Source of the DNA: Roseithermus sacchariphilus
GTDB lineage: Bacteria > Bacteroidota > Rhodothermia > Rhodothermales > MEBIC09517
Reading direction: 5' to 3'
Length of the DNA stretch: 64,000 nt
NCBI GenBank assembly: GCA_003285105.1
Contig: CP030158.1
Span: 3,020,664 to 3,084,663 of the forward strand
Shown here: one piece after another, positions 1-64,000 of the stretch
How the letters are laid out: the number at the start of each line of letters is the position of its first letter
Numbering within the stretch: position 1 is the stretch's first letter
The notes under the pieces: generated by a model
Seen by the model: only the letters and a program-made list of their open reading frames with translations
Told to the model about the DNA's origin: nothing
Databases searched by the model: none
Position numbers and translations under genes: made by a program

Positions 1-57
1 TTTGAGGTGTTCGATTTCATCGAGATCGACCGCACGGCCCTTCGATTCCATTTTTGA
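1..57 (+). CDS. C-terminal end of an unidentified protein (partial)
   Basis: The first frame reads in from the left edge and stops with TGA at 55-57, giving the tail FEVFDFIEIDRTALRFHF. The alternating hydrophobic and charged residues and the final aromatic residue would suit the last strand of a beta protein, but 18 residues are too few to name a family. It is called because no coding sequence competes with it here and the next gene (minus strand) ends at 243. It may simply be an open stretch; confidence is low. Confidence 0.35.
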   Translation, partial: FEVFDFIEIDRTALRFHF

Positions 58-210
58 TGGAATGCCCCTCGGGGGTAGCCCCCGATCCCGCGTTCCCAGC
101 CCGTGTGCTGCCACGCCCGCATTCGCAGCCCATGCAGGTGGCGTACCGGGTGCGTGCCCCGGCCCGCTGCACGCAGGAGCCCATGCGAGGACCCGATTCG
201 CGGGGGCTGG

Positions 211-236
211 CCGGCATCCCGGACCGGCATCCCGGA
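211..236. repeat. 13-bp tandem duplication
   Basis: CCGGCATCCCGGA occurs twice head to tail (211-223 and 224-236) in the spacer beside the lipocalin-like gene. It is one of several short perfect tandem duplications in the spacers of this window. Confidence 0.7.
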
Positions 237-242
237 CGAGCC

Positions 243-674
243 TCACCAGGGCCATTCGGGCGTGATGCGTTCCCAGACCTCCTCCAGCCGGAAGTCGCCG
301 ATCTGGCCGCTGTGGTACCACCGGTTGCCTTCGAGCCGCACGTCGAAGGTGATGGAGGTGCCCACGAGCGGGGCGCTCGAATGGTACTCGATGTACTCGG
401 TGTAGCGGGTGCCGTCGTACGTGTACCGTCCACCGCCGGCATACACGCCTTCCTCTTCGTCGGCAGCCATCCGTCCGAAGGCGAAGTGGGTGGAGTTGAG
501 GATCTTGAACGACGGGTTGAGGGTGCTGCCCCGGTCGATGGTCGTGTCGGGGTAGATGATCAGTTGCGACACGAGGCGCCACGACCCTTCCAGCGGCGTG
601 GCGGGTAGTTGCCCGGAAGCGCTTCCGGGGGCGAGGCAGCACAGCAGGATGAGGCAGGTGGTGACGGTTCTCAT
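243..674 (-). CDS. Secreted lipocalin-like small protein
   Basis: A 143-residue protein. The ATG at 674 is preferred over an upstream in-frame start because it directly precedes a signal peptide (MRTVTTCLILLCC, then a small-residue cleavage region ending SASGQ). The mature part opens with LEGSWRLVSQLI and contains short beta-strand-like segments (YAGGGRYTYDG, YTEYIEYHS, ITFDVRLEGNRWYHSG). The 'GSWRL..' opening and the later 'W.....G' strand resemble the lipocalin-like and DUF4488-type domains of Bacteroidota, but no catalytic motif is visible. It is probably exported to the periplasm or the outer surface. The gene stands alone. The lipocalin assignment is an inference from strand pattern only. 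Confidence 0.7.
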   Translation of the reverse strand: MRTVTTCLILLCCLAPGSASGQLPATPLEGSWRLVSQLIIYPDTTIDRGSTLNPSFKILNSTHFAFGRMAADEEEGVYAGGGRYTYDGTRYTEYIEYHSSAPLVGTSITFDVRLEGNRWYHSGQIGDFRLEEVWERITPEWPW

Positions 675-771
675 GGCAGCCCTCGGCTCTGATCGGAGAA
701 TGGACGGCGGCCGTCCCCGTGCACGCAAGGGGCGGTTTGAACATGGTACGCGGGGCCGGGGGGACTGTCAA

Positions 772-807
772 CCGGTTCCGGCCAGACGACCGGCTCCGGC
801 CAGACGA
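772..807. repeat. 18-bp tandem duplication
   Basis: CCGGYTCCGGCCAGACGA is present twice in a row (772-789 and 790-807), with a single T/C difference. It lies in the spacer between the lipocalin-like gene and the DUF6351 gene. Confidence 0.75.
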
Positions 808-827
808 CGCCCCCCTCGGCCGGCTGC

Positions 828-3059
828 CTACAGCGAGGGAGGCCGACGGGCATCGCCGCGGGTGTAGTCACAGACGCCCGTGGGGAAGATGGCCTTGAGC
901 CGCTCCATCTGGGCCGGGGTGGGCTGCCAGTCGCCGTAGACCCCGGCGGCCATGGCGTCTTCGACGGGTTGGAGGTGGCACTTGAACACATCCCCCGTGA
1001 TCGGGCCGCCGGCGACGATGCGGGACGTCGAATAGATCGGGAACCGCTGCGTACACGGGCCGGGGGGCTCGTCGTCCAGGATGCCGGCCCAGGCGTCGTC
1101 CCCGGCGTAGATGAGGGTGCCGTCGGCGTCGAAGCAGCTGTCCGTGGCGCGGGCGGGTTTGTTGCCGGCCACGCCCCGTTCGGGGTAGGCGGCGATGTTC
1201 GTCATCCACTCGTCGATGACCTCGAAAGCCATGGGCGTCTGGTCGAAGCGGGGTCGTCCGTCCTTGCCGATGTCGGTGAACCAGATGACCTGGTTGGCGG
1301 CGTCGCCGTCGTGGTCGAGCATGCGCCGGCGGGCGGCGAAGGACTGGTGGGCGTTGTGCATGTCCAGCACCGGTTCGAGGTAGTGCCGCCAGTCGATGAG
1401 CGGGATGTCGATGTCGCCGCGGAAGACGAGGCCCCGGCGGTAGGCGGCTTCGATGGCGTTGGGATCGGCTTCGCTGCGGGGGGCCGGTGGATGGCCCGTG
1501 TCGCCGGGGCTGAGCGTCATGTTACGGGCGCTGTGGACGTCGACGTCCGCGGCCTGCTCGATGAAGGGGCGGCCTTCCTGGACCATGTCCGGCTCGTTCT
1601 TCCACCCGCCGACGCGGGCATTGAGGTCGAGGAACTCCTCCGGGGTGATGTGGCCGTCGAGCAACGCCTGCAGGCCGTACTGCACGCCCACGTTGTCCCA
1701 GGTGCGGGCCGCGAAGCCGTCCTCGGCGCGTCCGTAGATCTGGACGGCATCGGCGAAGTGGGTCCATTCGACGTCGGCCTGCTGCTCGGGAGAGATGCCG
1801 GGGGCGGTGCCGTAGTGGGGGTTCATCGTCAGCGGTGAGAGGCCCCGCCAGCCGTTGATGCACTCGGTCAGCCCGGGGCGGCCGGTGTAGGGGTTGGGCA
1901 GCGTGTCCGAGGCGTTCAGGCCCTCCAGCCAGGTCCGGTGGCGCCACGTGGCCCACTTCGAGGTGGGGTCCTTCGCCACCTCGGCGTCCATGTACCGTTC
2001 GAGCAGTTCGCAGTCCCCGACGTGGATGGTCTGGGTGATCATGTCCGGGTAGCTGTACTGCGGGACCCCGGCGTCGATCAGGCCGGGGTGGTTCTGGCCG
2101 TAGACGTACTGCTGGATGCCGCCGCCCGAGCCGCCCACGCCCACGGTGTAGCGCGGCGTGCCGTAGGCCGAGACGAAGCGCTCCTTGACCATGATGGCCG
2201 TCTCGCCGCCCACTTCCAGGTCGTAGTGCACCGAGGTGCGCGTGCCGGTGGAGTAGAGGATGGCGTAGCCGCGAGAGAGCCCGTGGCGGTAGAGCATCCG
2301 GTCGCGGTTGGGATTCCCCTGGTAATGCCCGATGCCGACGCCGCCCTGGAAGTAGTAGATGGCGCGCTCGTTCCAGCCGGAGAGATCCGGCACCTCGGGA
2401 TCCTGGCTGCCGGGCGACAGCATGGCTATGCTGTAGATGAAGCGGTTGAGCGTGCCCCGCTCCCAGCGCACGATGAAATCGACCGTCTGGCCGTCGAGGG
2501 TCGTCGTCTGGGCGAGGTCGTCCGGTCGCGGCCCGGTGGGGTCGAAGGGTTTGAAGCCGTCGGTGTCGGTGGAGAGGTAGAGGAAGCTGATGACGGTGGG
2601 GATGGTGCAGTCGTCGTCGATGGGGTCGCCGAGGGCGGCGTTGGCGCGGTGGGCGGGGGTGGCGCAGAGGAAGGGCTCCTGGGGCGGGCCGGAGAAGAGG
2701 GGGCCGGTGGCCGGGTGGTTGGTCAGCTCCAGCGAGGCGGTGCGTCCGGCGGCGCGGGCGGTGAGGGTGCTCCGGCCTTCCGGCAGCCCGTCCACCACGC
2801 CTTCCAGCACGTGCGGGTTGTCCCGCGGCGTCAGCTTCGCCGGCACCGGCCGGCCGTTCAGTTCGACCACTACCGCCTCCAGCGGCACGCCCTCCGGGAC
2901 GTGCACCTCGATGCGGGCATCGCCGCCGATGACGTAGGCCGGCGGGCTGGAGACGACCTCGATGCGGAGGGCGTCGTCGGAGGTCGGAGCGCAGCCGGTG
3001 AGCAGGAGCGCGAGGAAGGGCGGGAGCGCGAGGAAGAGCGGGAGCGGAAGCGCGCGCAT
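828..3059 (-). CDS. DUF6351 family lipoprotein, tannase-like alpha/beta hydrolase
   Basis: A 743-residue lipoprotein: hydrophobic leader, then the lipobox LLTGC with Cys23 as the lipidation site. Residues about 30-110 look like an Ig-like domain (RIEVHVPEGVPL). The rest matches what I know of DUF6351, a large secreted family related to tannase and feruloyl esterase. A nucleophile-elbow-like motif GVGGSGGG followed by QQYVYGQNHPG is visible, and several Cys could form disulfides. Substrate and reaction are unknown; an esterase on plant or polymeric substrates is a guess. It is monocistronic, transcribed away from the accD-tsaB pair, with its start about 110 bp downstream of the accD stop. Length is typical of the family. 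Confidence 0.82.
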   Translation of the reverse strand: MRALPLPLFLALPPFLALLLTGCAPTSDDALRIEVVSSPPAYVIGGDARIEVHVPEGVPLEAVVVELNGRPVPAKLTPRDNPHVLEGVVDGLPEGRSTLTARAAGRTASLELTNHPATGPLFSGPPQEPFLCATPAHRANAALGDPIDDDCTIPTVISFLYLSTDTDGFKPFDPTGPRPDDLAQTTTLDGQTVDFIVRWERGTLNRFIYSIAMLSPGSQDPEVPDLSGWNERAIYYFQGGVGIGHYQGNPNRDRMLYRHGLSRGYAILYSTGTRTSVHYDLEVGGETAIMVKERFVSAYGTPRYTVGVGGSGGGIQQYVYGQNHPGLIDAGVPQYSYPDMITQTIHVGDCELLERYMDAEVAKDPTSKWATWRHRTWLEGLNASDTLPNPYTGRPGLTECINGWRGLSPLTMNPHYGTAPGISPEQQADVEWTHFADAVQIYGRAEDGFAARTWDNVGVQYGLQALLDGHITPEEFLDLNARVGGWKNEPDMVQEGRPFIEQAADVDVHSARNMTLSPGDTGHPPAPRSEADPNAIEAAYRRGLVFRGDIDIPLIDWRHYLEPVLDMHNAHQSFAARRRMLDHDGDAANQVIWFTDIGKDGRPRFDQTPMAFEVIDEWMTNIAAYPERGVAGNKPARATDSCFDADGTLIYAGDDAWAGILDDEPPGPCTQRFPIYSTSRIVAGGPITGDVFKCHLQPVEDAMAAGVYGDWQPTPAQMERLKAIFPTGVCDYTRGDARRPPSL

Positions 3060-3173
3060 GGGCGGGGGGAGGACGTGGAACCGGGAAGCACGACGCCGTC
3101 ATGCTAGCCATTCCCGGTCTAAAAGTCATCCCCCCTCGGCCCGCCAGACGGGTCCGCGTGCCGGGATGGGTCC

Positions 3174-4031
3174 TCAGCGGCGGGCGGGTTCCAGCACCAG
3201 ATCCAGCAGGTGGATGATCGTCTCGCGCAGCGAACGGCGGTCGACGATCGCATCGAGGAAGCCGTGGTCTTGCAGGAACTCCGCGCGCTGGAAGCCCGGC
3301 GGCAGGTCCTGCCCGATGGTTTCGCGGATGACGCGGGGGCCGGCGAAGCCGATGAGTGCGTTGGGCTCCGCCAGGTTGAAGTCGCCCAGCATGGCGAACG
3401 ACGCCGTCACGCCGCCGGTGGTCGGGTGTGTCATCAGCGAGATGTACGGCAGGCCGAGGGCGTCGAGGCGGGTGAGGTTGGCGCTCGTCTTGGCCATCTG
3501 CATCAGGCTCAGGGCGCCTTCCATCATGCGCGCGCCGCCGCTCTGTGAGATTACCAGCAGCGGCACCTGCTCGGCCACGGCGCGCTTGATGGCCCGGGTG
3601 ATGATCTCGCCCACGACCGAGCCCATCGAGCCGCCGATGAAGGAGAAATCCATGGCCGCAACGGAGATGCGATGCCCGCCGATGGTGCCCATGGCCGCGC
3701 GTGCGGCGTCGTTCAGACCGGTCTTTCGCTGGGCCTCGGTCAGGCGCGCCGCATAGGGTTTGCGGTCGGTGAAGTCCAGCGGGTCGAGGGCGTACAGGTT
3801 CTCGTCGTACACCTGGTAGACGCCGTCATCGAAGAGCAGATCGAAGTATTCCCGGCTGCTCATCGTGTTGTGGTGGCCGCAGAGCGGGCAAACCATGGCA
3901 TGGTCGACCAGCACGCGCCGGTTGAGGATCTCGTTGCACTCCGGGCACTTGATCCACTGGCCTTCGGGCACGTCGTTCTGATCGCGCCTATCGGTCAGGA
4001 TGCCGGCTTTTTTTCGTTTGAACCAACTCAT
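3174..4031 (-). CDS. accD: Acetyl-CoA carboxylase carboxyltransferase subunit beta
   Basis: A 285-residue AccD. With AccA it transfers the carboxyl group from carboxybiotin to acetyl-CoA, making malonyl-CoA for fatty-acid synthesis in the cytoplasm. The N-terminal zinc ribbon is complete (Cys29, Cys32, Cys48, Cys51), followed by the crotonase-fold carboxyltransferase domain with SQSGGARMMEG and the TTGGVTASFAMLGD stretch. Length is normal. It lies 39 bp downstream of tsaB on the same strand and is probably cotranscribed with it; accA is not in the window. The start at 4031 gives the typical MSWFKRKKAGI opening. Confidence 0.97.
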   Translation of the reverse strand: MSWFKRKKAGILTDRRDQNDVPEGQWIKCPECNEILNRRVLVDHAMVCPLCGHHNTMSSREYFDLLFDDGVYQVYDENLYALDPLDFTDRKPYAARLTEAQRKTGLNDAARAAMGTIGGHRISVAAMDFSFIGGSMGSVVGEIITRAIKRAVAEQVPLLVISQSGGARMMEGALSLMQMAKTSANLTRLDALGLPYISLMTHPTTGGVTASFAMLGDFNLAEPNALIGFAGPRVIRETIGQDLPPGFQRAEFLQDHGFLDAIVDRRSLRETIIHLLDLVLEPARR

Positions 4032-4070
4032 GGGCAGTACGGCGGGGCGGAGGACGCCTGCCGCGAAAGG

Positions 4071-4802
4071 TCAGAAGGACAGTTTCTCAAATACGGACGC
4101 GCGCGGCTTTTTTGCAACGAAGTCCTTGAGGTAGCGGGGTTCGAAGGCGGCAAGGTCTTCCGTTTCCCCGGCAGCATAGCGGGCCCAGCCCAGCCGCGCC
4201 ACGTGCCGGGCCGCCGGGCCGGCAGCGGTGAGGGGGACGAGCCGGTGCGGCCGGTCCGTCCGGGCGAGGACGGGAGCCAGGCGGGGTGCGCCTTCGCCGG
4301 CCAGCCAGCACGGCCCGGCGGGCAGGTCGTGCATCCAGGCCGGCACGGCCGTCACGGGGAGGGCCGCCGGAGCCCCGACGGGGTGGAGGGTGCCGGCATC
4401 GTCCCGGCGGAAGGCGGCGAGGTAGACCTCGTCGCGGCGCGAGTTGAAGGCGGGGAGGATGAGGTCGCCGGGGCCGGCGAAGGGCGCGACGGCGGCGGCC
4501 TGGGCTTCGAGCGACGGCACCGCCACGAGCGCCGCCCCGGTGGCCGCGGCCAGCCCCTTGGCCGTGCTGACCCCGATACGCAGGCCGGTGTACGAGCCCG
4601 GCCCGCCGGACACCGCCACGGCGGCCAGCACCGCGGGTGTGAGGTCCGCGTGGCGCAGCACGTCCTCGATCAGCAGGACCAGCCGCTCGGCGTGGAGCCG
4701 CGCCCGGTGGAGCGTCTCCTCCACGAGCAGCCGGTCGCCGTCGGTCAGGGCGGCGCTGCAGACGTCCGTTGCCGTTTCGAGGGCCAGCAGGTAGGTGGGC
4801 AT
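4071..4802 (-). CDS. tsaB: tRNA threonylcarbamoyladenosine biosynthesis protein TsaB
   Basis: A 243-residue TsaB, the partner that dimerises with TsaD and, with TsaE, makes the t6A modification at position 37 of ANN-decoding tRNAs. The start at 4802 gives the classic opening MPTYLLALETATDVCSAAL; a longer in-frame extension is compositionally unlike protein. The ASKHA-type motif GPGSYTGLRIGVSTAKGLA is present. It is divergent from the EF-G-like gene (295 bp apart) and sits upstream of accD. The C-terminal half (about residues 120-230) is poorly conserved, as is usual in TsaB. Confidence 0.95.
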   Translation of the reverse strand: MPTYLLALETATDVCSAALTDGDRLLVEETLHRARLHAERLVLLIEDVLRHADLTPAVLAAVAVSGGPGSYTGLRIGVSTAKGLAAATGAALVAVPSLEAQAAAVAPFAGPGDLILPAFNSRRDEVYLAAFRRDDAGTLHPVGAPAALPVTAVPAWMHDLPAGPCWLAGEGAPRLAPVLARTDRPHRLVPLTAAGPAARHVARLGWARYAAGETEDLAAFEPRYLKDFVAKKPRASVFEKLSF

Positions 4803-4887
4803 GGTCGTGCGAAGAGGGTGGTGAGGGCGCAACGTACGCCGGAATCCCGGACCCGTTCGAGGCGGCACCCGGCAGCGGTTCGAGTTC

Positions 4888-4916
4888 TTGATTATTTCTT
4901 CACCCCATGTATTTTG
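4888..4916 (+). promoter_or_regulatory. Predicted promoter of the EF-G-like gene
   Basis: TTG at 4888-4890 and TATTTTG at 4910-4916 are 19 nt apart, matching the Bacteroidota sigma-A pattern TTG-N19-TAnnTTG. As a sigma-70 reading this is TTGATT, 16 nt, TATTTT. It lies in a locally AT-rich patch in an otherwise very GC-rich spacer. It would give a leader of about 170 nt. Confidence 0.5.
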
Positions 4917-5010
4917 TACCGGCGGCGGTCAGGGAGGGGCCCGAAGCCGGGCGTACTTCCGGCCGGCCCGGCGGCCCGCCCGCCTCCGCTTGCTCGTTTG
5001 ACGTCCCGAT

Positions 5011-5044
5011 GCCACCGGCCGCTACCGGCCGTGTGGCTATTTTT
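5011..5044 (+). terminator. Terminator-like hairpin in the EF-G leader (attenuator candidate)
   Basis: GCCAC (5011-5015) and CGGCC (5016-5020) pair with GGCCG (5027-5031) and GTGGC (5033-5037) around a six-base loop with one bulged T, followed directly by TATTTTT (5038-5044). The structure has the form of an intrinsic terminator, but it lies 54 bp before the start codon and no plus-strand gene ends upstream. It therefore sits inside the untranslated leader, where GC-rich inverted blocks at about 4940-4985 could compete with it. Confidence 0.55.
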
Positions 5045-5097
5045 CTCCCCTGCTTTTAGCAACGACCGCCGTGCGCGGCGAAATGAGGTGACGGTCT

Positions 5098-7221
5098 ATG
5101 AATGTGTACGACGCCAACCATATCCGGAACGTCGCCCTGGTGGGGCACCAGGGCAGCGGCAAGACGATGCTCGCCGAGGCTATGCTCTACGTCAGCGGAG
5201 CCCTCAAGCGCATGGGCTCGATCGAAGACGGGACCACGGTGAGCGACTACCACGAGAGCGAGAAGGAGCGGCAGATGTCGATCTTCACCTCGCTGCTCCA
5301 CGCCGAATGGAAAGGCCACAAGATCAACATCCTCGATACCCCCGGCTACCCGGACTTCGTGGGCGAGGTCATCGCCTCGCTGAAAGTGGCCGATACGGCC
5401 ATCTACGTCATGAACGCCGTCGAAGGCGTACAGGTCGGCACCGAGCTGGCTTGGACCTACGGTGAAATGACGCGGACGCCCTCGATGTTCGTCATCAACC
5501 ACCTGGACCGTGCGGAGTCCGACTTTCAGGCGCTGGTGGATCAGATCCATGAGCGCTTCGGCCGGGGGGCGACGGTCGTGCAGATCCCGGGCGGGGCCGG
5601 GACGCGCTCGATCATGGACGTGCTGGTGATGAAGCAGATCACCTATCCCGCCGGCGGGGGGGAGCCGGTCTTCAGCGAGATCGACGCGGCCTTCCGCGAG
5701 CGGGCCGAGCAGCTCCACAACGAGCTGATCGAGAACATCGCGGAGAACGACGAGTCGCTGATGGAGCTGTACTTCGAGAAGGGGACGCTGACCGAGGACG
5801 AGATGCGCCAGGGCCTGCACGAGGCCATGCTCCACCGGCAGCTCTTCCCGATCTTCCTCACCGCCGCCCCCGAAGGCATCGGGGTGGGGCGCCTGATGAG
5901 CTTCATCGACAACGTCTGCCCCTCTCCGGCCGAGATGCCGCCGGCCGAGACGCTCTCCGGCGAGCCCGTCAAGGCCGACCCCGACGGCGACCCGGTGCTG
6001 TTCATCTACCGCACCATGTCCGAACCGCATGTGGGAGACTACTCGTTCTTCCGGGTCTACAGCGGAACGATCGAACCGGGCATGGACCTGGAAAACGCCC
6101 AGACGGGCACCACCGAGCGGCTCGGCCAGATCTATGCCATCGACGGACGCGAGCGCGATGCCGTGCAGAAGATGGTGGCCGGTGACATCGGGGCGCTCGT
6201 CAAGCTGAAGAACACGCACACGAACAACACCCTGCGCCGGAAAGGCAGCGACGTGGTGATCCGCCCGATCGAGTTTCCCGAGCCGCGGTACCGGACGGCG
6301 ATCCGCGCGGCCCGCGAGGGGGAAGAGGACAAGGTGGCGCAGGGGCTGCACCAGCTGGCCGAGGAAGATCCGTCGCTGATTCTGGAGCAGGATCCGCACC
6401 TGCGGCAGATGACGCTGGCGGGGCAGGGCGAGATGCACCTGCAGGTGGCTCAGTACCGCCTCAAGCATCGCTTCGGCGTCGAGGTCGAGTTCACCCGCCC
6501 GCGCGTCGCCTATCGCGAGACGATCCAGCAGCAGGCCCGGGCCTCCTACCGGCACAAGAAGCAGACGGGCGGCGCCGGCCAGTTCGCCGACATCTCCATG
6601 CTGGTCGAGCCGTTCAACGGAGACTTTCAGCCACCGCCCGACATCACGGTGCGCAACGAGACGATCGTGGAGACGGGCTGGGGCGCCCGGCTGCACTTCG
6701 TCGATGCCATCGTCGGCGGGGTGATCGACATGCGGCGGTTCTTCGGGGCCATCCAGAAAGGGGTGCTGGAAGCCGTGCAGGACGGCCCCATCGCCGGCTA
6801 CCCGGTGGGCGATGTGCGCATCGTCATCTATGACGGCGGGATGCACTCGGTCGACTCCAACGAGGCAGCGTTCAAGACGGCGGCGCGCATGTGCTTCCGG
6901 GAGGCTTTCCGTAAGGCCCAGCCGGTCCTGCTCGAACCGATCATGAACGTCGAGATCACGGTGCCCGAGGAGTATACCGGGGATGTCATGGGCGACCTGA
7001 ACACCCGGCGCGGGCGGATCCAGGGCATCGAAGCCGAAGGCGTCTTCCAGAAGATCCAGGCGCAGGTGCCCGAGGCGGAACTGTATCGCTATTCCACGAT
7101 CCTGCGGTCCATCACGCAGGGGCGAGGGATCCACAAGGCCTCGTTCAGCCACTACGAGCCCATGCCCCGGCACGTCCAGGAGAAGGTCGTGGCCGAGGCC
7201 GCAGAGCTACAGGAGGCCTGA
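5098..7221 (+). CDS. Elongation factor G-like translational GTPase (FusA2-type)
   Basis: A 707-residue EF-G paralogue with all five EF-G domains. The GTPase motifs differ from canonical EF-G: the P-loop is GHQGSGKT (residues 16-23) instead of AHIDAGKT, G3 is DTPGYPDF (80-87) with Tyr84 where EF-G has its catalytic His, and G4 is NHLD (134-137) rather than NKxD. These changes are known in the EF-G-like/FusA2 branch; the mycobacterial member is reported to bind GTP without ribosome-stimulated hydrolysis. Domain IV keeps long conserved stretches (GWGARLHFVDAIVGG). A good ribosome site GAGGTG (5085-5090) lies 7 nt before the ATG. It is monocistronic, between a leader terminator and a strong 3' terminator. 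Its role is unknown; a stress or accessory ribosome factor is likely. It is probably not the main fusA. Confidence 0.93.
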   Translation: MNVYDANHIRNVALVGHQGSGKTMLAEAMLYVSGALKRMGSIEDGTTVSDYHESEKERQMSIFTSLLHAEWKGHKINILDTPGYPDFVGEVIASLKVADTAIYVMNAVEGVQVGTELAWTYGEMTRTPSMFVINHLDRAESDFQALVDQIHERFGRGATVVQIPGGAGTRSIMDVLVMKQITYPAGGGEPVFSEIDAAFRERAEQLHNELIENIAENDESLMELYFEKGTLTEDEMRQGLHEAMLHRQLFPIFLTAAPEGIGVGRLMSFIDNVCPSPAEMPPAETLSGEPVKADPDGDPVLFIYRTMSEPHVGDYSFFRVYSGTIEPGMDLENAQTGTTERLGQIYAIDGRERDAVQKMVAGDIGALVKLKNTHTNNTLRRKGSDVVIRPIEFPEPRYRTAIRAAREGEEDKVAQGLHQLAEEDPSLILEQDPHLRQMTLAGQGEMHLQVAQYRLKHRFGVEVEFTRPRVAYRETIQQQARASYRHKKQTGGAGQFADISMLVEPFNGDFQPPPDITVRNETIVETGWGARLHFVDAIVGGVIDMRRFFGAIQKGVLEAVQDGPIAGYPVGDVRIVIYDGGMHSVDSNEAAFKTAARMCFREAFRKAQPVLLEPIMNVEITVPEEYTGDVMGDLNTRRGRIQGIEAEGVFQKIQAQVPEAELYRYSTILRSITQGRGIHKASFSHYEPMPRHVQEKVVAEAAELQEA

Positions 7222-7253
7222 GCCTCTGGCCCCACTCGATGACGCCGACCCCG

Positions 7254-7288
7254 ACGGGGCCGCTTTCCTGATGGAGGCGGCCCCGTTT
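7254..7288 (+). terminator. Intrinsic terminator of the EF-G-like gene
   Basis: A perfect ten-base stem, ACGGGGCCGC (7254-7263) with GCGGCCCCGT (7277-7286), has a 13-nt loop and runs into a short T tract. It lies 33 bp after the stop codon. Confidence 0.8.
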
Positions 7289-7470
7289 CCATAGGGGGCG
7301 CTTCGTGCGCGCGGTGGCGTTCCTCCGGCGACGATGTGCGGATGGGCGCCAGGCCAGGCACCGGGATGCGTGACCAGGGGTGAATACTGTGTGATTATGC
7401 AACTGAGCCGTCAGGGCTCTGTTTGATCTTGATACAAAAAGCCAGAAAATGTCCGCGAAACGAGTCTTTT

Positions 7471-7500
7471 TTCTCGTTCGATAGGCCTGGCATACCTTTG
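7471..7500 (+). promoter_or_regulatory. Predicted promoter of the OmpA/PKD gene
   Basis: TACCTTTG at 7493-7500 is an exact match to the Bacteroidota -7 element TAnnTTTG. An AT-rich TTTTTTC patch, with TTC at 7471-7473 exactly 19 nt upstream, stands in for the -33 TTG. The region from 7289 to 7470 holds nothing else recognisable. Confidence 0.55.
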
Positions 7501-7677
7501 GAAGAACGCGCGCCCACGTCGATGACACATGCGGTTGCAAAATCGGCGTCGGCCTGGATCCTGCGCGGAACTCGTGCAGTTTGCCGGCTTGGTTTTTTTG
7601 CGTGCGCTCTTCGATGTCGTATCCGGGTGCCGGCGACGGCACCTCGCATCCCAACTTCCCCAACCCACAACGTGTTC
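7501..7677 (+). other. Leader region of the OmpA/PKD gene
   Basis: About 170 nt separate the predicted promoter from the start codon. The frame stays open through this leader, but the implied peptide (Arg/Ala/Cys-rich) is unlike the protein, and the signal peptide begins only at 7678. A run of seven T (7593-7599) is present without a convincing stem before it. I see no known riboswitch. Confidence 0.4.
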
Positions 7678-9282
7678 ATGCACATGACTACGTATCTCCA
7701 GAAATTCGGACGGCTGTTTGCCCTCCTGCCGCTGCTGTTGCTGGTATTCGGCAGCACCGTGCAGGCGCAGAACCTGCGCTCCGAGCGGACGGCGTACCTC
7801 TCGCTGCGGGCCGGACTGGCCAGCTATCTCGGGGACAACGAAGAAACCCCCTTCAACTTCAACTTCGATATGTTCGACGCCGGCTTCCCCTACAGCGTCG
7901 GTGCCGAACTGGGGTACCAGTTCACGCCGGCCTGGGGCCTCGGCGTGTTCTACCAGCTGGGCAACTACACCACCGTTGCCCAGAACCTGGCTCAGCCCGA
8001 TCCGACGGGCCTCGACGCCAACCTCTACCGGCGTAGCCACGTGGGCCTGCGCGGCCGCTACACCTTCGGGGCGGCTACGTCTCGCGTGGCGCCCTACCTC
8101 CAGGCCGGCGTGCAGTACACCTTCGGCGACGTGGCCATCTGCGCCACACAGCCGCGCCCGGCGACGCTTCCCCTCTGCGTCCTCGACAACAACGTCCAGG
8201 GTCGGCTGGAGGAAAAGAGCAAGGGCTTCGTAGGCCCGCACGCCGGCGTGGGGCTGGACATCCGGCTGGCCCGGCAGGTCTCCCTGCTCGTCGAGTACAG
8301 CACCAACATCGTCACCGATGACGACATCCTCGACGGCACGGCCGAGGACGGCGGCTTTGCCGGCTTCGACATGTTCAACTTCTTCGGGCTGGGCCTGAAG
8401 ATCGACTTCAAGGCGCCCTTCGTGCCGGTGCAGGTGCTGAGCCTGGAAGGCCCGCAGGCCCTCGAAACGAACCAGCAGGGCACCTTCACGGCGACGGTCA
8501 ACGAGGCCGAGGCCACGCAGCCGATCACCTACGGCTGGGACTTCGGCGACGGCACCACCGGCACCGGCGTGGCGGTGACCCACAGCTATGCCCGCGCCGG
8601 AACGTACACCGTCACCTTCACGGCCACCAACGGCAACGGTCGGGGCTCGGACAGCCGCACGCTCACCGTCACGGTGCGCGCGCCCGTCCCGGCGCAGATC
8701 GTCACGCTGACGGCCACCCCCTCGCGGGCGGACACGCGCACCCCGGTGCGGTTCAGCGCCAACGTCCAGGGCGATCAGCCGATCACCTACAGCTGGGACT
8801 TCGGCGACGGCACCACCTCGACCGAGGCCGCTCCGACGCACACCTTCTCGGAGCCCGGCACCTACACCGTCCGGCTGACGGTGACCAACGAGGCCGGCTC
8901 GGACACCCGCACGGTGTCGGTGGTCGTCGATCCCTACGAGCCGCCCTACTGCGCGACGCTGACGGAGATGAACACGGTCTTCTTCGACCGCAACTCCAGC
9001 ACGCTCACCGCCGAAGCCCGGCAGGCGCTGCAGGAGAACGTCGAGGTGCTGCGTGAGTGCGTCTCCATCAACGCCCGCCTCGAAGGCTTCGCCGCGCCGG
9101 GTGAGCGGAACGCGCAGCAGCTCTCCGAGGACCGCGCCCGTGCCGTCGAGCAGTTCTACATCGACAACGGCATCCTGGCCAGCCGCCTCACCGCGGTGGG
9201 CATGGGCCGCGTCGAGGGCATGACCAGCAAGAAGACCGGCGCCAGCGAAGCCCGGCGGGTCGACACGATCCCGATCCGGTAA
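7678..9282 (+). CDS. OmpA family outer-membrane protein with two PKD domains
   Basis: A 534-residue protein. The start at 7678 (or two codons later at 7684) precedes a signal peptide ending VQAQN. Residues about 30-250 form an outer-membrane beta-barrel with aromatic-rich strands. Two PKD repeats follow (about 255-338 and 338-420), each with the W/Y-DFGDGTT core. Residues about 425-510 are an OmpA-type peptidoglycan-binding domain, with FFDRNSSTLT and the LSEDRARAVEQFYIDNGI helix. Barrel plus PKD linkers plus OmpA is typical of Bacteroidota cell-envelope anchors. It is monocistronic with its own promoter and terminator. It ends in GASEARRVDTIPIR, close to the consensus end of the OmpA domain. 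Confidence 0.92.
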   Translation: MHMTTYLQKFGRLFALLPLLLLVFGSTVQAQNLRSERTAYLSLRAGLASYLGDNEETPFNFNFDMFDAGFPYSVGAELGYQFTPAWGLGVFYQLGNYTTVAQNLAQPDPTGLDANLYRRSHVGLRGRYTFGAATSRVAPYLQAGVQYTFGDVAICATQPRPATLPLCVLDNNVQGRLEEKSKGFVGPHAGVGLDIRLARQVSLLVEYSTNIVTDDDILDGTAEDGGFAGFDMFNFFGLGLKIDFKAPFVPVQVLSLEGPQALETNQQGTFTATVNEAEATQPITYGWDFGDGTTGTGVAVTHSYARAGTYTVTFTATNGNGRGSDSRTLTVTVRAPVPAQIVTLTATPSRADTRTPVRFSANVQGDQPITYSWDFGDGTTSTEAAPTHTFSEPGTYTVRLTVTNEAGSDTRTVSVVVDPYEPPYCATLTEMNTVFFDRNSSTLTAEARQALQENVEVLRECVSINARLEGFAAPGERNAQQLSEDRARAVEQFYIDNGILASRLTAVGMGRVEGMTSKKTGASEARRVDTIPIR

Positions 9283-9312
9283 TGCGCCGCGCACCGGAAC
9301 CCCGGTTCTGGA

Positions 9313-9350
9313 CGAAAGGGGTGGAGGCTTCGGTCTCCACCCCTTTCGTA
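9313..9350 (+). terminator. Intrinsic terminator of the OmpA/PKD gene
   Basis: A perfect 14-bp stem, CGAAAGGGGTGGAG (9313-9326) with CTCCACCCCTTTCG (9335-9348), around an eight-base loop, 30 bp after the stop codon. The A-rich and T-rich arms would also let it act on the opposite strand. Confidence 0.85.
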
Positions 9351-9472
9351 TTTCACCGGGTGCGCCGACGGCCGTTCGGTGCCGGACGGGATGCGGCTTC
9401 GCCAGGTGCCCGGCCGAACGCGTACCCGGACAGATTTCGTACCCCGACGGCGGCGAGGCCGGAAGCGCCATG

Positions 9473-9503
9473 AAAAAAGCCCCTCAGGGCGTCCTGAGAG
9501 GCT
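9473..9503 (-). terminator. Terminator downstream of tRNA-Met
   Basis: The arms 9478-9488 and 9493-9503 pair with one C-A mismatch around a four-base loop. On the minus strand the stem is followed by six T (A run at 9473-9478). It lies 17 bp past the 3' end of the tRNA. Confidence 0.85.
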
Positions 9504-9520
9504 CGACGGCGTTGGGGAAG

Positions 9521-9594
9521 TGGCGTGGGAGAGACTTGAACTCTCGACCTCCGGGTTATGAATCCGACGCTCTAACCAGCTGAGCTACCACGCC
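9521..9594 (-). tRNA. tRNA-Met (anticodon CAT), elongator type
   Basis: The reverse strand folds into a 74-nt cloverleaf: acceptor GGCGTGG/CCACGCC, D arm AGCTCAGCTGGTTAGAGC, anticodon loop TTCATAA, and T arm with GTTCAAGTC, with A as discriminator. A paired first base and the lack of the GGG/CCC anticodon stem argue against initiator tRNA. A lysidine-modified tRNA-Ile2 has the same anticodon and cannot be fully excluded. The 3' CCA is not encoded. Confidence 0.93.
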
Positions 9595-9671
9595 AGAAAG
9601 GAAAGGGGCCGGGGCCAGCCGACCATGCCCGTTCAACCGGGGGAGACGACCCCCTGTTTCCACGAGGGGCG

Positions 9672-9703
9672 CAAAGTTAACGGATCTTCTTGGGCCGGCG
9701 CAA
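9672..9703 (-). promoter_or_regulatory. Predicted promoter of tRNA-Met
   Basis: On the minus strand TAACTTTG (9679 to 9672) is a perfect TAnnTTTG -7 element, with TTG 21 nt further upstream (9703 to 9701). It lies about 78 nt before the tRNA 5' end, implying a leader removed by processing. Confidence 0.45.
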
Positions 9704-9746
9704 CGTTGCCGGATCTGATGCTCGCCGCTTTTTCGTTTCTTCACGG

Positions 9747-10400
9747 ATGATCGCGATGACCGGGGGCCTGCCTCTGCATTCCGTACCGGCGCTGCGCCGG
9801 CGTGTGCGCCGGGCGCTGTGTGTGCTGGCGGTGGGGCTGGTGCTGTGGCTGGGCACCGTCGGTCTGGAGGCCTATGTGCCCCAGACCTTCGTCACCAACG
9901 GCACCGCCAGCCAGGTCGCCCGGTTCATGGCCCACTACAGCACGGGCCCCGTTGAAGGCCGGATCCAGCCCGTCGAAGGATCACTCACCTTCGATCCGGC
10001 GAGGCTGGACAGCGGCCTGACCGGGACGTTCTCGGTCGACGTCCACAACCTCGACACCGGCCTCGGCCTGCGGGATCGCGCGCTGCGTAACGACTATCTG
10101 GAAACCCACCTGTACGACCGCGCCGAGTTCGTCTTCCACCGGGCGGCCCCGCGCAACTGGGAGGAGGAGGACGGCGGGGTCATCCGCTTCGACCTGGACG
10201 GCGAGCTGACCTTCCACGGGGTCACGCGGACGGAGTCCGTGGCCGCCACGCTGACCCCCACGGAGGCCGGCTACAGCGGCGTGATCCGCTTCGACATCCT
10301 GCTCAGCGACTACGACATCGAGCCGCCCACCTGGCTCTTTCTCACGGTGAGGGACCTCGTGCAGATCACCGTGTTGCTGACGCTGACGCCGCAGGGCTGA
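9747..10400 (+). CDS. YceI family periplasmic protein
   Basis: A 217-residue protein with an N-terminal membrane or signal segment (ALCVLAVGLVLWLGTVGLEAY) and then a YceI lipocalin-fold domain. The order YSTGPVEGRIQPVEGSLTFDP, FSVDVHNLDTG, RNDYLETHLYDRAEFVFHR and FHGVTRTESVAATLTP is characteristic of YceI. These proteins bind isoprenoid or polyprenyl-type lipids in the periplasm. The start at 9747 is chosen because the residues before it are Arg-rich and unlike a leader; a second ATG three codons on is equally possible. It lies 56 bp before holB on the same strand but is functionally unrelated to it. Confidence 0.85.
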   Translation: MIAMTGGLPLHSVPALRRRVRRALCVLAVGLVLWLGTVGLEAYVPQTFVTNGTASQVARFMAHYSTGPVEGRIQPVEGSLTFDPARLDSGLTGTFSVDVHNLDTGLGLRDRALRNDYLETHLYDRAEFVFHRAAPRNWEEEDGGVIRFDLDGELTFHGVTRTESVAATLTPTEAGYSGVIRFDILLSDYDIEPPTWLFLTVRDLVQITVLLTLTPQG

Positions 10401-10456
10401 GCCGGCGACGGACCGCGCCGCGCCCACCCCTGCTCTCTTTCGTACCCAGAATCGTC

Positions 10457-11638
10457 ATGGCCTGGACAGACGTACTCGGACAGGAACGCGTAAAGCAGGC
10501 GCTGCGGCGGGCCATCGAGTCCGGCCGTGTGGCGCATGCCTTTCTGTTTCACGGACCCGACGGGTCCGGCAAGCGGGCGATGGCGCTGGCGTTTGCCCGG
10601 GCGCTCCAGTGTGAGCGGGGCGGGCCGGAGGCCTGTGGGCGGTGCCTCGCCTGCACGAAAGTCTCCCGCATGCTGCACCCGGACGTCCACGTGCTCCTGC
10701 CTTACCCGAGCGATGCCGACGAGGGGGAGGTCGCCCGGCGGCTGCAACGCCTCGAAGAGCAGCCCTACGCCGCCGTCGATTTCATGCGGCGGCCGTCGCT
10801 CGAAGATGCTTCCCGTACGTCCAACAAGCAGGCCTTCTATTCGGTGGCCCGGCTGAACGAGGAGGTGCGGCGGGCCATGAGCTTCAAACCGCTCGAAGGG
10901 CGCTATAAGATCGCCATCCTGACCGATGCCGACGTGCTGCGTGTGGAGGCCGCCAACGCCTTTCTGAAGCTGCTGGAGGAGCCGTCGCCGCAGACGGTCT
11001 TCATCCTCACCACCAGCCGCCCGGACCGGCTGCTGCCGACCATCGTGTCGCGCTGCCAGCGGTTGCGGTTCGACCCGCTTCCCGCCGGGCTCATCGAGGC
11101 GGCGCTCGTCGAACGCGAAGGCGTGGAGCCCGCCACGGCGGCCACGCTGGCTCGCATGGCGGACGGCTCGTATACCCGGGCGCTGGATCTCCTCGAAAAC
11201 GAGGACCTGCTCGCCGACCGGGAACTGGTGCTGGACTACTTCCGCTATGCCTACGCCCGCAACGTCACGAAGCAAGCCGAACTCATCGAACGGATCGGCA
11301 AGCTCGGCCGGGAGCGCGTCAAGGGGGTGCTCGTGCTCATGCTCAGCTGGATGCGTGACCTGCTGCTCTACCGGACGATGGGGGACGAGGCGCTGCTGGT
11401 GAACGTGGACCAGCGCGCCACCATCGAGCAATTCTGCCGGAACGTGCCGGAGGCGGACCTGGCCGCCATGGTGGAAGCCGTGGAGGAAGCGATCGAGCTG
11501 GTCGGCCGAAACGTCCATGTGGGCCTGGTGTTGACGGTGCTGGCGCAGGCGCTGCACCGGGCCATGCGCGGCCGGGCCGGGGCTGGCCTCTACGTCCCCC
11601 TCGCCGCGCCGTCCGAAGCCGCTCTGCCGGTCGGTTGA
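10457..11638 (+). CDS. holB: DNA polymerase III subunit delta' (clamp-loader ATPase-fold subunit)
   Basis: A 393-residue delta' subunit of the clamp loader that places the beta clamp on DNA. The opening MAWTDVLGQERVKQALRRAI is typical. A Walker A-like GPDGSGKR (33-40), a zinc module with Cys53, Cys61, Cys64 and Cys67, the segment AANAFLKLLEEP, and the conserved SRCQRL motif are all visible, followed by the C-terminal collar domain. Unlike E. coli delta', the P-loop still looks complete. The neighbour downstream is ricT, a pairing also known in Firmicutes (holB-yaaT). Confidence 0.95.
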   Translation: MAWTDVLGQERVKQALRRAIESGRVAHAFLFHGPDGSGKRAMALAFARALQCERGGPEACGRCLACTKVSRMLHPDVHVLLPYPSDADEGEVARRLQRLEEQPYAAVDFMRRPSLEDASRTSNKQAFYSVARLNEEVRRAMSFKPLEGRYKIAILTDADVLRVEAANAFLKLLEEPSPQTVFILTTSRPDRLLPTIVSRCQRLRFDPLPAGLIEAALVEREGVEPATAATLARMADGSYTRALDLLENEDLLADRELVLDYFRYAYARNVTKQAELIERIGKLGRERVKGVLVLMLSWMRDLLLYRTMGDEALLVNVDQRATIEQFCRNVPEADLAAMVEAVEEAIELVGRNVHVGLVLTVLAQALHRAMRGRAGAGLYVPLAAPSEAALPVG

Positions 11639-11731
11639 CCGGGCCGGGGCGGACCGCTATCCTGTGCACCGGGCGGGCCGGGTGCCCGCCGGCGCTGTTT
11701 CACTGGATTCATCCTTTCGTCGATACATGGT

Positions 11732-12841
11732 ATGAGTTGCGGTTCATGCGGCAGCGGAGGCTGTGGAACGGGCGGGGCCTGCGGCTCCGCCGGGTGCGGG
11801 GGGAACGGCGGATGCGGCTCCGCGCGGGCCGGCACGTCTGCCTGCCCCGCCATGCACGTGTTCGACTGGCTGAACGACCTGGAGATCAGCCCCCCGCAGG
11901 TGCGCTTCGACGTGGTCGAGGTCGCCTTCAAAGGCGGCCGAAAAGGATTCTACCGAAACGCCAGCCGGCTCGACGTTCAGACGGGCGACTACGTGGTGGT
12001 CGAGGCCGACCGGGGGGTGGACTTCGGTACGATCCACATGACGGGCGAGCTCGTGCGGCTGCGGCTGACCTCGAAAGACATGGGGGAGCAGCAGAGCTTC
12101 CCGAACCTGATTCGCTTGGCCTCGCTGCAGGACATCGAGCAATGGGAAGCCAACAGGGAGAAGGAATCGGAGGCGTTCTACATCGCCCGGGAGGCCATCG
12201 AGCGCCTCGGCCTTCCGATGAAGCTGGTCGATGCCGAGTGGCAGTTCGACCAGCGCAAGGTCACGTTTTATTTCACGGCCGACCATCGCGTCGACTTCCG
12301 GCAGCTGGTGCGTGATCTGGCCGGGCGGTTCCGCACGCGGGTGGAGCTGCGCCAGATCGGGGCGCGGGACGAGGCGGCGCGGCTGGGCGGCATCGGGTCG
12401 TGTGGGCGGGAGCTGTGCTGCTCCACCTGGTTGCAGGAGTTCAAGCCGGTGTCCACGCAGGCGGCCAAGATCCAGAACCTCCCGCTCAACCCGACCCGCC
12501 TCAGCGGGCAATGCGGCCGTCTCAAGTGCTGCCTGAACTATGAGCTGGAGCAGTACATGGAGGCGCTCCAGCATTTTCCCCGCATCGACACGAAGGTGGA
12601 GACGGCCTACGGACAGGGCTACGTCAAGAAGCTGGACATCTTCCAGAACATCGTCTGGATCTACCACCGGGACGGTACGTGGGAGGAGAAGCCCCTGGAG
12701 GAGGTGCGGGCGCTGCTGGGCATCGGGAAGGATGAGCCGGCGCGGAAGGTGCAGGCCAGCCCAACCGCGCGCGGTCAGAACCGCCGCCGTAAGTCGTCCG
12801 GCCGGAAGGGACGTGGGCGGCGAAACGGGGGGGATGGGTGA
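11732..12841 (+). CDS. ricT: PSP1 domain protein RicT (YaaT family)
   Basis: A 369-residue PSP1/RicT protein. In Bacillus RicT forms the Y-complex with RicA and RicF, carries Fe-S clusters and is needed for RNase Y-dependent mRNA maturation; whether that holds here is inference. The PSP1 domain covers about residues 85-175, and the family Cys sites appear as GRELCCSTW and GRLKCCLNYE plus GSC and GQC. Two features are odd. The first 39 residues are almost only Gly, Ser and Ala with seven Cys (3, 6, 11, 17, 22, 28, 38), and the C-terminus is a basic tail (GRKGRGRRNG) suited to RNA binding. It lies 93 bp after holB. Confidence 0.93.
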   Translation: MSCGSCGSGGCGTGGACGSAGCGGNGGCGSARAGTSACPAMHVFDWLNDLEISPPQVRFDVVEVAFKGGRKGFYRNASRLDVQTGDYVVVEADRGVDFGTIHMTGELVRLRLTSKDMGEQQSFPNLIRLASLQDIEQWEANREKESEAFYIAREAIERLGLPMKLVDAEWQFDQRKVTFYFTADHRVDFRQLVRDLAGRFRTRVELRQIGARDEAARLGGIGSCGRELCCSTWLQEFKPVSTQAAKIQNLPLNPTRLSGQCGRLKCCLNYELEQYMEALQHFPRIDTKVETAYGQGYVKKLDIFQNIVWIYHRDGTWEEKPLEEVRALLGIGKDEPARKVQASPTARGQNRRRKSSGRKGRGRRNGGDG

Positions 12842-12871
12842 GCCCGGTGCCTGCCGGGGCCGTCCGTGATA

Positions 12872-12915
12872 GGGCCGGCGGCCTGGCCCGCATGGGCCGG
12901 CGGCCTGGCCCGCAT
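12872..12915. repeat. 22-bp tandem duplication
   Basis: GGGCCGGCGGCCTGGCCCGC followed by AT is present twice head to tail (12872-12893 and 12894-12915) in the convergent spacer between ricT and hsp20. Each unit is itself partly palindromic (CCGGCGGCC, GGCC). Confidence 0.8.
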
Positions 12916-13009
12916 GAAGCACCGAGGGCGAAGGCCGCAGGGCTCGGCGCTGCCGATGCCCTGACCGCCTCCGCCCTCCGGTCACGGCCGATGCGTTGGC
13001 GTCTGCGAC

Positions 13010-13456
13010 CTACTGGATGCTGATGCGACGCGGTTTGCTTTCCTCCGCCTTCGGCACATGGATCGTCAGGACGCCGTCCTCGTAGGTGGCTTTGATCCGC
13101 GCGGCGTCGATGGCCTGCGGCAGGGTGAAGGCACGGAAGAAGGGGCCGCCGACCCGCTCGATGTGGGTGTGGGTCACCCCCTCGCGGTTCCGTTCCGCGA
13201 AGACGCGCTCGCCGCTGACGGTGAGCGTGCCGTCCTGGTAGTTGATGGTCACCGCCTCCCGGGACAGCCCCGGCAGATCCATGTAGATCCGGTAGGCGTC
13301 CGGCGTCTCGGCCAGGTCGACCCGGGGCGTCCATGCGGCGGGCCGGGCATCGGTGTTGCCGCGCCGGCCGGGCGCGAAGCCCCCGAACAGCGCATCGAGA
13401 TCCCGTTGCAGGCGGCGCAGGTCTTCGGTCGGATAGAAGCGGGCAAGGCTCGTCAT
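13010..13456 (-). CDS. Hsp20/alpha-crystallin small heat shock protein
   Basis: A 148-residue small heat shock protein, an ATP-independent holdase that keeps unfolding proteins soluble. The N-terminal segment LRRLQRDLDALFGGF is the usual amphipathic region. The alpha-crystallin domain runs from about residue 44 (WTPRVDLAETPDAY) through LPGLSREAVTINYQDGTLTVSGER to the signature DGVLTIHVPK, and ends with the I-x-I motif (RRISIQ) used for oligomer assembly. A strong ribosome site GAGGAGG precedes the ATG. It converges on ricT. I found no CIRCE element or clear sigma-32 promoter upstream. Confidence 0.95.
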   Translation of the reverse strand: MTSLARFYPTEDLRRLQRDLDALFGGFAPGRRGNTDARPAAWTPRVDLAETPDAYRIYMDLPGLSREAVTINYQDGTLTVSGERVFAERNREGVTHTHIERVGGPFFRAFTLPQAIDAARIKATYEDGVLTIHVPKAEESKPRRISIQ

Positions 13457-13908
13457 GGTGAACCTCCTCGTGAGTATGTTCGATGATCGGTCTGGTGCGT
13501 GAGCATGCGCACGACGCCGGGGGGATCAAGGGCTGTGCCGGAGTGGGCCGGGGGGACATCCCGGCAGGGCCACGGGGGATGGGAGCGGCGTCCCGGCGGG
13601 GCGTCCGGACCGATCGGCAGGGGGGCGGGCTGAAAGTTTGTCAGACGAAGCCGGAGGGTCAGAGGTGTCGCTGCAAGACTGGCACCCTACGGGCGGGGGG
13701 TTCCGGGCGCTGGTGCCCGTTCTCGAAACGCTGATGGAGATCCAAAACTTGGTGCGCTCCGGGTTGTAAGAGCGTGCGAATCCCCGTACTTTCCCCGCAT
13801 TGGAGCGCTGACACGCAGGTGCGCCGTGCCCGGTCGCCGTCGGGCGGCCTCTCAGGCCCGGCCGGTTCGTCAGCCCACGGACCCAACCCACGCATACCCA
13901 CGCCAGAT
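13457..13908. other. Divergent spacer between hsp20 and the TPR lipoprotein gene
   Basis: This 452-bp region separates two diverging starts. It holds the hsp20 ribosome site, a small hairpin (GTGCG 13495-13499 with CGCAC 13508-13512) and GC-rich sequence with G runs. A TACTTTCC at 13787 with TTG 20 nt upstream is a weak promoter candidate for the TPR gene. No ORF here has protein-like composition, and no CIRCE box is present. Confidence 0.4.
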
Positions 13909-15108
13909 ATGAAACGCTCACCTCTCGTCATCATCGCCCTGATCGTCGGCGCCTTCCTGGCGGCCGGTGCCGGTTGCTCCAGCGACCCGAACGTCGAAGG
14001 GGCCAAGCTGGACCTCCGCAACAAGGACTACGATCGGGCCCTCGAAAACGTCAACGAGGCCCTCGCACGGAACCCGGAAAACGTGGAGGCCTGGGATCTG
14101 AAGGGTCAGATCCTGCAGGAGCAGCTCAGCACGGTCGACGACGTGGAGCAGCACAGCCAGCTGGTCGAGGAGATGGTCGAAGCCTACCAGCGGGCCAAAG
14201 AGCTCGGCGCCGGCGACGACGTCGATCAGCGGCTGCGGCTGGCGTTCTACAACGAGTTTCAGCGGGGCTTCCGGGCCTTCGAGCAGGGCCGGGAAGACGA
14301 GGCCGCCTACGAGGATGCCATCCAGTATTTCCGGAATGCGGCCCTGATCCAGCCGGACTCGGCCGGGGCGTACGTCAACATGGCCTACGCCATGATCAAC
14401 GCCGGCCGCCAGGAGGATGCCATCGAGCCGTTCGAGAAGGCCATCGAGCTCGGCGAGGATTCCCCGGACACCTACATCTACCTCTCGGAGCTGTACCGCG
14501 TGGCCGGGCGTAACGACGACGCCGTGGCGCTCCTGGAGCGGGCCAAGGAGGTCTACCCGGACAACGTGGACATCGATACCGCGCTGCTGAATGCCTACCA
14601 GGCCGCCGGGCGGACGGACGAGGCGCTCGAGCAGTACCGGGCCGCCGTCGAGCGCGATCCCAACAACAAGCTCTACCGCTACAACTACGGCACGCTGCTG
14701 CTCGGTGCGGAGCGGTTCGACGAGGCCATCGAGCAGCTGAAGGCGGCCATCGAGCTGGACCCCGAGTACGTGGATGCCCTGAGCAACCTGGGATCGGCCT
14801 ACACGAACAAAGCCGTCGCCATCAACGACCAGATCCGGGAGATGGACGACGCGCTCCGGCAGGAACGCGCCAACCTCAGCGAGCAGGAGATCCAGCAGCG
14901 CGAGGCGGAGATGGACGCGCTGGTCGAGCAGCGCACGGAGATGTTCCGCCAGGCCATCGAGCCGCTGGAGCGGGCTCAGGCCATCCTGGAGGCGCGGGGT
15001 GAGGACGCGCAGCGGATCTGCTTTGCGCTGTTCCAGGCCTACGCGCAGACGCGGCAAACCGACAAGGCCGAGAGCGTGGCCGCCTGTGCGGGCGTCGACG
15101 TCAACTGA
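13909..15108 (+). CDS. TPR-repeat lipoprotein
   Basis: A 399-residue lipoprotein. The ATG at 13909 begins a leader with a lipobox-like GAGC (Cys23). The mature protein is a run of tetratricopeptide repeats from about residue 28 to 310, for example YDRALENVNEALARNPENVEA, AGAYVNMAYAMINAGRQEDA, DTYIYLSELYRVAGRNDDA and EYVDALSNLGSAYTNKA. A charged helical, probably coiled-coil segment (about 315-350, REMDDALRQERANLSEQEI) follows. TPR lipoproteins of this kind scaffold envelope complexes, but the partner is unknown. It is monocistronic with a terminator after it. Confidence 0.9.
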   Translation: MKRSPLVIIALIVGAFLAAGAGCSSDPNVEGAKLDLRNKDYDRALENVNEALARNPENVEAWDLKGQILQEQLSTVDDVEQHSQLVEEMVEAYQRAKELGAGDDVDQRLRLAFYNEFQRGFRAFEQGREDEAAYEDAIQYFRNAALIQPDSAGAYVNMAYAMINAGRQEDAIEPFEKAIELGEDSPDTYIYLSELYRVAGRNDDAVALLERAKEVYPDNVDIDTALLNAYQAAGRTDEALEQYRAAVERDPNNKLYRYNYGTLLLGAERFDEAIEQLKAAIELDPEYVDALSNLGSAYTNKAVAINDQIREMDDALRQERANLSEQEIQQREAEMDALVEQRTEMFRQAIEPLERAQAILEARGEDAQRICFALFQAYAQTRQTDKAESVAACAGVDVN

Positions 15109-15148
15109 GGCCCGGCCGGCGCTCCCGGCAGCATCCCCCGTATCCCCC

Positions 15149-15188
15149 GACGGCCCGGGCTTCCCGATGGGAGGTTCGGGCCGTCTCG
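15149..15188 (+). terminator. Terminator of the TPR lipoprotein gene
   Basis: GACGGCCCG (15149-15157) pairs perfectly with CGGGCCGTC (15177-15185). The 19-nt loop can itself form a short inner stem (TTCCC/GGGAG). The T tract is weak (CTCGTT). Confidence 0.65.
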
Positions 15189-15235
15189 TTGAGGGGGCTG
15201 CCGGCTACATGCTGCTCGCTACGGGCTGCCGGCTT

Positions 15236-15269
15236 CTGACCGCTTCCTGCTAACCGCTGACCGCTGATC
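15236..15269. repeat. Short ACCGCTG heptad repeat before the cystathionine gene
   Basis: The bases before the start codon read as a degenerate seven-base repeat (TGACCGC TTCCTGC TAACCGC TGACCGC TGATC). It is the same family and phase as the right-hand arm of the large array at 32710-33018, so these heptads occur at two separate places in the window. Confidence 0.6.
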
Positions 15270-15270
15270 T

Positions 15271-16422
15271 ATGCCCTACCGTTTCGGTACCCTTGCCATC
15301 CATGCCGGGCAGCAGCCCGATCCGTCGACCGGGGCTATCATGACGCCCATCTACCAGACCTCCACCTACGTGCAGGAGGCCCCGGGGCGTCACAAAGGGC
15401 ACGAATACGCCCGGGTGACCAACCCGACGCGCTCGGCGCTGGAGGGCAACCTCGCTGCGCTGGAGCGCGCCGAGCACGCCGTCTGCTTCAGCTCCGGGGT
15501 GGCCGGCATCGACGCCATCCTCAAGGGCCTGCGCCCGGGCGATCACGTCATCGCCACGAACGACCTCTACGGGGGTACCTATCGCCTCTTCCGGCAGGTC
15601 TTCGAGCCGTTCGGGCTGCGCTTCTCCTTCGTCGACATGCGCGACCTGGCGGCCGTGGAGGCTGCGCTGACCCCGTCGACCCGCCTGCTCTGGATCGAGA
15701 CGCCGACGAACCCGCTGCTGCGTCTGCTGGACATCCGCGCGCTGGCCGACCTCGCCCGGTCCCGGGGCATCGACGTGGCGGTGGACAACACCTTTGCCAC
15801 GCCCTACCTCCAGCAGCCGCTCACTCTCGGCGCCGATCTCGTACTCCATTCGGCGACGAAGTACATCGGGGGGCACTCCGACTTGATCGGCGGAGTGGTG
15901 TGCACCAGCAACGAGGCCTGGCACGAGAAGCTCCGGTTCCAGGTCAAGAGCACCGGCGCCGTGCCGGGGCCGATGGACTGCTTCCTGATGCTTCGGGGCA
16001 CGAAGACGCTGCACCTGCGCATGGAGCGCCACTGCGCCAACGCCCGCCGGGTGGCCGACTTCCTGGCGCAGCATCCGAAGGTGGGGCGGGTGCACTATCC
16101 GGGCCTCCCCTCTGATCCGGGGCATGAACTGGCCCGGCGCCAGATGCGCGACTTCGGGGGGATGGTGTCGTTCACGCTGGCCGATGATCGCATCGAGAAG
16201 GCGGTGGCGGTGATGACCTCCACCCGGGTCTTCGCGCTGGCCGAGAGCCTGGGCGGCGTCGAGAGCCTGATCGAGCACCCGGCGTCGATGACGCACGGCT
16301 CCATCCCCGCCGAGGCTCGCCGGGCCGCCGGGCTCGACGACTCGCTCATTCGCCTCTCCGTCGGCGTCGAGGACGTCGAGGATCTGCTGGAAGACCTGGA
16401 TCAGGCGCTGGAACGGGTGTAG
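15271..16422 (+). CDS. Cystathionine gamma-synthase/lyase family PLP enzyme
   Basis: A 383-residue Cys/Met metabolism enzyme of PLP fold type I. The PLP lysine is Lys197 in SATKYIGGHSD. YARVTNPT, the GV stretch near residue 75, YGGTYRL and VDNTFATPYLQ are all standard. The C-terminal SLGGVESLIEHPASMTH and LIRLSVGVEDVEDL close the family profile. It probably converts O-acyl-homoserine plus cysteine to cystathionine, or cleaves cystathionine; sequence alone does not separate MetB, MccB and CGL. Length is normal. It is monocistronic and convergent with the molybdoenzyme gene. Confidence 0.92.
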   Translation: MPYRFGTLAIHAGQQPDPSTGAIMTPIYQTSTYVQEAPGRHKGHEYARVTNPTRSALEGNLAALERAEHAVCFSSGVAGIDAILKGLRPGDHVIATNDLYGGTYRLFRQVFEPFGLRFSFVDMRDLAAVEAALTPSTRLLWIETPTNPLLRLLDIRALADLARSRGIDVAVDNTFATPYLQQPLTLGADLVLHSATKYIGGHSDLIGGVVCTSNEAWHEKLRFQVKSTGAVPGPMDCFLMLRGTKTLHLRMERHCANARRVADFLAQHPKVGRVHYPGLPSDPGHELARRQMRDFGGMVSFTLADDRIEKAVAVMTSTRVFALAESLGGVESLIEHPASMTHGSIPAEARRAAGLDDSLIRLSVGVEDVEDLLEDLDQALERV

Positions 16423-16485
16423 GGTTGGGGCCGGTCGGCGGGATCGGTGCGGCCTGGAGGGAGAGCGACGTGTGGCGTGGGGGAT

Positions 16486-17619
16486 TCAGGCGCCGCGCAC
16501 CTGCACGGGGATGCGGACGACGGGGTTGAAGCCGTCGAACGGGTCGTCGTCCTCGTCGGGTTGCCGGGCGCCGGAGGCGTCGGTGGCGCGGACGCGGATC
16601 TGGTGCGAGCCCGGGGTGGCCTCCCAGCGGTATTCCCAGGGCACCCAGACGCCCGGCAGCGGGAAGGCTTCGCGCCCGGCGGTTTCGAATTGATACGCCG
16701 AGCGCAGATCCGGCTCTGCCTCCAGGATCTCGTCCAGCGGAATCAGCCGGGCTTCCTCGAAGGGCCCCTCGTCGATGGCGATCTCGACGCGGAGGATCGG
16801 CGCGGCCCCGCTGACGGCGAAGCCGCTGATGCGCGTCGGGCCGGCGGGGAGGGTTTCGTTGAACACGGGGTTGGTCGCTTTCGCGGAGACGCGGATCCGG
16901 CCGTCGTCCACGTACCCGATGATCTCCTGATAGGTGCCGAAGGTGGTGTCTTCGGCCGTGGCCTCGATCCGTTCGAGCCACTTCACGTTCTTGTAGCCGT
17001 AGCCGTCGTACAGCAGCAGCCGCACCGGCCGTCCGTGCTCGCGCGTCAGCGGGATGCCGTTCATGTGGGTCACGAGCAGCGGCTCGAAGGCGTCCGCCGG
17101 GAAGGCGCGGTAGACCTCCTCGACGCGGATGTTGTTGGTGAAGCCGTCGGCGCCGTAGATGCGGAGGCGGCGGGTGCGTTCGAGGTCGATGCCGGCCCGG
17201 TCCAGGAACGAGCGGAGCGGTACGCCGCGCCAGAGGGCCGTCCCGATCAGCCCGGGAAACTCGTTCGAGTCGATGATGCACCGCATGGTCTTGACGACCG
17301 TTCGGGCCGGGAGCGCAGCCAGGTCGTCCAGGGAGAGCGTCAGCGGCGTGCGCACCAGCCCGTCGATCGTGAGCGACCAGGCCTCCGGGGCCAGGTCGGG
17401 CATCTCCCATCCGGGGATGCCGGCCTGCCCGCCGTGCTGGACGAAGAACCCGCCCTGCGCGGGAGGGCGGTTCACCGGAGTCAGGAACGGTACGTCGAGG
17501 CCGCTGATGCGGGGGGCGACGTGGTTGAACTCGCAGCCGGCCAGCGGCATCAGGCTCAGGCCCGTCAGCAGGTGACCGGTGCGGCGGAGGAACTGGCGGC
17601 GGTTGGAGGCGGCAGGCAT
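16486..17619 (-). CDS. Tat-exported molybdopterin-dependent oxidoreductase (sulfite oxidase family)
   Basis: A 377-residue protein with a twin-arginine leader (RRQFLRR at 7-13), then LMPLAGC, which could be a lipobox. The Moco domain covers about residues 80-260 and holds KTMRCI; Cys114 would be the molybdenum-ligating Cys of the sulfite oxidase fold, followed by the typical WRGVPLRSFLDRAGI and GYGYKNVKWLERIEA. The C-terminal part (about 270-375) matches the immunoglobulin-like dimerisation domain. No cytochrome subunit is adjacent, so the electron acceptor is unknown. The barrel-protein gene lies 40 bp upstream on the same strand. Confidence 0.88.
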   Translation of the reverse strand: MPAASNRRQFLRRTGHLLTGLSLMPLAGCEFNHVAPRISGLDVPFLTPVNRPPAQGGFFVQHGGQAGIPGWEMPDLAPEAWSLTIDGLVRTPLTLSLDDLAALPARTVVKTMRCIIDSNEFPGLIGTALWRGVPLRSFLDRAGIDLERTRRLRIYGADGFTNNIRVEEVYRAFPADAFEPLLVTHMNGIPLTREHGRPVRLLLYDGYGYKNVKWLERIEATAEDTTFGTYQEIIGYVDDGRIRVSAKATNPVFNETLPAGPTRISGFAVSGAAPILRVEIAIDEGPFEEARLIPLDEILEAEPDLRSAYQFETAGREAFPLPGVWVPWEYRWEATPGSHQIRVRATDASGARQPDEDDDPFDGFNPVVRIPVQVRGA

Positions 17620-17659
17620 GGGGCGAGGGCGGAACGCGGTCGGAAGGTAAAGACGAGGC

Positions 17660-18598
17660 TCACCGCTGGATGATTTCGAGGCCGATGAACCAGTCCACCG
17701 AGCGGATGGTGTTGCGTCCGTAGGGGGTGAGGAACGCCTGGAGGCTCAGGCCCAGCGCCGGGATGGGGTAGAGGCTCAGGCCGGCGCCCGTCTTGACGTA
17801 GCGTTGACGCTCGGGGATCGGGTTGTTGGCCGAGAAGGAGGAGGCGGCATCGGGTGGTTGCACGGAGAGCACCGCCTGGCCGAGCACCTGCAGCAGCGCC
17901 CAGCGCCCGATGCCGGTGCCGACCTCGGCCGAGAGCAACCACTCGTCGGCATAGTCCGGGCGGACGTCGCGGACGCAGTGGAGGTCGCGGCCGGGCTGGC
18001 AGGGGGTGGCGCGGGAGAGGGCGTAGAGGCCGGTGCGGTGGCGGTAGCCGGCGCCGAGTTGCGCGTAGCCGGGCAGCGGGTAGAGGCTCAGCCCCCACGC
18101 CAGGAGGGCCTGGGCGTCCACCTGCCCGGCCCCGATGGCCGGCGCCAGGTTGCGCGTGTAGCCGGTCGGGAGGGTGAGCATCAGGTTCAGCGCCAGCGCC
18201 TGGCGCGGTGCCGACCAGCCCAGCAGCGGCTTCAGCCCCAGGCGCACCCCCGCCATGGCCGAACCCACGCCGCCCGTCTCGTACGCGAAGGCCGCGTCCA
18301 GCACCCGGAGGTACTTGAACGGCAGCATCCCGACGACCGTGAGGTGCTCCCGCACGCCGTACTCCATGTAGAGGTAGGCGCTGCGGTCGAAGAAGGCCGC
18401 GCCGTCCACGTGGTCTGCATACGGTTTGATGCGGCCGTCGAAGGTGTACTGCTCCGCCGTCGTCGAGCGCCCGTGGGCGAGTTTCACGTAGGCGTGTCCC
18501 AGGCCCTGCGGCCAGGCCTGGGCCCGGCCATCGTGCGGCCGGGCCAGGGCACAGAGGCAGAGCAGCAGGCCGAGGCTGTAGCGGGCGATCCGGTGCAT
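17660..18598 (-). CDS. Outer-membrane beta-barrel protein, uncharacterised
   Basis: A 312-residue protein with a signal peptide (LGLLLCLCALARPHDGRAQA) and an alternating aromatic/glycine pattern throughout: HAYVKLAHGRSTT, YLYMEYGVREHLTVVGMLPF, GYAQLGAGYRHRTGLY. Pairs of strands are separated by tight turns, as in transporter-type or DUF3187-like outer-membrane barrels. Two Cys (CQPGRDLHC) probably form a disulfide in an external loop. It ends VDWFIGLEIIQR. It lies just upstream of the molybdoenzyme gene, so the two may be cotranscribed. I do not recognise a substrate. Confidence 0.75.
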   Translation of the reverse strand: MHRIARYSLGLLLCLCALARPHDGRAQAWPQGLGHAYVKLAHGRSTTAEQYTFDGRIKPYADHVDGAAFFDRSAYLYMEYGVREHLTVVGMLPFKYLRVLDAAFAYETGGVGSAMAGVRLGLKPLLGWSAPRQALALNLMLTLPTGYTRNLAPAIGAGQVDAQALLAWGLSLYPLPGYAQLGAGYRHRTGLYALSRATPCQPGRDLHCVRDVRPDYADEWLLSAEVGTGIGRWALLQVLGQAVLSVQPPDAASSFSANNPIPERQRYVKTGAGLSLYPIPALGLSLQAFLTPYGRNTIRSVDWFIGLEIIQR

Positions 18599-18683
18599 GG
18601 CGTGGAGGTGAAAGCCACACCGGCCGGTGCAAGAGGTGTGCCAGCAGGAAGCGTTCGGGCGCGAGACGATCTGGAAGCCCCGT

Positions 18684-19178
18684 CTACCAGTTCCAGGTGC
18701 CCGGTGCGCCTTTGAAGGGACCCACGACGCGGCTCGTGATCCACCCGCCGAAAAAATCGCCCTCCTGAGGCTGAACCAGTTCCTCGTCCACGTAACAGGC
18801 GTCCATCAGGCGTGGGTAGAAGGCCAGGTATCCCCGGAGGGCGGCATAGGGTGGAGGCGGATCGGGGTAGCTCCAGGCGGCGTGCGCGGCGGTTCGGCCG
18901 TGGACGTCGACGGTGTAGTAGCGGGCTCGCCCCTTCCAGGCGCACACGGAGCAGCGCGAGGTGGGGTGTAGAAACGCCATGCGCACGTCCTCCTGCGGAA
19001 GGTAGTACCCCGGCGGATGGCTGGTCTCCAGCACCCGCAGGGCGCGGCGCGTGTCCGCGATCACCACCCCGTTGAACACGACCCGCACGTGCTCGTCGGT
19101 CGGGACGACGCGCGGCGGGCGGGGGTAATCCCAGACGGATTCCTGCCCGGGGCCGGGTTCGATGCGGTGGGGCGTCAT
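18684..19178 (-). CDS. DUF427 family protein
   Basis: A 164-residue protein covering the DUF427 domain: VVFNGVVIADTRRALRVLETSHPPGYYLPQEDV, then SRCSVCAWKGRARYYTVDV and AAWSYPDPPPPY. These match the conserved order of this widespread family of unknown function. The start at 19178 is taken because everything before it is low-complexity. It lies downstream of the E1 dehydrogenase gene, separated from it by a terminator, so it should have its own promoter. Expected to be cytoplasmic. Confidence 0.87.
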   Translation of the reverse strand: MTPHRIEPGPGQESVWDYPRPPRVVPTDEHVRVVFNGVVIADTRRALRVLETSHPPGYYLPQEDVRMAFLHPTSRCSVCAWKGRARYYTVDVHGRTAAHAAWSYPDPPPPYAALRGYLAFYPRLMDACYVDEELVQPQEGDFFGGWITSRVVGPFKGAPGTWNW

Positions 19179-19304
19179 GGCGACGGGCAACAGCGAGACG
19201 ATGGGGGGCGGCGCACGGGCGGGCGTGCCGGTGGGGACACAGGCTTGTAGGGAACCGCCGGAGGTGAGTTTCCGCTCGGCGGCGTCCCGGTCGTAACGGA
19301 TACG

Positions 19305-19338
19305 AAAAAGCGCCCCCCGGGGCCTTCCGGGGAGCGCT
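19305..19338 (-). terminator. Terminator of the E1 dehydrogenase gene
   Basis: Twelve-base arms (19309-19320 and 19327-19338, one C-A mismatch) around a six-base loop. On the minus strand the stem is followed by five T. It lies 39 bp past the stop codon. Confidence 0.82.
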
Positions 19339-19377
19339 GTCGGGGAGCGCGGCGACGCGCCGGGCAGGGGGCGGTGT

Positions 19378-21525
19378 TCAGTAGGCCAGCACCTCACGCG
19401 CGGCGGCCAGGATGTCCTCATCCTGCGGCAGCACGGCCCGCTCCAGCGGATCCGCGAAGGGGATGGGGGTGAAGGCTCCGGCCACCCGGCGGATGGGCGC
19501 GTCGAGGTGCTCGAAGGCCCGGGCGGCGATCTGCGCACAGATCTCCGCGCCGAAGCCGGCGAACTCGTGGTCTTCATAGACGACCAGCACCCGGTTGGTC
19601 TTTCGCACCGACGCCAGGATCGTCTCCATGTCGAGCGGGATCATCGTGCGGATGTCGATGACCTCCACCGAGACCCCATCCCGGTCCAGCATCCGGGCGG
19701 CGTGGATCGACTTGTGCACCATCAGCCCGTAGGTGACGATCGTCAGATCGGAGCCTTCACGGACGACGTTGGCCTTGCCGAAGGGGAGGAGGTAGTCGGC
19801 ATCGGGTTCCGGGGTGCGGGCGGCGGCAGCCCGGTAGAGGGCTTTGTGCTCCAGGAACAGCACCGGGTCTTCCAGGCGGATGGCCGTCTTGAGCAGGCCT
19901 TTGGCATCGGCCGCGTTGGAGGGCATCGCGATCAGGTAGCCCGGCATGTGGGCGAAGATGCCTTCGATGTTCTGCGAGTGGCAGAGCCCGCCGTGGATGT
20001 AGCCGCCCACCGGCACCCGGATCACCATCGGGCAGCCCCAGGCGCCGTTGGAGCGGTAGCGGAAGCTCGCCACCTGGTTGCGTAGCGGCTGCATCGCCGG
20101 CCAGATGTAATCCCCGAACTGGATCTCGACGACGGGTTTGTAGCCGGCCGCGCTGAACCCGACGGCCGTTCCGATGATGGAGTTTTCCGCGAGCTGCGCG
20201 TTGAAGCAGCGGTCCTCGCCGAAGCGGGCCGTGAGGTTGCGCGTGGCGGTGAACACCCCTCCCTTGGCCCCTGCCACGTCCTCGCCGTAGACGATGATGC
20301 GCTCGTCCCGCTCCATCTCTTCGTGCAGGGCGTGGTTGATGGCATCCACCATCACGATCGGCTTGCCGGACGGGGTGGATGCCTCGTAGGGCAGGTCGAC
20401 CGGGCCTTCGAAATAGACGTGCCGCGTGGCGGTGGAGGGGTCGGGGTCGGGTTGCTCCATGGCCCAGCGGGCCGCTTCGTCGATCTCCCGGTGGACCTCC
20501 CGGCGCAGGGCCCGGATGCGATCTTCCGTCAGCAGCCCGGCCTCGGTCAGTTGCATTTCGAGCCGGGCGATGGGGTCGATCTTCCGGTCGTTTTCCAGTT
20601 CTTCCGACGTGCGGTACTTGGTGTGATTGTCCGAAGACGAATGCGGCAGGAGGCGGACGACGTCCGCGACGATGCAGACCGGGCCACGCCCCTGGCGGAT
20701 GTGGGCCAGCGCGGCCCGGGCGGCCGCATACATGCGGAAGAAGTCGGTGCCGTCGACGTGGGCGCGGGCCAGCCCTTCGTAGCCACGGGCAAACTTGTAG
20801 GCGGATCCTCCGGCAGTCTGGTCCTCGACCGGGACGGAGATGGCGTACTTGTTGTCCTGCACGAGGAACAGGACGGGTGCGCGTTCGCGGGCGGCCCAGT
20901 TCATCGCCTCGTGGAAGGCCCCCTGGGAGGTCGCGCCGTCGCCGCAGGAGCAATAGACGTACGCGTCGGTCTGGCGGCGCTTCAGGGCCAGGCCCACGCC
21001 TACCGCCGGCAGGAACTGCGAGCCGACGGAGGAGGACAGCGGCAGAATATGTTTCTCCGGGCTGCTGAAGTGCTCCGCCATCTGCCGACCGCCGGAATGG
21101 GGGTCGTCGGCCTTGGCGAGGTGATTGAGCAAGACGTCCCGCGGGGTTCCCCCGAGCGAGAGGTACATGCAGAGGTCGCGGTAGTAGAAGCTGAACCAGT
21201 CGTAGCCCGGCCGGGAGAGCAGGCCGATGGCGGCCTGCGCCGCTTCGTGCCCGGCACAGCCGATGTGAAAGAAGCCTTTGCCCTGTTTCAGAAGCGTCAG
21301 CATCTTCTCGTCGAGCCGGCGCGACGTCAGCATGAGGCGATAGGCGTGCAGGAGGGTGTCGGCGTCGAGGTCGCCAGCGTCCAGGGCGGGGATGCGCAGC
21401 ACGCCGCTGTCATCGACCGTCTCCACGGCCGCGGCGTCACCGTCGCCCGAGGGCACGGCCGCCAGGTTCAGGTCGGGCTGGACATCAGCCATGACCTCCT
21501 GCGTTTCCCTTTTCGTCTTGGCCAT
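19378..21525 (-). CDS. 2-oxo acid dehydrogenase E1 component, fused alpha and beta subunits
   Basis: A 715-residue thiamine-diphosphate enzyme in which the alpha subunit (about residues 40-370) and the beta subunit (about 385-715) are one chain. Alpha shows the E1 opening YRLMLTSRRLDEKML, the TPP motif CSCGDGATSQGAFHEAMNWA and the later DNKYAISV. The phosphorylation-loop-like LPHSSSDNHTKYRT suggests the branched-chain (2-oxoisovalerate) type. Beta shows MVDAINHALHEEMERD, YGEDVAGAKGG and the C-terminal FTPIPFADPLE. It decarboxylates a branched 2-oxo acid and passes the acyl group to E2, which is not nearby. A fused E1 is common in Bacteroidota. The start at 21525 is chosen over an extension made of repeated Arg-Ala-Asp-Pro. 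Confidence 0.92.
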   Translation of the reverse strand: MAKTKRETQEVMADVQPDLNLAAVPSGDGDAAAVETVDDSGVLRIPALDAGDLDADTLLHAYRLMLTSRRLDEKMLTLLKQGKGFFHIGCAGHEAAQAAIGLLSRPGYDWFSFYYRDLCMYLSLGGTPRDVLLNHLAKADDPHSGGRQMAEHFSSPEKHILPLSSSVGSQFLPAVGVGLALKRRQTDAYVYCSCGDGATSQGAFHEAMNWAARERAPVLFLVQDNKYAISVPVEDQTAGGSAYKFARGYEGLARAHVDGTDFFRMYAAARAALAHIRQGRGPVCIVADVVRLLPHSSSDNHTKYRTSEELENDRKIDPIARLEMQLTEAGLLTEDRIRALRREVHREIDEAARWAMEQPDPDPSTATRHVYFEGPVDLPYEASTPSGKPIVMVDAINHALHEEMERDERIIVYGEDVAGAKGGVFTATRNLTARFGEDRCFNAQLAENSIIGTAVGFSAAGYKPVVEIQFGDYIWPAMQPLRNQVASFRYRSNGAWGCPMVIRVPVGGYIHGGLCHSQNIEGIFAHMPGYLIAMPSNAADAKGLLKTAIRLEDPVLFLEHKALYRAAAARTPEPDADYLLPFGKANVVREGSDLTIVTYGLMVHKSIHAARMLDRDGVSVEVIDIRTMIPLDMETILASVRKTNRVLVVYEDHEFAGFGAEICAQIAARAFEHLDAPIRRVAGAFTPIPFADPLERAVLPQDEDILAAAREVLAY

Positions 21526-21863
21526 GAAGCTACCGGATCTATCTGCAGGGACGGTCGGTGGGCAGGGTGCCTCCCTAGTGACGACGCGGCCGGGCGCGCG
21601 TTCCCCCGCGCGATGTGCATCGGCACCGGAGGGCGGATCTGCCCGGGGCGGGTCTGCCCGGGGCGGGTCTGCCCGGGGCGGAGGCGTCGGGGGTGCGGGC
21701 GGGGCTGCGGAGCGCGAACGGCGCATCGGCGAGGCGGGTCCGCCCGGACGCGACCACCGCTTCAACCTACGAAACCCGGTGCAGAATCAAAAGCAGGTGC
21801 GCCCGGCCGCCGGGGACCGGCCGGCCCGTCTGCGGTGCCGGGAGCGGGCAGGCGCGGCGCGCC
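21526..21863. other. Spacer with tandem repeat upstream of the E1 gene
   Basis: These 338 bp lie between the histidine kinase stop and the E1 start, both on the minus strand. Apart from the 15-bp repeat array I find no convincing promoter, no RNA motif and no protein-like ORF. The frame stays open upstream of the E1 start but encodes only the repeat and Arg/Pro-rich sequence. Confidence 0.5.
21631..21681. repeat. 15-bp tandem repeat, 3.4 copies
   Basis: GGGCGGRTCTGCCCG is repeated three times (21631-21645, 21646-21660, 21661-21675) plus a partial GGGCGG. Each unit is nearly palindromic (GGGC...GCCC), so the array can form serial hairpins about 105 bp before the E1 start codon. Confidence 0.85.
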
Positions 21864-23318
21864 TCAGGCCGGTTCGGTTTCAGACTGGCCGGCGTAGGGT
21901 AGTTCGAACCAGAAGCGCGTGCCCCGCCCCAGCGTACTCTCGACGTGTATCGGCTCGCCGTGGGCCTGCAGGATCTGCTTGACGATGCTCAGCCCGAGCC
22001 CGGTTCCCCCGCTCTTGCGGGAGCGGTCCGGGTCGACGCGGTGGAACCGTTCGAAGATCCGGTCGAGGTGGTCGTCCGGGATGCCCCGGCCGTTGTCGAT
22101 CACCTCGATGCGCACCTTGTCGATCCGGCGCCGGAACCGGCAGCGGACCGTCCCCGAGTCGCTGTAGGCGATGGCGTTTTCGATGAGGTTGGTGAGCACC
22201 TGGCGGATCCGGTTGCGGTCGGCCCGCACCCGCATCGGGGGGTTTTTGACTTCCAGTTCGAGGTGCTTGGCTTCGGCCCGGGGGGCCAGCATCTCGGTGA
22301 CCTCTTCGAGGAGCTCCTGCAGGTCGAACACGCTGGGCTTGATCAGGTCTTCCCGGTACTCCAGGCGGGCGATCTCGATCAGATCGTTGAAGAGGTTGTT
22401 GAGCCGCTGGAGGTTCAGCAGGGCCTTCTCGGCGTAGCGCTGGCGCTGGTCGTCCGTGAGGTTCGGCATCGAGAGGGCTTCGAGGTAGCCCCCGACGGCG
22501 AAGATGGGGTTGCGGACCTCGTGGGAGACGTTCCCGATGAATTCCGTCTGGATCCGGGTCAGCCGCTCCAGTTCTTCGATCTTTTCCCGGAAGCTCTCGG
22601 ACATGCGGTTCAGGCTCTGCGCCATGTCCTGGATCTCCGAGGCCTGGGAGTCGACCTCGATCGGCTCGTCGAAGTCGCCGTCGCTGACCTGGCGGGCGAT
22701 GCGGCTGATGGTGCGCATGGGGCCGGTCACCTTGTCGGCCGCGATCCAGCTGCCCAGCAGCGCCATCACCAGCGCCATCACCATCCCGGCGATGAGCGTC
22801 GCCTGCATTTCCCGCACAAGGGCGAAGAGCGGCGGTTCGGGCTGGCCGACGCGGACGAGGAAGGAGCCGTCCGGTGAGGGCAGCGTCACGAAGAGCATGC
22901 GCCGGCCCGCTTCGTCCGTGCGCTCGGAGACGCCCACGCGTCCGTCCATCGCCGCGCGGACGTCCTCCGTCGCGGGCAGCGACGTCTCGATCAGCGGGAG
23001 GGTGCCGGTGCGCAGGTACACCGAGTCCCCGGCGATGAACGCGACGTCGAGGTCGGTCAGGCGGGCGATGTCCTGTACCACGGCCCGCCGCTCGGCCGTG
23101 CTCCGGGCCGATTCGAGCAGGACGGCGATACGGCCGGCCTGATCTTCCAGCATCTGCCGCGTGGCGTCGCGTATGTCGCCCCTGAGTACGAGCACGACGT
23201 ACAGGGCCACGACGACCACCGCGCTGCCGACGAAGAGCGCGAACGTCAGAAACATCCACGTCTGTGTCGGGGCGCGGCGGGGGAGGAGGGTGTTGAGCAG
23301 GGTGCGAAGACGCCCCAT
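21864..23318 (-). CDS. Sensor histidine kinase
   Basis: A 484-residue membrane kinase. A first transmembrane helix lies at about residues 21-46, then an extracytoplasmic sensor of about 115 residues, a second helix with LIAGMVMALVMALLGSW, and a HAMP domain (ADKVTGPMRTISRIARQVSDG). The HisKA box NVSHEVRNP has the phospho-accepting His at about 266, and the HATPase domain shows N (LTNLIENAIAY), G1 (IDNGRGIP) and G2 (SGGTGLGLSI) boxes. It follows the response regulator by 24 bp and is cotranscribed with it. The ATG at 23318 is used; an in-frame GTG two codons earlier is possible. The stimulus is unknown. Confidence 0.95.
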   Translation of the reverse strand: MGRLRTLLNTLLPRRAPTQTWMFLTFALFVGSAVVVVALYVVLVLRGDIRDATRQMLEDQAGRIAVLLESARSTAERRAVVQDIARLTDLDVAFIAGDSVYLRTGTLPLIETSLPATEDVRAAMDGRVGVSERTDEAGRRMLFVTLPSPDGSFLVRVGQPEPPLFALVREMQATLIAGMVMALVMALLGSWIAADKVTGPMRTISRIARQVSDGDFDEPIEVDSQASEIQDMAQSLNRMSESFREKIEELERLTRIQTEFIGNVSHEVRNPIFAVGGYLEALSMPNLTDDQRQRYAEKALLNLQRLNNLFNDLIEIARLEYREDLIKPSVFDLQELLEEVTEMLAPRAEAKHLELEVKNPPMRVRADRNRIRQVLTNLIENAIAYSDSGTVRCRFRRRIDKVRIEVIDNGRGIPDDHLDRIFERFHRVDPDRSRKSGGTGLGLSIVKQILQAHGEPIHVESTLGRGTRFWFELPYAGQSETEPA

Positions 23319-23342
23319 GAGCACGGCGGAGTGGGCAGGGGA

Positions 23343-24053
23343 TCAGGCTTCGGCGACGGCGTCCTCGACGAAGCGGTATCCCACGCCGCGTACGGTCTGG
23401 ATGTGCTGGGCGAAGTCGCCGAGCTTCTCCCGCAGGTTCTTGATGTGGGCATCCACCGTGCGTTCGGTGACCATCATGGCGTCTTTCCAGATGGTCTCCA
23501 GGAGCTGCTGCCGCGTGAAGGCCTTCCGCGGGTGACGCACGAGGTAGCGCAGCAGCTCGAACTCCGTGAGCGTCAGCCCGAGGTCCTTGCCGTCGAGCGA
23601 GGCGCGGTACTCCTCTTCATAGATCGTCAGGTTCTTGACCTCGATCGTCGGGTTTTCCTCGACGCCGGCCCGCCGCAGCACCGCTTTGACGCGTGCCACG
23701 AGCATCTGCGGCGAGACGGGCTTGGTCAGGTAATCATCCCCGCCCAGCATCAGGCCCTTGATCTGGTCCTCCTCCTCGATCTTGGCGCTGAGGAAGATGA
23801 TCGGGATCGTTTCCGTCTCCACGCGGGAACGCAGCCGCTTGCACACCTCGAAACCGTCCAGCCCCGGCAGCATGATGTCGAGCACGACGAGGTCGATCTC
23901 CGGACCGGCCTTGGCGAGCGCCTCCTCGCCGTCGTAGGCCTGCTGCACGACGAAGCCTTCCTGTTCGAGGAAGTGGCTGATCACTTCGACGACGTCTTCC
24001 TCGTCGTCGACCACGAGAATCTGAATCTTGGACGGTTCCGCGATCTTGTTCAT
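23343..24053 (-). CDS. OmpR/PhoB-family response regulator
   Basis: A 236-residue regulator. The receiver domain has the acidic pocket DDEED (16-20), phospho-acceptor Asp59 in VVLDIMLPG and the conserved Lys in LTKPVS. The C-terminal winged helix (about residues 135-232) shows LTLTEFELLRYLVRHPRKAFTRQQLLE, TVDAHIKNLREKLG and VRGVGYRF, which is OmpR/PhoB type. It is encoded just before its kinase. A TATATTGG element on the minus strand at 24115-24108 is a possible -7 site 55 bp before the ATG, but no good partner element is seen at -33. Confidence 0.96.
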   Translation of the reverse strand: MNKIAEPSKIQILVVDDEEDVVEVISHFLEQEGFVVQQAYDGEEALAKAGPEIDLVVLDIMLPGLDGFEVCKRLRSRVETETIPIIFLSAKIEEEDQIKGLMLGGDDYLTKPVSPQMLVARVKAVLRRAGVEENPTIEVKNLTIYEEEYRASLDGKDLGLTLTEFELLRYLVRHPRKAFTRQQLLETIWKDAMMVTERTVDAHIKNLREKLGDFAQHIQTVRGVGYRFVEDAVAEA

Positions 24054-24168
24054 GCTGGGGGGCGATTGGATGAGTGGGCCGAAAAATGCGGATTCAACGT
24101 TCGAAGACCAATATAAGGTTTCCGGAACCGGTTTTCGGGGCGAGGGGCCCATGAGCCGCTCGGCGGGG

Positions 24169-25359
24169 TCAGGCGGGCGTGTCGGAGGGCTCGGCGGCGT
24201 CGAGGTAGAGGCGGGGCACGCGGGCCGAGACGCCGCAGACGACCTCGTAGGCGATGGTGTCCGCCCAGCGGGCCACCTCCACCGCCGAGGGGCCGCCGGT
24301 GCCGAACAGCACCACCTCATCGCCCACCCGGACCTCGCCGCCCGGTCCTTCCGGCGCACCCAGATCCACCATGAACATGTCCATGCAGACGGTTCCGGCC
24401 ACCGGAAAGCGTTGCCCGTGCAATCCCACCTCGGCCCGGTTCGAGAGGCGACGGATGTACCCGTCGGCATAGCCGGCGCCCACCGTGGCGATGCGGCTGC
24501 GGCGCTCAGCGCGCCAGGTGCGGCCGTAGGAGATCGTGGTGCCGGGCTCGACGGTTTTCAGGTGGGTGACGCGGGAGGTGAGCCGCATCACGGGGCGGAG
24601 GCCGACTTCGCGGGAGAGCTCCGTGCGGCTGTTGAGGCCGTAGAGGGCCAGGCCGGTACGCACGAGCGGCCGGTCGAAGCGGTGGACGCTCTCGGGAACG
24701 TGGAAGAGGGCGCTGCTGGAGGCCGTGTGCAGGAGGGCCGCGTCCAGTCCGTCGAGCGAGCGGACGACCCCTTCGAAGAGCGCCAGTTGCTCGCGGGTGA
24801 AGGTCCCGTCGGGGTCGCCGGCCGAGGCGAAGTGCGTCCAGACCCCCGCCACGGTGATGCCGGGGGTCTGGAGCAGACGGCGAATGACGGCCGGTGCCTC
24901 GCCCGGTGCCAGCCCGATGCGGCCCATGCCGGTGTCGATCTTGACGTGGACCCGCACCGGGCCGTGGGTGCGGGCCAGCGTCTCCACGGCCGCCGCGATC
25001 TCGGCCGAGGGGACGGTCACGTCGAGCTCGTGGGTCACGTAGGCCGGGAGGAAGGCCGGCAGCGGCGCGCCGAAGACCAGGATGCGCCCCCGGATGCCGG
25101 CGCGGCGCAGGCGGAGCGCTTCGGGCACCGTGGCCACGGCGAAGTGCTGCACCCCGACCTCGGCGAGCGCCCGCGCCACGGGGACGGCGCCGTGCCCGTA
25201 GGCGTCGGCCTTGACCACGCCGAGCAGCGGGGCCCCCTCGCTGAGGGTGTGGAGCACCCGGGCGTTGTGCCGTAGATGCGCCAGGTTGACCGTGGCGCGC
25301 GTCGGGGTGAGATCGGCTTCCGTGGCGGCGTCGGCGGGGTCGGGGAGGGGGCGTGGCAT
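24169..25359 (-). CDS. alr: Alanine racemase
   Basis: A 396-residue PLP enzyme making D-alanine for peptidoglycan. PLP lysine Lys50 is in VVKADAYGHG. HVKIDTGMGRIGL, the catalytic Tyr in ISYGRTW and AGTVCMDMFMVDLG with the second catalytic region are intact. The start at 25359 gives MPRPLPDP. It lies 35 bp after the porin gene's stop on the same strand and could share its transcript. The D-Ala-D-Ala ligase gene lies about 6 kb away on the plus strand. Confidence 0.96.
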   Translation of the reverse strand: MPRPLPDPADAATEADLTPTRATVNLAHLRHNARVLHTLSEGAPLLGVVKADAYGHGAVPVARALAEVGVQHFAVATVPEALRLRRAGIRGRILVFGAPLPAFLPAYVTHELDVTVPSAEIAAAVETLARTHGPVRVHVKIDTGMGRIGLAPGEAPAVIRRLLQTPGITVAGVWTHFASAGDPDGTFTREQLALFEGVVRSLDGLDAALLHTASSSALFHVPESVHRFDRPLVRTGLALYGLNSRTELSREVGLRPVMRLTSRVTHLKTVEPGTTISYGRTWRAERRSRIATVGAGYADGYIRRLSNRAEVGLHGQRFPVAGTVCMDMFMVDLGAPEGPGGEVRVGDEVVLFGTGGPSAVEVARWADTIAYEVVCGVSARVPRLYLDAAEPSDTPA

Positions 25360-25394
25360 CGTGAAGGGCGAGGGCCGGCAGGAGCGGCGCTGGA

Positions 25395-26570
25395 TCAGAA
25401 CCAGACCTGGAACTGCAGGATGACCTGGTGCTGGCGGGGCAGGTCGCCGTCTTCCGGGAAGAGGCCGGAGTAGGCGAGGGTGACCCGCTGGCGGTGGAAG
25501 GGTTGCCCCTGATGCGCGCTCAGGCTGTAGGTGGCTCCGAACGTGACGAACCGCTCGGAGATATCCCCGCCGGCTTCGGTGTTGGGGTTGTAGTGTTCGA
25601 CCCGGACGAAGGCTTCGGAGGCCGGGCTGAGCCGCCCGGCCGCCAGGACGGCCAGCCCGAGCACCTGTTGCTCGAAGTTCTGGGCACCCAGGTCCAGCGT
25701 CTGATACCGGATCCCCAGCAGGTCGGCCTTGAGGCGGACGGGCTGGCTGCCGGGGCGGGCGCCCCAGTAGACGTGTGCGCCGTAGCTGCCGTAGGATCGG
25801 CCGATGTCGAAGGCTTCCGTGTTCGGGTTCTTCGACGCGTTGTAGCTCACGAAGGCCCCGGCTTCCAGGCCTTCCACGCTCGCGGGGCGGACCACCCCGG
25901 AGACGCTGGCCGCCAGGCCGACGTTGTCGACCCCCCGCAGCACGTCCCCCCCGCTGATGTCCTCGCGGACGTTGCCGCGCGCCCGGTTCCAGTTGCCGTC
26001 GCCGTTGTGGAGGTAGAGCAACAACTCCGCTTCCTCGAAGCGAAGCTGCGCTTCCAGGCCGAAGTCGCGGCCGTCGCTGCCCAGGGTCTGGGCCCCCCAC
26101 CGCTCGGCGATGGCCGGACGGGCCACCGCGTCGATGTACGGCATGCCGGTCTGGATGAACGAGCGGGGCTGGGCGCTGATGAAGCGTCCGAGCCGCAAGC
26201 GCACCCGTTCGTTCCACTGGTACGCCGCCCAGAAGTCGAGAAACGTCGGGCCGGTCCCTTCCAGTTGCATGAAGACGCTGGTGCGCGGGCCGACCTCGGC
26301 CAGCACCCGGAACCGGGCCCGGCGGATGCCGGCACCGAGGCGGTTCGGGGTGTCCTCCCCGCCGACGTTGCTCAACCAGCTGTAGCTGGCGCGCGTCTGG
26401 ATGCCGCCGCTCAGCGTGAGGCGGATGGCGGGGCTGGTGGAGGTGACCGACGGAGCCGTCGGCTGGGCGATGGACGGAGCCGGGCCGAGCAGCAGGAGCG
26501 CCAGGATCAGGCCTGCCAGCAGCCGGACGGGGGCGATGGATGCGGACGAAAGCGAAGGACGATGCATCAT
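25395..26570 (-). CDS. Outer-membrane porin (phosphate-selective porin O/P type)
   Basis: A 391-residue protein with a signal peptide (LLAGLILALLLLGPAPSIAQP) and a 16-strand-type barrel: LTLSGGIQTRASYSW, RARFRVLAEVGPRTSVFMQLEG, FDIGRSYGSYGAHVYWG, and a C-terminal strand ending HQVILQFQVWF with the terminal Phe recognised by BAM. The order of motifs fits the OprP/OprO-like porin family common in Bacteroidota. Solute specificity cannot be read. The start at 26570 is a tandem ATG pair. A good promoter lies just upstream. Confidence 0.87.
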   Translation of the reverse strand: MMHRPSLSSASIAPVRLLAGLILALLLLGPAPSIAQPTAPSVTSTSPAIRLTLSGGIQTRASYSWLSNVGGEDTPNRLGAGIRRARFRVLAEVGPRTSVFMQLEGTGPTFLDFWAAYQWNERVRLRLGRFISAQPRSFIQTGMPYIDAVARPAIAERWGAQTLGSDGRDFGLEAQLRFEEAELLLYLHNGDGNWNRARGNVREDISGGDVLRGVDNVGLAASVSGVVRPASVEGLEAGAFVSYNASKNPNTEAFDIGRSYGSYGAHVYWGARPGSQPVRLKADLLGIRYQTLDLGAQNFEQQVLGLAVLAAGRLSPASEAFVRVEHYNPNTEAGGDISERFVTFGATYSLSAHQGQPFHRQRVTLAYSGLFPEDGDLPRQHQVILQFQVWF

Positions 26571-26883
26571 GAGATCGAATGGATCTGGGTGAATGGGGGC
26601 TATGATAACGGTGGCCGAGGGCGGGCGCAAACGGCCCATCGGGACCCACCGGGGCCGACGGGAGCGTCGGCGGAGATCCGGGTGGGAAACAAGGATCATG
26701 CCTGACCGAAAGCGGGCCAATCGGGCGTTCCCGGACCGGGTCGGCTCGCTATGAATTCATCGCGAAGGCCGCCGTCGGGGTGGTTCCGTGGCCCCGGCCG
26801 GGGCCGTCGTGGAACCCGCTGCCCTCCCGCGGTATATCTCGCCGGTCCTTCCTCTTCGCCCTCTCACTCATGTGTGCTGTGCC
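26571..26883. other. Divergent spacer between the porin and DPP IV genes
   Basis: This 313-bp region contains the porin promoter (26602-26630), a 6-bp hairpin (CCGACG 26655-26660 with CGTCGG 26665-26670), and near the DPP side a TATATC at 26833-26838 with a poor -35 (TGGAAC) 17 nt upstream. Nothing else is recognised. Confidence 0.4.
26602..26630 (-). promoter_or_regulatory. Predicted promoter of the porin gene
   Basis: On the minus strand TTGCGC (26630 to 26625) and TATCAT (26607 to 26602) are separated by exactly 17 nt. The start codon at 26570 would lie about 25 nt downstream of transcription start. Confidence 0.5.
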
Positions 26884-29205
26884 ATGCCAGACCGACTGCG
26901 AGCCGCGTGGCTGACGGTGCTGCTGCTGGCCGTGTCCTCCGTCGGCCGCGCTCAGCCGGTGGCCTCCGACGCGCCCCGCCTGACCCTCGAGGATATTTTT
27001 GCCTCGGCCACGTTCGCCGGGGCCTCGTTCGAGAGCGGCCGGTGGGCGGCCCGGGGGCCGGTGGTGACCTTCACCGAGGTCGACGACGGCGGTGCCACGG
27101 ATCTGATCAGCTACAACCTCGAAACCGACGTCCGCACGACGCTCATCGAGGGGGAGCGCCTGCGGGCGCCCGACGTGGATCGCCGGATCGCCATCGAGGG
27201 CTACCAGTTCAGCCCCGACGGGCGGCGCGTGCTGCTCGTGACGGACACGGCACCCGTCTGGCGCTACAACACGCAGGGCTTCTACTACGTCTACGACGTC
27301 GAAGCGCAGACCCTGACGCCCCTCTCCGACCGCCGCCTGGGCTACCAGCAGTTCGCCAAGTTCCATCCGTCCGGGCAGGCCGTGGCCTTCGTCCGGGGGC
27401 GTAACCTGTTCCGCGTCGATCTGGAGACGATGCAGGAGACGCAGCTCACCTTCGACGGGGCGGAGGGGACGATCATCAACGGCACATCGGACTGGGTCTA
27501 CGAGGAGGAGTTCGGCCTGCGGGACGGCTGGAGCTGGAGCCCGGACGGGCAGCACCTGGCCTTCTTCCAGTTTGACGAGTCGGCCACGCGCGATTTCGTC
27601 ATGGCCGACCTCCGGGGGCACTATCCCGAGCTGATCCGTTTCCGCTACCCCAAGGCCGGCGAGGCCAACAGCGAGATCCGCATCGGCCGCCTCGGCGCCA
27701 CGCCCGAGGACACGCTGTTCTTCGACACCGACACCTGGCGCACGGGGGGCGAGACGCACGAATACCTCCCCGCCATGGGCTGGACGCCGGCCATCGACGG
27801 GCGCCACTACGTCTGGATGCTCCGCATGAACCGCGACCAGAACGTGCTGGACCTGCTCTTTGCCGACCCGGCCACCGGCGCCGTCCGCACCATCCTCCAG
27901 GAAACGTCTGACACCTGGCTGGAGGTCGAGACGGGCTTCTCGGACCAGATCACCGGGCAGTTGACCTTCCTGGAGGATGGCGAGCACTTCATCTGGTTCA
28001 GCGAGCGCGACGGCCATCGGCACCTCTACCTGTATCGCAACGACGGCACCTTCGTCCGGCAACTCACCCGGGGGCCGTGGGACGTGACGGTCTTTCACGG
28101 CGTCGACGAGGCGCGCGGGGTGCTCTACGTCACCGGCACGCGCGAGAGTCCGATGGAGCGCCACCTCTACCGCGTGCCGTTCCGCCCGGAGCCGGGGACG
28201 GACGTGCCCGAGCCGGTGCGGATCACGCGGCGCGCCGGCTGGCACGACGTCAACATGTCCGCCGACCTGAACTACTACATCGACGCTTACTCGAACGTGA
28301 CGACGCCGCCGGTGGTCTCGCTGCACCGGGCCACCGGCGAGCCCCTGCGCCCGCTCGAGGAGAACGAGCGCCTCATCGAGACGGTGCTGGCCTACGATCT
28401 GCCCGCGCCGGAGTTCATCACCGTGCCCGCCGCCGACGGCACGCCGCTGAACGCCATGCTCATCAAGCCGGCCAGCTTCGACCCGTCGAAGTCGTATCCG
28501 CTGCTGATCTACACCTACGGCGGCCCCGGGTCGCAGACGGTGATGAACCGCTGGGGGTCCGGCCGTGGCTCGCGCTATCTCTGGCATCAGTACCTTGCGC
28601 AGGAGCTGGGCGTCGTCGTCGCCAGCGTGGACAACCGGGGGACCGGCGCCCGGGGTCGCGACTTCCGCAGCGTCACCTACCGCCGCCTCGGCCAGATCGA
28701 AGCCGCCGACCAGATCGCCGCTGCGCGCCATCTGGCCGCCCTGCCGTACGTCGACGCCCGCCGCGTCGGCATCTGGGGCTGGAGCTACGGCGGCTACCTG
28801 ACGCTCATGGCCCTGCTCACCGGCGACGGCCCGGAAACCTTCCGCGTCGGCCTTGCCGTGGCCCCGGTGACGGACTGGCGGCAGTACGACACGATCTACA
28901 CCGAGCGGTATATGTCGACCCCGCAGAAGAACCCGCGGGGCTATGCCGCCGGTGCGCCGCAGGCCTATGCGGCCCGCCTCCGGGACGACCAGCGCCTGCT
29001 GATCGTCCACGGCGACCTGGACGACAACGTGCACTTTCAGAACACCATCCAGATGATCGACCGCCTCCAGGCGGCCAACCGGCCCTTCGACCTCATGGTC
29101 TATCCCGGGCGAGATCATGCCCTGCGCGGCGGGCAGACGCCCCTGCACCTGTTCACCTACCTGACGCGCTACCTCCGCGAGCATCTCGTCGCCGCTTCGC
29201 CCTGA
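26884..29205 (+). CDS. Dipeptidyl peptidase IV-type prolyl oligopeptidase (S9B)
   Basis: A 773-residue exported serine peptidase that removes X-Pro or X-Ala dipeptides. A signal peptide (WLTVLLLAVSSVGRAQP) is followed by an eight-bladed propeller domain carrying the DPP IV signature DWVYEEEF, whose Glu residues bind the substrate N-terminus. The alpha/beta hydrolase domain holds the triad Ser634 (GWSYGG), Asp713 (LDDNVHFQ) and His745 (GRDHAL). The start at 26884 precedes the leader. The dihydroorotase gene follows 54 bp on. Periplasmic or surface location is likely; in Bacteroidota such enzymes serve peptide nutrition. Confidence 0.95.
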   Translation: MPDRLRAAWLTVLLLAVSSVGRAQPVASDAPRLTLEDIFASATFAGASFESGRWAARGPVVTFTEVDDGGATDLISYNLETDVRTTLIEGERLRAPDVDRRIAIEGYQFSPDGRRVLLVTDTAPVWRYNTQGFYYVYDVEAQTLTPLSDRRLGYQQFAKFHPSGQAVAFVRGRNLFRVDLETMQETQLTFDGAEGTIINGTSDWVYEEEFGLRDGWSWSPDGQHLAFFQFDESATRDFVMADLRGHYPELIRFRYPKAGEANSEIRIGRLGATPEDTLFFDTDTWRTGGETHEYLPAMGWTPAIDGRHYVWMLRMNRDQNVLDLLFADPATGAVRTILQETSDTWLEVETGFSDQITGQLTFLEDGEHFIWFSERDGHRHLYLYRNDGTFVRQLTRGPWDVTVFHGVDEARGVLYVTGTRESPMERHLYRVPFRPEPGTDVPEPVRITRRAGWHDVNMSADLNYYIDAYSNVTTPPVVSLHRATGEPLRPLEENERLIETVLAYDLPAPEFITVPAADGTPLNAMLIKPASFDPSKSYPLLIYTYGGPGSQTVMNRWGSGRGSRYLWHQYLAQELGVVVASVDNRGTGARGRDFRSVTYRRLGQIEAADQIAAARHLAALPYVDARRVGIWGWSYGGYLTLMALLTGDGPETFRVGLAVAPVTDWRQYDTIYTERYMSTPQKNPRGYAAGAPQAYAARLRDDQRLLIVHGDLDDNVHFQNTIQMIDRLQAANRPFDLMVYPGRDHALRGGQTPLHLFTYLTRYLREHLVAASP

Positions 29206-29259
29206 GCGTGTGCCGTTCGACGTTCGACCCGCGCTGTTTCACCCTGACCCTGCCCCTTC

Positions 29260-30543
29260 ATGACCCCCGACCTGCTCCTGAAAGGGGGGATCCTGCTCGA
29301 TCCCCAGAGCCGTGAAATGCTCGAGGCCGACGTGCTCATCCGCGACGGGCGGATCGCCCGCGTGGCCCCGGAGATCCCGGCCGAGGACGTGCCCGTCTAC
29401 GACTGTGCCGACAAGCTGATCTCGCCGGGGTGGATGGACATGCACGTCCACCTGCGCGAGCCGGGATACGAGCACAAGGAAACCATCGCCACCGGCTGCC
29501 GGGCTGCGGCCTTCGGCGGGTTCACCGCCGTGGCCTGTATGCCCAACACCGATCCGCCCATCCACACCCGCGACGTGGTCGAGTTCATCATCGAACGGGC
29601 CGCGCCGCTCCCGGTGGACGTCTACCCGATCGCCTGTGTCTCGAAGCACCGCGCCGGCAAGGAACTCACCGAGATGGGCGACCTGGCCGACGGCGGGGCG
29701 GTGGCCTTCAGCGACGACGGTGCGCCGGTGCAGAACAGCGGCCTGATGCGCCGGGCGCTGGAGTATGCCTCCATGCTGGACCGGCCCATCATCAACCACA
29801 TGGAGGACCTCTCGCTCGGTCCGAAGGGACACATGAACGAGGGGCGCGTCTCGGCCCGCCTCGGGGTGCCGCCGGTGCCGGCGCTCTCCGAGGAGATCAT
29901 GATCGCGCGCGATCTCCTGCTGGCCGAGTACACCGGCGGCCATCTGCACGTGGCCCACATCTCCACGGCCCGGAGCGTGGAGCTCGTCCGCGAGGCCCGG
30001 GCGCGGGGCGTGCCGGTGACGGCGGAGGTCTGCCCGCACCATTTCGCGCTCACCGACGAAGCCGTCGCCGAGACGCACTTCTCCACGGACACCAAGATGC
30101 ATCCGCCGCTGCGCACGGCAGAGGACGTGGAGGCCATCAAAGAGGGGCTGCGCGACGGCACGATCGATGCGATCTGTACGGACCATGCCCCGCACGCGTC
30201 CTTCGAGAAGGAGGTGGAATTCATCGCCGCGCCGTTCGGGATTCTCGGGCTGGAGACGGCCTGGGGCCTCATCGGCCGCGAGCTGATCGAGCCGGGCGTG
30301 CTGCCCCTGGCCGAGGCCGTGCGCAAGCTGACCGTCGAGCCCCGCCGCATCCTGCGGCTGCCGGTGCCGCGCATCGCCGAAGGCGAGCCGGCCTGCCTGA
30401 CCATCTTCGATGCGACGACGCGCTGGACGTTCGAGGCGCAGCACATCCGCTCGAAGAGCCGCAACACCCCGTTCGTCGGAGCGCCGATGGTGGGCCGGGC
30501 GTGGGCCATCTACAACAAAGGGCACTTCGTCGAGGCCCGGTGA
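29260..30543 (+). CDS. pyrC: Dihydroorotase
   Basis: A 427-residue class I dihydroorotase, which closes carbamoyl-aspartate to dihydroorotate in pyrimidine synthesis. The zinc motif MDMHVHLREPG, then YEHKETI, CMPNTDPP, INHMED and the C-terminal ICTDHAPH with the catalytic Asp are all visible. Here INHMED stands where many homologues have SHCED, a tolerated change that keeps the His. It follows the DPP IV gene by 54 bp. Cytoplasmic. Confidence 0.95.
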   Translation: MTPDLLLKGGILLDPQSREMLEADVLIRDGRIARVAPEIPAEDVPVYDCADKLISPGWMDMHVHLREPGYEHKETIATGCRAAAFGGFTAVACMPNTDPPIHTRDVVEFIIERAAPLPVDVYPIACVSKHRAGKELTEMGDLADGGAVAFSDDGAPVQNSGLMRRALEYASMLDRPIINHMEDLSLGPKGHMNEGRVSARLGVPPVPALSEEIMIARDLLLAEYTGGHLHVAHISTARSVELVREARARGVPVTAEVCPHHFALTDEAVAETHFSTDTKMHPPLRTAEDVEAIKEGLRDGTIDAICTDHAPHASFEKEVEFIAAPFGILGLETAWGLIGRELIEPGVLPLAEAVRKLTVEPRRILRLPVPRIAEGEPACLTIFDATTRWTFEAQHIRSKSRNTPFVGAPMVGRAWAIYNKGHFVEAR

Positions 30544-30593
30544 TGGGCCGAGGCCCGCTGGTGGCCGGTTCGCCGGAGGGGGCGCGGGCCGTG

Positions 30594-31295
30594 CTATCGG
30601 CCCCGCTTCAGCCGCTCGGCCAGGGTGTCCGGGAGGTTCTCTTCCCGGATGCGCGCGGCCGTGGCCTCCACGTCATAGGGCACCCGGACGAGGTCGTAGC
30701 GGAAGGTGTCCGTGTCGAACACCCCGAAGGCGGCGCGCGGGTCCCCGTCGCGGGGCTGGCCGACGCTGCCGACGTTGATGAGGTAGCGCCGCCCGGGCCG
30801 GACTTCGTAGACGCCCAGCGCGTCGGAGACGACCGCCGGCACATGGGAGTGGCCGACGAAGCAGACGGCGGTGTCGAAGTGCTGGAACTGCGCGCGAAGG
30901 AGCATCGCCGAGTCCAGCCGGTGCCAGGCCTCGGGTTGCAGGGGGGAGGCGTGCACGAAGGTGCATCCGTGCGCCGTGAGGACGTACGGCCGGGAGGCCA
31001 GGTAATGGCGCTGCCGCGGCGCGAGCTGCACCCGGTTGTGCCGCGCCGCGATCTGCCCGTCCGCCGGCAGTTCCGACAGCCCGTGCCGGAGGGCCACGGC
31101 GTCGTCGTGGTTGCCCCGCACCACGCCGGCGCAATGCGTCTGGACGAGGTCCACACAGGCATCGGCGTCCGGTCCGTAGCCCACCACGTCGCCCAGGCAG
31201 TAGATAGCGTCGACGGCCTGGCGGGCGATGGCCTCCAGCACGGCTTCCAGCGCCTGCAGGTTGGCGTGGACGTCGGAGATGACGGCAAGGCGCAT
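30594..31295 (-). CDS. Metallophosphoesterase, YfcE/MJ0936-like
   Basis: A 233-residue calcineurin-like phosphoesterase. The five metal motifs appear in order: SDVHAN (near the N-terminus), GDVVGYG, GNHDD, and later GHSH with the NVGSVGQPRDG closing segment typical of the small single-domain group. The likely substrate is a phosphodiester or phosphomonoester of a small molecule; no specificity is visible. The start at 31295 gives MRLAVISDVHANLQ. It is divergent from the ddl gene by 155 bp and convergent with dihydroorotase. Confidence 0.9.
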   Translation of the reverse strand: MRLAVISDVHANLQALEAVLEAIARQAVDAIYCLGDVVGYGPDADACVDLVQTHCAGVVRGNHDDAVALRHGLSELPADGQIAARHNRVQLAPRQRHYLASRPYVLTAHGCTFVHASPLQPEAWHRLDSAMLLRAQFQHFDTAVCFVGHSHVPAVVSDALGVYEVRPGRRYLINVGSVGQPRDGDPRAAFGVFDTDTFRYDLVRVPYDVEATAARIREENLPDTLAERLKRGR

Positions 31296-31450
31296 GGGCC
31301 GGTCGGATACCGAATCAGGGGTGTGCGTCGTATCATGCAGCCGCCGTGGCCGGGGTTCGGCGGCGGCAGGCAAGGTACGGCGTCGCCGTCGGGGATGCGC
31401 CGGGGTGCCGGGCCGCCAGGGCTTTTTCGGGAAAGAATGACGGCTGTTCC

Positions 31451-32698
31451 ATGATGCAACGCAATGTCGGTGTGGTCTTCGGCGGGGTGTCGCCGGAGCA
31501 CGAGGTGTCGATCATCTCGGCCCTGCAGGCAGCGGCGGCGCTGGACCGCGCGCGCTACCGCCCCGTCCCGATCTACATTGCCAAGGACGGCGTCTGGTAT
31601 ACCGGCGACGACCGCCTGCTCGACCCGGCCGCCTACCGCGACCTCGACCGCATCCGCCGGGAGGCCACGCCGGTGATGCTCGACCCGCGCTCCTACCGCA
31701 CGCTGGAACTCGTGGCCGCCGGCGGCAGACGCTTCGCACGGCCCGCCCGCTGGTCCGTCGACGTGCTCCTGCTCGGGCTGCACGGCGGACCCGGAGAGAA
31801 CGGCGGCCTCCAGGGGTTGTGCGAGGCCTTCAACGTGCCCTACACCGGCAGCGGCATCCTCGGGTCGGCGCTGGGCATGGACAAGGTGCTCTCCAAGATG
31901 CTCTGCCGCGACCAGCAGATCCCCATCGTCGACTTCGTGGCCTTCCGGGAGTCCGACTGGGGATACCACGAAGAGGCCTGGCTGGACCGGTGCGAGCAGG
32001 AGCTGGGCTACCCGGTCGTCGTCAAGCCGGCCCGTCTCGGCTCGTCGATCGGCATCAGCCGGGCTGCCGACCGTGCGGCGCTGGATGCCGCCATCGAGGA
32101 GGCGCTGCGCTACGACGAGAAGGTGGTCGTCGAGCGGGCCGTGACGGCGTTGCGCGAGATCAATTGCTCGGTGCTGGGCGACGTGCACGAGGCCATCCCC
32201 AGCGTGCTGGAGGAGCCGGTCCGCTCGGCCGGGCAGGAATTGCTGTCGTTTCGGGAGAAGTACCTGCGCGGCGGGGGGGCGGACGGCGGCAAGCACGCCC
32301 GCCGTCCGGCCAAGCAGCCCGCCGGAGCCGAGGGGATGGCGTCGCTGGACCGCGTCATCCCGGCGCCGCTGCCCCCGGAGAAGACGGCCGAGATCCAGGC
32401 GCTCGGCGTCCGCATCTTCCAGCTCTTCGAGTGCAGCGGCGTCGCCAGGATCGACTTCCTGATGGACGGAACCACGGGCCAGGTGTATTTCAACGAGATC
32501 AACACCATCCCCGGTTCGTTCTCGTTCTACCTCTGGGAGCCCACCGGGGTGTCGTTCACCGACCTCACGCACCGCCTCATCGACCTGGCGCTGAAACAGC
32601 ATCACGACAAGAACGGGCGGGTGCGGACCTACGACGTCAACCTGCTCTCCGAACGCAGCCTCCAGGGCCTGAAAGGGGCCAAGCAGCGAGCCGGGTGA
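31451..32698 (+). CDS. ddl: D-alanine--D-alanine ligase
   Basis: A 415-residue ATP-grasp enzyme joining two D-alanines for peptidoglycan. GGVSPEHEVSIISA, LHGGPGENGGLQG, GSALGMDKVLSK, VVKPARLGSSIGI and FNEINTIPGS are the family landmarks. The omega loop (REKYLRGGG onward) carries a Lys/Ala-rich stretch (KHARRPAKQPAG) before MASLDRVIPAP, as in the longer Ddl forms. The start at 31451 is the first of two ATGs. The 3' side runs into the heptad repeat array 11 bp after the stop. Confidence 0.95.
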   Translation: MMQRNVGVVFGGVSPEHEVSIISALQAAAALDRARYRPVPIYIAKDGVWYTGDDRLLDPAAYRDLDRIRREATPVMLDPRSYRTLELVAAGGRRFARPARWSVDVLLLGLHGGPGENGGLQGLCEAFNVPYTGSGILGSALGMDKVLSKMLCRDQQIPIVDFVAFRESDWGYHEEAWLDRCEQELGYPVVVKPARLGSSIGISRAADRAALDAAIEEALRYDEKVVVERAVTALREINCSVLGDVHEAIPSVLEEPVRSAGQELLSFREKYLRGGGADGGKHARRPAKQPAGAEGMASLDRVIPAPLPPEKTAEIQALGVRIFQLFECSGVARIDFLMDGTTGQVYFNEINTIPGSFSFYLWEPTGVSFTDLTHRLIDLALKQHHDKNGRVRTYDVNLLSERSLQGLKGAKQRAG

Positions 32699-32709
32699 CG
32701 GGGAGCCGT

Positions 32710-33018
32710 CAGCGGTCAGCGGTCAGCGGTCAGCCGTCAGCCCTCAGCCCGCAGCCGTCAGCCCTCAGCCCGCAGCCAGCAGCCCTCAGCCCGCAGCCAG
32801 CAGCCCTCAGCCCGCAGCCAGCAGCCCTCAGCCCGCAGCCAGCAGCCCTCAGCCCGCAGCCAGCAGCCCGCCGCCCGCAGCCAGCAGCCCGCCGCCCGCA
32901 GCCAGAAGCCCGCCGCCCGCAGCCAGAAGCCCGCAGCCAGCAGCGGACGTCCCCACGGCAAGCCCCACCGTGTCGAGCCAGAACGCTGATCGCTGACCGC
33001 TGACGGCTGACGGCTGAC
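32710..33018. repeat. CAGCNNN heptanucleotide array with inverted right arm
   Basis: From 32710 to 32947 the sequence keeps a strict seven-base period (about 34 units), mostly CAGCNNN with variants CAGCGGT, CAGCCGT, CAGCCCT, CAGCCCG and CAGCCAG. The triplet CAGCCCT-CAGCCCG-CAGCCAG recurs as a 21-bp superunit. After 34 bp of unique sequence, five heptads in inverted orientation (ACCGCTG, ACGGCTG type) fill 32982-33018. The left CAGCGGT/CAGCCGT block is complementary to this right arm, so a long stem can form between two convergent genes. The reading frames through it are repeat artefacts. Confidence 0.9.
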
Positions 33019-33022
33019 CCGG

Positions 33023-33904
33023 TCAGGCGTAGCGCGGCGGGGCGAGGGCGACGGCGATGCGGGCGGCGACGCGGGCGTTGTGTTCGAGCAGTGCCAGGTT
33101 GGCCCGGAGGGAGCGCTCGCCCGTGAGCGTGCTCAGCCGCTGGAGGAGGAACGGCGTGACCTCGCCGGAGCGCAGCCCCCGGCGGTCGGCTTCCTCCAGC
33201 GCCTGCTCGATGGCCGGGGCGATCTCCCCGGCCGGGATGGCGGCCTCCTCCGGGATCGGGACCGTCACCAGCGTGGCCCCCGGCAGCCCGAGGTCCCGCC
33301 GCGCCCGTACGAGTGCGGCCACCTCCTCCGGCGTGTCGCAGCGGACGTCCACCGGCAGGCCGCTCGTCCGGCTGTAGAAGGCCGGCATCTCGTCCGTGCC
33401 GTAGCCGACGACCGTCACCCCGCGCGTTTCCAGCACCTCCCGCGTGGCAGGCAGGTCCAGGATGGCCTTGGCACCGGCGCAGACGACCACCATCGGGATC
33501 CGGGCGAGGGCGTCGAGGTCGGCGCTGACGTCGAACGATGGCCCGCCGTGCGCGGCGCGGTGCACCCCGCCGATGCCGCCGGTGGCGAAGACCTCGATCC
33601 CGTGGCGGTGCGAGATCCACATCGTCGCCGCGACGGTGGTGGCGCCGTCCAGGCGGCGCGCCACGGCCACGGGCAGGTCCCGCAGGCTCAGCTTGCGCAC
33701 GCCCGGATGCGTGGCCAGGTGCTCGATCTGTGAGGGCACGAGCCCGGCCAGCGGGCGTCCCTGCAGGACCCCCACGGTGCGCGGCAGCCCGCCCTCCTCC
33801 AGGACGGCCGCCTCCAGGCGCCGGGCGAGGTCCAGGTTGTGCGGGTAAGGGAGCCCGTGCGCGATCACCGTGGATTCCAGGGCGACGAGCGGTTGCCGGT
33901 ACAT
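33023..33904 (-). CDS. psuG: Pseudouridine-5'-phosphate glycosidase
   Basis: A 293-residue PsuG, which splits pseudouridine 5'-phosphate to uracil and ribose 5-phosphate. ALESTVIAHGLPYP, the TVAATMWISHRHGIEVFATGGIGGVHR core, VVCAGAKAILDL and TPFLLQRLSTLTGE match the family in order and length. PsuK (the kinase) is not adjacent, so pseudouridine phosphate may come from elsewhere. It is divergent from nrnA (191 bp). Confidence 0.95.
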   Translation of the reverse strand: MYRQPLVALESTVIAHGLPYPHNLDLARRLEAAVLEEGGLPRTVGVLQGRPLAGLVPSQIEHLATHPGVRKLSLRDLPVAVARRLDGATTVAATMWISHRHGIEVFATGGIGGVHRAAHGGPSFDVSADLDALARIPMVVVCAGAKAILDLPATREVLETRGVTVVGYGTDEMPAFYSRTSGLPVDVRCDTPEEVAALVRARRDLGLPGATLVTVPIPEEAAIPAGEIAPAIEQALEEADRRGLRSGEVTPFLLQRLSTLTGERSLRANLALLEHNARVAARIAVALAPPRYA

Positions 33905-34095
33905 GAAAGACGGGAAAGGTGAGGAGTGTGAGGCACAGGCGGCTGAACCTTTGGGGGCGCCTGGCGTTCACGGGAAGCTACGGTTTTTTCGGAAGAATGC
34001 TGCCCCGTTCCGTGCCGCCCGGCCCGTCGATCCCGCCCCACCGCCGGGCCGTCGGGCAGCCGGAAGGGCTCCACCGGGGCGAAGCACACCCTCTC

Positions 34096-35172
34096 ATGAT
34101 CGATTCGATACGCCGCCTCATACACGACCACCAGCGGTTTTTGCTCACCACCCACATCCGCCCCGACGGCGATGCCCTCGGTTCGCAGCTGGCGCTCGGG
34201 CACTTCCTCACCCGCCTGGGCAAGGACGTCACGCTGATCAACAGCGACCCGGCCCCCTACAACCTGGGCTGGCTTCCCGGCGCCGATGCCGTCGAGGTGT
34301 TCGACGGCGGGCTGGCCCAGCGCGAACGCATCCATGCCGCCGATGCCGTGTTCATCCTGGACGTCAACGCCGAGGAGCGACTGGGGCGGCTGGCCTCGGC
34401 CGTGCGGAACGCGCCGGGGACGAAGGTGCTCATCGACCATCACCCCGACCCGGAGCCCTGGTTCGACCTGCACCACGCGCGCACCGACGTGTCATCCACC
34501 GGGGAGCTCGTCTACGAGCTCATCGCCGCCGAAGACCCCGGCCTGATCGACGCCGACCTGGCGACGACGCTCTACACGGCGATCATGACGGATACGGGGT
34601 CCTTCCGCTACAGCAACACCACCCCGCAGGTGCACCGCATCGTGGCCACGTTGCTGGAGCGCGGCGGCATCGAGCCGGCCCCCATCCACACGGCCCTCTT
34701 CGACACGCGCACCATGGAGAGCCTGCGCCTGCTCGGCAAAGCCCTGGAAACCGTCACGCTCGTCTACGACGGCGCCGTCGGGTACATGGTCGTCACGCAG
34801 CGCATGTACCGCGACACCGGCACGACCTCCGAGGACACCGAAGGGTTCGTCGGGTACGTGCTCTCCATCGAGTCGGTCCGGGCGGCGCTGATCTTTCTGG
34901 AGACCGAGAGCGGGACGAAGATCAGCTTTCGCTCGAAGGGCGATACGGCCGTCAACGGCTGGGCGCGGGCCTTCGGTGGGGGGGGGCATCCCAACGCCGC
35001 CGGGGCGTACGTCCGGGCGGACCTGGACCAGGTGGTGCGCGACGTCATCGCGGCCGCTCCGCGCTACCTCGACCTGGCACCGGCCTCCGAGGCCAACGGT
35101 GCCCTCTCGCCCGAGGATGCCGCGTATCTTTCCTCTCTCCTGGATCTGAAGACCGAGCCTGATTCCCGATGA
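34096..35172 (+). CDS. nrnA: DHH-family oligoribonuclease/phosphoesterase NrnA-like
   Basis: A 358-residue DHH/DHHA1 phosphoesterase. THIRPDGDALGSQ, the DVNA pocket, IDHHPDPEP and TAIMTDTGSFRYSNT are the DHH motifs; GGGGHPNAAG is the DHHA1 substrate-binding motif. NrnA degrades nanoRNAs (2-5 nt) and dephosphorylates pAp, but some relatives hydrolyse c-di-AMP, and this cannot be separated here. The start at 34096 gives MIDSIRRLIHDHQRFLLTTH. Its stop overlaps the pepA start in an ATGA, so the two are translationally coupled. First gene of a five-gene run. Confidence 0.9.
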   Translation: MIDSIRRLIHDHQRFLLTTHIRPDGDALGSQLALGHFLTRLGKDVTLINSDPAPYNLGWLPGADAVEVFDGGLAQRERIHAADAVFILDVNAEERLGRLASAVRNAPGTKVLIDHHPDPEPWFDLHHARTDVSSTGELVYELIAAEDPGLIDADLATTLYTAIMTDTGSFRYSNTTPQVHRIVATLLERGGIEPAPIHTALFDTRTMESLRLLGKALETVTLVYDGAVGYMVVTQRMYRDTGTTSEDTEGFVGYVLSIESVRAALIFLETESGTKISFRSKGDTAVNGWARAFGGGGHPNAAGAYVRADLDQVVRDVIAAAPRYLDLAPASEANGALSPEDAAYLSSLLDLKTEPDSR

Positions 35173-36674
35173 AAGTGTCCGTCACCACCATTCCTCTGGC
35201 CGAGCTGGAGGTCGATCTGTTGCTGATTCCGGTGGCCGCGGAGCAGCGCGCGCGGCTGCTGGCCGACCTGAAGGCGCCGCTGGGGTCGACGCTGGAGCGG
35301 GCCGAGGCGGATTTCACCGGTGAGGCGGGGGAGTCGCTGGTGCTCTACCCGGAGGCGGCCCGCGCCCGGCGCGTGGCGCTGCTGGGCATGGGCCCCGCCG
35401 CCGCGCTCGATGCCGAGGCGCTGCGCCGCGCCGCCGCCGAGGGCGCCGCCGTCGCCGCCCGCTGCAAGGCCGACACGGTGGCCTTCCGCATGCCCGAGAC
35501 GCCGCTCGACGCCGAGGTGGCCAGCCAGGCCCTCGTCGAAGGCTTCATGCTGGCGTCCTACCGGTTCCTGCGCTACAAGACGGAGGAGGCGCAAACCGCC
35601 TACGGAGGCGCGCAGCGGCTGGTCTTCCTGGCCGAGCAGGGGGACCGCGCCAGCCGGGCCGGCGCCGAGACGGGCCGGATCATCGCCGAGGCGGTCATGA
35701 CCGCCCGCGACCTGGTCAACCTCTCCCCGCACGAGAAGACCCCCACGCTGCTGGCCCGGGCCATCGAAAAGGCCGCCAAGAAGCACGGCTACGAAGCCGA
35801 CGTCTGGGACAAGGCGCTCATCGAGGAGGAGAAGATGGGCGGGTTGCTGGCCGTGAACCGGGGCAGCACCGAGCCGCCGACGTTCACCGTGATGACGTGG
35901 AAGCCGGAGAACGCCGTCAACGAGCGCCCGGTGATCCTCGTGGGCAAGGGCGTCGTCTTCGACACCGGCGGCCTGTCGCTCAAGCCGACGAAGGGCTCGA
36001 TGGACTCGATGAAGTGCGACATGGCCGGCGCTGCCGCGGTGATCGGCACCTTCGAAGCCCTGGCGAAGCTGGAGCTGCCGCTCTACGTCATCGGCCTCAT
36101 CCCGGCCACGGACAACCGGCCCGGCGAGAACGCCTACGTCCCCGGGGACGTCCTCCACATGCATTCCGGCAAGACGGTGGAGGTGCTCAACACCGACGCC
36201 GAAGGCCGCCTCATCCTGGCCGATGCCCTCTCCTTCGCCCGGACGTACATGCCGGAGCTGGTCATCGACATCGCCACGCTCACGGGGGCGGCCGTGGTGG
36301 CCATGGGAACCGAGGCCGCGCCGGTGCTCACCAACGACCTCGACGGCGCGGCCGAGCGCCTGGCGGCCATCGAAGCGGCCGGCCGCCGCAGCGGCGACCG
36401 GGTCCACCGCCTGCCGATGTACCGCGAATACGGCGACCTGCTCAAGAGCGACGTGGCGGACATCAAGAACATCGGCGGGCGAGAGGCCGGGACCATCACC
36501 GCGGCCAAGTTCCTGGAGCACTTCGTCTCCTACCCGTGGCTCCACGTGGACATCGCCGGCCCGGCGTTCCTAGACACCCCGAAGCCCTACCGCCCCCGGG
36601 GCGGCACGGGCTTTGGCGTGCGGCTCCTGGTGGACTTCCTGCGCGACTACGCCAACCCCAAGAAGCGGCGCTGA
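35169..36674 (+). CDS. pepA: Leucyl aminopeptidase (M17)
   Basis: A 501-residue M17 cytosolic aminopeptidase. The N-terminal macro-like regulatory domain (about 1-160) precedes the catalytic domain with VGKGVVFDTGGLSLKP, SMDSMKCDMAGAAAV and the M17 signature NTDAEGRLILAD, which together provide the metal ligands and the catalytic Lys and Arg. It is cytoplasmic and hexameric in the family, acting in peptide turnover. The start overlaps nrnA by four bases. Confidence 0.95.
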   Translation: MKVSVTTIPLAELEVDLLLIPVAAEQRARLLADLKAPLGSTLERAEADFTGEAGESLVLYPEAARARRVALLGMGPAAALDAEALRRAAAEGAAVAARCKADTVAFRMPETPLDAEVASQALVEGFMLASYRFLRYKTEEAQTAYGGAQRLVFLAEQGDRASRAGAETGRIIAEAVMTARDLVNLSPHEKTPTLLARAIEKAAKKHGYEADVWDKALIEEEKMGGLLAVNRGSTEPPTFTVMTWKPENAVNERPVILVGKGVVFDTGGLSLKPTKGSMDSMKCDMAGAAAVIGTFEALAKLELPLYVIGLIPATDNRPGENAYVPGDVLHMHSGKTVEVLNTDAEGRLILADALSFARTYMPELVIDIATLTGAAVVAMGTEAAPVLTNDLDGAAERLAAIEAAGRRSGDRVHRLPMYREYGDLLKSDVADIKNIGGREAGTITAAKFLEHFVSYPWLHVDIAGPAFLDTPKPYRPRGGTGFGVRLLVDFLRDYANPKKRR

Positions 36675-36717
36675 ACGCCGGCCGCCACCGCCCGCCCTCG
36701 ACACCACGACCACGGTC

Positions 36718-37794
36718 ATGCCCGATACGACCTTCCGGGACAGCGACGCCCCCGATGCGGCCCGGCGGCTCCGGCAGCCCCGCATCGCCATCACCCTCGG
36801 CGACCCCAACGGCATCGGTCCGGAGGTGGTGCTCAAGTGTGTCTCCGATACCCGGCTCCTGAAGTTCCTCCAGCCGGTGCTTGTCGGCTCGGCGCACGTG
36901 CTGGCCGTGCATGCCAACCACCTGGGCTTCCGCGACCTGCCGCTGGAGGTGGTCACCGACCTGCCGGACCGCCTGCCGGAGGGCCGGATCACGGTGCTGG
37001 ACGTGGCCCCCGGCGAGAAGCCCGACGTGCCGCTGGGTAAGATCACCGCCGAAGGGGGGCGGCTCGCGATGCAGGCCGTCGAACGCGCGACCGACCTGTG
37101 CCTCGGCGGGGCCGTGGATGCCATGGTCACGGCGCCCATCTCCAAGGAAGCCATCGCCCTGGCGGGGTACGACGCGCCCGGTCACACCGAGTTCATCGCC
37201 CGCCGCACCGGCGTCGACCGCTTCACGATGATGATGGTGGCGGACGTGCTGCGCATCGGCCTCGTCACCGGGCACGTCTCCATCTGGGACGTCCCCAAGC
37301 GCATCACCCGCGACGCCGTGCTCGACAAGCTGGACATCATCCACGCCTCGCTCCACCGCGATTTCGCCATCCAGCGCCCCAAGATCGCCGTGCTGGGGCT
37401 GAACCCGCACGCCAGCGACGGCGGGCTGCTCGGGCGCGAGGAGGCCGAGGCCATCCTGCCGGCCGTCGAGACGATGCGCGAACAGGGCCATCTGGTCTTC
37501 GGCCCTTTCCCTGCCGACGGCTTCTTCGCCATCGGCGCCTACCGGCTCTACGACGCCGTGCTGGCGATGTACCACGATCAGGGGCTCATCCCCTTCAAGA
37601 TCCTGGCCTTCGAGAGCGGCGTCAACTTCACCGCCGGCCTGCCCATCGTCCGCACCTCGCCCGATCACGGGACGGCCTACAACATCGCGGGGGAAGGGAA
37701 GGCCTCGCCGGGCAGCATGCGCAGTGCCGTCTACCTCGCCATCGACATCGCGCGCCGCCGCATGCGGCAACCCGTCTCTCAGGACACCGACTGA
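36718..37794 (+). CDS. pdxA: 4-hydroxythreonine-4-phosphate dehydrogenase
   Basis: A 358-residue PdxA of the DXP-dependent vitamin B6 pathway. ITLGDPNGIGPEV, TAPISKEAI, GHTEFIAR, LNPHASDGG and MYHDQGLIPFK are the family landmarks, including the metal-binding His and Asp. It begins 43 bp after pepA, same strand. pdxJ is not in the window. The first 20 residues before RQPRIAIT look like a short extension. Confidence 0.95.
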   Translation: MPDTTFRDSDAPDAARRLRQPRIAITLGDPNGIGPEVVLKCVSDTRLLKFLQPVLVGSAHVLAVHANHLGFRDLPLEVVTDLPDRLPEGRITVLDVAPGEKPDVPLGKITAEGGRLAMQAVERATDLCLGGAVDAMVTAPISKEAIALAGYDAPGHTEFIARRTGVDRFTMMMVADVLRIGLVTGHVSIWDVPKRITRDAVLDKLDIIHASLHRDFAIQRPKIAVLGLNPHASDGGLLGREEAEAILPAVETMREQGHLVFGPFPADGFFAIGAYRLYDAVLAMYHDQGLIPFKILAFESGVNFTAGLPIVRTSPDHGTAYNIAGEGKASPGSMRSAVYLAIDIARRRMRQPVSQDTD

Positions 37795-37845
37795 GCGCGC
37801 CCCGCGCGCCCGGCGCTCACGCTCTCTCACCCCATCCTCTCGATC

Positions 37846-38637
37846 ATGCACGACGGAACCGGCTCCCCCACCCCCGTGCAGGACAGCGCGCCCTACCGCG
37901 TGCTGGCCGTCGGCTATGACCTCGTCATGGCCCACGTGGCGTACGACGCCTGGGCCGAATACATCGAGGACCTGCTGGATCGCTTCCGGCCGGGCGCCCG
38001 GACGATCCTGGAACTCGGGTGCGGCACCGGCTCGCTGGCCCTCGAACTGCAACCGCGCGGCCCCTTCCGCTACCTGGCCACCGACCGCGAGCCGCAGATG
38101 ATCCGCGTGGCCCGCCGCAAGGCCGAACACCTCGGGCGCCCCGTGCGCTTCGACGTGGCGGATTTCACTGCCTTCCGGGTGGCAGAGCCCGTCGATGCGG
38201 TGCTGCTGCTCTACGACGGGCTGAACTACCTGCTCGAACCCGACCCGATCCGCTCGATGCTTGCCTGTGTCCATGCGGCGCTGGCGCCGGGCGGCGTGTT
38301 CGTCTTCGACCAGAGTACCCCCGCCAATTCGATCAACAACGCGGACTACTTCGAAGACGAAGGCGAACAGGACGGCTTCCGCTACGTCCGCCGGAGTGCC
38401 TACGACCCCGAAGCCCGGCTGCACACCACGACGTTCGAGATCACCGTCGACGGACGCACCTTCGTCGAGCGGCACGTCCAGCGGGCCTACACGCGCGCCG
38501 AGATGCAGGCGCTGATCGACGAGACGCCGTTCGAGGTCGTCGCCGCGTTCGACGGGTTTTCGGACGATGAGGCGCACGACGATACCGAACGCATCCACTG
38601 GGTGCTGCGTCGCCGTGAGGCGACCCCCGCTTCCTGA
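37846..38637 (+). CDS. Class I SAM-dependent methyltransferase
   Basis: A 263-residue protein with a Rossmann-fold methyltransferase domain: motif I ILELGCGTGSLAL, motif II LATDREPQMI, and post-I strands up to AVLLLYDGLNYL. The C-terminal half is beta-rich and acidic. The substrate is unknown; the family includes ubiquinone- and lipid-type methylases. Its position between pdxA and ftsE in one operon-like run does not reveal the substrate. ftsE starts 6 bp after its stop. Confidence 0.85.
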   Translation: MHDGTGSPTPVQDSAPYRVLAVGYDLVMAHVAYDAWAEYIEDLLDRFRPGARTILELGCGTGSLALELQPRGPFRYLATDREPQMIRVARRKAEHLGRPVRFDVADFTAFRVAEPVDAVLLLYDGLNYLLEPDPIRSMLACVHAALAPGGVFVFDQSTPANSINNADYFEDEGEQDGFRYVRRSAYDPEARLHTTTFEITVDGRTFVERHVQRAYTRAEMQALIDETPFEVVAAFDGFSDDEAHDDTERIHWVLRRREATPAS

Positions 38638-38643
38638 ACCGCC

Positions 38644-39327
38644 GTGATCGAGTTCCGCAACGTCTCCGTTTCCTACCCGCTGCCGGGGCGCGCGCGCCGG
38701 GCCGTGCTGGAAAACCTCTCGCTGCGCATCGACCGGGGCGAGATGGTCTACCTGACCGGCCCGACGGGGAGCGGCAAGAGCACGCTGCTCCGCATGATCT
38801 ACATGGACCTGCTGCCCGAGGAGGGCGTCGTGCAGGTGGGGGATTACCGGAGCGACATGATCAAGAGCAGCGACATCCCGTACCTGCGGCGCTCGCTCGG
38901 GGTCGTCTTCCAGGACTTCCAGCTGCTGCCGGACCGGAGCGTCTACGAAAACGTGGCCTTCACGCTCTACGTGACCGGCAAGAGCGGCGCCGAGGTCAAA
39001 AGCCGGGTGCTGGGGGCGCTGGCCCGCGTCGGCCTCAGCCACAAGCAGAAGCGATACCCGCACGAGCTGTCCGGCGGCGAGCAGCAGCGCGTCGCCATCG
39101 CCCGGGCCATCGTCAACGAGCCGTGGATCCTGCTGGCCGATGAGCCCACGGGCAACCTGGACCCGGCCGTCGCCGAGGAGATCCTCAAGCTGCTCATCGG
39201 CCTGCACCGGCAGGGGATGACGCTGCTCATGGCCACGCACGACTACCGCCTCGTCCGCACCTACCCGATGCGGACGCTGGCCTTCATGAGCGGGCAACTC
39301 GTCGAGGTGGATCCGCGGACGCTGTAG
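38644..39327 (+). CDS. ftsE: Cell division ATP-binding protein FtsE
   Basis: A 227-residue ABC ATPase. Walker [11 protein letters not shown]-loop [11 protein letters not shown], signature LSGGEQQR, Walker B ILLADEP and the switch His in MATHDYRLV are complete. [15 protein letters not shown] and the small size are the FtsE pattern; with FtsX it couples divisome constriction to peptidoglycan hydrolases. No ftsX follows, which is odd because the pair is usually adjacent; here the next gene is a symporter. The start is GTG at 38644. A lone ATPase of another MacB/FtsE-like transporter is the alternative. Confidence 0.88.
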
Positions 39328-39385
39328 GGCCGGCCTGCGGTGGCAGGGCGGCGGGGCGCTCGCCGTGCGTCCGCGCGCTGATTCG

Positions 39386-39415
39386 TTGCGAGGGGAAAAG
39401 CCGGGCGTTATATTG
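39386..39415 (+). promoter_or_regulatory. Predicted promoter of the symporter gene
   Basis: TTG (39386-39388) and TATATTG (39409-39415) are 20 nt apart; as a sigma-70 reading this is TTGCGA, 17 nt, TATATT. It lies in an AT-rich patch between ftsE and the symporter, about 145 bp upstream of the start codon, and matches the promoter form seen before the tRNA-His gene. Confidence 0.5.
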
Positions 39416-39432
39416 ACGCGTCTTTGAAAGGA

Positions 39433-39522
39433 CGTGATCTCTGGTCGTTCTCCCCGTGATCCGGCGTGCGCGCCGGCGGTGTCGTCTCACCAGCCGAGGT
39501 GCCGTTCCCGGCCGGGATCACG
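39433..39522 (+). promoter_or_regulatory. Structured 5' leader of the symporter gene with alternative stems
   Basis: CGTGATC (39433-39439) and CGTGATCC (39455-39462) can each pair with GGATCACG (39515-39522). Between them CCGGCG (39461-39466) pairs with CGCCGG (39471-39476) around TGCG. Two mutually exclusive long-range stems plus a tetraloop hairpin suggest an RNA switch or attenuator. The glycine riboswitch consensus is not recognisable. Confidence 0.4.
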
Positions 39523-39559
39523 CCCCGCGTGCCGTTCTACCCACCCCGCCCACCGACTC

Positions 39560-41293
39560 ATGGACGTACTGGCCCATCTGATCGAGGTCGTCAACGGTTT
39601 TCTCTCGCCCATCCTGGTCACCGCGCTGCTCGGCACCGGGATCTTCCTGACGGTTCGGCTGGGCTTCATCCAGTTTCGGCGGCTGGGGCACGGGTTCGCC
39701 GTTGCCACGGGGCGGTATGACGACCCGAACGAGCCGGGCGACGTCTCGCACTTCCAGGCCCTTACCACGGCGCTCTCGGCGACGGTCGGCATCGGCAACA
39801 TCGCCGGCGTGGCGCTGGCGATCCACTGGGGCGGGCCGGGGGCGCTCTTCTGGATGTGGATGACGGCTCTGCTCGGCATGGCGACCAAGTACAGCGAGGT
39901 CACGCTGGCGCAGCACTTCCGCGTCCAGATGGACGACGACGGCAAACGCTGGGCCGGGACGGTCGCCGGCGGGCCGATGTACTACATCGAAAAAGGCCTC
40001 GGGCCGCACTGGAAGCCGGTCGCGCTCTTTTTCGCCTTCATGCTGATGGTCACGTCGTTCATGACGGGCAACGCGATCCAGGCCAACACCATCGCCACGC
40101 AGGTGGCGGACAACTTCGGGATCGACACCTGGATCACCGGGCTCGTCACGGCCACAGTCGTCGGGCTGGTCATCATCGGGGGCATCAAGCGCATCGGGGC
40201 GGTGACAGGGGTGCTGGCTCCGCTGATGGCGGGGCTCTACGTGCTGGCGGCGCTCGTCATCCTGAGCCTGAACCCCGGGGCCATCCTGCCGGCCTTCGGG
40301 ACGATCTTCACGGAGGCGTTCAACCCGACGGCCGGTGTAGCCGGCACGGGCGTGGGGGTGTTCCTCTTCACCCTCCAGTATGGCGTGCAGCGTGGCCTGT
40401 TCTCGAACGAAGCCGGGCAGGGCAGCGCCCCCATCGCCCACTCGGCGGCCAAGACCGACGAGCCCGTGTCCGAGGGCGTCGTGGCGCTGCTGGAGCCCTT
40501 CATCGACACAATCGTCATCTGCACGATGACCGGCCTCGTGATCGTCACCACCGGCGCCTTCGAGCAGAAGATCCCGACCGAGCTGAACCTGTCCGACGGC
40601 AACATCAGCTACGTCCGGCTCGACGAGAACGGCAACTTCCAGGCCACGCCGACGTCGGAGCCGATCCTCTACCGCGAGGGCTACCCCGTCGTGCAGGACG
40701 ACGCCGATCCGCGCCTGGCCTACTACGACGTGGCGGTCGACCGTCTCTTCACCGATGCGGCGCAGACGCAGCCTTTCACCGGGACGCTCTACCCGGCCGA
40801 GAACCGGGCGGCCGTGGAGGGGGGCGGGGACGTCGCCGTGCTCTACGGCGAGGCGGTGCGCAACAGCTCCCCGCTGACGGCGCTCGGCTTCGAGCTGGGC
40901 CTGGAGCCGCTGGGGCTGGGCTGGCTGGGCAATTACATCGTGCTCCTCTGCGTCTTCCTCTTCGCCATCTCCACCGCCATCTCGTGGAGCTACTACGGGG
41001 ATCGCTGCGCGCACTACATCTGGGGCGAACGGGCCATCCTGCCCTACAAGTTCGTGTTCGTCGTGATGCACTTCATCGGGGCCGTGCTGGCGGTGACGAC
41101 CATCTGGGACCTGGGCGACGTGGCGCTCTCGCTCGTGACGCTGCCGAACGTGCTGTCGCTGCTGCTGCTCTCCGGCCTGGTCAAGAAGATCACGGACAGC
41201 TACTTCGAGCGGAAGCCGTGGGTGGAGAACGAGGAGGTGCACCGCCGCGTGGTGGAGGAGCGGAAACGCCGGAAGCAACTGCCCGAGAAATAG
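39560..41293 (+). CDS. Sodium:alanine/glycine symporter (AGCS family) with a large extracytoplasmic insertion
   Basis: A 577-residue Na+-coupled amino-acid transporter. [60 protein letters not shown] and WSYYGDRC are the AGCS core motifs, carried on about 11 helices. An insertion of about 105 residues (residues about 335-440, hydrophilic, beta-like: [20 protein letters not shown]) separates the helix ending VIVTTG from the last helices. The usual AGCS length is about 450-480 residues. It is first in a run with upp, the NhaC-type gene and the SGNH hydrolase gene. The substrate is most likely alanine or glycine. Confidence 0.92.
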
Positions 41294-41305
41294 GGGGCCG
41301 CAGTC

Positions 41306-41932
41306 ATGCCCACGTTGACGGTCGTCGACCATCCGTTGCTCGCGCGGGATCTGACGATCCTGCGGCGGCGCGAGACCCCGCACGGGACCTTCCGCAAGAC
41401 GCTCTCGGACGCGGCGGCGATCCTGGCCTACGAGGCCATGCGCGGCCTCGACCTGGAGCCGGTTCCCATCGAAACGCCGCTGGAGCCCACGACCGGCTAC
41501 CACCTCCGCACCGACGTCATCGTGGTGCCGATCCTGCGGGCCGGCCTGGGGATGGTCGACGGCTTCGTGCGCTTCGTGCCGGAAGCCCGCATCGGTCATC
41601 TGGGGATGTACCGGGACGAGAAGACCTTCCGCCCGGTGGATTACTACAGTAACCTGCCGCCGGGGCTGGACCGCGCCCACGTCTTCATCGTCGACCCGAT
41701 GCTGGCGACGGGCGGAAGCGCGGTGGGGGCCATCGACCACCTCAAAGAGCGCGGCGGGCGCACGTTCACGTTCGTCTGCCTGGTGGCCGCGCCCGAGGGC
41801 GTCGAGGCGCTGCACGCGACGCACCCGGACGTCCCCATCGTGGCGGCGGCGCTGGATCGCCAGCTCAACGACCGCGCCTACATCTGCCCCGGCCTGGGCG
41901 ATGCCGGCGACCGCATCTTCGGCACCCATTGA
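41306..41932 (+). CDS. upp: Uracil phosphoribosyltransferase
   Basis: A 208-residue enzyme making UMP from uracil and PRPP. The PRPP loop [14 protein letters not shown] and the uracil site [16 protein letters not shown] are complete, as is [11 protein letters not shown]. It starts 12 bp after the symporter, with the ribosome site AGGGGG 8 nt upstream. A uracil salvage role fits the nearby psuG, which also yields uracil. Cytoplasmic. Confidence 0.97.
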
Positions 41933-41967
41933 CCCCCGCTGCTCTCCCCACCGAGCCCGCTTCTTCG

Positions 41968-43905
41968 ATGCGACGTTTCTTCCTGACGCTGGCCCTCGTG
42001 CTGTGGACGCTCCCCGTGCTGGGGCAGGCCGTGCAGGTCGAGGTCCCCGGCGTGGTCCTGCGCGGCGTGCCCTTCGACGTGACGCTGACGGTCGAGGCGG
42101 CCGAGCCGGCGGTCGATCCGGAGGCGCTCGCGGCAGGCCTGCAGGTGCGGGTCGGCGAGGCGGTGCGGCCGGTCGTCTACGAGGACGGGTCCGGGGCGCT
42201 GACGGCCGAGGGCGTGCGGGCGTCGGAGGCGGGCCCGGTCCGGGTGGAGGTGGTGCAGGACGGGGCCGTGGTGGCGCAGGCCAGCACGCGCGCGCTGCCG
42301 GGGTGGGTGTCCATCCTGCCACCGCTGCTGGCCATCCTCATCGCCCTCGTCTCCAAGCGCGTCATCCCCGCGCTCTTCCTGGGCATCTGGTTCGGCGCCT
42401 GGGCGAGCATCGCCTTTACGCCGGCCGGCCTCTGGCGCGGCCTGCTGGCCAGCTTCGAGACGTACGTCCTCGACGCCCTCACCGACGAAGGCCACGCCTC
42501 GATCATTCTCTTCTCGCTGATGATCGGCGGCATGGTGGGCATCATCTCCAGGAGCGGCGGCATGCAGGGCGTGGTGAACCGGATCGTCCGCTGGGCCCGG
42601 ACCCCGCGCCAGGGGCAGATCGCCACCTGGGCGCTCGGGCTGATCGTCTTCTTCGACGACTACGCCAACACCCTCGTCGTCGGCAACACGATGCGGCCGG
42701 TGACGGACCGCCTGCGCATCTCGCGCGAGAAGCTGGCCTACATCGTCGACTCCACGGCGGCGCCGGTGGCCTGCCTGGCGTTCGTCACCACCTGGATCGG
42801 CTATGAGGTCGGGCTGATCGGGACGGCGGTGGCGCAGATCGAGGGGCTCGACGCCTCGGCTTATTCCATCTTCCTCCATTCCATCCCGTACAGCTTTTAC
42901 CCCATCTTCGCCATCTTCTTCGTGCTGTCCGTGGCGAACTCCCGCCGCGACTTCGGGCCGATGTACCGGGCCGAACTGCGCGCGCGGACGACGGGCCAGG
43001 TCCTCGGCCCCGGGGCGCGGGTGGACGAGGCGGCGGCCGAAGGCGCCGAACTGAAGCCGCCCGAGGGCAAGCCGCAGCGGGCCATCAACGCGCTGCTGCC
43101 GGTGGGCGTGCTCGTGGTCGGGGTGCTGGGCGGGCTGTACGTGACGGGCGAAGGCGAGTCCCTGCGGGACATCATCGGCAGTGCCGACTCCTACAAGGCG
43201 CTCATGTGGGCCTCGCTCCTCGGGGTGCTCACGGCGGCGCTGCTGTCGGTCGTGCAGCGCATCCTGACGCTGGAAGAGACGATCGAGGCCTGGTACGCCG
43301 GGCTGAAGTCGATGCTCTTCGCCATGATCATCCTGCTGCTCGCCTGGGCGCTCTCGGCCATCACCGAAGAACTGCACACGGCGGCCTACCTCACCTCCGT
43401 GCTGGGCGAGCGGCTGCCCTACGGGCTCGTCCCCGGCATCGTCTTCGTCCTCGCCGCGGCCACGGCCTTCGCCACGGGGTCGAGCTGGGGGACGATGGGG
43501 ATTCTGCTGCCGCTGGTGCTGCCGCTGGCCTGGGCGGTCCTCGCCGCCGACGGCCTGCACACGGGCGAGGAATACCTCCACATCATCTATTCGACGACCT
43601 CTGCCGTCCTGGCCGGCTCCGTCTGGGGCGACCATTGCTCGCCCATCTCCGATACCACCATCCTCTCGTCGATGGCCTCGGGGTGCGACCACATCGAGCA
43701 CGTCCGTACGCAATTGCCCTACGCCCTCACCGTCGGGGTCGTCGCCCTGCTTGTCGGCACGATCCCGACGGGCTACGGTTTCCCGTGGTGGCTGTCGATG
43801 CTCCTCGGCCTGGCGCTGCTCGCCGGTGGGCTCCGGTTCTTCGGCCGCCGTGTGGCGGACGAGATCGCCGCGATGGAGGCCGCCGAGGAGGAAGGCGTGG
43901 GATGA
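41968..43905 (+). CDS. NhaC-type Na+/H+ antiporter with exported N-terminal domain
   Basis: A 645-residue protein. The ATG at 41968 begins a signal peptide (MRRFFLTLALVLWTLPVLGQA), then about 85 residues of extracytoplasmic beta domain (VQVEVPGVVLRGVPFDVTLTVEAAEP) before the first helix WVSILPPLLAILIALV. The transport part shows ISRSGGMQGVV, FFDDYANTLVVGNTMRP, SSWGTMGILLPLV and GDHCSPISDTTI, the NhaC landmarks. A charged cytoplasmic loop is visible at about residues 345-370 of this protein. An exported domain on NhaC is unusual. It may sense ions or bind a partner. A TTG start at 41929 would overlap upp and is less likely. Confidence 0.88.
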   Translation: MRRFFLTLALVLWTLPVLGQAVQVEVPGVVLRGVPFDVTLTVEAAEPAVDPEALAAGLQVRVGEAVRPVVYEDGSGALTAEGVRASEAGPVRVEVVQDGAVVAQASTRALPGWVSILPPLLAILIALVSKRVIPALFLGIWFGAWASIAFTPAGLWRGLLASFETYVLDALTDEGHASIILFSLMIGGMVGIISRSGGMQGVVNRIVRWARTPRQGQIATWALGLIVFFDDYANTLVVGNTMRPVTDRLRISREKLAYIVDSTAAPVACLAFVTTWIGYEVGLIGTAVAQIEGLDASAYSIFLHSIPYSFYPIFAIFFVLSVANSRRDFGPMYRAELRARTTGQVLGPGARVDEAAAEGAELKPPEGKPQRAINALLPVGVLVVGVLGGLYVTGEGESLRDIIGSADSYKALMWASLLGVLTAALLSVVQRILTLEETIEAWYAGLKSMLFAMIILLLAWALSAITEELHTAAYLTSVLGERLPYGLVPGIVFVLAAATAFATGSSWGTMGILLPLVLPLAWAVLAADGLHTGEEYLHIIYSTTSAVLAGSVWGDHCSPISDTTILSSMASGCDHIEHVRTQLPYALTVGVVALLVGTIPTGYGFPWWLSMLLGLALLAGGLRFFGRRVADEIAAMEAAEEEGVG

Positions 43906-44540
43906 AGGACGAGCACCCATCGCCCGACGCGGCGACCGGCCCGCCGGTGCGTTTTCTGGCGCTGGGCGACTCGTACACCGTCGGGGAGGGCGTGGCCCCG
44001 GAGGCGTGCTGGCCGCACCGGCTGGCGGCGCGGCTGCGGGCCGAGGGATGGCCCCTGGCTCCGCCGGTGATCCTGGCGCGGACGGGCTGGACCACCGCCG
44101 ACCTCCTGGCGGCGCTGCCCACCGTGCCGGCCGGTCCGTACGACCTCGTCTCGGTGCTGATCGGCGTGAACGACCAGTACCGCGGTGGGACGCCCGCGGC
44201 GTACCGGCCGGCGCTGTCGGCGTTGCTGGAGCAGGCCGTGCCCCGTGCCGGCGGCGAGCCGGGCCGGGTGGTCGTCATCTCCATCCCCGACTGGAGCCGC
44301 ACGCCCTTCGCCACCGGGCGCGACCGCCGGCGCGTCGCCGCCGCCATCGCCGCCTTCAACCGGGTCAACCGGGCCGAGGCGGCCCGGTGCGGTGCGGCCT
44401 ACGTCGACATCACCCCGCTGACGAGCCGCCGAGCCGGCGACCCGGCGTTCCTGGCGCCGGACGGGCTGCATCCCTCGGGGCGACACTATGCCGAGTGGGC
44501 CCGGCTCATCCTGCCCACGGCGCGCTCGGTGCTGACGTAG
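43902..44540 (+). CDS. SGNH/GDSL hydrolase
   Basis: A 212-residue SGNH hydrolase with block I ALGDSYTVGEG (Ser nucleophile), the Gly block, block III GVNDQY and block V DGLHPSGRHY (catalytic Asp and His). These are small esterases or lipases of varied substrate. Its ATG overlaps the antiporter stop as ATGA, so it is translationally coupled to it. No signal peptide is visible. Confidence 0.92.
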   Translation: MKDEHPSPDAATGPPVRFLALGDSYTVGEGVAPEACWPHRLAARLRAEGWPLAPPVILARTGWTTADLLAALPTVPAGPYDLVSVLIGVNDQYRGGTPAAYRPALSALLEQAVPRAGGEPGRVVVISIPDWSRTPFATGRDRRRVAAAIAAFNRVNRAEAARCGAAYVDITPLTSRRAGDPAFLAPDGLHPSGRHYAEWARLILPTARSVLT

Positions 44541-44547
44541 GTGCGGC

Positions 44548-45612
44548 TCACCCCCGGCCGCGGCGGACCTCCTCGTCCAGGATGCGGTGCCCGATGGTCC
44601 GGGCGAGATCCGGGGCATTGCCCCAGGCGCGGTTGTTGGCAATCACGTGCAGCCGTGCCTGCTGCGCTTCGGCCTGGAAGACGAGCGCCGTCGTGTCCAG
44701 CACCATCTCCACCCCCTCGCGGGAGGCGGCGATGGCCGGCACGGGCCGGTCGAACGGATAGGCCCGGGCGTAGGCCTCGGCATATTTCACGTTCCGGGGC
44801 GTCAGCAGCCGCACCACCGCCTCGCCGTTACGTGCCGAGAAGGAGCCGCCGCACAGCCGCCATTGCGTGCGCAGCGGCGGCAGCCAGGTCCAGTGGCTGA
44901 AGACGAACCCCAGGCCGCGATCCGCCAGCCAGGCGAAGTACGGCGGGACGAGCAGGTGTTCCGACCGCAGCTCCAGATGGGCCTGCACGTCGTCGGGCAC
45001 GTCGCGGAAGAACGCATCCAGCTCGGCGATCATGGCCTCCGGCGGCGGGCTGTCGGCCACACGCTGGTAGGCCTGCTCGAAGAGCACGCCGACGAGCCGA
45101 TCCCCCAGGATGGCCCGCGCCGGTTCGTGGAACTGCCGGGTGTAGGCCGCTGCGTCGAGGTAGGCCGGGTTGTCCTCGTAGCGGACGCGGCCGTCCCGGC
45201 TGCGACGGAGGGTGCGGCCGAAGAAGACCTGCGGGGCCTTCAGGAGGAAGCGGGCCTCGGGCGGGGCGTGCGTGGCGTACTGCTCCAGGACGAACGCGTT
45301 GTTCGTCGGGGTGCCGTCGGCCTCGTGCAGGGGGCGGTAGAAGGTGAAATCCAGCTCGAGCACTTCGAAGTGCTCGAAGTAGTGCGCCACCGATTCGACG
45401 GGGAGCATGCGTTCCTCGAACGTCTGCCCGCCCAGCGCGCGCTTGCGGGACGTCACCCGGTCGGCGTAAGAGGTCGGGTAGATCTGCCCGATCCAGCCCG
45501 CGTACCGGTCGCTGGCTGTGCCGAAGCGCACGTGCGGGTGGATCTGCCGGAGGTCGAAGGCCTCTAGGCGGGCGCGGCGGGCATCGACGGAGCGGGCGAG
45601 CAGGTCGGCCAT
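44548..45612 (-). CDS. DUF72 family protein
   Basis: A 354-residue protein of the DUF72 TIM-barrel family: FGTASDRYAGWIGQIYPTSY, the VELDFTFYRPL segment, FLLKAPQVFF, the strand set through FFRDVPDDVQAHLELR and the C-terminal ANNRAWGNAPDLARTI. Function is unknown. It lies 17 bp after the flippase-like gene and is probably cotranscribed with it and the HIT gene. The start at 45612 gives MADLLARSVDARR. Confidence 0.88.
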   Translation of the reverse strand: MADLLARSVDARRARLEAFDLRQIHPHVRFGTASDRYAGWIGQIYPTSYADRVTSRKRALGGQTFEERMLPVESVAHYFEHFEVLELDFTFYRPLHEADGTPTNNAFVLEQYATHAPPEARFLLKAPQVFFGRTLRRSRDGRVRYEDNPAYLDAAAYTRQFHEPARAILGDRLVGVLFEQAYQRVADSPPPEAMIAELDAFFRDVPDDVQAHLELRSEHLLVPPYFAWLADRGLGFVFSHWTWLPPLRTQWRLCGGSFSARNGEAVVRLLTPRNVKYAEAYARAYPFDRPVPAIAASREGVEMVLDTTALVFQAEAQQARLHVIANNRAWGNAPDLARTIGHRILDEEVRRGRG

Positions 45613-45629
45613 GACGGGCGGCGTTCGAG

Positions 45630-46790
45630 TCAATCCACCGGTTCCGCTTCCCGGACTTCCGGCCGCGGTGGTGGGAGGGGGGCGGTCGGGGGGGCGTCGG
45701 TTCGTTCCGCTCGTCGCTTCCGCTGGAGGGTCTGCCGCACCTGATGCATGGAGAGGAAGACCCCCAGGGCGAGGAAGAGGTAGTAGCCCAGGATGCGCCA
45801 GGTCAGCAGCGTGGGTGCTACCAGGGCCTTCGGCATGAGCGGGGCCAGGAAGAGGACGTACAGCCCCTCGATGCCGCCCGAACCGCCGGGTGTCGGGAGG
45901 ATCATCGAGCCGAGCATCATCGCCACCGTGCGGAACAAGAACAGCAGCTTGTCGACATCGGCGTACACGCTCCAGACGATGAACAGCCCCAGCAGGTAGC
46001 GGGCCATCCATCCGGCGGCGGTGAGGAGGAAGCCCTTGACGAAGAACGAAGCCGGCTGTGCCCGCAGCAGCGCCGCGTGGTGCCCGAGCTTTTGCATTTC
46101 CCCGAGGACCCGGTGGCGAAAGCGCCGGAGCCAGCGAAACCGGAACAGCCGGTTTGCCAGGGTCTGGAGCACGTCCGGCCGGAAGAGCGTGGTGTAGCCG
46201 AAGAGCGCCCCCCAGGCGAGCATGGCCAGGAAGTAGCCGATGAAAGCCCCGGCGCCGACCTGGCCGATCGTGTCGGGAAAGAGGTCCAGGAAGAAGGTGG
46301 CCAGGAGCGCCATGAGGATCGACGTGGCGAGCCAGAACTGATCCAGCAGGAGGGCGAACAGCATGATGGCCGTGGCCTCTCCGATGGGGAGGCGGCGATC
46401 ACGGGCCATGTAGACGGTGGCGAACGGGCTGCCCCCGACGGCCGAGGGCGTCACGTTGGAGAAGAAGTCCCAGGCCAGCTGCCCCCGGATGCCGGCCATC
46501 AGGTCGAGCCGGCCCTGCGAGATGAAGCTCAGCCGCCATCCGCCCAGCAGGATGCGGAGCACGACGGTGCCGACGGCGGCCAGCAGCCACCACGGGTTGA
46601 GCGTCCGCAGCATCTGCCGGAATGCCGCCGCGTCGAACGTGAAGTACCCGATCACGCCCAGCACCAGGAGGCTCAGCAGGATGTGCAGGACGGTCCGGCC
46701 CACGCGGAGCGGGGGCGGGGCCGCCGCCCGGGGGGAGGCGCCGTCATCCGGGAGCAACGGGGCCGGGGAGTCCGTAGCGGGGTGGGGCAT
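45630..46790 (-). CDS. Lysylphosphatidylglycerol synthase TM-region (UPF0104-like) membrane protein
   Basis: A 386-residue polytopic protein with a Pro/Ala-rich N-terminus and about 8-9 transmembrane helices (VLHILLSLLVLGVIGYFTF, WWLLAAVGTVVLRILLGGW, FALLLDQFWLATSILMALLATFF). NVTPSAVGGSPF, the later PTPGGSGGIEGLYV and the Arg-rich cytoplasmic loop RFRWLRRFRHRV are family features. This family includes lipid flippases (MprF N-terminal region) and integral proteins of unknown role. It lies 41 bp after the HIT gene. Confidence 0.85.
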   Translation of the reverse strand: MPHPATDSPAPLLPDDGASPRAAAPPPLRVGRTVLHILLSLLVLGVIGYFTFDAAAFRQMLRTLNPWWLLAAVGTVVLRILLGGWRLSFISQGRLDLMAGIRGQLAWDFFSNVTPSAVGGSPFATVYMARDRRLPIGEATAIMLFALLLDQFWLATSILMALLATFFLDLFPDTIGQVGAGAFIGYFLAMLAWGALFGYTTLFRPDVLQTLANRLFRFRWLRRFRHRVLGEMQKLGHHAALLRAQPASFFVKGFLLTAAGWMARYLLGLFIVWSVYADVDKLLFLFRTVAMMLGSMILPTPGGSGGIEGLYVLFLAPLMPKALVAPTLLTWRILGYYLFLALGVFLSMHQVRQTLQRKRRAERTDAPPTAPLPPPRPEVREAEPVD

Positions 46791-46831
46791 GGGCAGCGGG
46801 TTACGAACGGGCCCGATGGACAGGGGCGGCC

Positions 46832-47353
46832 TCAGGGTGCTGGCGGCAGCGGGGAGGCGGCCACCGCCGCACGCAGCTTGCGATACGTGTCGTGCAGCGC
46901 CTCCGGGATCACCTTGACCTCGGCCACGACGGGCATGAAGTTGGTGTCTCCTCGCCAGCGCGGCACGACGTGCATGTGCAGATGCTGAGGGATGCCCGCA
47001 CCGGCCGCGGGGCCCAAGTTCATCCCCACGTTGAATCCTTCGGGCTTCAGGGCCCTCTTCAGCCAACGAATGCAGGCGGCGATGGTTCGGGTCATCTCCT
47101 GCTGCTCCGCCTCGGTCAGCGCCTCGTAGTCGGCCACCTCGCGGTAGGGGACGATGAGGAGATGGCCGTTATTGTAAGGATACAGATTCATCACGACGAA
47201 CACGTGCGTGCCGCGCCAGAGCACCAGGTTGTCCTCGTCGCGGTCCTCGGCGGCGATACGGGAAAAGACCGAAGGGCCCGAACCGGCTTCCCGTGCATCC
47301 TGATCGAAGCGTTCGATGTGCTGCGATCGCCAGGGGCTCCACATCTGCTGCAT
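46832..47353 (-). CDS. HIT family protein, AP4A-phosphorylase-like
   Basis: A 173-residue histidine-triad protein. The motif HLHMHVVPRWRGD holds the catalytic His. The N-terminal MQQMWSPWRSQHIERF and MNLYPYNNGHLLIVPYR follow the pattern of the bacterial diadenosine tetraphosphate phosphorylase-like group, and the C-terminal LHDTYRKLRAAV matches it. It splits nucleotidyl phosphate linkages. A strong site GAGGAGG precedes the ATG at 47353. It is the first gene of a minus set with the flippase-like and DUF72 genes. Confidence 0.92.
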   Translation of the reverse strand: MQQMWSPWRSQHIERFDQDAREAGSGPSVFSRIAAEDRDEDNLVLWRGTHVFVVMNLYPYNNGHLLIVPYREVADYEALTEAEQQEMTRTIAACIRWLKRALKPEGFNVGMNLGPAAGAGIPQHLHMHVVPRWRGDTNFMPVVAEVKVIPEALHDTYRKLRAAVAASPLPPAP

Positions 47354-47632
47354 GGTCCTCCTCGCGGCGGCTGGCGGTGACGTCGGTACGCGGCGGCTCC
47401 GGCTGGGCTTCCGCACGTCCGGGGCGCTGCCGGAGCCGACGCGCGCGAAAGCGTGAAAATACGGCATACCCGGCGTGAGGGGTGCGAGATTCTGTTGAAT
47501 ACGGGCAACCCGGCCCGCTCGTTACGGCGCACGCGCGGTGGGGGCGGGCCGCGGACGAACAAAGCAGGCCGTGGTCGAGTATGGGGGCACACCCTGCCCC
47601 GATGACCCCCCGACCGTCCTCCGACGGATTCG

Positions 47633-48475
47633 ATGGATCGCTCCCGCATCGACCTGCACACGCACACAACCTGTTCCGACGGCGCGCTGACGCCCGTGGA
47701 ACTGGTCCGCAAGGCTCATGCAGCGGGGTTACGGGCGGTGGCGGTGACGGACCACGATACGGTGGCGGGCGTGGCGGCGGCGCAGGCCGCCGGCGCCTCC
47801 CTTGGCATCGAGGTGGTTCCCGGCGTCGAGCTCAGCGTGACGGTGGAGGGGGCGGAGTATCACCTGCTCGGGTACGGCATGGAGCTGTCCGACGGGCGGT
47901 TTCAGGACTACCTGGGGCGGTTTCGCCGCCAGCGGGCCGAGCGGGCCGAGCAGATGGTGGATCACCTGCGGGCGCTCGGGGTGGCCCTCTCGTTCGACGA
48001 CGTGCTCGCGCAGGCCAGCGGCGATGCGCTGGGGCGGCCCCACGTCGCGTCGGCCCTGGTCGCCGCCGGCCACGTGGCCACGCCGCAGGAAGCGTTCGAG
48101 CGCTATCTGGGAAATTGCGGGCCGGCCTTCGTGCCGAAGCCGTCGTTTCCGGCCGAGGCCGCCCTCGATCTCGTCCACGCCGCCGGGGGCGTCGCCGTCC
48201 TCGCCCATCCGGGACACTGGACCTCCGATGCCGTCCTGATGCACCTCATCCGCAGCGGCCTCGACGGCATCGAAACCGTGCATCCGTCGCACGACGACAC
48301 CCTCACCCGGTATTACCGCCGGATTGCACGGGATTTTGTCTTGCTTGAGACGGGTGGTTCCGATTATCATGGCACCCGCCCGACCGACGAGGCCGCCTTC
48401 GGCCGGTACACCGTGCCGTATCGCCGTCTGGAGCGCCTCTACCGTCATCAGGCCCGGCGGCTGGCCGATGCCTGA
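47633..48475 (+). CDS. PHP domain metal-dependent phosphoesterase (TrpH/RNase AM-like)
   Basis: A 280-residue PHP protein. IDLHTHTTCSDG, VTDHDTV, PGVELSV, HPGHW and GGSDYHG supply the metal ligands in the standard order. Close relatives (YciV/RNase AM, 3',5'-nucleoside bisphosphate phosphatase) degrade pAp or trim small RNA 5' ends. The NrnA-like gene 12 kb away could act on the same type of product. It starts from the divergent spacer with the HIT gene, and ribH follows 33 bp on. Confidence 0.9.
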   Translation: MDRSRIDLHTHTTCSDGALTPVELVRKAHAAGLRAVAVTDHDTVAGVAAAQAAGASLGIEVVPGVELSVTVEGAEYHLLGYGMELSDGRFQDYLGRFRRQRAERAEQMVDHLRALGVALSFDDVLAQASGDALGRPHVASALVAAGHVATPQEAFERYLGNCGPAFVPKPSFPAEAALDLVHAAGGVAVLAHPGHWTSDAVLMHLIRSGLDGIETVHPSHDDTLTRYYRRIARDFVLLETGGSDYHGTRPTDEAAFGRYTVPYRRLERLYRHQARRLADA

Positions 48476-48508
48476 TCGGGCCGTATCCATCGCATTCCCC
48501 CCGCCGGT

Positions 48509-48973
48509 ATGCCCACGTATCTGGAAGGAGATTACCAGGCCCGCGATGCCCGCTTCGGGATCATCGTGAGCCGGTTCAACGCCTTTATCACCGAATCCCT
48601 CCTGAACGGTGCGCTGGACGCGCTGCGTCGCCACGGAGCGGACATGGAGCGCGTCTCGGTGGCCCGCTGCCCCGGTTCGTTCGAGATGCCGCTGGTGGCC
48701 CGTAAGATGGCCGAGAGCGGGGCGTACGACGCGCTCATCTGCCTGGGCGCCGTCATCCGGGGAGCCACCACACACTACGATCTGGTGGCCGGCGAGGTCG
48801 CCAAAGGCGCCGGACAGGTGGCCCTGCAGGCCGGCATCCCCGTCATCTTCGGCGTCATCACCACGGACACCATCGAGCAGGCCATCGAGCGAGCCGGGAC
48901 GAAAGCCGGCAACAAAGGCGCCGAGGCGGCCGTGGCCGCCATCGAGATGGTCAACCTGCTGCGGCAACTCTGA
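48509..48973 (+). CDS. ribH: 6,7-dimethyl-8-ribityllumazine synthase
   Basis: A 154-residue lumazine synthase, the penultimate step to riboflavin. [50 protein letters not shown] and [24 protein letters not shown] are intact; His in THYD is the general acid/base. Length is typical. Transcribed with the PHP gene. No FMN riboswitch is seen upstream. Confidence 0.97.
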
Positions 48974-49045
48974 CCCTGCGACGTTCACGGATCCTTCGCT
49001 GCGTATCGACCCACCGCTACAGGACGAATAGCAGGACTCGACGGG

Positions 49046-49063
49046 CCGGCCATGCCTGGCCGG
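49046..49063. other. 7-bp hairpin in the ribH-PorZ spacer
   Basis: CCGGCCA (49046-49052) and TGGCCGG (49057-49063) form a perfect stem with a four-base loop. No T tract follows, so termination is doubtful. Confidence 0.4.
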
Positions 49064-49103
49064 GCTGGCTCGCAGGTCCCGTCACGAACAGCGAGGGAAT
49101 CGT

Positions 49104-51512
49104 ATGACCCGGATGGAACGACGGTCGACCGGCAGGGCTGCTGTGCGGGGGGCGCTCCGGGGCCGGGTGGTGCCGGCCGGCCTGATGCTGGTCGGCCTGA
49201 TGCTGGCCGCCACGACCGGGGCCGTCCGTGCGCAGACGTCCGGCTGGACGGCGCACACGTCCATGCGCAACGTCGTCAGCCTCACCGCCTCGCCGGAGCG
49301 CATCTGGGCCGCCACGGCCGGCGGCGTGTTCAGCTACGACCCCGCCGGCGGCGAGGTGCAACGCTATACCGTCACCGACGGCCTGCACGGCGTGCAGACG
49401 CGCGCCGTCGTCTACGATGCCCGTCGCGACGTCGTCTGGATCGGCTACCCGGACGGCGTGCTCGACCGGCTCCGCGTCGCCGACGGGTCCGTCGAGCGCT
49501 TCCGCGACATCGCCCGGTCGACGCGCTTCACCTCGCGGGCCATCAACCGTCTGGTCATCACCGGAGACTCGCTGCTCGTGGCGACCGACTTCGGGCTCGT
49601 CGTCTTCGATGCCGCCGAAGACCGGCAGGAGGTCCGGGATTCCTACACGCAGTTCGGGTCGCTCAGCAGCGCGATGCCGGTACGGGACGTCCTCATCGCG
49701 CCGGTCCCGGACGGAGGGATGGGCCTGTGGCTGGCCACGGACGAGGGCGTGGCGCACGCGTCGCTGCAAAGCCCCAATCTCAAGGACCCCGGCGCCTGGA
49801 CCGTCGAGCAGACGGGCCTGGCGAGCCTCGCCACGCAGAGCCTGGCCTGGTTTCGGGAGACGCTCTACGTGGGGAGCAGCGAGGACGTGTCGGTGCGTGG
49901 CCCGGACGGGCGGTATCAGCCGCTGGGTCTTACGCCGTGGCCGGTGAACGATCTGGCGGTGAGCGATGGCCGCCTCGTCGGCGCCGATCCGTTCGGGCTG
50001 ATCCTCGTCGAGGCCGACGGCACCGCGCGCTTGCTGCGCCGTGACCCGGAGGATCGCCCCACGGTGGTGTTGCCGGCACCGGACGGCTCGCTCTGGCTGG
50101 GCGATGCGATGGCGGGGCTGCGCGCGGTGCGGCTCACCGAGGGTTCCGGCTTCGAGATCGAGCGGAGCGTGGTCCCGTCCGGGCCGTTCGACGGCCTCTT
50201 TTCCGATCTGACCGTCGATGACGCGGGGCGGCTCTGGGCGGCCGGCGTCGCCGGGGCCGGGCTCGGCTTCTACCGCCTCGATCCACAGGGGACGTGGACC
50301 AACTACACCGGGCGGTTCTTCGAAGCCCTGCAGGGGCGTTCCTCGTTCGTGGACATCCACGTCGATCCCCTCGGCCATGCCTGGGCGGGCTCCGAGGGGG
50401 CGGGGCTGGCGCAGGTGACCCCCGACGGGGAGGTGTTCGTCTACGACCACACGAATTCGACACTGCGTCCGGCCACGGGAACCTCCAGCTTTATCCTCGT
50501 CAGCGGGAGCGCCAGCGAGCCGGACGGCACGCTGTGGGTCACCAGTCGCGCCAGCGGCGAACCGCTGCACGTGCGCCTGACCGACGGCACCTGGGCGGCT
50601 GCCCGGCCTCAGGGCTGCCGCAGCGAGCCCATCTCGGCCACCTACGGCGACCTCATCGTGGACAGCTTCGGGCAGAAGTGGATCATCGTCCGGGACCTGG
50701 GCAACCTCAACCGCGTCCTGGGCCTGCTCATCCTCGACACCGGCGACGACCCCACCGACGGGTTAGACGACGTGTGCCAGTTCCTGGGCGAGCGGGGCGC
50801 TCAGGGACAGGGGCTGCCCAGTGTGACCATCACCGCCCTCGCCGAGGATCGAGACGGGCTGATCTGGATCGGGACCGAGGACGGGCTGGCCTACGTCATC
50901 AACAACGGCATTGCCGCCGCCGATCCGAACACGCTCCCCATCTGGCCCCAGTGGAACGACCGCGAGGAAGGGGTCTTCGTGCTCGACGGGCTGCGGGTCA
51001 ACGACATCGCCGTCGATCCGGCCAACCGGCTCTGGGTCGCCACGGAAGAGGGGGCCTACCTGATCCGGCAGGTGGGCAACGGCTACGAACGCGTGGCGCA
51101 CTTCACTACGGAAAACACCCCGCTGTTCTCCGACGTCATCGTGTCCATCGCCGTTGACGGGCGGACGGGGCGCGTCTATTTCGCCACGGATCGCGGGCTC
51201 ATCAGCTACCAGGGCGATGCCGTCAATCCCGTGGAACAGACGCAGGACCTGATCGTTTTCCCGAACCCTGCGCGGCTCTCCGGCGGCGGGAGCGACCGGA
51301 TCTGCGTGCAGCGCCTCGTCGAGGAAACGGAGGTCCGCATCCTCACGGTCGACGGCACGCTGATCCGGCGCATCGACGCCCGCGGCGGCCAGACGTGCTG
51401 GGACGGGCGGGACCGGCAGAACCGGCCGGTGCCCTCCGGGGTCTACCTCGTCGTCGCCGTCGGCGCCAACGGGGAGGGGACGGCCTACGGCAAGGTGGCG
51501 ATCCTCCGCTAG
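49104..51512 (+). CDS. PorZ-like two-component-regulator propeller protein with C-terminal FlgD/T9SS-like domain
   Basis: An 802-residue exported protein. A signal peptide (LMLVGLMLAATTGAVRAQT) precedes a beta-propeller beginning WTAHTSMRNVVSLTASPERIWAATAGGVFSYDP, closely following the PorZ N-terminal propeller pattern. A second propeller (about residues 400-690) has blades such as DGLIWIGTEDGLAYV and NRLWVATEEGAYLI. The C-terminal 90 residues (VFPNPARL, VRILTVDGTLIRRID, RPVPSGVYLVVAV) form a FlgD-like sorting domain. PorZ helps deliver A-LPS in type IX secretion. Whether this is PorZ itself or a paralogue cannot be settled, as no other por gene is in the window. A site GAGGG lies 6 nt before the ATG. 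Confidence 0.85.
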   Translation: MTRMERRSTGRAAVRGALRGRVVPAGLMLVGLMLAATTGAVRAQTSGWTAHTSMRNVVSLTASPERIWAATAGGVFSYDPAGGEVQRYTVTDGLHGVQTRAVVYDARRDVVWIGYPDGVLDRLRVADGSVERFRDIARSTRFTSRAINRLVITGDSLLVATDFGLVVFDAAEDRQEVRDSYTQFGSLSSAMPVRDVLIAPVPDGGMGLWLATDEGVAHASLQSPNLKDPGAWTVEQTGLASLATQSLAWFRETLYVGSSEDVSVRGPDGRYQPLGLTPWPVNDLAVSDGRLVGADPFGLILVEADGTARLLRRDPEDRPTVVLPAPDGSLWLGDAMAGLRAVRLTEGSGFEIERSVVPSGPFDGLFSDLTVDDAGRLWAAGVAGAGLGFYRLDPQGTWTNYTGRFFEALQGRSSFVDIHVDPLGHAWAGSEGAGLAQVTPDGEVFVYDHTNSTLRPATGTSSFILVSGSASEPDGTLWVTSRASGEPLHVRLTDGTWAAARPQGCRSEPISATYGDLIVDSFGQKWIIVRDLGNLNRVLGLLILDTGDDPTDGLDDVCQFLGERGAQGQGLPSVTITALAEDRDGLIWIGTEDGLAYVINNGIAAADPNTLPIWPQWNDREEGVFVLDGLRVNDIAVDPANRLWVATEEGAYLIRQVGNGYERVAHFTTENTPLFSDVIVSIAVDGRTGRVYFATDRGLISYQGDAVNPVEQTQDLIVFPNPARLSGGGSDRICVQRLVEETEVRILTVDGTLIRRIDARGGQTCWDGRDRQNRPVPSGVYLVVAVGANGEGTAYGKVAILR

Positions 51513-51572
51513 CGGTCGAGGCCGGGGCGCCCTGGATGCACCAAAAGTTCATCCGCTCGCCACAGACTCCGG

Positions 51573-51602
51573 TTGAATACGCCGATCGGGGCTGCTAAAT
51601 TG
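51573..51602 (+). promoter_or_regulatory. Promoter of the tRNA-His/Glu cluster
   Basis: TTGAAT (51573-51578), 17 nt, TAAATT (51596-51601), which also reads TTG-N20-TAAATTG. It lies 14 bp before the first tRNA, which places transcription start a few bases upstream of the mature 5' end. This is the best positioned promoter in the window. Confidence 0.65.
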
Positions 51603-51616
51603 CTGTTCTCATACAT

Positions 51617-51691
51617 GGTGACCGTAGCTCAGTTGGTTAGAGCGCCAGGTTGTGGCCCTGGAGGTCGAGGGTTCAAATCCCTTCGGTCACC
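51617..51691 (+). tRNA. tRNA-His (anticodon GTG)
   Basis: Cloverleaf with acceptor GTGACCG/CGGTCAC, D arm AGCTCAGTTGGTTAGAGC, anticodon loop TTGTGGC, T arm with GTTCAAATC. The extra G at -1 (51617) opposite C73 is the identity element of tRNA-His. Confidence 0.95.
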
Positions 51692-51709
51692 CCTGTGTAT
51701 CTGACACAC

Positions 51710-51782
51710 GCCGCGTTCGTCTAGGGGTCTAGGACGCCGGCCTTTCACGCCGGTAACACGGGTTCGAATCCCGTACGCGGTA
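51710..51782 (+). tRNA. tRNA-Glu (anticodon TTC)
   Basis: Cloverleaf of 73 nt: acceptor GCCGCGT/ACGCGGT with a first-pair G-T wobble, anticodon stem CCGGC/GCCGG with loop CTTTCAC, T arm ACGGG/CCCGT with loop TTCGAAT. The TTC anticodon reads GAA and GAG. Confidence 0.94.
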
Positions 51783-51895
51783 CACTACGAGACGGTGCGA
51801 GACGATGCGCCTGCGCCGGTCCTTCCGGGGATCGGGAACCCGGTGGTTCGGAACCGGGCCGGGCACGAGGCGTCGGAACTCGCCGGAGATGACCT

Positions 51896-51968
51896 GCCGC
51901 GTTCGTCTAGGGGTCTAGGACGCCGGCCTCTCACGCCGGTAACACGGGTTCAAATCCCGTACGCGGTA
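51896..51968 (+). tRNA. tRNA-Glu (anticodon CTC)
   Basis: Identical to the tRNA-Glu at 51710 except at two positions: the first anticodon base (loop CTCTCAC) and one T-loop base (TTCAAAT). It follows a 113-bp spacer. CTC reads only GAG. Confidence 0.94.
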
Positions 51969-51974
51969 CGTCCG

Positions 51975-52012
51975 GAGCGGGACACTCATCCAGGGTGTCC
52001 CGCTCTTTTTTT
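51975..52012 (+). terminator. Terminator of the tRNA cluster
   Basis: A perfect 11-bp stem, GAGCGGGACAC (51975-51985) with GTGTCCCGCTC (51995-52005), nine-base loop, then TTTTTTT. It ends the tRNA-His/Glu/Glu transcript. Confidence 0.92.
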
Positions 52013-52060
52013 GTGCAGCCGGTCCGGATGTATCGGGGAGAGAACCCGGTGCGAAACAGA

Positions 52061-52091
52061 AAACCCCGGCGCCGTTCTGGCACCGGGGTTT
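52061..52091. terminator. Second, bidirectional-looking terminator
   Basis: AAACCCCGGCGCC (52061-52073) pairs with GGCACCGGGGTTT (52079-52091) with one C-A mismatch around a five-base loop. A-rich and T-rich ends flank it, so it can work on either strand; it may terminate the DUF4105 transcript from the minus side. Confidence 0.6.
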
Positions 52092-52342
52092 CTGTCCCAT
52101 CCCCACCAACCAACGGAGAGACTGTTGCTCAGACGGTGTGCAGTCGGTCCGGCGCGTTGAATCATGGCTTGTATCATTCAGCCGGATTCCAGACCTGCAT
52201 CGCCGGCACAGCGAGCGGAGGAGTTCCCTGTCGGTCTGATCGGGGGAAAAACAACGAGTGTGCCAAAGGGGAGGCTGCCTGGAATGCCCCGAAAAAGGCC
52301 GGATTACTTCGCTCCGGGGGATGATTTTTCCCGGGAGCGCGC

Positions 52343-52370
52343 CCTTTCTTTCCGCAAGAGGAAAGAAAGG
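52343..52370. other. Perfect 11-bp hairpin after the DUF4105 stop
   Basis: CCTTTCTTTCC (52343-52353) and GGAAAGAAAGG (52360-52370) pair perfectly with a six-base loop, 7 bp past the DUF4105 stop. No poly-T follows directly on the minus strand. It may stabilise the mRNA 3' end. Confidence 0.55.
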
Positions 52371-52377
52371 AGGTCGA

Positions 52378-53562
52378 TCAGCCGGATCGAGGCCGTGCCC
52401 ACCACAGCGCCCGCAGGGCCAGCAGCAGCAGCAGCGGGATGGCAGCGCCCGGGACGCTCTGCGGCAGGGCAACGAAGCCGATGAGAAACACGACGGTCGC
52501 CAGCGCCGTCGCCGCGAAGTAGCGACGCAGCAGCGGCGTTCCGCCGCGCCGGGAGAGCCAGACGGCCGCCACGAGATGGGTGGGCCAGGCCCACGCCAGG
52601 TTCCAGTTCGGGCGGGTGACCGTGTGCTCGGTGCCGGCCCAGAGGTAGAGCAGGAGGACGCCGGCGACGCCGACGAGGCCGAAGAGCCAGGCGTCGGGCC
52701 AGCGGCGGGCGGGCGGTTGCGACCAGGTGCGCACGGTCCACCCGAGGCCCACCGCGAAGAGCGTCCACAGGAGCAGCGCGGGCCAGGGCCACGCACGGGC
52801 AGCGGGGCGGTCCGTCCAGAACACCGTGTCGGTCCGGGCAACGAGCGGGACCGTCTGGCCGTCGCGGGTGAGGGTGGCGTGGGCGAAGGCACGTTGCAGG
52901 TAGTCGGGGAGGAACATTGACTCCCGGGCCGAGGCGATGCGGTCGACGGGGGTTCCCAGGGCCAGGTCGATGCCGAAGTCGAGGAACGGGCGGTCGGCGG
53001 CGTACGGGTCGAGCAACTGCCGGAACGTCCGGTTCGGGGGCGGGACGTCGTCGAAGTGGAGGGCCTCGCCCAGCGTCGCCTCCATCACGTCGCGGATCCG
53101 CGTGGCGCAGTTGTCGAAGAGGAAATCGTAGCGGTAGGTGCGGTTTTCAGGGCGGGCGTTGACCTGCAGGAGGTCGAAGAGGGCCTGCCGTTGCGTGGCA
53201 TCGAGGGCCAGCACCTGCTCGATCACCGGGCGCTGCTCGACGGTGCGGTAGAAGGCCAGCGCACGCGGGTACGACGCCACGGACAGGAAGTAGTCCAGCC
53301 GCCCCTGCACGAACCGGGGCACGAAGGTGAGGGGATGGCCGAAGTCGAAGGTGCCGTAGTTGTAGGTCCAGTCCAGCCCCAGGACGGGGTCGACGATGCG
53401 GATGGCGCTGTGGCCGTACATCGAATAGACCTGGTCGCCGGGGAGGATCGTGAGCAGGGATACCTGCGCTTCGTCCGACAGGGTCTGTGGGTGCTGGCTC
53501 CGGGCAGGACCGGCGGCAAGCAGACCTGCCAGCAGGGTGAGGAGCAGGAAGCGGGCGCGCAC
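52378..53562 (-). CDS. DUF4105 domain membrane protein
   Basis: A 394-residue protein. The GTG start at 53562 precedes a leader (ARFLLLTLLAGLLAAGPARSQ); upstream ATGs run into sequence overlapping the divergent serA-like start. The DUF4105 part (about residues 25-250) shows SLLTILPGDQVYSMYGHSAIRI, YGTFDFGHP, FVQGRLDYFL and LFDNCATRIRD. The C-terminal 150 residues hold four or five transmembrane helices. The GHSAIRI and NCATRIRD motifs fit the NlpC/P60-like papain fold proposed for relatives. Function is unknown; the envelope is likely. Confidence 0.82.
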   Translation of the reverse strand: MRARFLLLTLLAGLLAAGPARSQHPQTLSDEAQVSLLTILPGDQVYSMYGHSAIRIVDPVLGLDWTYNYGTFDFGHPLTFVPRFVQGRLDYFLSVASYPRALAFYRTVEQRPVIEQVLALDATQRQALFDLLQVNARPENRTYRYDFLFDNCATRIRDVMEATLGEALHFDDVPPPNRTFRQLLDPYAADRPFLDFGIDLALGTPVDRIASARESMFLPDYLQRAFAHATLTRDGQTVPLVARTDTVFWTDRPAARAWPWPALLLWTLFAVGLGWTVRTWSQPPARRWPDAWLFGLVGVAGVLLLYLWAGTEHTVTRPNWNLAWAWPTHLVAAVWLSRRGGTPLLRRYFAATALATVVFLIGFVALPQSVPGAAIPLLLLLALRALWWARPRSG

Positions 53563-53758
53563 GGGATCGGGTGGGACGCAGAGGCGGGCAGAACGGCAGG
53601 GCGGCCATCGGGCGGGTGTGGCAACCCCCGGCCCGAGATCAGGTTTCGCCGGAGGGGGGCCCATCCGCGACGGCCTTCGTGGACTCTTCCCGAAACGCCC
53701 GTCCGGGTCGTGGCGTTCGCCCCCGCGTCGTTCGTCACCATTCGCCCCACCGTCAGAC

Positions 53759-55117
53759 ATGGACGCCCACGCCGCTTTCCAGACCCTTCCCGGCGTTCGC
53801 CGGCTGAACCCGCGTTTCGCAAAAGCCCTCATCCTGGAAAACCCTGATCCGAGCCTGGACACTTACCTGCGGGAGCAGGGCATCGAGCCGGACCGCCTGC
53901 CGGAGTCGGCGACGCTGGACGTGGAGGGCGTCATCCGGCGGCTGCAGGAAGGGCAGCACGATCTGTTGTTCAAGCGCAGCCGTTTTCCCGTCGATGAGCG
54001 GGTGGTGCAGGCCTCCCCGCGGCTGGCGGCCGTCCTGCTCTGCTGCATCGGGGACGACTCGGTGGACAAGGAGGCCTGCGCCCGGCACGGCGTGCTCGTC
54101 ATGAACGATCCGGTCAGCAACAGCCGCTCGGTGGTGGAGATGGTCTTCGGGGAGATGATCTGCCTGGCCCGGCGCATCTTCTACGCGCACGATGCCGGGC
54201 GGCGGCACCTGTGGACGAAGGACAACCGGCAGCGGTATGAGCTGAAAGGAAAGACGATCTCCATCATCGGGCTGGGCAACATCGGCAAGCAGGTGGCGCA
54301 GATGGCGGAAGCCTTCGGCATGGAGGTGTACTTCTACGACAAGTCCGACCTGGCCCGGGAAGTGGGCGTCACGCTGGAGTGGAAGGCGTGCAAGTCGCTC
54401 ACGGAGGCGTTTCGCGTCGGGGATTTCGTGACGCTGCATCTCTCGGCCGAGGACCCGCAGGGGATGTCCAACCGCGAGATCATCACCTACGAACACTTCC
54501 GGCAGCTGAGCGCGGACCGGCCGGCCAACAGCCCGCGGACCTTCATCAACGCCGCACGCGGCTTCCTCTACCGCCCGGAAGACCTCAAGCGGGCCATCCA
54601 GGACGGCCATGTGCGGGCGGCAGCCGTGGATGTCTTCCCCGACGAGCCGGGCAGCCCGCACGACGACTGGCAGAACCCGTACGCGGACGTGGACGCCGTC
54701 ATCACCACGCCGCACATCGGGGCGGCCACGCAGGAGGCACAGCCGCGCATCGCCGCGCACGTGGCCGGCACCACGCGGATGTTCAACCTCTACGGCACCG
54801 TGCGCGACACCGTCTTCAGCCCCCGCCGGGTCATCGGCGTCAGCGCCGATCCGCCCTACTGGGCGCTGGCCGTGGTCCACAGCGACCGGCGCGGTACGAA
54901 GAAGGCCATCGACGACGGCATCTACGAGGCCGGCGCCAGCAACCTCCAGTCCAGCCACCGCGACTTTCCCAAGCTGGGCATCGCCTACGACATCAACGCC
55001 ATCGACCGCCCGCTGACCGACGAGCAGCTGGCCGCGATGGTCGAGCGGGCCTGCCAGATCTCCGGCGATCCCACGGCGATCCGCTCCATCCGGCAGTTCC
55101 GCGTGGAGGCTGCCTGA
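53759..55117 (+). CDS. D-3-phosphoglycerate dehydrogenase family protein (SerA-like)
   Basis: A 452-residue D-isomer-specific 2-hydroxyacid dehydrogenase. Its NAD motif is ISIIGLGNIGKQVAQMAEAFGMEVYFYD. TFINAARGF has NAAR where many relatives have N-x-SRG, and the later TTPHIGAATQEAQ gives the catalytic His. A C-terminal regulatory-type extension (about residues 360-452) is present. Most likely the first step of serine synthesis. Residues 1-30 (MDAHAAFQTLPGVRRLNPRF) extend beyond the usual start. It diverges from DUF4105 and converges on the stress cluster; no other ser gene is near. Confidence 0.88.
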   Translation: MDAHAAFQTLPGVRRLNPRFAKALILENPDPSLDTYLREQGIEPDRLPESATLDVEGVIRRLQEGQHDLLFKRSRFPVDERVVQASPRLAAVLLCCIGDDSVDKEACARHGVLVMNDPVSNSRSVVEMVFGEMICLARRIFYAHDAGRRHLWTKDNRQRYELKGKTISIIGLGNIGKQVAQMAEAFGMEVYFYDKSDLAREVGVTLEWKACKSLTEAFRVGDFVTLHLSAEDPQGMSNREIITYEHFRQLSADRPANSPRTFINAARGFLYRPEDLKRAIQDGHVRAAAVDVFPDEPGSPHDDWQNPYADVDAVITTPHIGAATQEAQPRIAAHVAGTTRMFNLYGTVRDTVFSPRRVIGVSADPPYWALAVVHSDRRGTKKAIDDGIYEAGASNLQSSHRDFPKLGIAYDINAIDRPLTDEQLAAMVERACQISGDPTAIRSIRQFRVEAA

Positions 55118-55154
55118 CTGGGCGCCCGGGCTCACGCCTGCTGGTCAGGCGGCG

Positions 55155-55658
55155 TCACGCGGTTTCCGGCGTTCCGGCCGGGGCATCTGGATCGGACAGC
55201 ACGGACTTGCCGCCGACCTTCAGCAGGAACACCGGGCACGGCGCTCGCCGGAGCACCTTGTCCGCCACGCTGCCGAGCAGGTAGTGCGTCAGGCCGGAGA
55301 GGCCGTGTGAAGCGATCACGATCAGGTCCGTGTCGTGCTCCTCGGCGAAGGCGGTGATCTCGTCCGGGGCCTGGCCCTGGCGGACGTGGTACCCGATGCC
55401 GTGCGCCACGTCGGCCTCGCTCACTTCCTCGATCAACTGCTCCAGCGCGGCATGGGCCTGTTCCCGGAGGTCGGGCGCTTTGCCATAGAGGGCTGCCGCT
55501 CCCGCCTGGTAAAACGACGGGAAGGCAGGCTCTTCGAGGACGTAGAGGACGTCGAGATGGGCCTCGAACCGGGCTGCCAGCGCCCGGGCGACGGTCAGCA
55601 CCTCCCGCGCGTGCTCGGAGAAATCGACGGGGGCGAGGATCGAATGGATCTGAAGCAT
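55155..55658 (-). CDS. Universal stress protein (UspA family)
   Basis: A 167-residue UspA-fold protein. SILAPVDFSEHAREVLTVA at the start and the ATP-binding tail IVIASHGLSGLTHYLLGSVADKVLRRAPCPVF (G-2x-G-9x-G-S/T pattern) are complete. The 10 C-terminal residues (DAPAGTPETA) are extra. It lies 5 bp after the BCAM0308-family gene, suggesting cotranscription. Regulation by starvation or low oxygen is typical of such sets. Confidence 0.93.
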   Translation of the reverse strand: MLQIHSILAPVDFSEHAREVLTVARALAARFEAHLDVLYVLEEPAFPSFYQAGAAALYGKAPDLREQAHAALEQLIEEVSEADVAHGIGYHVRQGQAPDEITAFAEEHDTDLIVIASHGLSGLTHYLLGSVADKVLRRAPCPVFLLKVGGKSVLSDPDAPAGTPETA

Positions 55659-55663
55659 GGGCG

Positions 55664-56149
55664 TCAGCGCTCCCAGGCAATCTGGACCTGCGCGTCGCCG
55701 TCGACGTACTCCAGCGCCAGCGTGCCCTTGTAGGATCGAGCCAGCGCCTCGCCAATGCGGCGGGCCAGGTGCGTGCCGGTCGTGGTGATGGCGGCGTGGT
55801 CCTCCTCGTCCGTCAGGTCCATGATGCGTTCGAGGGGGTGGAGGGCCCGTTCCTGCGCGGCCACGTTGCGAATCAGGTTCAGCAGCTCGTCCCGGTGAGC
55901 GGTGTAGAACGGGCCGCGGAGCTCGATGTGACCGGCCGGGTACCGGTCCTCGGTCCGTCGGCACGCGGGGCAGCGCGTCTCGTGGGTGACGGCCTGCGCG
56001 GGGGCGTCCCACGTCCATCGCCCGTCGATGAAAAAGGCGTTGCAGGTCGGGCAGTGGGTGGGGGAGGGCAGCTTCTGGCGGGTGCGGTAGGTGTCGTGCC
56101 GGCGTTCCTTGATGAGCCGGTCGCGGCGTCCGAAATCGCTCTTGAACAT
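55664..56149 (-). CDS. BCAM0308 family zinc-ribbon protein
   Basis: A 161-residue protein following the BCAM0308 pattern as I recall it: FGRRDRLIKERRHDTYRTRQKLPSP, then two zinc pairs, Cys33-Cys36 and Cys60-Cys63, then DRYPAGHIELRGPFYTAHRDELLNLIRNV and the C-terminal TTTGTHLARRIGEALARSYKG. Function is unknown; relatives are found in genomes next to stress and respiratory genes, and the zinc ribbon recalls NMD3-type RNA-binding ribbons. It sits between the Acg-type oxidoreductase gene and the USP gene. Confidence 0.85.
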   Translation of the reverse strand: MFKSDFGRRDRLIKERRHDTYRTRQKLPSPTHCPTCNAFFIDGRWTWDAPAQAVTHETRCPACRRTEDRYPAGHIELRGPFYTAHRDELLNLIRNVAAQERALHPLERIMDLTDEEDHAAITTTGTHLARRIGEALARSYKGTLALEYVDGDAQVQIAWER

Positions 56150-56264
56150 CGCCGTATGCGGTTCTGTGAGCAGACAGGGAACGGGGTGCGACGGAGCGGC
56201 CCGCTCAGCCGGGTGAGCCCGCCGGCGGATCGTGTCGTTCAGACCGGGCGCCGCCGGGGCGGGC

Positions 56265-57305
56265 TCACAGATAGCGGTTGATCGAGAGCATGTCGCCGAT
56301 GGGGCGGCGGGGCGTCTCGCGGGGGGCCTCGCCGTACCCCATGCGCATGACGATCTGCGGGAAGTCCCGTCCTCCGATGAGATCCATGAGCCGGGCTCGC
56401 AGTTCCGGGATCTCGATGGGCTGGTTGAGGAAGGACACGAAGAGGCCATAGTCGGCGGCCATGAGCAGCAGGCCGTCCAGCGCCTGCCCGGCGGCGAGCC
56501 ACTCGACGGCGTTGTCCGCCGTGGTTGACAGCACGAGCAGCGCCGGGGAGTTCTCGGAGAGGAGCCGGTCCTGCTCGGCCTGTTCCTGGCCCCAGTCGAA
56601 CGTGCGGACGAGGATCGGGTCGGTCAGCGAGCGGAGGTCGCCCAGGCCGCGGGCATAGCCGGGGATGCCGTCACGCACCCGGACGAGGTTCGGGTGGATC
56701 CAGCGGGCCAGTTCGCGGCGAAATTCTTTGTTGGCACCCTGGATGCGGTCCCCTTCCGCGATCAGCGCCGCCAGCCGCTTCTTCCGGTCCGGGTCCTGGA
56801 TGACGTGCAGCGTGGCGCCCTCTTCCTGCGCGACGCGCTGCAACGCCTGCAACTCGGCGTCCGGGACGGGGACCGGGTCGAACGGCATCCGGTGGGTGCG
56901 TCGGCGCTTGATCGCCATGAAGCGGCGATGGTCCTCCAGCGTGGCGGCCCGCGGCCGGCCGAGGCGGACGAAGGCGATGAGGTCGGGGTCGTCCAGGTCC
57001 GGGAAGGTCTGGACGACGGGTTCGTAGCCGTAGTGACGGATCGCCACGCGGAGGTGGTAGAGGGCCGTGCCACAGCTCATGATCAGCTCACGCCCCTGCG
57101 GGTCGATCTTCTCCAGCGCCCGCGATCGATCCACGTACAGCTCGATGGTGTCCCCGGCGATGCGAAACAGCCAGGGCTGTGTGTTGTGGCCAGACGGAGC
57201 CAGGACGGCGTAGTGAAGCAGGAACTGCAGCTTCTCGCTCGTCGATCCGTTCCATGGGAAGTCTTCCTCGGCGACGTCCCATGGATTGTTCAACAGATCA
57301 GCCAT
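56265..57305 (-). CDS. Acg family FMN-binding nitroreductase-like protein
   Basis: A 346-residue Acg/Rv2032-type protein: two nitroreductase folds in one chain with one FMN-like site. LHYAVLAPSGHNTQPWLFRI is the classic nitroreductase opening; ELIMSCGTALYHLRVAIRHYGY and LLVLSTTADNAVEWLAAGQALDGLLLMAADYG complete the family pattern. In mycobacteria Acg is dormancy-regulated and may sequester flavin rather than reduce nitro compounds. It lies 115 bp before the BCAM0308-family gene. The start at 57305 gives MADLLNNPWDVAEEDFPW. Confidence 0.92.
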   Translation of the reverse strand: MADLLNNPWDVAEEDFPWNGSTSEKLQFLLHYAVLAPSGHNTQPWLFRIAGDTIELYVDRSRALEKIDPQGRELIMSCGTALYHLRVAIRHYGYEPVVQTFPDLDDPDLIAFVRLGRPRAATLEDHRRFMAIKRRRTHRMPFDPVPVPDAELQALQRVAQEEGATLHVIQDPDRKKRLAALIAEGDRIQGANKEFRRELARWIHPNLVRVRDGIPGYARGLGDLRSLTDPILVRTFDWGQEQAEQDRLLSENSPALLVLSTTADNAVEWLAAGQALDGLLLMAADYGLFVSFLNQPIEIPELRARLMDLIGGRDFPQIVMRMGYGEAPRETPRRPIGDMLSINRYL

Positions 57306-57362
57306 GGCGATACGTTCGGGCGGGTGGATGGAATCCCGGCCCGGGCCGGAGGCACCGGGGGG

Positions 57363-57587
57363 TCAGTTCGGCACGATGGAGGTCATGGGAGAGGCCGGGG
57401 GGCCATCGCGCTCGCCGTCGCTGTGGATGGGGATGACGAGGAGGCGTCCCCGCCGCTCGGGCCGGCCCAGCCGTTCGTCGGGCGCGAGGAGACGGGCCAG
57501 GTGTTCCATGCAGGCGGCGAGGTTGGTCTGCCGGGCCTCCTGCTGCAGCACGTGGTCTCGGTCCAGGCGGGGCTTGTCGATCACCAT
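57363..57587 (-). CDS. Small conserved-looking protein upstream of the Acg gene
   Basis: A 74-residue protein beginning MVIDKPRLDRDHVLQQEARQ and ending SPMTSIVPN. Its middle (LAACMEHLARLLA, GRLLVIPIHSDGE) is amphipathic. Codon use is typical of the other genes here (GAC, CTG, CAG, GTG), unlike non-coding shadows, so it is likely real. It ends 57 bp before the Acg start, same strand. I do not recognise a family and no signal peptide is visible. It may be a small regulator or partner of the cluster. Confidence 0.55.
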   Translation of the reverse strand: MVIDKPRLDRDHVLQQEARQTNLAACMEHLARLLAPDERLGRPERRGRLLVIPIHSDGERDGPPASPMTSIVPN

Positions 57588-57719
57588 GGCGGGAGCCGGA
57601 AACCGGATGGCGGCGTGGATCGGGAACGGCGATGGTTCCTCCTTCGCAACGATACACACGCCACGCGCCCGCCCTTGCGCGGTTCTGACGGTCAAGGATG
57701 TGAGGGGAATGCCATGACC

Positions 57720-57742
57720 CGTGTAGGGTGTACACCTACACG
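57720..57742. promoter_or_regulatory. Operator-like palindrome upstream of the stress cluster
   Basis: GGTGTACACC (57727-57736) is a perfect palindrome, and CGTGTA (57720-57725) and TACACG (57737-57742) extend it to 22 paired bases with one extra G at 57726. It lies 133 bp before the small ORF of the Acg set. The dyad form fits a dimeric transcription factor site. Confidence 0.55.
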
Positions 57743-57825
57743 GGGTCAGGGGAACGGTGACGAAGCGGTGACGCGCCGTGCATCCGTGTCGGAGAGCGCG
57801 CCGGAGCGGCCCGGCGGCCCCGACG

Positions 57826-57858
57826 AAAAACCCCGCCGACGGTGGTTCGGGGCGGGGT
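57826..57858 (-). terminator. Terminator of the barrel-protein gene
   Basis: ACCCCGCC (57830-57837) pairs with GGCGGGGT (57851-57858) around a 13-nt loop. On the minus strand the stem is followed by TTTTT. It lies 14 bp past the stop codon. Confidence 0.8.
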
Positions 57859-57871
57859 GCGGGCCAGCGGT

Positions 57872-58630
57872 TCAGAACCGCCAGGCATACACCAGGCTGA
57901 CGTTCCAGAGCCAGTCCTCGCTCCCGGCGATGCGGGTGTCGATGATCTTGTTGATCAGCACGCCCAGCGAAACGGGCAGGGCGGGGGTGCCCAGCGAGAG
58001 GGTCGAGGCCACGTAGACGCCGTCCTCGTCGTCCAGCCGCAGGTAGTAGACCTGCGGGTTCACCCCGGCGCGCAGCCGGCCGCCGAACAACGTTCCGTTC
58101 AGCCCGGACTGAACCGCCAGAAAGTGGTTGTGGGTGGGCACCGTCGGCTCGAATCCGTAGGAATACAGGTAGTACACCCCGGCCGTGAGGTGTGGGCCGA
58201 TGGCGTACCGGGTCGCCAGCTCGCCCGCCAGAAACCGCCGGGCCACGATCATCTCCTCGGTGCCGCTCCCCGTCTCCACCGTCCGGTTCGTGAAGGACAG
58301 CGCCGGATGCATGCCCAGGCGGACCTGCCACCGCCCGGCCCGGTGCAGGTCGTACCGCCACCAGAAAAGGAAGGACCACGGCTTCCCGTCCTCCAGGGCA
58401 AACCGCAGCTCCGGCTCGAACCGCAGCCGGCGCCCGGCCGACCCGTTGAAGACGACCGCCGGACGTCCCAGCGAGAACGCCGGGACGAACGAAATGCCCT
58501 TGTTGGTGACGCTCACGGCCCCGTGCACCGGTAGCCCGGCCGGGGCATCCTGCGCCCCCGCACGGAGCACCGGGCCGGCGAGCAGCCCCATCAGAAAGAG
58601 CAGGAAGAAACGCGTGGTTTTTACAGGCAT
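57872..58630 (-). CDS. Outer-membrane beta-barrel protein, uncharacterised
   Basis: A 252-residue protein with a signal peptide (FFLLFLMGLLAGPVLRAGAQD) and alternating strands: GAVSVTNKGISFVPAFSLG, WSFLFWWRYDLH, YAIGPHLTAGVYYLYSYGF. It ends DWLWNVSLVYAWRF; the terminal aromatic is a BAM-recognition mark. No family is recognised. It lies 37 bp after the DUF5916 gene on the same strand and could be cotranscribed with it. Confidence 0.75.
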   Translation of the reverse strand: MPVKTTRFFLLFLMGLLAGPVLRAGAQDAPAGLPVHGAVSVTNKGISFVPAFSLGRPAVVFNGSAGRRLRFEPELRFALEDGKPWSFLFWWRYDLHRAGRWQVRLGMHPALSFTNRTVETGSGTEEMIVARRFLAGELATRYAIGPHLTAGVYYLYSYGFEPTVPTHNHFLAVQSGLNGTLFGGRLRAGVNPQVYYLRLDDEDGVYVASTLSLGTPALPVSLGVLINKIIDTRIAGSEDWLWNVSLVYAWRF

Positions 58631-58667
58631 GTTCGTGCTGCTTTTATTTCCGGACGGAGGCCGGTCG

Positions 58668-60869
58668 TTACCAGAGGAACGTATGCGTGTATTTCACCAT
58701 GACGGCCCGCCCCAGCGACCGCGGCGGTACGGGCTGCCAGGCTTCCCGGTCCGTATGCAGCGCTTCGTTGTAGACGATCCACAGGTCCGTTCCGTCGCGG
58801 AAGTTATAGCGCAGGCGCAGGTTCAGGTCGAACTGATCGATGACGCTATTGTACTGCAGGAACGTGCTGAGGGACAGGTGCACGTCGTAGGCGGCGCGTA
58901 CGCGCAGGCGCAGCAGGTGCATGTCGGCCGCCTGGTCCCGTTTCGGGAAACGGATCCGGTTCAGGTTGTAATCCGCGCTCAGCTCCAGATGGCGCGAGAG
59001 GTTCAGGGCAGGCTGCACCAGTACGGACGTCCGGTGTCCGTCGTAGAACGGCCCGGCCGTCACCGCGACGTTGGGTTTGAACGTGGCGCCGGGGCGCGAC
59101 TGGAACGTCAGTTCGGCTTCGTGAAACCAGTAATCGCCGACGGGAATGGTCACTTCCGGGGCGATGGCGAACGCAACGGGCACGCTTTCGTAGTTGGCCC
59201 GGTAGGTCAGGCCGAGGCGATTTCCGCTTTTGAACTCCGCCTCCAGCGCGGGCGCCATCAGCACCGATTCGATCCGGCCGTCCTCGTTGCGGCGAACGCC
59301 CTGGAAGGCTCCCTGCACCGAGAACGTCCGGAGCGGTGAAGTCGCCCCGGCGAACCACAGATACTGGAGCCGGCCGTCCAGCGAGGTAACGTTGCGCCGC
59401 AGGAGAAAGCCGACGGCCGGGTTGAAGGCTTCGCCGGAGCGCACCAGTTCCGCGGCGTAGGAGAGGCCGCCTTCGACGCGGCGCTCCCAGCCCAGCAGCA
59501 GGTGCGAGGCTTCCGGCCAGCTCGGCGTGGCCGGCCCGTCCTCGAACGTATGCGCCAGGCGCAGCGTGAGGTACTCGTCCCCGACGACCCGCACGAGCGC
59601 GTCCACGCCGGAGGCCACGTTGTAGCGACCGTCCTCGGCCACGCGCGAGGTGAGCATCAGGCCGACGTTCGAGTACGGGTTGAACACCCGCTGGCGCAGC
59701 CGCAACACGCCGAAGTTCTCGGCCGGCAGTCCGCCTTCGGCGGCCGTCTGCATGTCGAGCAGGCCGATGTCCGTGCCGCCCCGGCGTCCGACCAGGCGCA
59801 CGCCCCCGAGCAGCCGGATCGGCGTCCCTTCCACCAGCCCGATCCGGCGCGAGTGAAACAGGCGGTTGAACCCGCCGAGTCCGAAGCCGAAGAGCTCGGA
59901 CCGCTCCTGGAAGAACTGTCGCTTCTCCGGAAAGAAGAGCGGGAAGCGCGTCAGGTTGATCTGCTGGTCGTCGGCCTCGACCTGGGCAAAGTCGGTGTTG
60001 GCCGTCAGGTCGAGCGAGAGGCTTGGCGAGGGGCTGTAGCGCACGTCGAGCCCGACCTCCCTGCGGCCGTCCCGGACGATGTCGTAGGCCGTTCGCCCGT
60101 CGTTCAACCGCGCCTGCTGCTGGAGGCCGCCCAGCCCGTAGGGCGTCACGTAGACGGGCGTGTGCCGGTGCACGCCTTCCATCACCACCCGCGCCATGCG
60201 TGAGGGCTTGACCGGGATGAAACCCGCCGGAACGCTCGGGGGCATATCGGGGAAGATGTGCCGCTCGTTCTTGCGCGCGATGAAACGATAGGCCGAGAGG
60301 CCCATTACGACACGCCCGTCCTCTTCCTGAAAGCCGAGGCTGGAAAAGGGGACGCGTATCTCGGCAAACCAGCCCTGGTCGTTCTGGGTCGTGGCGGCAT
60401 CCCAGTACGTATTCCAGTCCCGGTTGAAGGTCGAGAAGTCGCCGTCGTTGGCGATGGTCTGGTCGCCCCGGGTGCCGGCCGGATTGACGCAGAACCAGGC
60501 GGCCGACAGGCGGTCGTTGTAGGTGTCGAGGGCGAAGCAGAAGCGATCGTCCCCGGCGAAGTTGTCCCGGTAGAGCGTCCGGGCGCGGATGCCGCCGGGG
60601 TCCGAGTCGTACAGGCGCCCTGCGACGTACAGGTAGCGGTCGTCATAGGCCACGCGGATCTCGGTGCGTTCCGTGGGCGGCATGCGGTACTGGGGCACGA
60701 AGACGACCAGCGGCAGCGGGGGCACGGCCTCCCAGACCGGCTCATCCACCCGGCCGTCGATCTCCACCGGTCCGCTGAGCCGCACCAGGCGCATCGGGTC
60801 CTGGGCCTGTGCCAGCCCGGTCAGGGCCAGCAGCCATACTAAAAGCAGCAACCAGCAACCAACCCGCAT
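58668..60869 (-). CDS. DUF5916 protein with N-terminal CBM9-like domain
   Basis: A 733-residue outer-membrane protein. A signal peptide (WLLLLVWLLALTGLAQAQD) precedes a CBM9-like domain (about residues 30-200: VEIDGRVDEPVWEAV, VAYDDRYLYVAGRLYDSDP, FAEIRVPFSSLGF). The DUF5916 barrel (about 210-730) includes LDVRYSPSPSLSLDLTANTDFAQVEADDQQINLTRFPLFFPEKRQFF and ends YTHTFLW. The TNTDFAQVE and FFPEKR motifs are family marks. Function is unknown; sugar or polymer binding is suggested by CBM9. ATG at 60869 is chosen; TTG at 60893 is possible. Confidence 0.87.
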   Translation of the reverse strand: MRVGCWLLLLVWLLALTGLAQAQDPMRLVRLSGPVEIDGRVDEPVWEAVPPLPLVVFVPQYRMPPTERTEIRVAYDDRYLYVAGRLYDSDPGGIRARTLYRDNFAGDDRFCFALDTYNDRLSAAWFCVNPAGTRGDQTIANDGDFSTFNRDWNTYWDAATTQNDQGWFAEIRVPFSSLGFQEEDGRVVMGLSAYRFIARKNERHIFPDMPPSVPAGFIPVKPSRMARVVMEGVHRHTPVYVTPYGLGGLQQQARLNDGRTAYDIVRDGRREVGLDVRYSPSPSLSLDLTANTDFAQVEADDQQINLTRFPLFFPEKRQFFQERSELFGFGLGGFNRLFHSRRIGLVEGTPIRLLGGVRLVGRRGGTDIGLLDMQTAAEGGLPAENFGVLRLRQRVFNPYSNVGLMLTSRVAEDGRYNVASGVDALVRVVGDEYLTLRLAHTFEDGPATPSWPEASHLLLGWERRVEGGLSYAAELVRSGEAFNPAVGFLLRRNVTSLDGRLQYLWFAGATSPLRTFSVQGAFQGVRRNEDGRIESVLMAPALEAEFKSGNRLGLTYRANYESVPVAFAIAPEVTIPVGDYWFHEAELTFQSRPGATFKPNVAVTAGPFYDGHRTSVLVQPALNLSRHLELSADYNLNRIRFPKRDQAADMHLLRLRVRAAYDVHLSLSTFLQYNSVIDQFDLNLRLRYNFRDGTDLWIVYNEALHTDREAWQPVPPRSLGRAVMVKYTHTFLW

Positions 60870-60927
60870 ACTCCCGGCATGTGTTTTCGACAACGCGCCC
60901 CGAGTTTACGCAAACCATGCCGGGAGT
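60870..60927 (-). promoter_or_regulatory. 12-bp inverted repeat abutting the DUF5916 start codon
   Basis: ACTCCCGGCATG (60870-60881) and CATGCCGGGAGT (60916-60927) are perfect inverted copies. With GTTT (60883-60886) pairing AAAC (60912-60915) the RNA stem reaches 16 bp. The near arm ends directly at the ATG, so it would occlude the start region. Confidence 0.55.
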
Positions 60928-60934
60928 GGACAGG

Positions 60935-60965
60935 ACGATCTTCCGTCTTTTTTGTACGATCTTCC
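60935..60965. promoter_or_regulatory. Two direct repeats 21 bp apart upstream of the DUF5916 gene
   Basis: ACGATCTTCC occurs at 60935-60944 and 60956-60965, start-to-start 21 bp, i.e. two helical turns. They lie about 66-96 bp upstream of the ATG and are separated by an AT-rich CTTTTTTG tract. This spacing suits a factor binding one DNA face. Confidence 0.5.
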
Positions 60966-60998
60966 AAAATGGGAGTAAATAGATCGCGCAGGCCTGGT

Positions 60999-61748
60999 TC
61001 AGACCGGATCGGACGGAAAGCGGACGCCGGTACACTGCGCGCAGGTTTCCAGAAAGGCCTCCTGCAGGGCCACCTCGTCGGCCAGCGGGTGACAGGGCAC
61101 CTCGCGCATGTGATAGAAATAACGGCCGCTGACCTTTGCCCGCGGATCGTCGCTCACGGCCAGCCAGACTTGCGTGGCCACCCCTTCCTCCAGACTGTCC
61201 GACGCTTCAGGCCCGCCCATCTTCGTCGGTACCCAGCCGGGATCGACGGCATGGGCATACACGTCCGGCCACCGGCGGGCGACGGCTTTCGCCAGGAGCA
61301 CCACGTAAAATTTGGACTCAGCGTAGCCGATGCTCCCGGCGACCAGCCTTTTCAGATCAGGGCGTGCCCCGCGGTGCAGGCCTGAACTCAGGTAGATGAG
61401 CCGCCGTGGCTTTCGGATCAGGCAGGTCAGCAGGTAGGGCGCCAGGGTGTTGACGTTCAGTATTTCGTCGCCGGGCGCCCGATACACGCCCGCATTGTGA
61501 ATGACCGCATCGAACGGCCCGGTCGCATTCGCCGCCTCGGCCAGTTGCTGCACCGCTTCGAGGCGGGACAGATCGCCCACGAGCACGCCTTCGGCTTCCG
61601 GGACGACCGCCTGTGCGTCGCGGGCGCGCTGCGCGTTGCGCGCATGGAGCACCACGCGATGCCCGAGCGCCACCAGCCGCTGGGCGGCCAGTCGCCCGAG
61701 GCCGTCCGAGGAGCCGGTGATCAGCACGCAAAAGCGCTCGGCCGCCAT
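60999..61748 (-). CDS. Short-chain dehydrogenase/reductase
   Basis: A 249-residue SDR. The NAD(P) motif is TGSSDGLG (near residue 11), NAG is at HNAGVY, and the catalytic pair is Tyr and Lys in YAESK. The C-terminal half (YAHAVDPGWVPTKMGG) fits the retinol-dehydrogenase-like group. It begins 4 bp after the hydrolase-cupin stop and closes the operon. Substrate is unknown. Confidence 0.9.
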   Translation of the reverse strand: MAAERFCVLITGSSDGLGRLAAQRLVALGHRVVLHARNAQRARDAQAVVPEAEGVLVGDLSRLEAVQQLAEAANATGPFDAVIHNAGVYRAPGDEILNVNTLAPYLLTCLIRKPRRLIYLSSGLHRGARPDLKRLVAGSIGYAESKFYVVLLAKAVARRWPDVYAHAVDPGWVPTKMGGPEASDSLEEGVATQVWLAVSDDPRAKVSGRYFYHMREVPCHPLADEVALQEAFLETCAQCTGVRFPSDPV

Positions 61749-61752
61749 GACG

Positions 61753-63209
<1,457 letters not shown>

Positions 63210-63213
<4 letters not shown>

Positions 63214-63650
63214 GATTGCAACGGGGTCAGGTTGGTGTTTTCGTGGCGAGGGAGGATCCGCACCGTGGCCGCGCGGGCACGGGGGCTCACCATGGCTTCC
63301 AGGTACGGACTGCCCCGGTACTTCTCCCGGTAGGCGGCGTCGATCTCGGCCTGGAGCGGATCGTCTTCCGGCACGGGATCGAAGATCACCTCGCGAACCA
63401 TCCCGGCCACGTGTACGCGTCCGCCGCCCTGGTGCACGGCCGCCCGGTACCAGCTGGAGCGGGTGCCGTGGTAGGCCCGGGCATAGACGGCCTCCCCCAC
63501 CACCACGCACCAGACCCACGTGGGCGTGCCGTAGGTGACGCCGTCTTCCCGAAACGGCGCCACATGCAGATCGTCGGCCGTGGCGATGCGGGTCAGCTCT
63601 TCCTTCGTCCAGCGGCCAGCTCTGTGCTTCAACGGCTCTCGGGTTGTCAT
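63210..63650 (-). CDS. DUF2255 family protein
   Basis: A 146-residue protein: [47 protein letters not shown], then RSSWYRAAV and [13 protein letters not shown] match the DUF2255 layout (pyridoxamine-oxidase-like split barrel is likely). Function is unknown. It is encoded 21 bp after the aldo/keto reductase gene and its stop overlaps the hydrolase start. Confidence 0.85.
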
Positions 63651-63671
63651 AAGAACCCTTCTTTCGACAGC

Positions 63672-64000
<329 letters not shown>

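Follow-up and report, generated by a model that had tools for sequence, protein, structure and literature searches.

We examined what kind of element fills the gap between the convergent genes ddl and psuG of Roseithermus sacchariphilus, and what it might do there. The window, i.e., the whole 64,000 nt stretch of DNA that was analysed (contig CP030158.1, positions 3,020,664 to 3,084,663), carries ddl, coding for D-alanine-D-alanine ligase (31451–32698, + strand, stop codon at 32696–32698), and a psuG-like gene of the Indigoidine_A/PsuG family (33023–33904, − strand, ending at 33023), both assigned with Pfam; the gap between them is almost entirely filled by a facing pair of heptad arrays. The left arm (32704–32944, + strand) is made of a partial unit AGC and 34 heptads of the form NNTCAGC or NNNCAGC (32707–32944), with CAGC in a single frame in 29 of the 34 positions, so that the phased array described in the initial annotation was confirmed. 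The longest unbroken run of CAGC heptads was 23; in 30 first-order Markov resamples of the window this run never exceeded 3. TRF assigned period 7 to 32704–32903 and period 21 to 32742–32944 (9.7 copies, 96%), and the claimed 21-bp superunit (CCTCAGC-CCGCAGC-CAGCAGC), which lies in the middle of the arm, is indeed repeated strictly about five times, degrading afterwards. An unstranded 40 bp spacer (32945–32984) leads to the right arm (32985–33019, − strand), which holds five inverted heptads, GCTGANN on the + strand, and is complementary to the left end, as had been proposed (31 nt at 94%, 34 nt at 88%). The right part of the spacer together with the first inverted bases forms a copy of the 29-bp motif AGCMCCAYMGTGTCARGCCAGAACGCTGA (32961–32989). 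The heptads previously noted before the gene at 15271, a Cys/Met-metabolism PLP enzyme by Pfam, are also real: a second array of opposite orientation, and more degenerate, occupies 15197–15269 (− strand) and ends just before the start codon, with GCTGA pointing into the gene.

The genome (a single contig of 4.8 Mb) was searched with a four-unit pattern, which gave 932 matches vs 12 for the reversed control, and a one-third sample (1.6 Mb) was read directly in stretches. The sample held about 66 array loci, 63 of the 66 being intergenic as judged by a home-made, crude gene caller. Within the same 1.6 Mb, 4-mers occurring four times at constant spacing were concentrated at lags of 7, 14, 21 and 28 and were much scarcer at most of the other lags, and successive units alternate with a 14-bp period (lag-2 identity, z 14). 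The location between convergent genes stressed in the initial annotation stood as a mild preference but not as a rule: among gaps of at least 40 bp, arrays were present in 13/88 convergent gaps vs 47/791 others (Fisher p = 0.006), i.e., in 14.8% of convergent, 6.1% of co-directional and 5.4% (9/166) of divergent gaps. The longest array in the sample lies between divergent genes some 6.6 kb before the window begins (L026:12904-14049; G000:C1:3012904-3014049), and has about 164 near-identical TTTCAGC/CTTCAGC units over 1.1 kb. The 29-bp spacer motif occurs in 11 copies in this genome, including the one at the window locus (control, 0), and was absent from 112 other genomes of the order, so that a composite element has spread in this lineage. 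As a universal part of the element the spacer was rejected, the motif being confined to this genome and foreign spacers being mutually unrelated by eye.

Other repeats accompany these arrays. Many of them adjoin, or are separated by, a second dispersed repeat that is about 175 bp long and contains much CCCCTTCGGGGG / GGGGAAG (e.g., L041:8350-8554, G000:C1:808350-808554, and roughly a dozen other sites of the 1.6 Mb). Arrays of CCCGGAG CCCACGG CCCACAG with period 21 stand beside TCAGC arrays (L042:7931-8125 and L042:12277-12709; G000:C1:827931-828125 and 832277-832709), so the period-7 habit is wider than one core.

A scan of species genomes with CAGCGGTCAGCGATCAGCNNTCAGC, a pattern that skews which variable bases are seen in the cross-phylum set, found at least 117 stretches with NNTCAGC heptads in many phyla. 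Among the matches listed were Planctomycetota, Chloroflexi, Acidobacteria, Nitrospirae, Cyanobacteria, Verrucomicrobia, Bacteroidetes, several proteobacterial groups, Deinococcota and Actinobacteria (phyla per record titles). Prevalence is patchy: arrays were present in 7 of the 114 genomes of the own order and in 22 of 199 Planctomycetota, a few of these had 100 or more matches, and the stretches from three others (G116, G115 and G124) had few or no TCAGC arrays. Absence of such arrays elsewhere had been named as the observation that should count against the initial annotation; they were instead found both genome-wide and across phyla. The window array almost certainly belongs to this cross-phylum TCAGC heptad family. 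As the family core is TCAGC after two variable bases, the arrays are best written AGC(NNTCAGC)n, a refinement of the CAGCNNN proposed earlier, and at ddl-psuG lies one of the dispersed, intergenic, non-coding copies of an element with the fixed plan AGC(NNTCAGC)n - short spacer - (GCTGANN)nGCT.

The facing arms have one polarity. Pairs were accepted when each arm had two or more exact TCAGC units and the arms were less than 120 bp apart; with both strands of the fetched stretches searched, 46 close pairs had the order TCAGC-then-GCTGA and 0 the reverse, irrespective of gene directions; convergent and divergent gaps gave the same order. The pairs (33 cross-phylum, 9 own genome, 2 Moorena, 2 Phycisphaerae) come from about 20 genomes, with several loci per genome, and since loci were selected by one arm only, the 46:0 count is unbiased by the search. 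Close opposite-strand pairs in the Planctomycetota match list were likewise all TCAGC-then-GCTGA by eye. The reverse order appeared only at greater distances (3 within 600 bp). A looser definition admitted a few reversed pairs in the own genome, the arms of which are CAGC arrays poor in TCAGC and are excluded by the strict definition. Single arms across phyla had GCTGA pointing into the gene by 31:3 at starts and 37:13 at stops; the own genome gave 30:12 at starts and 26:17 at stops, the latter not significant. A polarity this strict, kept whatever the gene direction in about 20 genomes from several phyla, is a simple regularity not expected from slippage alone, and it offers a new handle on the bacterial preference for 7-base repeats. 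Neither the fixed polarity nor the cross-phylum TCAGC family was found described in the open literature searched; a literature search with the array letters returned only unrelated primer or target text.

At the outer arm end the partial unit AGC is conserved, and no conserved outer flank was found beyond AGC in the array family. The variable bases of facing heptads did not match in register beyond composition, so that facing arms share the 5-bp core only; without covariation, nothing indicates that full pairing is selected for, and a covarying perfect palindrome was therefore rejected. The predicted RNA hairpins are strong all the same. One was predicted at the window locus (z −2.2), with a stem joining both gene ends and a very long loop, and RNA hairpins were predicted for ten foreign elements with z from −2.4 to −11.3.

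Orthologous loci show how the arrays change. In four Moorena genomes one and the same stop codon is directly followed by an array, of 8, 5, 3 and 6 heptads, with the same sequence downstream; whole heptads are thus gained or lost at a fixed place. The recombination hotspot suggested earlier is borne out in this form only, as whole-heptad copy-number change in the Moorena orthologs. That the arms lengthen and shorten by slippage is likely. In Lacipirellula the gap between the same two genes varies: one species has an inverted heptad element there and another has degenerate heptads, two carry a different inverted-repeat family built of CGCAAAG units, and two have short GC hairpins; intergenic elements turn over completely in this gap while the gene edges stay put. 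The CGCAAAG inverted family (L255:1342-1440, L140:1322-1525 and the orthologous gap in L256) has one arm order in its three pairs.

Heptameric repeats are an already known class, to which the 7-base arrays belong: among tandem DNA repeats in the intergenic regions of prokaryotes, heptamers are reported to be the most abundant, and clear clues to their function are lacking (PMC6344855). Like the heptameric long simple-sequence repeats (Mrazek 2007, as reported in PMC4679880; PMC6344855), ours are tandem with a 7-bp unit far beyond chance, intergenic, patchy across phyla, and change copy number in 7-nt steps, as seen in whole units at the Moorena orthologs. They differ in that their constant part is limited to a 5-bp core and that they come in inverted pairs of one polarity, neither of which appears in the available text of PMC4679880 and PMC6344855. 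Also close are the TAACTGA direct repeats of Beggiatoaceae, Cyanobacteria and Bacteroidetes (PMC4679880), which are also CTGA/TCAG heptads, mostly intergenic, sometimes mixed with related heptads, and subject to 7-nt indels between strains. In BOGUAY, 147 of the 170 TAACTGA sets point toward the start codon, and in another genome a set directly after a stop codon has the reverse orientation (PMC4679880); these orientations agree with the single-arm polarity reported here, where the CTGA sense also runs toward start codons (across phyla, in the own genome, and at 15197–15269 of the window). However, TAACTGA is one constant heptad, whereas our units are RCTGANN (here GCTGANN, with NN variable); TAACTGA sets are much shorter in most species; and BOGUAY has a single indirect repeat among its 170 sets (PMC4679880), whereas facing pairs are common here.

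REP elements and BIMEs with their RAYT transposases are similarly extragenic, palindromic, hairpin-forming and present in many copies (PMC2817692, PMC3733652). The present element differs from these 20–40 bp palindromes with a GTAG or CGTC tag at one end: its arms are tandem arrays, only AGC is conserved at the outer end, no such tag is present, and no Y1 transposase (PF01797) was found in the own genome, control genomes being positive, on which ground REP/RAYT was rejected. No known RNA family was assigned, Rfam 15 giving 0 matches above the curated gathering score in 32400–33300. REP hairpins stabilise 3' ends without mediating termination (PMC13289151), and we infer that they may be a functional analogue of the ddl-psuG element, which is not a family assignment.

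The overall reading that we favor, at a probability of roughly 45%, is that of a dispersed intergenic hairpin with heptad arms changed by slippage, which may act as a bidirectional 3'-end boundary. In this scheme a palindromic seed with a set polarity would spread from one intergenic gap to others, and its arms would then gain and lose whole heptads, frequently two or three together, through replication slippage. Because the seed sets the polarity, the inversion of the arms would be kept even as the variable bases of each arm drift on their own. A transcript of either strand through the pair could form a long hairpin immediately beyond the stop codons, and the ddl-psuG element might thereby protect RNA 3' ends and/or form a transcription barrier, the latter being among the earlier suggestions for the locus, and would resemble REP hairpins without being REP. 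The odds are about even that seed dispersal is the cause of the polarity; no target-site duplication, conserved outer flank beyond AGC or identified transposase was found, and so there is no known agent for this dispersal. The boundary function at ddl-psuG, the likeliest use of the element there and proposed from position and predicted folding, is tentative: the enrichment in convergent gaps counts for it, and the presence of arrays in divergent gaps as well counts against it.

Could the arrays simply be neutral? Polymerase slippage may favor 7-nt steps, as Mrazek (2007) proposed according to PMC4679880, and intergenic gaps may tolerate the resulting arrays with no function at all. The whole-heptad changes in Moorena, the 14-bp alternation in the own genome, the 21-bp superunit in the window, the array of about 164 near-identical units and the fully turned-over Lacipirellula gap all speak for neutral simple-sequence expansion; yet it predicts no polarity of facing arms, and it leaves the same TCAGC core in many phyla unexplained. 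We regard it as possible but rather improbable. Since slippage alone does not give 46:0, a polarised palindromic seed with arm slippage is favored. Polarity could also have its source in recognition, phased TCAGC heptads read outward from genes being a polar punctuation signal across phyla for a putative cellular factor, which would fix the polarity and explain the 7-bp preference; we think this unlikely. Such a protein-binding array, also among the earlier suggestions, or one-way transcription insulator, would stop or organise whatever leaves a gene on either strand, and it fits the strict polarity independent of gene direction, the constant phase with free variable bases, GCTGA reading into genes at both ends, and the same sense toward start codons of the published TAACTGA repeats (PMC4679880). 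It has no candidate protein, however, most related genomes are entirely without arrays, and at stops the own genome shows a ratio of only 26:17; we give it a low chance as well, although it would, if true, be a more interesting outcome than a hairpin boundary.

Two further explanations rest on familiar element classes. The facing arms, short, inverted, dispersed and non-coding, could be the terminal inverted repeats of a non-autonomous, MITE-like transposon, in keeping with their fixed inverted polarity and with the spacer motif spread in one lineage. But flush direct repeats around 42 elements were at the shuffled level, which led us to reject a MITE with target-site duplication; conserved termini are lacking, since only the core is common and neither the variable bases of facing arms nor the flank agree; the position is stable in Moorena; and Lacipirellula shows whole-gap replacement rather than clean insertion. 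A MITE-like origin is thus very unlikely. A coding repeat or canonical intrinsic terminator is more improbable still. The convergent genes, the strong predicted hairpin and a + strand open through the array (ORF 31819–33003) might suggest one or the other, but the array-crossing ORFs are out-of-frame shadows of ddl and psuG, by which a coding repeat was rejected, and 0 sites with a GC-rich hairpin and U-tract were called in 32600–33150, so that an intrinsic terminator was rejected for want of a U-tract or any terminator-like call. Without target-site duplications, a Y1 transposase or a U-tract, classical MITEs, REP elements and intrinsic terminators are all unsupported, and the original reading of the locus as phased, inverted, non-coding and not a CRISPR is upheld. 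Elsewhere in the window, at 21631–21682, there is a 15-bp tandem repeat (GGGCGGATCTGCCCG, 3.5 copies), the unit of which is self-complementary at its ends.

Follow-up and report, generated by a model that had tools for sequence, protein, structure and literature searches.

A candidate operator ahead of acg and universal stress protein genes in Rhodothermia

Among the described systems, the DosR and lxa regulons hold the same kinds of gene as the locus reported here (PMC6127331, PMC4981469, PMC11876180). In mycobacteria, the DosR (DevR) regulon places Acg-type nitroreductases and universal stress proteins (USPs) under one palindromic operator, and in M. avium the gene of a sensor kinase is described among the acg and USP genes. 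In Burkholderia, the lxa locus is induced by low oxygen and comprises about 50 genes; among these are the gene of BCAM0308, six USP genes and one for a 36-kDa protein whose annotation is flavin or nitro-compound reduction, and CRP-family regulators are proposed there.

The present locus, which lies in a 4.8-Mb genome assembled as a single contig (G000), resembles both. A first-pass annotation of this DNA had named the mycobacterial dormancy regulon as the precedent, which the gene content of DosR bears out, with lxa being equally close since BCAM0308 is itself an lxa gene. As with DosR, a single palindromic operator is proposed here for acg and USP genes, and HisKA_3 kinases together with NarL-type regulators adjoin acg (in genome G001) or USP units (in the genome of the operon itself). 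However, the operator sequence differs from the DosR pattern as we take it to be, and genes for BCAM0308 and for COX1-type oxidases are included; compared with the lxa locus, the operon has four genes and its promoter region shows no FNR box (best match with four mismatches). By analogy, hypoxic induction and a regulator of DosR type might be expected. In the open-access literature we found no description of such a regulon in Rhodothermia, and among the matches listed for the motif strings none was relevant by title.

The operon and its promoter region

Four genes follow one another on the minus strand of the window, by which we mean the whole 64-kb stretch of DNA analysed, and the run that the first-pass annotation had recognized is borne out by the ORF calls together with the family matches. 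The first gene is a small ORF of 74 aa (57363-57587, with its ATG at 57587), belonging to a rare undescribed family in Rhodothermia. It is followed by the gene of an Acg-family FMN oxidoreductase with the nitroreductase fold (56265-57305; NF047509, E 1e-100; PF00881), which scores 337.3 bits against the curated NF047509 cut-off of 199, by that of a BCAM0308-family protein (55664-56149; NF040826, E 3.6e-59; 198.8 bits, curated cut-off 100) and by that of a USP (55155-55658; PF00582, E 2.7e-32; 112.7 bits, gathering cut-off 24). For the last two genes the better starts, as read from the sequence, are 56149 and 55658. The intergenic gaps are 57, 115 and 5 bp in this order, which makes a single transcript plausible, and the four genes probably form one operon.

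On the same strand, a hairpin resembling an intrinsic terminator, recognized by eye at 57826-57857, closes the upstream gene (57872-58630); it has a 7-bp GC stem, a 13-nt loop and a following TTTTT, and the terminator scanner did not list it, its loop exceeding the range of that program. Because the upstream gene ends in this way, the operon would need a promoter of its own, and 57588-57825 would be the promoter region, with the dyad inside. An Rfam search of 52000-61000 gave no match. The region also contains a strong Shine-Dalgarno-like GAAGGAGG at about 57638-57645 on the minus strand, some 50 nt 5' of the ATG of the small ORF; no ATG, GTG or TTG follows it at a normal distance, and the ATG of the small ORF is without a clear Shine-Dalgarno sequence.

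The dyad, which had likewise been noticed ahead of the first gene and is confirmed there, is an imperfect one of 34 nt (57715-57748) with 13 pairs, one bulge and a 7-nt loop; it lies 127 bp ahead of the small ORF and holds the half-sites GTAGG-N7-CCTAC at 57723-57739. It is one of two stems with at least 13 pairs in the window, and 20 shuffled windows gave three such stems altogether. Taken as single-stranded RNA it has a z of -2.27, with 4 of 200 shuffles equally stable. The dyad alone is thus only moderately unusual, and the weight of the argument rests on its recurrence elsewhere. The longest hairpin of the window is another one, at 9312-9349, with 15 pairs, no mismatch and an 8-nt loop.

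What recurs is neither the full palindrome nor the core that was first proposed. Across the genome every further match to the full palindrome has at least two mismatches, and such matches do not outnumber those of the reversed control, so that the palindrome was dropped as a genome-wide motif; the scan that had been suggested for it succeeded for the half-sites instead. The putative core GGTGTACACC, with one exact and two one-mismatch sites in the window (a number reached by 10 of 100 shuffles), was given up as well, the conserved part being GTAGG-N7-CCTAC.

Recurrence of the half-sites

Comparison of promoters revealed that the arms TGTAGG/CCTAC recur, equally spaced, in a dyad ahead of a multi-USP operon at a distance of 36 kb. 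In the whole genome, exact GTAGG-N7-CCTAC occurs three times (reversed control 12) and the shorter TAGG-N7-CCTA four times (reversed control 92). The three exact sites lie in a tRNA-Met gene, ahead of the present operon, and 199 bp before the multi-USP operon, which encodes eight USP domains in a row (G000:C1:3110255-3114022) out of 21 USP domain matches in the genome; acg and USP genes are therefore preceded here by one and the same exact motif. The site of the multi-USP operon has the consensus inner bases, and those of the dyad ahead of the small ORF depart from the consensus on one side. Two HisKA_3 kinase genes of the same genome are each preceded by a site with one mismatch, at 135 and 115 bp from the likely start; these are weaker evidence, and one-mismatch sites do arise by chance, for example at 43706 within a transporter-like gene.

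The half-sites are specific in their spacing. In the window and 29 further loci, the exact arms were found eight times with a spacer of 7 and never with spacers of 3-6 or 8-11, while the reversed control gave two at spacer 7 and 12 over all spacers; as the 29 loci were picked around acg, USP or small-ORF genes, this count tests spacing and not location.

In relatives, the motif with at most one mismatch and a spacer of 7 occurs in 10 of 30 upstream regions of acg (450 bp each), against none for the control and 0-1 for other spacers. Seven of the ten come from one genus (g3) and the others from G018, G059 and G095, with a distance of 281 bp to acg in G095; the acg of the window is not counted among them, since the small ORF separates it from its site. 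In one genus the motif precedes both acg and USP genes. Sites preceding acg in G018, G059 and G001 belong to other families of the order. The consensus in relatives is approximately GTAGGGGAATCCCCTAC, with the half-sites TGTAGG/CCTACA separated by 7 bases. In the seven g3 genomes, 13 of the 17 columns of the site are invariant, compared with 51 of 414 across the whole aligned region, and judging from this alignment the site is an island of conservation and a sequence footprint. None of 28 upstream regions of BCAM0308 genes carries the motif, nor does the region upstream of the small ORF and acg in G229. In three g3 genomes (L040, L042 and L044), a second half resembling GGATTCCCCTACA follows about 20 bp after the acg site, as if the operator were doubled.

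When 25 genomes were searched for exact GTAGG-N7-CCTAC, 89 positions were found versus 243 for the reversed control, so there is no global excess of the motif, which counts against the regulon reading. Fourteen of the 89 fall outside the listed matches (seven in G018, four in G229 and three in G241), and among the 75 matches listed, 20 are look-alikes of the tRNA T-arm, as judged by their letters and in one case confirmed by ARAGORN. This leaves 55 listed non-tRNA sites, the contexts of 50 of which were sorted by eye. By that sorting, made with estimated gene starts and no matched positional control, 21 of the 50 stand ahead of a relevant unit: acg in seven cases (the window included), USP genes in six, COX1-family genes in three, a tandem of Rrf2 genes in four, and a membrane protein with a P-type ATPase in one. 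One of the USP sites (locus L107) lies within an open frame upstream of an uncertain start. The three oxidase sites stand 100, 102 and 118 bp before the COX1-family genes of G053, G011 and G001, whose products we take to be CcoN of the cbb3 type. The four Rrf2 sites lie between the two tandem genes, all in genus g3. In the last case (L201, 2172-4920), a near-perfect site is found ahead of what may be an oxidase maturation operon, with a small membrane protein first and a metal P-type ATPase next. The remaining 29 sites are before or within other genes and speak against a regulon; among them are genes for a metallo-beta-lactamase/rhodanese protein, a peroxiredoxin, a CMD-family protein and what is presumably a histidine-ammonia-lyase-like protein. 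The regulon proposed in the first-pass annotation thus gains from the presence of the half-sites ahead of the multi-USP operon and, conserved in other genera, ahead of acg and USP genes; the observation behind it stands, and the interpretation is partly right, now with a candidate operator that can be tested.

Candidate regulators and competing explanations

Since the same motif stands before USP operons, acg, COX1/CcoN-type oxidase genes and Rrf2 genes in other Rhodothermia, the operon would belong to a redox or low-oxygen regulon. We estimate a probability of about 0.6 that the dyad is the operator of such a regulon, of the dormancy type, with a factor of the NarL/FixJ type as its most likely binder. 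Under this proposal a transcription factor would bind the dyad through its conserved part, the inverted half-sites TGTAGG/CCTACA, and from within the promoter region would control all four genes; the factor would be a NarL/FixJ-type response regulator served by a HisKA_3 sensor kinase and would activate the operon when oxygen is low or redox stress prevails, oxygen or nitric oxide being the presumed signal. As to the small protein, the simplest guess from its adjacency to acg in two of four genomes is that it may act as a co-operonic partner of Acg.

The basis for a binder of NarL type is that two pairs of PAS/GAF-HisKA_3 kinases and NarL-type regulators stand beside USP clusters of the same genome (L150, 7643-10452, and L151, 4364-7810), with the one-mismatch sites before the kinases. 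In G001, a PAS-HisKA_3 kinase gene and acg diverge around a site. Known systems offer some likeness. GacA is a regulator of the NarL/FixJ type. The GacA/UvrY box TGTAAG-N6-CTTACA has similar inverted half-sites (TGTAGG here) at nearly equal spacing, but the third-to-last base differs, the spacer is 6 instead of 7, and the targets are different. In the NreABC system of staphylococci, a kinase senses oxygen and its response regulator recognizes a GC-rich palindrome; the targets are nitrate and nitrite genes, and the likeness is one of description.

The main rival to a NarL-type binder is a regulator of the Rrf2 family, like NsrR or IscR, reading the operator with nitric oxide or the Fe-S or redox state as the signal, which we consider rather unlikely. 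The perfect site between the two tandem Rrf2 genes of four g3 genomes is what would be seen at an autoregulated repressor, and one of these Rrf2 proteins has three closely spaced Cys, a feature that marks Fe-S binding. However, the tandem arrangement was seen in one genus only, where the Rrf2 genes could be targets, and the neighbours of acg or USP units, in G001 as in the genome of the operon, are HisKA_3/NarL pairs.

It is less probable still that the palindrome arose by chance, or forms an RNA hairpin with no regulatory role, and that its likeness to the acg and USP sites of relatives is a coincidence. The three stems of its length in shuffled windows, the uniqueness of the full palindrome in the genome, the inner bases that differ from the consensus and the missing site in G229 all fit such a view. 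It is opposed by the placement of the sole other exact non-tRNA copy in 4.8 Mb, which has the consensus inner bases and falls in front of the multi-USP operon; the chance of this is about 6e-4 by an estimate made after the fact (some ten stress operons x 300 bp). The acg sites in other families of the order (G018, G059 and G001) also argue against coincidence. Control by a CRP/FNR-type factor, as proposed for lxa, or by DosR with its known box would suit a gene content like that of FNR/Anr/FixK- or DosR-controlled regulons, but is highly improbable, as the best matches in the promoter region have four mismatches to TTGAT-N4-ATCAA, two to TGTGA-N6-TCACA and four to GGGACTTNNGGCCC, which we take as the DosR-like pattern.

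Returning to the NarL-type reading, its fullest form is a tentative one that we would bet against at present: a DosR-like regulon for hypoxia or dormancy belonging to Rhodothermia itself, in which a NarL-type two-component system acting on GTAGG-N7-CCTAC brings a terminal oxidase under one control with USPs, Acg and BCAM0308, and in which the undescribed 74-aa helix-hairpin protein, first in one operon in this lineage, works with Acg. If true, a low-oxygen or dormancy programme comparable to DosR or lxa would exist in Rhodothermia, under an operator that is distinct and can be searched for, and acg and USP genes would have been gathered under unrelated operators in separate phyla. With the 17-bp motif the regulon could be predicted in each genome and tested in a thermophile that can be cultured, and a new small protein is named as a candidate beside Acg.

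The family of the small ORF

Against Pfam, PHROGs and NCBIfam the small ORF has no match, and in codon-position GC it resembles the genes around it. Homologues were found in G005 (72 aa), G006 (85 aa) and G229 (72 aa from the chosen Met), which represent three other families of the order and are 27-33% identical to the window protein; in-frame conservation at this level of identity suggests selection on the small protein. At the search threshold the family occurs in 5 of 244 genomes of the class, of which four members, the window's included, were kept, and in 2 of 394 genomes of an evenly drawn phylum set; no homologues were found in plasmids. Candidates in G084 (L014/L033) and G097 (L017) were rejected for weak scores and for alignments in which the majority of conserved positions are missing, the latter also lying within other called reading frames. 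On this comparison the small ORF belongs to a family that is real but rare.

The small ORF stands directly ahead of acg in two of the four genomes, namely in the window and in G229, where the gap to acg is 15 bp and a ferritin-like gene and USP domains come next; the homologues of G005 and G006 have no acg as a neighbour. The suggestion that it is a new component of the unit is accordingly upheld as regards a real family with a place before acg in G229, and weakened by its rarity and by the two genomes where acg is missing from its side.

An AlphaFold model built with two sequences predicts a helix at 10-33 followed by a hairpin (mean pLDDT 72) and found no match in the PDB better than E 4.4. 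The PDB entries that the family profile did match, at E 1.7e-5 to 4.1e-5, are helical repeat proteins of artificial design, and these matches were put down to chance. A lead, only suggestive and drawn from profile comparison, is Spore_YtfJ/GerW (PF09579): hhalign against three members from the order gave a probability of 67.7 over 42 columns with P 4.9e-5, a P that holds for this family alone, which was picked by eye, and 0 of 300 column shuffles did as well. The likeness concerns the first half of Spore_YtfJ/GerW, whose glycine-rich second half is absent from the small ORF, and PF09579 itself has no match in the four small-ORF members up to E 10. Proteins of the Spore_YtfJ family (L125, L126 and L127) occur in 3 of 238 genomes of the class, including G229, which also has the small ORF.
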